A stretch of 20,175 nucleotides of DNA from positions 1 through 20,175 of IMG/VR virus record IMGVR_UViG_3300028571_000161, one strand, 5' to 3'. The DNA is from a virus. The notes below the pieces were generated by a model. It saw only the letters and a program-made list of their open reading frames with translations. It was not told the origin of the DNA and did not search any database. Shown here in pieces: positions 1 through 20,175 of the stretch; position 1 is the first letter of the stretch; each line of letters begins with the position of its first letter. The position numbers and the translations under genes are program-made.

Positions 1-237
1 GCGACACCTTACTGGGATGGTAACTGTTTTTTACCAATTGATATTGAATATTACAATTTTACAGATGATGATGGTGATTCAGATAATAAAGAAGTGACCG
101 GTGATTGTTATGAACGATATAAATTACCAACAGAATTTGAAAGTTTCCAAGCTATAGTAGATTGGATGGAAAATGATTATATCAAATATATAATTGATTT
201 TTGTAGAAAGACCTTTGAAGAATTGGAAAGTGAGTAA
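1..237 (+). CDS. C-terminal fragment of an unknown protein
   Basis: Open from the first base in frame 1 and ending at TAA 235-237, so only the last 78 residues are present and the start lies outside the window. The fragment is acidic, with an Asp-rich stretch near residues 24-31 (DDDGDSDN), two Cys in the first half and a Trp/Tyr-rich C-terminal part (IVDWMENDYIKYIIDF). I do not recognise a family. It runs in the same direction as the next gene, and a TATTTATTA element begins one base after its stop, so the following gene probably has its own promoter. Confidence 0.7.
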   Translation, partial: ATPYWDGNCFLPIDIEYYNFTDDDGDSDNKEVTGDCYERYKLPTEFESFQAIVDWMENDYIKYIIDFCRKTFEELESE

Positions 238-246
238 TATTTATTA
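238..246 (+). promoter_or_regulatory. TATTTATTA element before gene 262
   Basis: TATTTATTA starting 24 nt before the ATG at 262. It is one of a series of TATTTAT[A/T] elements found on the coding strand just before transcription units in this window. It resembles the Bacteroidota -7 box (TAnnTTTG) with the final G replaced by A. The promoter role is inferred. Confidence 0.4.
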
Positions 247-261
247 ATATAAAAAATAATT

Positions 262-801
262 ATGTCAAAAATATTAGTAACCGAAGAACAATTCCAAATG
301 TTAATGAAAAGGATAACAGAAGAAGCCGCCGGATATGACGACTATGGTGTTATGGCTCAACACGGTGGTGCTTCTATGAGAGTTTTAGTTGACTCGCTTA
401 CAGATTTATCACAAGTTCTTAGAGGTGTTGTTCATATGTTAAAATCTGAAAATATTGAATATGTTGATTTAGAAGAAAATTTGTATCTAGTAATCGAATT
501 AATTTCAGAAATTAATACGGCTATGGATATAGTATTTAAAGATTTTACCGAAAGAGAAGTAATTAAAACAGGTAAAATTTTACACAGAAAACTAGAGTCC
601 TATCAAGAAAAAATTAGAATGATGCTTAATATGGGTGAAGAACTAATATCAAAAGAAAATATCATTGATAAATTAACTGATTTAACAATGAGTGTACATA
701 GAGCTATGACAGATTACGCCGCCGAATTAAAAGTCGCAGACATAAAATTTCAAGTAAGATCTGAAAAAGGAAGACCAAAACCAAAAACTGATTTAAATTA
801 A
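262..801 (+). CDS. Leader-bearing phage protein, unknown function
   Basis: A 179-residue protein of unknown function. Residues 1-20 (MSKILVTEEQFQMLMKRITE) form a short amphipathic leader ending in I-T-E, followed by Glu-Ala-Ala-Gly. This matches the [L/I]-x-E cleavage rule of T4-type prohead proteases, so it could be a removable capsid-targeting propeptide (inference). The rest is predicted mostly helical, with heptad-like stretches around residues 40-145, and ends in a basic tail (RSEKGRPKPK). No catalytic motif is visible. The ATG at 262 follows an A-rich leader (aaaaaataatt) without a Shine-Dalgarno, as expected for Bacteroidota. It probably makes an internal or structural virion protein. 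Confidence 0.85.
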   Translation: MSKILVTEEQFQMLMKRITEEAAGYDDYGVMAQHGGASMRVLVDSLTDLSQVLRGVVHMLKSENIEYVDLEENLYLVIELISEINTAMDIVFKDFTEREVIKTGKILHRKLESYQEKIRMMLNMGEELISKENIIDKLTDLTMSVHRAMTDYAAELKVADIKFQVRSEKGRPKPKTDLN

Positions 802-823
802 GTTTTTTTTTGGTTTTATAACA

Positions 824-832
824 TATTTATAA
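824..832 (+). promoter_or_regulatory. TATTTATAA element before gene 846
   Basis: TATTTATAA starting 22 nt before the ATG at 846, in the short gap after the stop at 801. Same element and spacing class as those before 262, 8544(-), 9198(-) and 15937. Promoter role inferred. Confidence 0.45.
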
Positions 833-845
833 ATAAATTAAAATT

Positions 846-1691
846 ATGAGTTATTATAGAAGATTGATTGAAGAATCTGAAAAGAAAAGGATTTTGGGTT
901 TACACAATAAAAATAGAAAAAACCCAACAACTGGTTTATTAAAAGAAGATGCTAGTCAGGCAGATTTTTATTGTGCGTCAAATGTTGGGACTTTTGATCC
1001 AGGTATGATTAACGTTCTAAAAGCACATGATGGTAAAGTTGGTTACAGCTATCAAAGGCCGGATATGACTAAAGATCGAAGTGTTTATCTTATTAATGAT
1101 GATGGACAATATTTGCAGCCGAATGATGAAGGGTATACAGTTGATAGTTTTCCTGGTTGGTCTAGTGTTAATAACTATTTTGAAAGATATTGGTATTGTA
1201 AATGTGAAGGTGGTAAATGTAAAGTTGCGACCTCAATATCCCCAAAAGAACACGAATGTAAAGCACCGCAAGGTCAAGCGTGTGGTAGAGATGGTGGACA
1301 ACAAGGAACAACTCCTGGTGGACAACAAGGTGGTAACTGTAGTAAAGGACCAATGGATCTTGCTGTGAGTATGGGATTAAATTGGAAAGAAACAAAACAA
1401 AAATGGATTGACGCTAAATGTAATGGAACAACACCTTGTATATTAGGTGACGCTACAACAAATATAAATCTTAGAAATGCACTTTGTAAAGGTACTTGGA
1501 ATCCTAAAACTGGTGGTGGTACACAAACTGGAGACCAACCAACCACTGGAGAACAAAAACCTAGTACTCAAACACCAACTGGGGAACAAAAACCTAGTAC
1601 TCAAACACCAACTGGGGAAATACAAAAACCTAGTACTCAAACACCAACTGGGGAAATACAAAAACAAAAATTTATTGAGCCAACATTTTAA
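846..1691 (+). CDS. Leader-bearing Cys-rich protein with C-terminal tandem repeats
   Basis: A 281-residue protein of unknown function. The N-terminus holds the submotif ESEKKRILGLH (residues 10-20) and a likely cleavage point after LLKE (residues 31-34), as in the proteins at 1710 and 10567. The middle (about 40-145) has many Cys, Gly and aromatic residues, including CKCEGGKC, suggesting a compact disulfide- or metal-stabilised domain. A Gly/Gln-rich linker (about 150-165) leads to a second small Cys-containing segment (about 166-218). The C-terminus is a low-complexity Pro/Thr/Gln tail with tandem GEQKPSTQTPT units. It lies 18 bases before the next leader gene on the same strand, probably co-transcribed. 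A structural or delivered virion protein is likely, but no enzyme motif is seen. Confidence 0.85.
   Translation: MSYYRRLIEESEKKRILGLHNKNRKNPTTGLLKEDASQADFYCASNVGTFDPGMINVLKAHDGKVGYSYQRPDMTKDRSVYLINDDGQYLQPNDEGYTVDSFPGWSSVNNYFERYWYCKCEGGKCKVATSISPKEHECKAPQGQACGRDGGQQGTTPGGQQGGNCSKGPMDLAVSMGLNWKETKQKWIDAKCNGTTPCILGDATTNINLRNALCKGTWNPKTGGGTQTGDQPTTGEQKPSTQTPTGEQKPSTQTPTGEIQKPSTQTPTGEIQKQKFIEPTF
1545..1665 (+). repeat. In-frame 33-36 bp tandem repeat
   Basis: About three and a half copies of a 33-36 bp unit encoding GEQKPSTQTPT or GEIQKPSTQTPT. The copies are nearly identical at DNA level (ctagtactcaaacaccaact recurs unchanged three times), which implies recent expansion. Later units carry an extra Ile codon (36 bp instead of 33). 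It is an unfolded Pro/Thr tail of variable length, not a CRISPR, as there are no unique spacers. Confidence 0.9.
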
Positions 1692-1709
1692 ATAAAAAAA
1701 CTAAAAATT

Positions 1710-2702
1710 ATGAATATATATTTAAGAAATTTAATAAATGAGGATGAAAGAAGACGAATTTCAAATCTTCACAATTCTAAAATCAAATCTGAATTTAAAA
1801 AATTGTTATCAGAACAAGACCCAAATTTAGTACAGAGAAATGACCCAGACTTATCACCAGAAATGAATAAATTTAATCTTGAGGGTTTCACTCTTGAGGA
1901 TTTCATTGCGGCAGCTAAAGAACAAGTTGATGGTTTTCCTGAAGATGGGTTTGTTGTGCACATCCCAAAACATGGAATGGTTTGGGGTGTTAGAACAAAA
2001 CTACAAGATGGAACTGTTGGTGTTAAATACTATTTAAAACAAGATGGAACCGCTGTTGGTCCAGATATGACGACTATATCAAAAAATAAATGGTATACAA
2101 CTCCAATCCAAGTTAAAGGTGATAAAATGGCAACTTTAAAACCAACTGAAATACAAACTAATGCAAACCCAAGTGCTCTAACTTCAACACCTAGCGCTAC
2201 TGGTTTAGGATCACAAAAATTAATGGGTGGACGAGAATTAAATGACTTAGAAAAACAATTAAAACAACAAGCTAACCAACAAAGAAGAGCTCAGAAAAAA
2301 TTAACAAAAGAAAATGTTAAAAAATGTAGAGGGACTTTTGATACTTACGTTAAGTATTTTGGGGATGAAACAAGAAAGGCAAACTTAATTAAAACACCAC
2401 AAGGGGCTGAAACATTTAAAGGTTATACAGCAGAAATTGAGTCTTGTTGTCCAATTTTTTCAAAAGATACAAAATATTTACCTAATGTACAAAAACAAAA
2501 ATTTTGTCTGACACCTACGGCTGCTGGCCCTGGTTACGAAGGGTTTAATGCTAATCCAGCTGGTGCAACTGGAGCAACTGGAGCACCAAATGCAGGACCA
2601 CAAAATATGCCAGGAATGAGTGGTAAGAGTGGTAAGAGTGGTAGTGGGATGGGTAGACTTTCCGCTGAAGATCAAGAATTAAGAGATTTAGGAATACAAT
2701 AA
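1710..2702 (+). CDS. Leader-bearing protein with Gly-rich tail, unknown function
   Basis: A 330-residue protein. The leader contains EDERRRISNLH (residues 11-21), closely like the preceding gene, and a candidate cleavage after LLSE (32-35). Residues about 55-140 look like a compact beta-rich domain (HGMVWGVRTKLQDGTVGVKY). Residues about 178-205 are a Gln/Lys-rich helical stretch, followed by a segment with four Cys (about 210-265). The end is a short collagen-like GATGATGAP stretch and a Ser/Gly/Lys repeat (SGKSGKSGSG). No family is recognised. It is the last gene of the 262-2702 series and ends directly at a strong hairpin terminator. It has the same kind of architecture as the upstream neighbour (leader, domain, low-complexity tail), so both may be virion cargo or decoration proteins. 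Confidence 0.85.
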   Translation: MNIYLRNLINEDERRRISNLHNSKIKSEFKKLLSEQDPNLVQRNDPDLSPEMNKFNLEGFTLEDFIAAAKEQVDGFPEDGFVVHIPKHGMVWGVRTKLQDGTVGVKYYLKQDGTAVGPDMTTISKNKWYTTPIQVKGDKMATLKPTEIQTNANPSALTSTPSATGLGSQKLMGGRELNDLEKQLKQQANQQRRAQKKLTKENVKKCRGTFDTYVKYFGDETRKANLIKTPQGAETFKGYTAEIESCCPIFSKDTKYLPNVQKQKFCLTPTAAGPGYEGFNANPAGATGATGAPNAGPQNMPGMSGKSGKSGSGMGRLSAEDQELRDLGIQ

Positions 2703-2730
2703 AAAAAGGGACTTTAAGTCCCTTTTTCTT
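2703..2730. terminator. Bidirectional hairpin terminator
   Basis: AAAAAGGGACT-TTA-AGTCCCTTTTT, a perfect GC-anchored stem flanked by A5 and T5 and followed by CTTTTTT on the plus strand. It lies between the converging genes ending at 2702 (+) and 2733 (-), and works in either orientation. Confidence 0.9.
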
Positions 2731-2732
2731 TT

Positions 2733-3158
2733 TTACTCAACCTCTAAAAGCTCCAAATCAAAAATTAACTTTTGCCCAGCCAACGGATGGTTTGCATCCA
2801 AAACAACAACACTTTCTTTTACTTCAACAACTTTTACAATTACAGGACCATTAGGACCAAATGTTTGTAACATAGCACCTTCTTCTACTCCTTCTGGAAC
2901 ACGATCTTTAGGGATTTCAGTAATCAACTCGTCATTGTAGTCACCATATGCTTCAGTGTGTGGAATTTCTACCGTTTTTTTATCACCAATAGTCATATCA
3001 ATTAATCCAGATTCAAAACCAGGTATTAATTGTCCTTGACCTAACGTTGCTTTAAGTGGTTCACGACCTTCATTCAATGAAGAATCAAAAATAGAACCAT
3101 CTTCCAATCTACCTGTGTAATTTACAGTCACAGTACTGTTTAGACTTACTTTGCTCAT
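2733..3158 (-). CDS. FKBP-type peptidyl-prolyl cis-trans isomerase (SlyD-like)
   Basis: A 141-residue FKBP of the SlyD-like group, which isomerises Xaa-Pro bonds and acts as a folding helper in the cytoplasm; no signal peptide is seen. Family signatures: VTVNYTGRLEDGSIFDSS (about 10-27), GQGQLIPGFESGL (about 40-52) and IGDKKTVEIPHTEAYGDYND (about 57-76). The insert-in-flap domain follows (about 77-120), then the closing strand with DANHPLAGQKLIFDLELLEV. The His-rich metal-binding tail of enterobacterial SlyD is absent. It lacks the [L/I]xE leader of neighbouring genes and runs against them. A candidate host-type promoter lies upstream. In a phage it would be an accessory gene, perhaps helping virion protein folding (inference). 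The family assignment is firm. Confidence 0.95.
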   Translation of the reverse strand: MSKVSLNSTVTVNYTGRLEDGSIFDSSLNEGREPLKATLGQGQLIPGFESGLIDMTIGDKKTVEIPHTEAYGDYNDELITEIPKDRVPEGVEEGAMLQTFGPNGPVIVKVVEVKESVVVLDANHPLAGQKLIFDLELLEVE

Positions 3159-3227
3159 AATATTTTTTTTTATTAAGGATAGTTTATTTAAATTTAAATG
3201 TAAAACATTATCATTAAAATAATATTA

Positions 3228-3255
3228 CAAATAACATTCAGTATCTGACACCAAA
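3228..3255 (-). promoter_or_regulatory. Possible host-type promoter for the FKBP gene
   Basis: On the minus strand, TTTG (3252-3255), an 18-nt spacer, then TATTTG (3228-3233). This approximates the Bacteroidota TTTG-N17-23-TAnnTTTG arrangement but is imperfect at the TA positions. It would give a leader of about 65 nt. Tentative. Confidence 0.3.
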
Positions 3256-3269
3256 TTAAAAAAGAAATT

Positions 3270-3283
3270 GTTTTGAACAAAAC
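3270..3283. repeat. Short inverted repeat GTTTTG-AA-CAAAAC
   Basis: A 14-bp perfect palindrome in the roughly 220-bp gap between the divergent FKBP and M15 peptidase genes. It could be an operator half-site pair or a weak hairpin. In AT-rich DNA it may also be chance. Nothing else convincing is seen in this gap apart from the promoter-like elements listed. Confidence 0.25.
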
Positions 3284-3337
3284 TCCAGTTTTTCTAAAAA
3301 GTAAAAAATCTAAAAAAAATTTTTTCATAATCAAAAG

Positions 3338-3346
3338 TATTTATAG
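3338..3346 (+). promoter_or_regulatory. TATTTATAG element before the peptidase gene
   Basis: TATTTATAG starting 41 nt before the TTG start at 3379. It is the same element as before other units, but with a longer spacing. Promoter role inferred. Confidence 0.4.
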
Positions 3347-3378
3347 TAATATACCAATAAAATATTTAAAAACCAAAC

Positions 3379-3984
3379 TTGGAATCATTAGTAAATAAAA
3401 TTGTTTCGTATTTAACGACAGGGATTAATCTTGATGTTATTACAATTGATTCTAAAAATAAGAAAGAAGAAAAAAAACCAGAAGAAAATTCAAAACTACC
3501 TTCTAAAGTACAATCAGCAATAAATAAACTTAAAACGGTTTATGGTCTTGATATTACACAAAGCCATATAGATAAAGAATTGAAACAAGAGGGCTCTTGG
3601 AGAGAAGACGCTGGGGGTGTAAACCAAGAAGCACAAACAAGTATAAATAAACTAATAAAAGATTGTAATAGTAAATTTGGTTATTTAGGTGGTCTTGTTT
3701 CGGGTTATAGAAGTTATGACAAACAAGTTGATAACTTTGGTAGTAAAGCAGTTAAAAGGGGTATTGATAATACTCAAGCATCAAACACACTACCAGGTTT
3801 TAGTGAACATCATACTGGTAAAGCTTTTGATATTTTTAGTACAGAAGAATCTTGGTGGGATAGCAAACCAGATGTAAAAAAATGGGTTGCAGACAACGCA
3901 AGTAATTATGGTTTTAGAGTAACATATAAAACATCTGGAACATTAAGAGTTGCCGAACCTTGGCATTTATATTATACAAAATAA
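3379..3984 (+). CDS. M15-family peptidase (VanY-like D,D-carboxypeptidase/endopeptidase)
   Basis: A 201-residue zinc peptidase predicted to cut peptide bonds in peptidoglycan. The C-terminal domain (about 100-200) has the VanY/M15 landmarks: SGYRS (108-112), SEHHTGKAFD (142-151) fitting SxHxxGxAxD with zinc ligands H144 and D151, and EPWH (193-196) with catalytic E193 and third ligand H196. The catalytic site looks intact. The start is TTG at 3379, because a stop codon (3367-3369) sits just upstream in frame and no ATG is available. Residues 3-20 (SLVNKIVSYLTTGINLDV) closely match residues 12-30 of the next protein. It is 8 bases upstream of a lysozyme-like gene, so the pair forms a cell-wall-degrading unit. 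The role (lysis or entry) is not decided by sequence. Confidence 0.92.
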   Translation: MESLVNKIVSYLTTGINLDVITIDSKNKKEEKKPEENSKLPSKVQSAINKLKTVYGLDITQSHIDKELKQEGSWREDAGGVNQEAQTSINKLIKDCNSKFGYLGGLVSGYRSYDKQVDNFGSKAVKRGIDNTQASNTLPGFSEHHTGKAFDIFSTEESWWDSKPDVKKWVADNASNYGFRVTYKTSGTLRVAEPWHLYYTK

Positions 3985-3992
3985 TTATAGAT

Positions 3993-4568
3993 ATGAAAAA
4001 AATCATAAAAGAATCAAACTCAAGTTCACTTGTTACTATGTTAGTGTCTTTTTTAACATCTGGGTTAAACTTAAAAGATTTACCTTTGAGTCCAGAAAAA
4101 GACGAAACACAAATTTCTAAACCATCGTTGTCTGACGATGATGTATATGAAGCAATACTTACTGGTGTCGGTGCTCCAGTAACAAAAGAAAATATGAAAT
4201 TTATGTATGGTTGGAGACAAGCCGAGGCAGCTAAAGCCGCTTTTAACCCATTTAACACAACAAAGAAAAAAGAAAAATCAACATTTTATAATTGTCTTAG
4301 TAGAAAAGATGGTAAATGTGTTGGTGGTGTTAGAAATTATAGTAGTCAACAAGAAGGTATTGATGCAACAATAGAAACTTTAAAATTAAGTTATTATAGT
4401 TGTATAACAAATGGTTTAAAAAATGATATTGGTGCTAAAAAAATTGCAAGACAATGTAAAGACGCTTTAAAAACTTGGGGTACTGGTGAACTTTTAGCGA
4501 AAGTTTTAGACGGAAGTAAATTAAGTCCTTCACCAATACCAACCACAACAACAAAAACTGTAACGTAA
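3993..4568 (+). CDS. Lysozyme-like peptidoglycan hydrolase
   Basis: A 191-residue protein resembling a phage lysozyme-like family. Its hallmarks are a Glu-containing helix (GWRQAEAA, E78 a candidate catalytic acid), NPFNTT (85-90), STFYN (96-100), GVRNYSS (112-118), EGIDATIETL (121-130) and TWGTG (161-165). The expected role is glycan-strand cleavage in the host cell wall. The ATG at 3993 is preferred over an upstream in-frame ATG (3960) that overlaps the preceding gene, because it gives MKKIIKES, a short leader with I-K-E (5-7). Residues 12-30 duplicate the N-terminal segment of the preceding peptidase (SLVTMLVSFLTSGLNLKDL). The C-terminus is a Pro/Thr tail. The stop overlaps the next start by one base (TAATG), implying translational coupling. 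The fold assignment is moderately sure; activity is untested. Confidence 0.8.
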   Translation: MKKIIKESNSSSLVTMLVSFLTSGLNLKDLPLSPEKDETQISKPSLSDDDVYEAILTGVGAPVTKENMKFMYGWRQAEAAKAAFNPFNTTKKKEKSTFYNCLSRKDGKCVGGVRNYSSQQEGIDATIETLKLSYYSCITNGLKNDIGAKKIARQCKDALKTWGTGELLAKVLDGSKLSPSPIPTTTTKTVT

Positions 4569-4783
4569 TGTTAAAGTTTTTCAAATACCTAATTGTCCAG
4601 TTGATGAATAAATATGGTTCATTTATGTGGTTTGGTACTCACGTCTCAATGACACAAACTGATTGGAACTATTTAATAGAAACTTTTTTATGTGTAAGTG
4701 TTAACTTTTTAGTTTTATTTTCTTTATATTTGCAGTACAAAGAAGAAGAAAATGAAAAACTACAAAAAACTAACAATACCTAA
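4568..4783 (+). CDS. Small single-pass membrane protein, possible lysis accessory
   Basis: A 71-residue protein with a hydrophobic segment at about 35-56 (YLIETFLCVSVNFLVLFSLYL) followed by a charged tail (QYKEEENEKLQK). A weaker hydrophobic stretch lies at the N-terminus (1-12). The start overlaps the stop of the lysozyme-like gene by one base, and its 3' end overlaps the next gene by 32 bases. Its place directly after two wall hydrolases makes a holin, anti-holin or spanin-like role possible, but no family is recognised and this is inference. Overlap on both sides and normal codon use support a real gene. Confidence 0.6.
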   Translation: MLKFFKYLIVQLMNKYGSFMWFGTHVSMTQTDWNYLIETFLCVSVNFLVLFSLYLQYKEEENEKLQKTNNT

Positions 4784-5342
4784 AGACTCCGCTTGGAATA
4801 GAAAAGGACTATCCGCACGTATTTGGAGAAACACACATTGGAGAATAAGATACTTTATCGGAGGTATAAAAAACATCTTTAGATGGATTCCCGCTTTATA
4901 TAAAGATAAAGATTGGGATCATTGGTATATCTATACTATTTTACAAAAGAAAATTGAGTTCCAAAGAAAGGAAATCATCTACGCAAACCGTCATATGGAA
5001 GTTGACCGTGATAATCGTGATATGACAATTGTTCTTAATTTGATTGAAAGAGTTAAAGAAGATTATTATGGTACTGAATATCTTGATTACTCTGAAACTA
5101 AATTTAGATTCGAACCAATTGAAGGAGATAGGGAACTTTACACAATGGAGCAAGATGTTATTTCAGAAAATTACGATGGCTATTTAAAAAAATATCCGTC
5201 AAGTGTTCGTAAAGTATTAAAAGAAAAACCTGACCTTAATAAAGAAGATTTGTGTTATTATGTTGCAAAACATAATGAAAAAAAGGCTCACGACCTTTTA
5301 CATCAAATATTAAAAGAAAGAATGAGCTGGTGGTGGGATTAA
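4752..5342 (+). CDS. Trp-rich phage protein, unknown function
   Basis: A 196-residue protein I cannot name. The first ~50 residues are basic and Trp-rich (ARIWRNTHWRIRYFIGGIKN, FRWIPALYKDKDWDHWYIY). The middle (about 60-110) is helical (ILQKKIEFQRKEI, IVLNLIERVKEDYYG). The end is helical and closes with an unusual SWWWD. Similar proteins are, as I remember, frequent in T4-like and marine phage genomes as small conserved hypotheticals. No signal peptide, leader motif or catalytic motif is seen. It overlaps both neighbours (32 bases upstream, 13 downstream), so it belongs to the 3379-5524 transcription unit. Confidence 0.85.
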   Translation: MKNYKKLTIPKDSAWNRKGLSARIWRNTHWRIRYFIGGIKNIFRWIPALYKDKDWDHWYIYTILQKKIEFQRKEIIYANRHMEVDRDNRDMTIVLNLIERVKEDYYGTEYLDYSETKFRFEPIEGDRELYTMEQDVISENYDGYLKKYPSSVRKVLKEKPDLNKEDLCYYVAKHNEKKAHDLLHQILKERMSWWWD

Positions 5343-5524
5343 AAATATATAAAGTAAAAGATAAAGAAACATATAGCCAGTTAAATACGGTTTTAACTGG
5401 TTGGTGTTTTTTCAGACAGGAAAATGGTGAATACTTTATTAAGGCACCATTAAATAGTACAATTAAAAATTTAATTGAGATAGGCTCTATTACGGAATTA
5501 AATCAAACGAAGACTGAAGTATAA
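5330..5524 (+). CDS. Small unknown protein with GTG start
   Basis: A 64-residue protein starting at GTG 5330, overlapping the end of the upstream gene by 13 bases. The sequence (GLKIYKVKDKETYSQL, GWCFFRQENGEYFIKAP) reads like a small alpha/beta domain and is not low-complexity. No family is recognised. Its 3' end overlaps the converging gene on the minus strand by 35 bases. The overlaps and GTG start make it less certain than its neighbours. It may be the last gene of the wall-hydrolase unit. Confidence 0.6.
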   Translation: MVGLKIYKVKDKETYSQLNTVLTGWCFFRQENGEYFIKAPLNSTIKNLIEIGSITELNQTKTEV

Positions 5525-5768
5525 TTTGTTTTTTATCACCAACAACATTCCAAGCCCTTTGTACTAACATCTCAAGAGCGGAAGGAAATAATAAATCAAT
5601 TTTTTCTGGTTCATCTAAATATAGGTTTACACTAACTAAATATGAGTCCTTACTTCTTATATAAGTTACATTACTTATTGATATATAACTTTTTTTTCCA
5701 AAAAATTCTTCTAAATCAGTTTTAAATTGTCTATCTATAATTTTTTGTAGATATTTTTTATACTTCAT
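5490..5768 (-). CDS. Small unknown protein
   Basis: A 92-residue protein from the ATG at 5768 (MKYKKYLQKIIDRQFKTDLE). A longer form from 5804 (104 residues) is possible, but the shorter one begins with a more typical basic N-terminus and leaves room for a promoter in the divergent gap to 5849. It looks like a small alpha/beta protein (YISISNVTYI, YLVSVNLYLDE). No family is recognised. It converges on and overlaps the small gene ending at 5524 by 35 bases. Confidence 0.7.
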   Translation of the reverse strand: MKYKKYLQKIIDRQFKTDLEEFFGKKSYISISNVTYIRSKDSYLVSVNLYLDEPEKIDLLFPSALEMLVQRAWNVVGDKKQIILQSSFDLIP

Positions 5769-5836
5769 ATAATAAAATATAACCAGTAAATGTTCATTTG
5801 ACAAGTGATTTTACGTCTATTAAGTTATTTACTTTA

Positions 5837-5845
5837 TATTTATAG
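5837..5845 (+). promoter_or_regulatory. TATTTATAG element before the secreted-protein operon
   Basis: TATTTATAG starting 12 nt before the ATG at 5849. If it is a -7/-10 element, the transcript would begin at or next to the start codon (leaderless or nearly so). Same short spacing as before 8065(-), 12463, 14077(-) and 14111. Confidence 0.4.
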
Positions 5846-5848
5846 TAT

Positions 5849-6442
5849 ATGAAAATTTTGTTATCAATTGTCTTAATTTTTATTAGTGTATTTGCGTTTA
5901 CACAATGTAATGGTGTGCAATCTTTCACATTAACACCTCCACCAGTAGGAAATACATATAATGCCGGTCAAGTTGTAACTATGTGTTATACAATGAATGG
6001 ATACACTCAAGCGGATACTAACTGGATTGAAGGTTTTGATTTAAACTTAGGTCCTGGCTGGGTGTCAGTTACACCACAATCAGCGCCAGCAAACTGTGGT
6101 GGTAATGCGACTGGTGGACAATGGGTTTGGAAAACTTCTGTAACATCAACAACAACACCAATTGTAACAGTTGGTCCTGGTTATTTCTTTGATTTAACCG
6201 TTGACGGGAATCCAGGAAATGATTTTGGTGACGCCGGCTCTTGTATATGGACGTTCTGTGTAACTTTAACTGTGGCAAACGTATGTACACCCCAAAACTT
6301 ATTAATTCAAGTCACACCGGGTTCTGATGGTCTATGGGGAAGCTATACTAGCTCTTCTTGTGACTTAGCAACACCATTTAACGTATTTAACGGAACAATA
6401 AACGTAATCCCAATAGTTTTGGGACCAATAAACCATAATTAA
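5849..6442 (+). CDS. Secreted beta-rich protein, Bacteroidota adhesin-domain-like
   Basis: A 197-residue protein with a Sec signal peptide at 1-19 (MKILLSIVLIFISVFAFTQ), cut probably near residue 19. The mature part is rich in Gly, Thr, Asn, Trp and Cys and is predicted all-beta. Its segments (VVTMCYTMNGYTQADTNWIE, GFDLNLGPGWVSV, GPGYFFDLTVDGNPGNDFGD) resemble domains of large gliding-motility-associated surface proteins of Flavobacteriia. It ends in GPINHN, nearly the same as the end of the next protein (SPIQHN). It is the first of three consecutive secreted-protein genes, with 14 bases before the next. It probably acts at the host cell surface or outside. It lacks the [L/I]xE leader. The function is unknown. 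Confidence 0.85.
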   Translation: MKILLSIVLIFISVFAFTQCNGVQSFTLTPPPVGNTYNAGQVVTMCYTMNGYTQADTNWIEGFDLNLGPGWVSVTPQSAPANCGGNATGGQWVWKTSVTSTTTPIVTVGPGYFFDLTVDGNPGNDFGDAGSCIWTFCVTLTVANVCTPQNLLIQVTPGSDGLWGSYTSSSCDLATPFNVFNGTINVIPIVLGPINHN

Positions 6443-6456
6443 ATAAAAAATAAAAA

Positions 6457-7038
6457 ATGAAAAGAATTTTACTAACTTTAATGACGATGATCTCAACAAT
6501 ATCATTATCTCAATTAACAACAACAAATCCAGATACGGTTTGTTATCAATCAACAGCTCTTTCTACCTATACTATACCATCTGTTGGTTCTGGAACATAT
6601 ACTTGGACTGTTACAGCGTCTGGCGTTATAACCGCAGGTCAAGGAACAAACTCAATTTCTGTTAACTGGTCGGCAGCAGCACCAGGATTAATACCAAATG
6701 GTGTTTCTGTAACCTATTCTTCACCCCCACCAGCTAACTGTCCTGCAACACCAGTCAATTTAAATGTATTAATATACCAAGTTATACCAACAATTACAGT
6801 TTTAGGTCCATTTTGTGAGTCAGATCCTTGTGTAAACCTTGTAGGAACACCTGTTGGGGGTACTTGGTCCGGTGTTGGAGTGGTTGGTAACCAGTTTTGT
6901 CCTGATAACGTAACAAATGGGACTAATGCAACCTCAACTGTTACATATACAGTAGGTTCTGCTGGTTGTACATTCACAACATCTGTTGTTGTACCAGTAT
7001 ATGGAACACCAACATTATCACCTATACAACATAATTAA
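6457..7038 (+). CDS. Secreted Ig/PKD-like protein
   Basis: A 193-residue protein with a Sec signal peptide at 1-19 (MKRILLTLMTMISTISLSQ). The mature part is Thr/Val/Gly-rich with features of PKD/Ig-like modules: GSGTYTWTVTASG (about 44-56), NSISVNWSA (about 65-73), GGTWSGVGVVGNQFCPD (about 133-149) and STVTYTVG. It ends with SPIQHN, matching GPINHN of the preceding protein. Such modules are normally strung together in large Bacteroidota surface proteins; here the module is a free-standing exported protein. Its stop overlaps the next start (TAATG) by one base, so the three genes are likely translated together. An adhesion or surface role is inferred. Confidence 0.85.
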   Translation: MKRILLTLMTMISTISLSQLTTTNPDTVCYQSTALSTYTIPSVGSGTYTWTVTASGVITAGQGTNSISVNWSAAAPGLIPNGVSVTYSSPPPANCPATPVNLNVLIYQVIPTITVLGPFCESDPCVNLVGTPVGGTWSGVGVVGNQFCPDNVTNGTNATSTVTYTVGSAGCTFTTSVVVPVYGTPTLSPIQHN

Positions 7039-7604
7039 TGAAATTAATACTGTTTGTATATTTTTTCTGTCTTTCCCTAGTCACATATAGTCAACATATG
7101 TTTGAATTGTGTGATGGGGAAAGTAAAACAGTCACATATACCTCAATATATGGCGGTGATGGCGTAAATACGTGGACAGTTAACGGAATTGTATATGCTA
7201 TGGAAGACTTAACATACACATTTACACAAACAGGAACATATAATATAGTATTAAGACGTGAAAATGTCATTTGTTATGTTGAAGAATCAATACAAGTTGT
7301 TGTTAATGACTGTCCTGGGGTTATTTACTGGGTGCCAAACTGTTTTACACCGGATGGAAACGAGAATAACCAACTATATGGACCAATTATGGTTAATGGA
7401 TATGATATAAATGGGTTTGAGTTCCTTATTTTTAATCGTTGGGGTAACATAGTATGGGAATCTAATGACCCAAACGGACGTTGGGATGGTACTTTTAATA
7501 ATAAAATGTGCACAGAAGGTGTTTATATCTGGAAACTAGCCTTTAATGTCATTGGAAATGATGATAAAGTCACAAATCACGGACATTTAACGTTAATTAG
7601 GTAA
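7038..7604 (+). CDS. Secreted protein with T9SS type-B (gliding motility) C-terminal domain
   Basis: A 188-residue protein. It has a Sec signal peptide at 1-19 (MKLILFVYFFCLSLVTYSQ), a short PKD/Ig-like domain (about 21-91; GGDGVNTWTVNG, TFTQTGTYNIVL), and then the gliding-motility-associated C-terminal domain (about 99-188). The latter shows NCFTPDGNENNQ (101-112), FEFLIFNRWGNIVWES (127-142), RWDGTFNNK (148-156), EGVYIWKLAF (160-169) and terminal HGHLTLIR. In Bacteroidota this domain is the type-B sorting signal of the type IX secretion system, which moves proteins across the outer membrane. The host must therefore carry T9SS if the protein is to be exported. It is the last gene of the three-gene secreted unit and ends inside an A/T hairpin. 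The domain assignment is strong; the role in a phage is open. Confidence 0.92.
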   Translation: MKLILFVYFFCLSLVTYSQHMFELCDGESKTVTYTSIYGGDGVNTWTVNGIVYAMEDLTYTFTQTGTYNIVLRRENVICYVEESIQVVVNDCPGVIYWVPNCFTPDGNENNQLYGPIMVNGYDINGFEFLIFNRWGNIVWESNDPNGRWDGTFNNKMCTEGVYIWKLAFNVIGNDDKVTNHGHLTLIR

Positions 7605-7622
7605 AAAAATCGTTTTTTTTAC
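7601..7622. terminator. A/T-rich perfect hairpin covering both stop codons
   Basis: GTAAAAAAA-TCGT-TTTTTTTAC, a 9-bp perfect stem with a four-base loop. The plus-strand stop (7602-7604) is in the left arm and the minus-strand stop (7619-7621) in the right arm. It could terminate in both directions, but its stem has only one G-C pair. Confidence 0.55.
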
Positions 7623-8065
7623 AAAAAATAGTCATTTTCTGTGTTAATTTCTTGAATTTTAAGTATTTTTACGTTTTTTCCCTTATTTTTGACTGTAATT
7701 TCCATTTCATTAGGGTAAAGTATGTTATTTTTGATAGTTTCTTCAATATCTACCTCATTTTTGGGTATTTCAGCCGTAATTAGGTAGTATTTTTCCCCAC
7801 ATCCAGTACAAAATGAGTGATTTGACAGTAATTCTGTCCTATTTTTGCTAAAATGTGACCCAATTTCGTCTAAATTGATGTCTTTTTTATCATTTACGAC
7901 CAAAATTCGGTACCCTTTTTGTGTTTTTGGTAGGTTTTTAGCCCATTTTAGGTAGTATTCTACCTCATTTTCAGCCTCTTTTTGGCTAAAATCCATTGAT
8001 TTTAGGTTTGTAGAAATAAGGGTTTTTTTATTAATTATTTCACTTAAAACGGGTAAAATCTTCAT
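7619..8065 (-). CDS. Small unknown protein with CxxC
   Basis: A 148-residue protein. It is Lys/Asn/Glu-rich with a central HSFCTGCGEKYY (H83, C86, C89), which could be part of a metal site, though a second CxxC is missing. The N-terminal half is helical (QKEAENEVEYYLKWAKNL, about 28-45) and the C-terminal half has beta-like strands. No [L/I]xE leader or signal peptide is evident. A TATTTATAT element begins 11 nt before the start. It lies downstream of the 51-residue gene on the same strand. No family is recognised. Confidence 0.75.
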   Translation of the reverse strand: MKILPVLSEIINKKTLISTNLKSMDFSQKEAENEVEYYLKWAKNLPKTQKGYRILVVNDKKDINLDEIGSHFSKNRTELLSNHSFCTGCGEKYYLITAEIPKNEVDIEETIKNNILYPNEMEITVKNKGKNVKILKIQEINTENDYFL

Positions 8066-8067
8066 AT

Positions 8068-8076
8068 ATATAAATA
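8068..8076 (-). promoter_or_regulatory. TATTTATAT element before gene 8065(-)
   Basis: On the minus strand, TATTTATAT starts 11 nt before the ATG. It belongs to the short-spacing class of this element and implies a leaderless or nearly leaderless transcript if it is a promoter. Confidence 0.35.
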
Positions 8077-8082
8077 GTTTAT

Positions 8083-8238
8083 TTAACCCTTTTTCTTATT
8101 GGGTTTAATTTCTACCTCATAAGGTCCTGTATTTGACTTATGATTATCATATTTCCAGATTAAAGTACAGTCTTCGTGGGTAATTACACGTTCAAATACC
8201 TTACGTTCTACTTGTTTTTTAACTTTCTTATCACTCAT
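8083..8238 (-). CDS. 51-residue basic protein
   Basis: A short gene read on the minus strand from ATG at 8236-8238 to TAA at 8083-8085. It encodes MSDKKVKKQVERKVFERVIT followed by a C-terminal part with TLIWKYDNHKSNTGPYEVEI and a lysine tail. The protein is basic, with no membrane segment or leader. A clear Bacteroidota-type -7 box (TATATTTG) lies 7 nt upstream of the start codon, and the coding frame fills the otherwise empty 8066-8240 gap. No family is recognised; a small nucleic-acid-binding or host-takeover protein is conceivable but unsupported. Confidence 0.65.
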   Translation of the reverse strand: MSDKKVKKQVERKVFERVITHEDCTLIWKYDNHKSNTGPYEVEIKPNKKKG

Positions 8239-8244
8239 AGGGTA

Positions 8245-8252
8245 CAAATATA
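8245..8252 (-). promoter_or_regulatory. TAnnTTTG -7 box before the 51-residue gene
   Basis: TATATTTG on the minus strand matches the Bacteroidota -7 consensus TAnnTTTG. No clear TTG -33 element is seen at the usual distance (TTTC is the closest). The extended form TATTTGTA is one base from the TATTTATA element found elsewhere here. Confidence 0.5.
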
Positions 8253-8265
8253 GTAAATTTTATTT

Positions 8266-8293
8266 AAAAAAAGAAACCCCTCTTGTGGAGGGG
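8266..8293 (-). terminator. Rho-independent terminator after the holin-like gene
   Basis: On the minus strand: CCCCTC-CACAA-GAGGGG stem (8277-8282 with 8288-8293) followed by TTTCTTTTTTT. It is downstream of the gene ending at 8314 and upstream of the promoter of the 51-residue gene. Confidence 0.85.
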
Positions 8294-8313
8294 AGTAAAA
8301 ACTTGATAAAATG

Positions 8314-8544
8314 TTATTCTTGGGGTTCTTTATCGTCAGATTTAAAGAAGTTTGTAAGAAACTTACCAACAACACCAAATACAATTGATGATACAATCAT
8401 AATCTTTAGTTCTTGGGTTGTAAAAATTTCTTTTAGACTATCATATTGCCAAATACCACCTACAGCAATAATTGTAGCGACAGCTAATAAAGAGTCCCCT
8501 AATCTTCTCCACTTTTTTGGTGTGGGTTTCCAGTAATTTTTCAT
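8314..8544 (-). CDS. Two-helix membrane protein, holin-like
   Basis: A 76-residue protein with a basic N-terminus (MKNYWKPTPKKWRRLGD), two hydrophobic helices (about 15-33 LGDSLLAVATIIAVGGIW; about 46-64 LKIMIVSSIVFGVVGKFL) and a charged tail (KSDDKEPQE). Size, topology and tail fit a class II holin, the protein that opens the inner membrane at lysis. Similar small phage membrane proteins with a KKWRRxGDxLLA start and GVVGKFLTNFF end are familiar to me, but I cannot name a validated member. The start at 8544 is chosen over the longer frame from 8619 because that extension runs through the upstream terminator hairpin; the second ATG (8547) is also possible. The wall hydrolases lie 4 kb away, so it is not clustered with them. 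Confidence 0.75.
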   Translation of the reverse strand: MKNYWKPTPKKWRRLGDSLLAVATIIAVGGIWQYDSLKEIFTTQELKIMIVSSIVFGVVGKFLTNFFKSDDKEPQE

Positions 8545-8558
8545 CATAATTGTTTTTA

Positions 8559-8567
8559 TTATAAATA
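8559..8567 (-). promoter_or_regulatory. TATTTATAA element before the holin-like gene
   Basis: On the minus strand, TATTTATAA starts 23 nt before the ATG at 8544. It belongs to the long-spacing class shared with 262, 846, 9198(-) and 15937. Confidence 0.45.
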
Positions 8568-8576
8568 TCTTTAAAT

Positions 8577-8606
8577 AAAAAAAAGGGACAGTAGCGAATT
8601 GTCCCT
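8577..8606 (-). terminator. Rho-independent terminator after gene 8647-9198(-)
   Basis: On the minus strand: AGGGACA-nine-base loop-TGTCCCT (8584-8590 with 8600-8606) followed by a run of eight T (8577-8584). It ends the transcript of the leader-bearing gene at 8647-9198. Confidence 0.88.
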
Positions 8607-8610
8607 CTAA

Positions 8611-8630
8611 CATTACCATAACCAGTAATG
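8611..8630. repeat. Second hairpin next to a terminator
   Basis: CATTAC-CATAACCA-GTAATG, a 6-bp stem with an 8-base loop, 4 bases from the terminator hairpin and about 16 bases after the stop of the minus-strand gene. It could be an mRNA 3'-end stabilising structure. There is no T-tract of its own. Confidence 0.4.
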
Positions 8631-8646
8631 GTCCTAAGCAAAGTTT

Positions 8647-9198
8647 TTATTGTCCTTTAACTAAGTTAATACATTGTTTAAGGTATTCTTTAGCTCTTGG
8701 TGATGGTGTATACTCATCATCTTTTGTTTGTAGCGCTAAAACCCTTTCAATATCCTTAACTAATTCTGTTCCGTGTTCATTTTCTTTATATAATTCAACA
8801 ATCTTATCCATTGCTTTATGACAATCACCAGTTGTTTCGTCGTGATAGTTTTTATTTCTGAATCTATTAAGATTGTGCATCATATCATAAGCTAAATGTG
8901 CTCCACCATCTTTAACGTCCTTAAAAAGTCTTATATTATTTAGAATACCTAAAGTATCAACCATTGAATTAACGCCCATTCTTCTTTTTGAAACTCCGGG
9001 TGAATATTTTACAAATTCATCAGCTTGACCAACCATTTCATCAAGTGGAATCATATTGTCTTCCATACATCTAGGTTTTGGTGGTTCTTTTTTCTTATTT
9101 TCTTTTTGTTCACCACCCATTTGAACATCGCCATTTTCTTTAATTACCTTTTCTATTAAAGCAACAAGCTCACTTTCTGTTAATTTTATTTTTTTCAT
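8647..9198 (-). CDS. Leader-bearing phage protein, unknown function
   Basis: A 183-residue protein beginning with a model leader, MKKIKLTESELVALIEKVIK followed by Glu-Asn-Gly (candidate cleavage after I-K-E, residue 21). A charged linker (about 25-42, QKENKKKEPPKP) leads to a helical domain (about 45-180) with NSMVDTLGILNNIRLFKD and HNLNRFRNKNYHDETTGDCH. No catalytic motif is recognised. The leader suggests packaging into the capsid during assembly (inference). It diverges from the gene at 9277; each has its own TATTTAT element in the shared gap. A terminator follows. Confidence 0.85.
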   Translation of the reverse strand: MKKIKLTESELVALIEKVIKENGDVQMGGEQKENKKKEPPKPRCMEDNMIPLDEMVGQADEFVKYSPGVSKRRMGVNSMVDTLGILNNIRLFKDVKDGGAHLAYDMMHNLNRFRNKNYHDETTGDCHKAMDKIVELYKENEHGTELVKDIERVLALQTKDDEYTPSPRAKEYLKQCINLVKGQ

Positions 9199-9210
9199 AT
9201 GAGGATTTTA

Positions 9211-9219
9211 AAATAAATA
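9211..9219 (-). promoter_or_regulatory. TATTTATTT element before gene 9198(-)
   Basis: On the minus strand, TATTTATTT starts 21 nt before the ATG. It shares the divergent 78-bp gap with the plus-strand element at 9244. Confidence 0.4.
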
Positions 9220-9243
9220 TGTTTTATTTAATCAAGTTTAATG

Positions 9244-9252
9244 TATTTATAT
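9244..9252 (+). promoter_or_regulatory. TATTTATAT element before gene 9277
   Basis: TATTTATAT starting 33 nt before the ATG at 9277. It is followed by TTAATAAATATC, an inverted copy of the same core, so the site is nearly palindromic. Confidence 0.4.
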
Positions 9253-9276
9253 TAATAAATATCTAAATAGTTGATT

Positions 9277-9885
9277 ATGTTAGACAATATTATAAAAAGA
9301 GTTTTAAATGAAGAATTAAACCACCCTATGGTTCTTACTGAATCAGTAAGTATTTCTAAAAACCTTAAATACCATTTAGATAATAGAATACCTTTATCTG
9401 AAAATGTTTTTAGGATTTTTTCATCCTCATACCTTGAATTAATAAATGAAGTAAGAACACTTTATAATAATGGTTTAATGGATGTTAACGATGAGGACTT
9501 ATGGCTTGTTGAAAGTAATTTAGGTGAGTCGGTAACTCTTGATAATGGAAAAACGATTTGGTTAGATGTTCCATTTGAAATAAAAGAAACAATTAGTGAA
9601 GCGGTACATAGAGGAAAGAAGGTAAACCTTGGAAGTCCTTTTAGAACACCAGGTGGACCAAAGAAATTTGCCGTATATGTTAAAACTCCAGGTGGTGGAG
9701 TTAAAAAAGTAACATTCGGAGATCCAAATTTAAGAGTTAAAAACGCAAATAAAAAAAGAGCAAAATCATTTAGAGCAAGACATAATTGTGACCAGAAAAA
9801 AGATAGAACTACTGCAGGATATTGGTCTTGTAATGTTGGGAGATATGCAAAAAAATTAGGTCTTAAATCATCCAGAAATTGGTAA
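9277..9885 (+). CDS. Leader-bearing protein with conserved phage C-terminal domain
   Basis: A 202-residue protein from ATG 9277; a TTG two codons upstream (9271) is less likely. The leader is MLDNIIKRVLNEELNHPMVL with two possible cut sites, after LNE (12) and LTE (22). The basic C-terminal domain (about 108-202) has KKVTFGDPNLRVKNANKKRA, SFRARHNCD, TTAGYWSCNVGRY and GLKSSRNW. This resembles a conserved basic domain (FGDPNMxIK...KSFRARHxCD...KARYWSC) that I know from T4-like phage virion and morphogenesis proteins of unknown function. Its Cys/His residues could bind metal. It is likely a structural or DNA-associated capsid protein. It is followed 4 bases later by a cupin-like gene. Confidence 0.85.
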   Translation: MLDNIIKRVLNEELNHPMVLTESVSISKNLKYHLDNRIPLSENVFRIFSSSYLELINEVRTLYNNGLMDVNDEDLWLVESNLGESVTLDNGKTIWLDVPFEIKETISEAVHRGKKVNLGSPFRTPGGPKKFAVYVKTPGGGVKKVTFGDPNLRVKNANKKRAKSFRARHNCDQKKDRTTAGYWSCNVGRYAKKLGLKSSRNW

Positions 9886-9889
9886 TATT

Positions 9890-10564
9890 ATGACACCTTA
9901 CGAAAGATTCATTAACCGTAGATATGTAAAAATATTCAATCACTTTTTAAAAGAAGTTGTTGAACCGGCGGTTTATGACAAGAGCCATAAAAAAATTAAA
10001 TTCAAACTTTACGGTATTTCAGTACGACCAAAAAGTTCTGTTTATGAAGCAATACCTAAAGAAGAATTATTAGATTCACAAGCCACTGTAAGTTTTTTTA
10101 TTGATTCTGAACCAAGTAACCGTCTAAAAAACATTAATTTTATTGAAGATTTAATCTTTTTAAAAGGTAGAATTTTTTTACAATTACAGGATGGTGACTG
10201 GTTGGGTTATAAATCAGAAAAGTTTCGTCTTGGACTTAATTTTAATAAAAGACCACTATACCCTTTAGATTATGTTTCAGAAGACCCAATCATTGAAAAT
10301 GTATTACCTTTTTCCCAAAAAGAAAAAAACGGAATCAAAACTAGATTGTTTAAAGAAAATATAAATAGTGGTGAATTAAAATGGCATTTTGATAAACAAG
10401 ATAGAAAAGTTAAAGTTGTAAAGTCTAATAACTGGATGTTACAAATGGATAATGACATACCAAAACCTTTGAAAGAGGGTCAAACAATATTTATACCTAA
10501 AGGTGTTTATCATAGGGTAATAAAAGGTAGTGGAGATTTGATTGTAAAAATTAAAGAATTTTAA
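9890..10564 (+). CDS. Protein with C-terminal small cupin-like domain
   Basis: A 224-residue protein. The N-terminal two thirds (1-155) is of unknown fold, with helix and strands (SQATVSFFIDSEPS, FLKGRIFLQLQDGDWLGYKS). The C-terminal part (about 162-224) looks like a single-domain cupin: ELKWHFDKQDRKVKVV (162-177), LQMDNDIPKPLKEGQTIFIP (184-203) and GVYHRVIKGSGDLIVKI (205-221). H166 and H208 are candidate metal ligands. Similar cupin-like tails occur in hypothetical phage proteins; the substrate is unknown. It lacks the [L/I]xE leader. The next frame begins 2 bases after its stop. Confidence 0.8.
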   Translation: MTPYERFINRRYVKIFNHFLKEVVEPAVYDKSHKKIKFKLYGISVRPKSSVYEAIPKEELLDSQATVSFFIDSEPSNRLKNINFIEDLIFLKGRIFLQLQDGDWLGYKSEKFRLGLNFNKRPLYPLDYVSEDPIIENVLPFSQKEKNGIKTRLFKENINSGELKWHFDKQDRKVKVVKSNNWMLQMDNDIPKPLKEGQTIFIPKGVYHRVIKGSGDLIVKIKEF

Positions 10565-10566
10565 TA

Positions 10567-11446
10567 ATGAAAAAAAGATTTGTAATAACAGAAAATGAAA
10601 AAAAAACATATAAGAAATTTATATGGTTTGTTAGTTGAGGTGGTTAATACAACTGGTTGTACTTTTAGTGATGTTTATAAAAACACTTTAACCGATTATA
10701 ATGAAATAATGTCTAAGTATGGTAATGACTTTAATAAAGTTTCTGAAATTTTAACAACTAAAGCAAAAGAAATATTACAGAATGTAAAAAATAAGAATCA
10801 AAATGAAAATCTAGAATTTAGGTCTGCCTGTCAAGTCGCTTTAAATACTATAAGACCAAATTACCAAGATAAACCTTGGTTAATAATAGATCAGGTTAAA
10901 AATACTGTTTATTTTTTTGATAATGGTGGAACATATTTAACTGGGACTTTAGCCATTATGGGAAAAGATAAACCAACCAAAGAATTTGATACTTGGTCTA
11001 AAATGAGTTATGACGAAAGAGTAAAGTCTGGTCTTGGTGACCCAATATCTAAAGCTGGGGGTAAATTTGCACCTACTGGTGTGTTTAACGCTGGACCAGG
11101 ACAAACTTACACACAATATACGGGTGCCGGAACATCAGAAGAACCTAAAAAAAATCTTTGGTCTTATTTTGACGAATCTGGTAAAGAATTAGTACAAGCA
11201 ATACACGGAGTTAAAGACACTAAAGAAAGAAGTGAAGCCTTTAAATGTGTAAATGGTACAACACTAACTAAAGATACAAATTTAGATTTATCTAGTGGTT
11301 GTATAAATTTACCAACAACTTTTTTAGATAAATTAAATAATTTGGGAATTGATATATCCAAGTATAGAATTTTTAGCTTAGGCGATAAAGACTATTTAGT
11401 TAAAAATTCATCAAATGTTGACGATTCAAATATCACGTCCGCGTAA
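10567..11446 (+). CDS. L,D-transpeptidase (YkuD)-like protein; start disrupted by an extra A
   Basis: The main frame runs from ATG 10595 (283 residues). An upstream ATG at 10567, 2 bases after the previous stop, opens MKKRFVITENEKK, then enters A9 (10598-10606); one fewer A would join the frames as ENEKKHIRNLYGLLVE, exactly the leader type of its neighbours with a cut after LVE. The enzyme part (about 93-270, numbered from 10595) shows KPWLIID and VYFF strands, FAPTGVF (158-164), IHG (H204) and SSGCIN (233-238, C236 as nucleophile). This fits the L,D-transpeptidase pattern, except that Ser replaces the His of the usual SHGC. It would cross-link or modify peptidoglycan peptides. Its 3' end overlaps the converging GMP reductase gene by 14 bases. 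The domain call is moderately sure. Confidence 0.8.
10598..10606 (+). other. A9 homopolymer causing an apparent frameshift
   Basis: Nine A between GAAAATG and CATATA. With nine, the frame from 10567 stops after 23 codons; with eight it continues into the long frame and restores a canonical leader. It could be an assembly error, a slippery site or a real inactivating mutation. Confidence 0.7.
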
Positions 11447-12398
11447 CGTATTTAACCGCATTTAAACAAGATAAATCACTAGGATTTCCTCCAGCATAAG
11501 AAATTGCACTTTGTAGTGATTCTTCAATATCATTTAATTTATCAAAAATAGAAACGTCTTTATATGGTACTAATTTTCTAATACCCTCAATTCTATTTGT
11601 CTTACCAGATTGTGAAGATGATGCACTACCCCAAAATTCTTTGTACCAATGTCCATCAATTACGTTTTTAAGTTTGTCTCCTGGTGAATCTATGTATCCA
11701 GATAACATACCACCAACCATAACCATAGAAGCCCCTAAAACAAGACTTTTTGTAATATCACAATGTTCTTTTATTGAGCCGTCAGTAATAATTGGTTTTT
11801 TTGCTACCTTAACACACTTCTTAATCATTGACGCCTGCCAACCACGATTACCAAAGCCAGTTGAGTGATATGTGGTGCAAGCAGATCCTCCACCAATACC
11901 ACATTTAACAGCATCACAACCCCAAGATTCCAAATCAGTAACGGCCTCTGGAGTACAGACATTCCCACCAATTAAAAATACATCTGGCATTTTATTTTTG
12001 ATGTATTTAACCATTTTTTTCATTTTAATAGAATGACCGTGAGCAATATCTACAGTGATAAAGTGTGGTATTAAATCTTCTAATACAAGTTCATCAATTA
12101 GTTTATATGAATTGTCATTTACACCAACAGATATTGAAGAAATTAAGTTATGTTCTTTCATATCTCTCACAAAAGAAACCTCATCAATATTAAATCTGTG
12201 TAATATATAAAAATATCCTTTTTTTGCTAACTCATTTGCCAACTTAACATCTATAATACTTTCCATATTTGCTGGAACTATCGGTAGTTTAAACCTATAA
12301 CCACCAAATAGACAAGTTGTGTCACAATCACTTCTACTCTCAACACGACTAAAGTTTGGTAATAATGTTATATTATCAAAATCAAAAACTCTCTTCAT
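11433..12398 (-). CDS. guaC: GMP reductase (GuaC-like)
   Basis: A 321-residue TIM-barrel enzyme of the IMP dehydrogenase/GMP reductase family. GMP reductase turns GMP into IMP using NADPH and ammonia release, linking guanine to adenine nucleotide supply. Landmarks: DFDNITLLPNFSRVESRSD (6-24), PANMES (42-47), VDIAHGH (116-122), IGGNVCTPE (143-151), CGIGGGSACTT (166-176) with catalytic C174, ITDGSIKEHCDITKSL (204-219), MVMVGGMLSG (225-234) and YAGG (301-304). No CBS domains and a short length favour GMP reductase over IMP dehydrogenase, which CBS-less variants leave slightly open. There is no leader or signal peptide, so it is cytoplasmic. It runs against its neighbours and lacks a TATTTATA element. 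In a phage it would be an auxiliary metabolic gene. Confidence 0.9.
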   Translation of the reverse strand: MKRVFDFDNITLLPNFSRVESRSDCDTTCLFGGYRFKLPIVPANMESIIDVKLANELAKKGYFYILHRFNIDEVSFVRDMKEHNLISSISVGVNDNSYKLIDELVLEDLIPHFITVDIAHGHSIKMKKMVKYIKNKMPDVFLIGGNVCTPEAVTDLESWGCDAVKCGIGGGSACTTYHSTGFGNRGWQASMIKKCVKVAKKPIITDGSIKEHCDITKSLVLGASMVMVGGMLSGYIDSPGDKLKNVIDGHWYKEFWGSASSSQSGKTNRIEGIRKLVPYKDVSIFDKLNDIEESLQSAISYAGGNPSDLSCLNAVKYVTRT

Positions 12399-12451
12399 TA
12401 TACTTATTTTTTTAAAAAATTAGATATATTTTAATTTATAGTCAAATAAAG

Positions 12452-12460
12452 TATTTATTA
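12452..12460 (+). promoter_or_regulatory. TATTTATTA element before gene 12463
   Basis: TATTTATTA ends 2 bases before the ATG at 12463 (start-to-start 11 nt). This is the clearest case where a promoter reading would force a leaderless transcript. Confidence 0.4.
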
Positions 12461-12462
12461 TT

Positions 12463-13062
12463 ATGAGATTTAGAAATTTAATTTTGGAAGACGGTAGAAG
12501 AAGGGATGTTATTCGTGCTGTTGTTAAAGATATTATAAAATTATATAAGGATGAATACGAAGGTGAGTTTTATCTTCCTAATTATTATGACGAGGAAAAT
12601 GATTTTTATGAGTTTCCAAATTTAGGGGAAGCTTTTGTTGTGGAAGTTGTATTAGAACAAAATGAAGATTTAGAAAGTTTTAAGGTAAATGCTAATTACT
12701 ACCCTAATGAAGATATAATTGAAGTTGCTATTGAATATAACCCAAATAATAAAACAAGAATGACCTATGATTTGGTTGGTGAATTAAATGAGGTTATCGC
12801 TCACGAAATAAGACATATTGACCAAAAAGTAAAAGGTACTTTTAATTTGGATGGTCCAGAAGAAAAGGACCCACATAAATATTACACACAACCACACGAA
12901 CTTGATGCTCAAGTTTTTGGTTTCAAAAGACTTGCAAAAATAACAAAAACACCAATGGATGTTGTTGTTAAAAGGTGGTTTAAAACACATAAAGAAGTTC
13001 ATAGATTAACTGATGAACAAGCAACTGATGTTATAAGTAAAATATTAAATTATAAAAAATGA
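12463..13062 (+). CDS. Leader-bearing zincin-like metallopeptidase
   Basis: A 199-residue protein with the zinc-binding helix NEVIAHEIRHIDQ (H114, E115, H118) and, further on, YYTQPHELDAQVFGF (141-155), where E146 or a neighbour would be the third ligand, as in gluzincin-type families. It probably cleaves protein; the target is unknown. The N-terminus MRFRNLILE-DGRRR offers a cut after I-L-E (residue 9), so it may be carried inside the capsid and released into the host. A long acidic stretch lies at about 30-75. The stop overlaps the next start (ATGA) by 4 bases, so the two are coupled. The HExxH reading is strong; peptidase activity is inferred. Confidence 0.85.
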   Translation: MRFRNLILEDGRRRDVIRAVVKDIIKLYKDEYEGEFYLPNYYDEENDFYEFPNLGEAFVVEVVLEQNEDLESFKVNANYYPNEDIIEVAIEYNPNNKTRMTYDLVGELNEVIAHEIRHIDQKVKGTFNLDGPEEKDPHKYYTQPHELDAQVFGFKRLAKITKTPMDVVVKRWFKTHKEVHRLTDEQATDVISKILNYKK

Positions 13063-13463
13063 GAGTTCCACCAGAATATACAGCTAAAGTAGAAAAAATA
13101 AAAAATGTTATTTTATCAAGATCTGGTTTAATATCAGAATATGGTCTTAATAATATTAAAATGGAGGTTGAAGAATTTTATACTTCTAATGATAATACTG
13201 TTTCTGAAATTGTATTTAGTCTTAGATTGAATGATGTTGTATGTGATGAATGCGATTTTGAACCACAATTAATTAGTGAAACTATTTTAGAAATAAAAAA
13301 TAAATTAGAAGAAGTTTGTAGTTTTTATATTTCACCAACTTTTGAATTAAAGAGTAGTAAAAGTTCTCTTAGAGGTGTTTTATTTTATGATTGTAAAATT
13401 TGGAGGTCTGAATTTGAATACCTTACATTTGGTATTTTTTATGATGCTGGACAAGAGTATTAA
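13059..13463 (+). CDS. Small unknown protein coupled to the metallopeptidase
   Basis: A 134-residue protein whose start overlaps the metallopeptidase stop (ATGA). Its alternating charged and hydrophobic strands (VSEIVFSLRLNDVV, LRGVLFYDCKIWRS, YLTFGIFYDAG) suggest a small alpha/beta domain. There are four Cys, including CDEC. No family is recognised. Its stop and that of the converging minus-strand gene share the four bases TTAA (13460-13463). Confidence 0.8.
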   Translation: MRVPPEYTAKVEKIKNVILSRSGLISEYGLNNIKMEVEEFYTSNDNTVSEIVFSLRLNDVVCDECDFEPQLISETILEIKNKLEEVCSFYISPTFELKSSKSSLRGVLFYDCKIWRSEFEYLTFGIFYDAGQEY

Positions 13464-14077
13464 GATTTAAACCTTTTTACTATTTCTAACATTAATCTTT
13501 TTGCAAAATTACCACCAAAACTAACAGATAAAAAGGCAAGGCTACGTTCAACCATTTCTTTTACATCAACAGAACTTCCAGATTGTGCCGCTTCATATAA
13601 TTCAGGTAATATTGGAATTAAAAATGTGTAAGCCAACATATTTGATATTTTAGAAGTTGGTATTGCTAGACTTTCAATAAAAGACAAAAAAACATTTTTT
13701 AATTTATTTGCGACTTTTAAAGCACTATCAAATTCAAAAACAAGTTCTTTTTCTTTTATCTTATTTAATACCTTACCTAACATTTCTTTATTTGAGTGGT
13801 AATATGTTAAAATTATACCGGTAGCAATTAGCGATAAATCACTAGACGACATTTCTGGGAAGTTACCTTCAATAAATTCTGAAACTGGCTTTACAAAACC
13901 AGCAATAGTAACACCCCAAGTTGTAAGAAAACTTAAATCCAAACCGACTTGATTTTTTGTTTCTTCACTAACCTTTTTAAAAAAAGATTTTAGACCTTTT
14001 AGTTTATTTAATAGGCCATTTTGCCTTTCTTCTAATAAAATTTTTTTATATTGAGATTCTGATATTATTATCTTCAT
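13460..14077 (-). CDS. Leader-bearing membrane-associated protein
   Basis: A 205-residue protein starting with a typical leader, MKIIISESQYKKILLE, then ERQ (candidate cut after L-L-E, residue 16). An amphipathic basic helix follows (GLLNKLKGLKSFFKKV), then hydrophobic segments around 48-66 (FLTTWGVTIAGFVKPVSEF), 80-95 (DLSLIATGIILTYYHS) and 142-160 (NMLAYTFLIPILPELYEA). It could insert in the host membrane after delivery. No family is recognised. The promoter-like element is 12 nt upstream. It diverges from 14111 and converges on 13463. Confidence 0.82.
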   Translation of the reverse strand: MKIIISESQYKKILLEERQNGLLNKLKGLKSFFKKVSEETKNQVGLDLSFLTTWGVTIAGFVKPVSEFIEGNFPEMSSSDLSLIATGIILTYYHSNKEMLGKVLNKIKEKELVFEFDSALKVANKLKNVFLSFIESLAIPTSKISNMLAYTFLIPILPELYEAAQSGSSVDVKEMVERSLAFLSVSFGGNFAKRLMLEIVKRFKS

Positions 14078-14080
14078 AAC

Positions 14081-14089
14081 AAATAAATA
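14081..14089 (-). promoter_or_regulatory. TATTTATTT element before gene 14077(-)
   Basis: On the minus strand, TATTTATTT starts 12 nt before the ATG, in a 33-bp divergent gap that also holds the plus-strand element at 14098. Confidence 0.35.
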
Positions 14090-14097
14090 TTTCGCTA

Positions 14098-14109
14098 TAT
14101 TTATATTTG
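14098..14109 (+). promoter_or_regulatory. Overlapping TATTTATA and TATATTTG boxes before gene 14111
   Basis: TATTTATAT (14098-14106) overlaps TATATTTG (14102-14109), a perfect Bacteroidota TAnnTTTG box. The ATG at 14111 follows one base later, so transcription from either box would start at or inside the coding region. Confidence 0.35.
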
Positions 14110-14110
14110 T

Positions 14111-14419
14111 ATGACAAAGAGAGTTAAATATTTAAAAAACGCACCACTTAGTGTTGGTGACGAAGTTGTTTGTGTTAATATGGACGACAAATTTTCACCA
14201 ATAAAGGCAGGAACAACAGGTGTTGTTAAATCTGTAAGTAATGTACAAGGTAGTAATATTTACTATGTTAAATGGGATAATGGGTCAAAATTAGCCCTTC
14301 TTGAGGGTGTTGATCAATGGAGAAAGGTTGAAACAGAAGGTAGCGATGATGAAGAATTAAATGAGGGTTTTATGTTCTTTACAACAAAAAGAGCAATAAT
14401 AAAAGAAATAAAAAAATAA
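14111..14419 (+). CDS. DUF4314-like SH3/KOW-fold protein
   Basis: A 102-residue protein. Residues about 13-75 (LSVGDEVVCVNMDD, GTTGVVKSV, YYVKWDNGSKLALLEGVDQW) fit the small beta-barrel pattern of DUF4314 (GDxVxLxxMxD...GxxGxV...VxWDNGSxLxLxxGxDxW), a domain common in phage and mobile-element proteins without known function. The tail is acidic and then basic (GSDDEELNEG, KRAIIKEIKK). It lies 3 bases before the next gene on the same strand, so the two are probably co-transcribed. Confidence 0.8.
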   Translation: MTKRVKYLKNAPLSVGDEVVCVNMDDKFSPIKAGTTGVVKSVSNVQGSNIYYVKWDNGSKLALLEGVDQWRKVETEGSDDEELNEGFMFFTTKRAIIKEIKK

Positions 14420-14422
14420 GAT

Positions 14423-15031
14423 ATGGCACAATACTTTTTCAAAATGTCGCAAGCAGAAAAAAATGACATTTTAGATAAACATAAAACAATCTATGACGGA
14501 TATGTAACAGAATATGGTCAACAACCAAATACACAACCTTTATATGTACAAGATTTCGCAAACGATAAACTTGGTATTACAGTAAACAACAAAGGTGAAG
14601 TTATGCCATACACAAATATGAATATCAACGAAGATATTGATAGACACGATAGAATTGGTGATGGCCCTACAGATTTAAAAGGTGGAACTGTTGATTTACA
14701 CGGACAAAGTGATGATTATAAAGATAGAAGTATGTATGATCCGTATTATGGTGATGATGAGGATGATGAGGATGAATATGTTTCACTTGGTCTAACAAAT
14801 GACGATGAGGATGAAGATTCTTTGGGTATTGTAATTGATTTTGATGAGATAGGTGAAGACTTTGAATACGATATTGATAGAGACTTTGAAGAAGACTTGG
14901 CTGGTCCAATGAATTATGAAGTTACTGGTGATAGTTTTAAAGATGAGGTTGATGAAGATGAAATGCCTGATTTTATGGAAAAATTAAACGAATCACTTGA
15001 TATGTTTAAAAGATTTAAGAAATATAACTAA
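14423..15031 (+). CDS. Acidic phage protein with leader-like N-terminus
   Basis: A 202-residue, very acidic protein. The first 33 residues contain QAEKNDILDKHKTIYDGYVT, related to the ExEKxxIxxLH submotif of the leader proteins at 846 and 1710, but the presumed site is V-T-E (28-30), not [L/I]xE. Then comes a conserved-looking stretch (PLYVQDFANDKLGITVNNKG), Asp/Glu runs at about 110-135 (DDEDDEDE, DDEDEDS), and the C-terminal helix LNESLDMFKRFKKYN. It may be a structural or scaffold-like virion protein; the acidic content resembles scaffolds and DNA mimics, but neither is shown. Its stop precedes the next ATG by 1 base. Confidence 0.82.
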   Translation: MAQYFFKMSQAEKNDILDKHKTIYDGYVTEYGQQPNTQPLYVQDFANDKLGITVNNKGEVMPYTNMNINEDIDRHDRIGDGPTDLKGGTVDLHGQSDDYKDRSMYDPYYGDDEDDEDEYVSLGLTNDDEDEDSLGIVIDFDEIGEDFEYDIDRDFEEDLAGPMNYEVTGDSFKDEVDEDEMPDFMEKLNESLDMFKRFKKYN

Positions 15032-15032
15032 A

Positions 15033-15344
15033 ATGGAAATACAAGAAATTGTTTCTTACTACTTATACGAAGATACAAAAAGACTTGAAGTTTCGTTCAG
15101 ATTAGTAATTGACTCTGAAGATGAAATTAGAAATGATGTTATTAACCTAGACGAATCAAAAGAGTTTGGTTACAACTTAATACAAGAAAGTACAGATTTT
15201 TTTAGTTTTGATGATGAAGACGAATTAGACTTTGATGAAGACGAATTAGACTTTCAATTAATAGATGAAGACATATTATTGTCTTTTTTAAATGAATATT
15301 ATATAGTATATTTAGATAAGTTACCAAAAGTCGAGGTAATATAA
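15033..15344 (+). CDS. Small acidic unknown protein
   Basis: A 103-residue protein from ATG 15033. A longer frame from 14997 would overlap the upstream gene by 35 bases and is rejected. It is strongly acidic, with a perfect internal duplication (DEDELDF twice). Its predicted strands (VSYYLYEDTKRLEVSFRLVI) recall the small protein at 5490-5768, but I would not call them homologous. No family is recognised. It is the last gene of the 14111-15344 unit. Confidence 0.8.
   Translation: MEIQEIVSYYLYEDTKRLEVSFRLVIDSEDEIRNDVINLDESKEFGYNLIQESTDFFSFDDEDELDFDEDELDFQLIDEDILLSFLNEYYIVYLDKLPKVEVI
15213..15254 (+). repeat. Perfect 21-bp tandem duplication
   Basis: gatgaagacgaattagactt followed by t, present twice in direct succession and in frame (encoding DEDELDF twice). 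Identity at all 21 bases indicates a recent duplication. Confidence 0.92.
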
Positions 15345-15368
15345 AAAAGTCCGTAATTTCTTACGGAC
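15343..15368 (-). terminator. Rho-independent terminator for the lipoprotein gene
   Basis: GTCCGTAA-loop-TTACGGAC, an 8-bp perfect stem (15349-15356 with 15361-15368), with six T after it on the minus strand. The lipoprotein stop codon (15361-15363) is inside the stem. On the plus strand no T-tract follows. Confidence 0.88.
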
Positions 15369-15864
15369 CTACTCTTGTTAAAAATAGTGTTATTGATTCG
15401 TTTGGTCCAGATGAACCATAGGTCCACTGTCCTGTTGAACGCAATACCAAAGTTTCAGCACCATCTTCAATTATATGAAAAACTTTTCTTGTTCCTTCAA
15501 ATTCAATAATTAAATTACCTAAAGCTGTGTTTGTTTCACCAACAACGTTATAAAAATATGCTTTATTCCAAACAGTTGAACCATCTGGCATTGGGTTTGG
15601 TGAAAATCTAATTTGTACATAATCCATATGTAATTTGAAAAATCCAACTGGTATTGAATCAAATGGTGATATATCATTTGGGTTAACATATAAGTCACCA
15701 GGATAGAAAACCATAGATTGTGGTGAAGAACTATTGTCTGTTTGTTCATATGTTATTTTATCAATACGATATTCACCACTCAAAGATAAAAGTTTTGGTT
15801 GTGTGTACTTAACACAAGAACTTAAAGAAATTAAAAGAATAAAAAGTTTAAAAATGGTTTTCAT
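15361..15864 (-). CDS. Secreted lipoprotein
   Basis: A 167-residue lipoprotein. The signal sequence MKTIFKLFILLISLSSC has a lipobox LSSC, with C17 as the lipidated residue. The mature part is beta-rich and lipocalin-like in texture (LLSLSGEYRIDKITYEQTD, VGFFKLHMDYVQIRFS, WNKAYFYNVVGETN, LGNLIIEFEGTRKVFHII, SITLFLTRVGP). No family is recognised. It would be anchored in the host envelope, probably facing the periplasm or the surface. It has a host-type promoter and its own terminator, so it is an independent unit against the surrounding genes. Phage lipoproteins often block infection by other phages; that role is only a hypothesis here. Confidence 0.88.
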   Translation of the reverse strand: MKTIFKLFILLISLSSCVKYTQPKLLSLSGEYRIDKITYEQTDNSSSPQSMVFYPGDLYVNPNDISPFDSIPVGFFKLHMDYVQIRFSPNPMPDGSTVWNKAYFYNVVGETNTALGNLIIEFEGTRKVFHIIEDGAETLVLRSTGQWTYGSSGPNESITLFLTRVGP

Positions 15865-15885
15865 ATTGTATTATTTATATATCTA

Positions 15886-15915
15886 CAAAGATAATGCTTT
15901 TTTTTAAACCTACAA
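15886..15915 (-). promoter_or_regulatory. Host-type promoter for the lipoprotein gene
   Basis: On the minus strand: TTG (15913-15915), 19-nt spacer, TATCTTTG (15886-15893). This matches the Flavobacterium/Bacteroides consensus TTG-N17-23-TAnnTTTG exactly. The start codon is 22 nt beyond the -7 box. Confidence 0.7.
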
Positions 15916-15916
15916 C

Positions 15917-15925
15917 TATTTATAA
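15917..15925 (+). promoter_or_regulatory. TATTTATAA element before gene 15937
   Basis: TATTTATAA starting 20 nt before the ATG. It is directly next to the -33 box of the divergent lipoprotein promoter, so the two promoters are back to back. Confidence 0.45.
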
Positions 15926-15936
15926 AGAAATAATTT

Positions 15937-16176
15937 ATGCAACTTGAGGAACTAATTGGTTTAATGGAAAAATATACCTTTAATAGTGATGTTGATGGTG
16001 AGTTAGGTGAACAAGATGCTCCAGCGGCAGATTCTGGAGGAGGTGGGGCTGCATACCCAACAGTTACAAAATGGGAAACCGGTTTAACAAGAAGTGTTGC
16101 AAATACAATAGATGATAAAGTTACTTGGTCGTCACTATATAAAATTACAAGAGGAAAAGCAAATACGTTATTATGA
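15937..16176 (+). CDS. Small leader-bearing protein
   Basis: A 79-residue protein. The leader MQLEELIGLMEKYTFNSDVD continues with GELGE and a candidate cut after L-G-E (25). After a Gly-rich linker comes TKWETGLTRSVANTIDD and then SLYKITRGKANTLL, two related short segments (W-E-x-G-L-T-R-x-x-A-N / Y-K-I-T-R-G-K-A-N), so the mature part seems to be an internal repeat. I recall similar short repeats in phage virion proteins without known function. The stop overlaps the next start by 4 bases (ATGA), so it is coupled to the 887-residue protein. Confidence 0.82.
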   Translation: MQLEELIGLMEKYTFNSDVDGELGEQDAPAADSGGGGAAYPTVTKWETGLTRSVANTIDDKVTWSSLYKITRGKANTLL

Positions 16177-18836
16177 ATAATAAAGACCTTTTATTAGAAA
16201 GAATCTTATTAAATATGAAATATGATTCAAAAAAGACTTTATCTGAAAATAAAGAATTTCTTAGTGATTTACTATTGGAACAACAAGAGATTCCAATAAC
16301 AATGAATCAAAATATGCAATTTCAGACTTGGATTTGGAAAAATATAGATAAATTGGGTAGTCCAGATAATGCGGATAAAAATAAAAAATATAACACAAAG
16401 TTATGTAATCAACCTTGTACACCTTATAATAGGAAGATACAAGGTAAAATTTATCCAGGAGCAATTGATGGTATTTTTGGTGGAAACACAAAGATATTGT
16501 GGAACACATATAAAACAACATATAAAAAAGCAAATCCTAATTGGGATAAACAAGATGTTAAAACAGACGAAAAAGTTTTAGGTCAATCAATACCAACAAC
16601 AGTTGTACAAACAAAAAATTTCCAAAAATGGTTTTTGGAACAAAAAGAAAAAGCAAAAAAAGATAGTAAAGGATTGTACACAACAAAACTTTGTGGGACT
16701 CCTTGTACATACGCCCAGGCCGTTGATGGTACTTTTGGTGGAAAAACAAAAACACTATGGGAAACATATGGTAATGATTATAAAAAATTAAATAATTTAT
16801 GGTCCGTTAGTCAAGAATGGTCAGTTGAAAGTCAAAAAGCTGAAGATTTAAAAAAAGAAAGGTCCGCTTTGGCAACAGTATTTAGATGGTCAGTTGTTAA
16901 TCCATCTGGGTGGGATGGTGTTTCCGGAATTCCAGATGCTATTGACGCTTCTATTTCACAAAAATACGCAAAAAAACAAAGACAAGAATGTCCATATTAC
17001 AGTGGGTGGGATTTGTTAAATACCACATACCCAAAACCAAGAAAATATACCGACGCTGAACTACAAAGGTTGTTCCAAGCAACTGGTGGGGACGAAGCAT
17101 ATAAGAAAAAATTAGCAGAAAAAAATAAAGCTGATAATGAATTTTTCGAAAAAAACTCTGGTAGGACAAATGCTGGTGCTATGGAAACAGGCAATACAAA
17201 TCAAATTAGTGACCGACTTGGTTATGACAGATATGTTGCGGACCCATCAGGTAAGGGACCAACACTATATCAAAAAGAACAAGGAAAACACGATGATTTT
17301 TGGACTGGTGAACTTGAGAAATCAAAAAATAAAATCTACGAGGATGCAAAAAAATGGAATAAAGAATATGATACTGTTGTTTCAGAACTAAGTACAAAAT
17401 GTAGTTCACCTATGTCTTTTTGTGATTCACAAAACAATAGTAATTGTGTTTATGTTTCATATTCTGATGTTTGTAGAAAAGCTGGTGGAATATGGGTTTA
17501 CAATGCCGGAAAAAATGATGCTTGGTGTGGTTGTAGAAGTATGTTGGCACCAGACTTAAAAAGTCTGAACGAAAACATGTTCGAATTCAACGGCCCACAA
17601 GGACCCTTTACAAAAACTGTTGATTTTAAACGTAGTCTTGAATATCAAACACCAGGAACTGGAACTAGGGCACTTGAAAAAAAGGAAGAGACTCACAACA
17701 AATTAATGTTATTAGAACTAGGTTTAATGGGTCTTGGTTTTGTAACCGGACCATTTGGACCTTTGTTTATGGGTGCGGCAGCAATAGTTGGTTTTGCAGA
17801 CGGAGTTCAATATTACCAAGAGAGTGATAAACATATGGGTGTTATGATGATGGCATTAAGTGTATTAGGTGTTGGAGAAGTGGCCGCAGCATTTAAATTG
17901 GTAAAAGCTGAAGCTAAAGCAATTTCATTTGTTAGTAAATACGGTGATGATGCGTTTAAAACAATGATTAATACGGCTGTAAAAAATCCTAATTTATTAT
18001 CAGCAGCAGATCAAGCTTTAGCTAAATCTTTAAGAATGGCAACATATTCCTCACAAAGAATTTTAGGTAAAGAAATGTCTAAAAAACTAGCACAAAATTT
18101 TGTAAAAGATTTACCAACATTTGCAAAACAACAAGGTTTGGGTTGGAAGGAGTTTGCTAGAATTTTTTGGAATTTTGCAGAAACAAACCCAACATTATTA
18201 GGAACGGTTGTTTATATTGTTGGTGTACCATATACAATAGATAAAGTATATTTGGCATTATATGGAAATGATTTAGACAGACAAAGATCCGGTATTGCGG
18301 CTATTATTGATTATATTGGTGGTAACCTACAAAAACAACAAGAGGTTTTGAATAGTGCTTTATTTTCATTTACAAGTGCAATACAACAAGATGTAAAATA
18401 CGAACAAGAAGTAACTAAATTACAAGAAAAATTACAAAAAGGACCTAGTGGTGGTTCTAATGTAAAATTAGATATAAATGCACTAATGTCTGAAGATGAT
18501 GTTGTTGAAAAATTTAGAAAACTTGGTATGGTACAGGGTGGCTTTGATGATAAAAGATATGATGAAATTGTTAAACAACAAATAGAAAAAGAAAAAGAAT
18601 TAAAAGACAAAGAAGGTTGTAGTAAATTGTCTTTATTACAGGAATTAACAAAAGGTGATAAACCAACGTGGATAGAAATATCAAAATTAGATTTTTTAAA
18701 GTTAATACAAACTAAAAACACGAAAAATAGAGAACAAACAAAATGTGGCGAAAAAGACTATTTCTTTAGTGAGGTTGAATTAAAAACACCAGAAATAAGA
18801 ACGATGATGGATAACCCACAAAATATAGAAAATTAA
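16173..18836 (+). CDS. Large leader-bearing putative internal/ejection protein
   Basis: At 887 residues this is the largest protein here. The leader (1-36) ends in SDLLLE with a candidate cut after L-L-E. Two related segments follow (about 48-124 and 148-210), each with a TKLC..PCT Cys pair and a VDG.FGG.TK.LW motif, like peptidoglycan-binding repeats (AIDGIFGGNTKILW; AVDGTFGGKTKTLW). A Cys-rich module lies at about 410-455. Then come Gly/Ala-rich hydrophobic stretches at about 509-545 (LGLMGLGFVTGPFGPLFMGA), 553-575 (VMMMALSVLGVGEVAAAFKL) and 671-690 (NPTLLGTVVYIVGVPYTIDK), with coiled-coil-like helices between them. Wall-binding plus membrane-active segments behind a capsid leader suggest an injected channel or ejection protein (inference). 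No lytic active site is seen. Confidence 0.85.
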   Translation: MNNKDLLLERILLNMKYDSKKTLSENKEFLSDLLLEQQEIPITMNQNMQFQTWIWKNIDKLGSPDNADKNKKYNTKLCNQPCTPYNRKIQGKIYPGAIDGIFGGNTKILWNTYKTTYKKANPNWDKQDVKTDEKVLGQSIPTTVVQTKNFQKWFLEQKEKAKKDSKGLYTTKLCGTPCTYAQAVDGTFGGKTKTLWETYGNDYKKLNNLWSVSQEWSVESQKAEDLKKERSALATVFRWSVVNPSGWDGVSGIPDAIDASISQKYAKKQRQECPYYSGWDLLNTTYPKPRKYTDAELQRLFQATGGDEAYKKKLAEKNKADNEFFEKNSGRTNAGAMETGNTNQISDRLGYDRYVADPSGKGPTLYQKEQGKHDDFWTGELEKSKNKIYEDAKKWNKEYDTVVSELSTKCSSPMSFCDSQNNSNCVYVSYSDVCRKAGGIWVYNAGKNDAWCGCRSMLAPDLKSLNENMFEFNGPQGPFTKTVDFKRSLEYQTPGTGTRALEKKEETHNKLMLLELGLMGLGFVTGPFGPLFMGAAAIVGFADGVQYYQESDKHMGVMMMALSVLGVGEVAAAFKLVKAEAKAISFVSKYGDDAFKTMINTAVKNPNLLSAADQALAKSLRMATYSSQRILGKEMSKKLAQNFVKDLPTFAKQQGLGWKEFARIFWNFAETNPTLLGTVVYIVGVPYTIDKVYLALYGNDLDRQRSGIAAIIDYIGGNLQKQQEVLNSALFSFTSAIQQDVKYEQEVTKLQEKLQKGPSGGSNVKLDINALMSEDDVVEKFRKLGMVQGGFDDKRYDEIVKQQIEKEKELKDKEGCSKLSLLQELTKGDKPTWIEISKLDFLKLIQTKNTKNREQTKCGEKDYFFSEVELKTPEIRTMMDNPQNIEN

Positions 18837-18857
18837 AGTTTTTTTTAAATTAAGATA

Positions 18858-18866
18858 TATTTATAA
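18858..18866 (+). promoter_or_regulatory. TATTTATAA element before gene 18897
   Basis: TATTTATAA starting 39 nt before the ATG, after the stop of the 887-residue gene. It suggests the last gene has its own transcript. Confidence 0.4.
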
Positions 18867-18896
18867 AATAACAAATAAATTAATAAAAATATAAAA

Positions 18897-20090
18897 ATGA
18901 GAAATGAAAATTTAATCCTTGAAATTAACACGATGAGATCAATGATGGGTCTTAGAGAGAAATCAATGTTAATTACAGAAAGTGCTATTATAGGATTAGC
19001 AAAAGCATTTGGTAAAACAGCAGCAAGACACACCGATGATATTGTAAAAGTTATGGATGACTTTATCTCAACTTCAGCCGCTGGTGGCTCTATGGCAGCA
19101 CAAAGAACAATGGCAACAAGACTAAAAGGTCTTTTAGATAATTTAGATTCTGCTGTTAAAGCAGCAGATGAAGCTGGTATTAAAAGAGCAATGAAAAGTA
19201 TATTAAATGATGCTGATTTTGGGGCTTCAGCTGCCACTAAAATTGCTGATGATATGTTTACGGATACTGCTGATGATGCTATTACTGCGGTTTTAAATAA
19301 AAGAGCTAGTGTTCTAAAAGGTAAAGGAGGTTTAACCGATGACGCTATTAAAGCTCAAATTAAAGAAGATATTAATGCTTTACTTGGTGAATTTCCAGAT
19401 ACACTTAAAACAGCGGCAAAATCAACAGCTGATAAAGTAATAAATTGGGGTGGTAAAGGAGCAACACTTGCAAAAGAATTGACCGCTGACGATGTTTTTG
19501 TTAAATTAGCTGGTGTCGAAACTTGGCGAAAATTTACATCTAAATTTCCTGGTGCAATAGCAGAAATGAATGATGTTATAGATACTTTAATTGCTGCTGG
19601 TGCAAAAAGTGCCGATGAGGTGGTGGCAATTGTTATTAGTAAGGCTGAAAAAGCTTTAAAACCATCAACAGTATCTAGATTAAAAGCATTACTTCTTAAG
19701 AACCCAAAAACAAGTAAATTTGTTGGAATTTTAATTAGTCTTGGAATTTTAAGGGCCGCAGCAGGTGCTTCAGGGCTTTGGAATCAAATTAAACTTTTGG
19801 GTTGTGATATACTTTTTGGTGCGGCAGGTGAAGACTGTCAAGAGTTAAGGCGTTTAATGACCCAAATGGATAAGGAATTGGAGGAAAAAAATAAGCCAAA
19901 AAAAGAAGATAAAAAGAATGAAGACAAACCGGCTGGTAATTGCGATCAAAATTTAGACACATTCAAGGCTTATTTAACAAGTCAAGACGGCTTAAGTTCT
20001 GATGATGCAACTTTTGATGCAAGCACATGTACTGGTTTTATTGATGGAATGACGTTTACATATAATACCACTTCAAATAAGTGGGAATAA
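18897..20090 (+). CDS. Leader-bearing Ala-rich helical protein
   Basis: A 397-residue protein. The leader contains LILEINTMRSMMGL (6-19) and a candidate cut after L-I-T-E (25-28), followed by SAIIGLAKAFGK. The body is almost entirely helical and Ala/Asp/Lys-rich (about 30-290), with one hydrophobic stretch at about 275-292 (FVGILISLGILRAAAGAS). A charged linker (about 325-348) leads to a small Cys-containing C-terminal domain (about 349-397; AGNCDQNLDTFKAYLTS, STCTGFIDGMTFTYN). Together with the preceding gene it looks like another internal virion protein. No family is recognised. Confidence 0.83.
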   Translation: MRNENLILEINTMRSMMGLREKSMLITESAIIGLAKAFGKTAARHTDDIVKVMDDFISTSAAGGSMAAQRTMATRLKGLLDNLDSAVKAADEAGIKRAMKSILNDADFGASAATKIADDMFTDTADDAITAVLNKRASVLKGKGGLTDDAIKAQIKEDINALLGEFPDTLKTAAKSTADKVINWGGKGATLAKELTADDVFVKLAGVETWRKFTSKFPGAIAEMNDVIDTLIAAGAKSADEVVAIVISKAEKALKPSTVSRLKALLLKNPKTSKFVGILISLGILRAAAGASGLWNQIKLLGCDILFGAAGEDCQELRRLMTQMDKELEEKNKPKKEDKKNEDKPAGNCDQNLDTFKAYLTSQDGLSSDDATFDASTCTGFIDGMTFTYNTTSNKWE

Positions 20091-20111
20091 TAAAATTTTA
20101 ATAAAATAATT

Positions 20112-20175
20112 GTGTCGACACCAACTACAGCAGAAAAAAAATTATGTTTAAAAAAGAAACAACTTTTTAAAACAC
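20112..20175 (+). CDS. Possible start of a further gene (truncated by window end)
   Basis: GTG at 20112 opens MSTPTTAEKKLCLKKKQLFK and stays open to the window end; the other plus-strand frames close within this stretch. It has an A/T-rich leader but no clear promoter element. It is too short to judge. Confidence 0.35.
   Translation, partial: MSTPTTAEKKLCLKKKQLFKT

Follow-up and report, generated by a model that had tools for sequence, protein, structure and literature searches.

A split, three-gene cassette with a type IX type B sorting domain in huge T4-like phages and its proposed role as a virus-encoded surface fibre

Huge T4-like phages of Flavobacteria-type bacteria carry a cassette for three predicted secreted proteins, g1, g2 and g3. 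We consider it somewhat probable that these are the subunits of a phage-encoded surface fibre of the type IX secretion system (T9SS), in which short C-terminal tails would link the subunits and the sorting domain of g3 would export them through a shuttle borrowed from the host. The three proteins resemble a host surface adhesin cut into linked pieces, which suggests that the virus would display a fibre of its own on the infected cell. In this way huge Bacteroidota phages would gain a handle on the outer surface of the host via the machine that also powers gliding, and the prediction is that virus-coded fibres are present on infected cells. The analysis starts from a window of 20,175 bases, which is an entire IMG/VR record.

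The three open frames of the cassette nearly touch, and the g2/g3 junction reads TAATG (Table 1). In each protein a hydrophobic start is followed by glutamine 19, which is invariant in the alignments of 28 g1, 33 g2 and 31 g3 relatives. Because this arrangement fits the Q-rule for signal peptidase I substrates of Bacteroidetes (PMC5837995), Sec signal peptides are predicted for all three, as a preliminary description of three back-to-back genes had claimed. The same description had placed a type B sorting domain at the end of the last gene, and g3 indeed passes both profiles of this family, PF13585 (CHU_C; 45.3 bits against the Pfam cut-off of 27) and TIGR04131 (38.8 bits against the NCBIfam cut-off of 35). 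A PKD_6 domain (PF19408) was recognized in g2 with 35.5 bits (Pfam cut-off, 25). No family match was found for g1 in Pfam, PHROGs or NCBIfam; in PHROGs, g2 had no match and that of g3 was at chance level (E = 0.054). A C-terminal T9SS domain of either type, A or B, is absent from g1 and g2 in the Pfam and NCBIfam searches. By predicted domain content, only g3 counts as a T9SS type B substrate, and g1 and g2 are not classed as T9SS substrates. The earlier proposal that the virus uses the T9SS route of the host thus holds for g3, with its type B signal and the established biology of T9SS, whereas for g1 and g2, which have no such signal, we infer T9SS export.

Table 1. Positions of the cassette genes and their parts in the window
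Feature	Position	Strand	Product or role	Basis
g1	5849..6442	+	197 aa; predicted secreted beta-sandwich protein of no known family; outermost subunit in the proposed model	ORF, invariant Q19, structure model, homologous bacterial modules
g1 C-terminal tail GPINHN	6422..6439	+		shared by every unfused g1 relative and every g1 replacement ([IV]-x-H-[N/D]-stop)
g2	6457..7038	+	193 aa; predicted secreted protein with two Ig/PKD-like domains; middle subunit in the proposed model	PKD_6, structure model, profile matches to tailed proteins of bacterial operons
g2 C-terminal tail SPIQHN	7018..7035	+		shared by every unfused g2 relative (PI-x-H-[N/D]-stop)
g3	7038..7604	+	188 aa; predicted secreted protein with PKD-like N-terminal domain and type B T9SS domain; exported anchor in the proposed model	PF13585 and TIGR04131
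CHU_C (type B CTD) coding stretch in g3	7332..7592	+		PF13585, E = 3.1e-14 (search of own record)
Promoter-like box TATTTATA of the operon	5837..5844	+		TATTTAT statistics upstream of g1 across phages

For g1, structure modeling gave a beta-sandwich (pLDDT 83.7); the fold search found only weak resemblance to adhesins and pilins, all PDB matches having E > 0.001. The g2 model (pLDDT 87.5) contains two Ig-like domains, and its matches are generic tandem-Ig and cadherin structures. These predicted folds fit an extracellular binding or fibre role; the matches, being weak or generic, name neither function nor ligand.

Every unfused g1 and g2 ends in the tail [IV]-x-H-[N/D] directly before the stop codon (PINHN in g1 and PIQHN in g2 of the window). 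The gene immediately upstream of g2 has this tail in all 63 distinct loci, including those in which an unrelated, longer protein takes the place of g1, either one with SprB-like repeats or, in locus L132, one with an ALK/LTK glycine-rich domain. A survey of 2.5 Mb of loci, covering every ORF with 60 codons or more, yielded 120 distinct ORF ends with the tail, all but one (119) from cassette genes. The profiles of g1 and g2 align at the signal peptide only, so the tail does not come from common descent of the whole proteins, and its explanation as a by-product of homology was rejected. That the tail is a common chromosomal motif was also rejected, since the raw counts of two DNA patterns show no enrichment over the control: the first pattern matched 11 times in 199 Flavobacteriales genomes and its reversed control 13 times, and the second matched 29 times in 395 genomes of the class, where its control matched 23 times. 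These counts give no estimate of frequency, since real chromosomal cases were told apart by their operon context, by the length of the secreted ORFs and by occurrence in tandem.

Some phages encode the same parts in a single chain. In LR745206.1 (635 kb), one protein of 732 aa has g2-like followed by g3-like domains, and in LR756502.1 (642 kb) a 1670-aa protein combines a g1-like domain with a CHU_C end. Three further records (G001, G005, G007) hold both the split cassette and a long paralogue. In the alignment, the fused chain runs from an SprB-type repeat through a linker (e.g. TLTDPPQVIINPI), g2, a second linker (e.g. VNPRPQF) and g3 to the CTD. The breaks between the split genes coincide with the two inter-domain linkers, where the tails sit, and it is mainly for this reason that the assembly order g1-g2-g3 is proposed. 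Domains and their order are thus those of the split cassette, but the fused proteins are one polypeptide and have no internal xHN tails, unlike split g1 and g2. Across their loci (L002, L003, L155-L158), LR745206.1 and LR756502.1 have four and three CHU_C matches, respectively. The proteins concerned reach about 1,670 aa and make up a group of large T9SS type B surface proteins encoded by the viruses. An ORF in LR756502.1 (L003:26144-26512) resembles, by eye only, bacterial RnpA (ribonuclease P protein), inside a huge phage genome.

Counterparts also exist in bacteria. When bacterial and archaeal genomes were scanned with g1, matches came from six MAGs, which bear the labels Flavobacteriales, Chryseobacterium or Bacteroidetes. 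Where the ORF is complete, the g1-like module opens a large surface protein of about 1,300 aa, whose end looks CHU_C-like by eye and whose neighbours are chromosomal genes. Searches with the tail patterns picked out ten loci on chromosomes (L245, L246, L247, L248, L250, L251, L252, L253, L214, L215), whose operons encode one to three secreted, tailed proteins with varied domains (CUB, LTD, TIG, Ig_7). In all seven loci that are not cut downstream, a CHU_C gene comes next after the tailed genes, and it is followed by a PorP/SprF gene in six, L252 being the exception. Profile searches connect these operons with the cassette: the best E-values were 4.5e-28 for g2 against their tailed proteins and 4.2e-29 for g3, which aligned to both the N-domain and the CTD of the CHU_C proteins. 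The PorP/SprF shuttle was found in none of 15 phage records, and the positive control gave three to eight per genome in six of six bacterial genomes. At the level of sequence, the phage cassette is the bacterial operon plan minus the shuttle.

The presence of one tail on unrelated phage and bacterial proteins is a candidate answer to the question of how several secreted subunits share one T9SS domain. We tentatively propose that the tail is a novel docking or co-export signal by which subunits lacking a CTD could cross T9SS riding on a single subunit that has one, both in phages and in bacteria, and that huge phages may have adopted this modular system, swapping the outermost subunit and displaying virus-coded fibres via a borrowed host shuttle. 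If true, such a signal would be a more basic novelty than the phage cassette itself. It is also conceivable, if unlikely, that g1 and g2 are exported or retained in the periplasm independently of g3, that a host envelope factor reads the tail for quality control, processing or anchoring, and that the operon merely co-expresses three surface-related proteins. A general factor would fit the tail on proteins of unrelated fold, and the subunit contacts are themselves deduced. Moreover, two of the bacterial loci (L245 and L246) have three tailed proteins ahead of two g2/g3-type proteins, so a strict chain of one tail to one acceptor fails in some loci. However, such independence does not account for the placing of the tailed genes directly before the CHU_C gene in the seven bacterial loci not cut downstream, nor for the fused relatives, whose single chain has these domains in unchanged order. 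Linked export of the three proteins is the reading followed below.

Its mechanism depends on a shuttle. Type B cargo requires a shuttle of the PorP/SprF family, whose gene usually but not universally lies close by, and three orphan substrates are known to share one (PMC12618676). Pairing of a CTD with a non-cognate shuttle was seen at 68% identity but not at 43% or 26% (PMC12618676). Flavobacteriales genomes contain many CHU_C matches, the best sampled CTD being 49% identical to that of g3; with crossover known at 68% but not 43%, this counts against the supposed use of a host shuttle by g3. T9SS moves folded proteins (PMC9251779), and its substrates leave SprA CTD-first (PMC10994853).

Most likely, g3 is the exported anchor to which g1 and g2, judging from their sequences, would be tethered by their tails. 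In the periplasm, g2 would receive the tail of g1, and g3 that of g2, so that the subunits follow each other as in the fused relatives. The CTD of g3 would then enter SprA and be taken up by a host shuttle of the PorP/SprF type, and the chain would exit CTD-first and remain on the surface of the infected cell. Depending on the CTD, cargo joins the gliding machinery or stays at a static site (PMC12618676); the fibre could be fixed or could move along the gliding track, depending on the shuttle. The most likely benefit, and the least certain step, would be that host adhesins usable as phage receptors are displaced or masked, so that competitors are excluded or re-adsorption of progeny is prevented. 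The preliminary description had suggested surface change, cell aggregation or exclusion of other phages, and adhesion would be a further candidate purpose. We favour surface remodelling against other phages in view of F. columnare, in which phage-resistant cells lose gliding and whose motility apparatus was suggested by the authors as a possible phage receptor (PMC3534065).

Superinfection could also be excluded with no fibre displayed at all. A type B CTD that arrives without a shuttle might lodge in SprA or titrate the host shuttle, thereby blocking the export of host adhesins and removing the gliding adhesins. This possibility, which we regard as fairly improbable, agrees with the lack of PorP/SprF in the phage records against the bacterial control and with the need of type B cargo for its own shuttle to leave the translocon (PMC12618676), and the gliding loss of resistant F. 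columnare (PMC3534065) means that adhesin loss could exclude phages. But a blocked translocon would not require g1, the most conserved gene of the cassette (median identity to the window 79%, compared with 61% for g2 and 42% for g3), or freely exchanged outer subunits, and in bacteria, orphan cargo that has no linked shuttle leaves through a shared one (PMC12618676).

Expression of the cassette is probably under phage control. In 49 of 57 phages, TATTTAT occurs no more than 30 bp ahead of g1; shuffling gave a mean of 6.1, random 30-mers contain the box in 1.7% of cases, and it is found at none of 131 g2 and g3 starts. In the window, TATTTATA is situated within 65 bp upstream of the starts at 846, 3379, 5849, 7619 (minus strand), 9271, 14111, 15937 and 18897. 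This element, which in reverse complement reads as the T4 late box TATAAATA, may be a common phage promoter. The distribution supports, as a prediction from sequence, a single g1-g2-g3 transcript from a phage promoter. The preliminary description had noted an element ahead of the operon as for virion-type genes and had supposed a late function. Co-regulation gains support from the box shared with other operons of the window; a late function is conjectural.

The shared box would also suit an export product that acts on virions, such as a cell-bound fibre that holds progeny phages or spreads them, for example along gliding tracks. Some type B cargo does travel on the gliding track (PMC12618676, PMC12635249), and swarms of a T9SS-driven glider reportedly carry phages with them (PMC10434198). 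Against this, no virion-binding domain was recognized in the Pfam and fold searches, and we give this alternative little weight. A surface fibre serving to alter the infected cell is still preferred.

No capsid, portal or terminase gene was recognized among the window proteins searched. The window is collinear, gene by gene, with L014 and L015, which are stretches of viral contigs of 72 kb (G013) and 127 kb (G008), and most genes have 62-96% protein identity. G008 has the cassette at 17.4-18.5 kb; farther along the contig follow a terminase gene (57.8 kb) and the gene for a T4-type Gp23 capsid protein (66.9 kb). Among 15 large viral records, a terminase family was found in 11, Gp23 over the cut-off in 10 and CHU_C in all 15. 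The assignment to T4-like phages accordingly refers, by sequence, to Gp23 and terminase on the collinear contigs and not to genes of the 20-kb window itself.

Scans of IMG/VR with g1, g2 and g3 found about 90 contigs (counted by hand), the largest being 436, 296 and 263 kb. Unless a contig end cuts the cassette, the three genes almost always stand side by side in unchanged order. Close relatives also have common flanks, and distant ones (e.g. L036, L073, L124, L127, L132) share the cassette alone. A bacterial chromosomal island or an assembly chimera wrongly classed as viral, to which the lack of structural genes in the window and the operons of the same plan in bacteria might point, was rejected as very unlikely, with next to no weight left to it, on account of the gene-by-gene collinearity with contigs bearing Gp23 and terminase and the recurrence of the cassette across the viral contigs. 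The preliminary description had named two findings that would overturn it, a host island and a failed type B profile search; the DNA proved to be that of a phage, and the g3 domain passed the profiles.

Several other genes of the window deserve mention. Many proteins (at 1710-2702, 8647-9198, 9271-9885, 12463-13062, 13460-14077 and 18897-20090) start with a short motif such as LxxLI/VxE (e.g. MKKIKLTESELVALIEKVIKE, MNIYLRNLINEDERRR). These starts recall the T4 capsid-targeting sequences cut by the prohead protease, and the proteins are possibly internal head proteins. A likely lipoprotein with an FILLISLSSC start (15361-15864, minus strand), up to 99% identical in near relatives, is a second candidate envelope protein of the phage. 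The window also encodes an FKBP-type prolyl isomerase (2733-3158, minus strand), an LdcB/VanY-like carboxypeptidase that is likely of endolysin type (3379-3984, plus strand) and a member of the IMP dehydrogenase/GMP reductase family (11433-12398, minus strand) that is 49% identical to a Bacillus phage G protein. The longest window protein (887 aa) had no relative in the phage collection.

Phage proteins with T9SS sorting domains have been described before. The products of the type A cargo genes of Cryophage (PMC7468147) were likewise proposed to use host export, and superinfection exclusion was suggested there too. That cargo has one type A domain per protein, on proteins of enzyme or PA14 type, whereas the cassette described here is of type B, consists of three genes, includes tailed partners that lack a CTD and belongs to T4-like huge phages. 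T9SS sorting domains are also present in a cluster of crAss-like gut phages of Bacteroidota (PMC6949934), where they are tied to BACON repeats, and neither a split cassette nor a tail was described. In the sprC-sprD-sprB-sprF operon of Flavobacterium johnsoniae (cited in PMC12635249, PMC9870892), secreted partners are encoded beside a type B adhesin and its shuttle, and SprC moves on the gliding track. Operons of this type end in the shuttle gene sprF, whereas the phage records have no PorP/SprF and fall outside the type. The sprD end, deduced only from a primer on the last 33 bp (PMC9870892), reads GKMAIVK plus three residues, unlike the xHN tail. In the literature searched, which includes few subscription papers, no description was found of type B cargo in phages, of the split cassette, of the tail or of co-export of proteins lacking a CTD. 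A further likeness is to bacterial type B operons with PorP/SprF (PMC12618676; L245-L248, L250, L251), which likewise have tailed secreted proteins followed by a CHU_C protein with a g3-like N-domain, and whose proteins are g2-like and g3-like by profile. These operons encode much longer proteins and a downstream shuttle, in contrast to the three proteins of about 190 aa and no shuttle in phages. Type A T9SS cargo in phages and T9SS domains in the crAss-like cluster are already known; what is new is the split, shuttle-less type B form.
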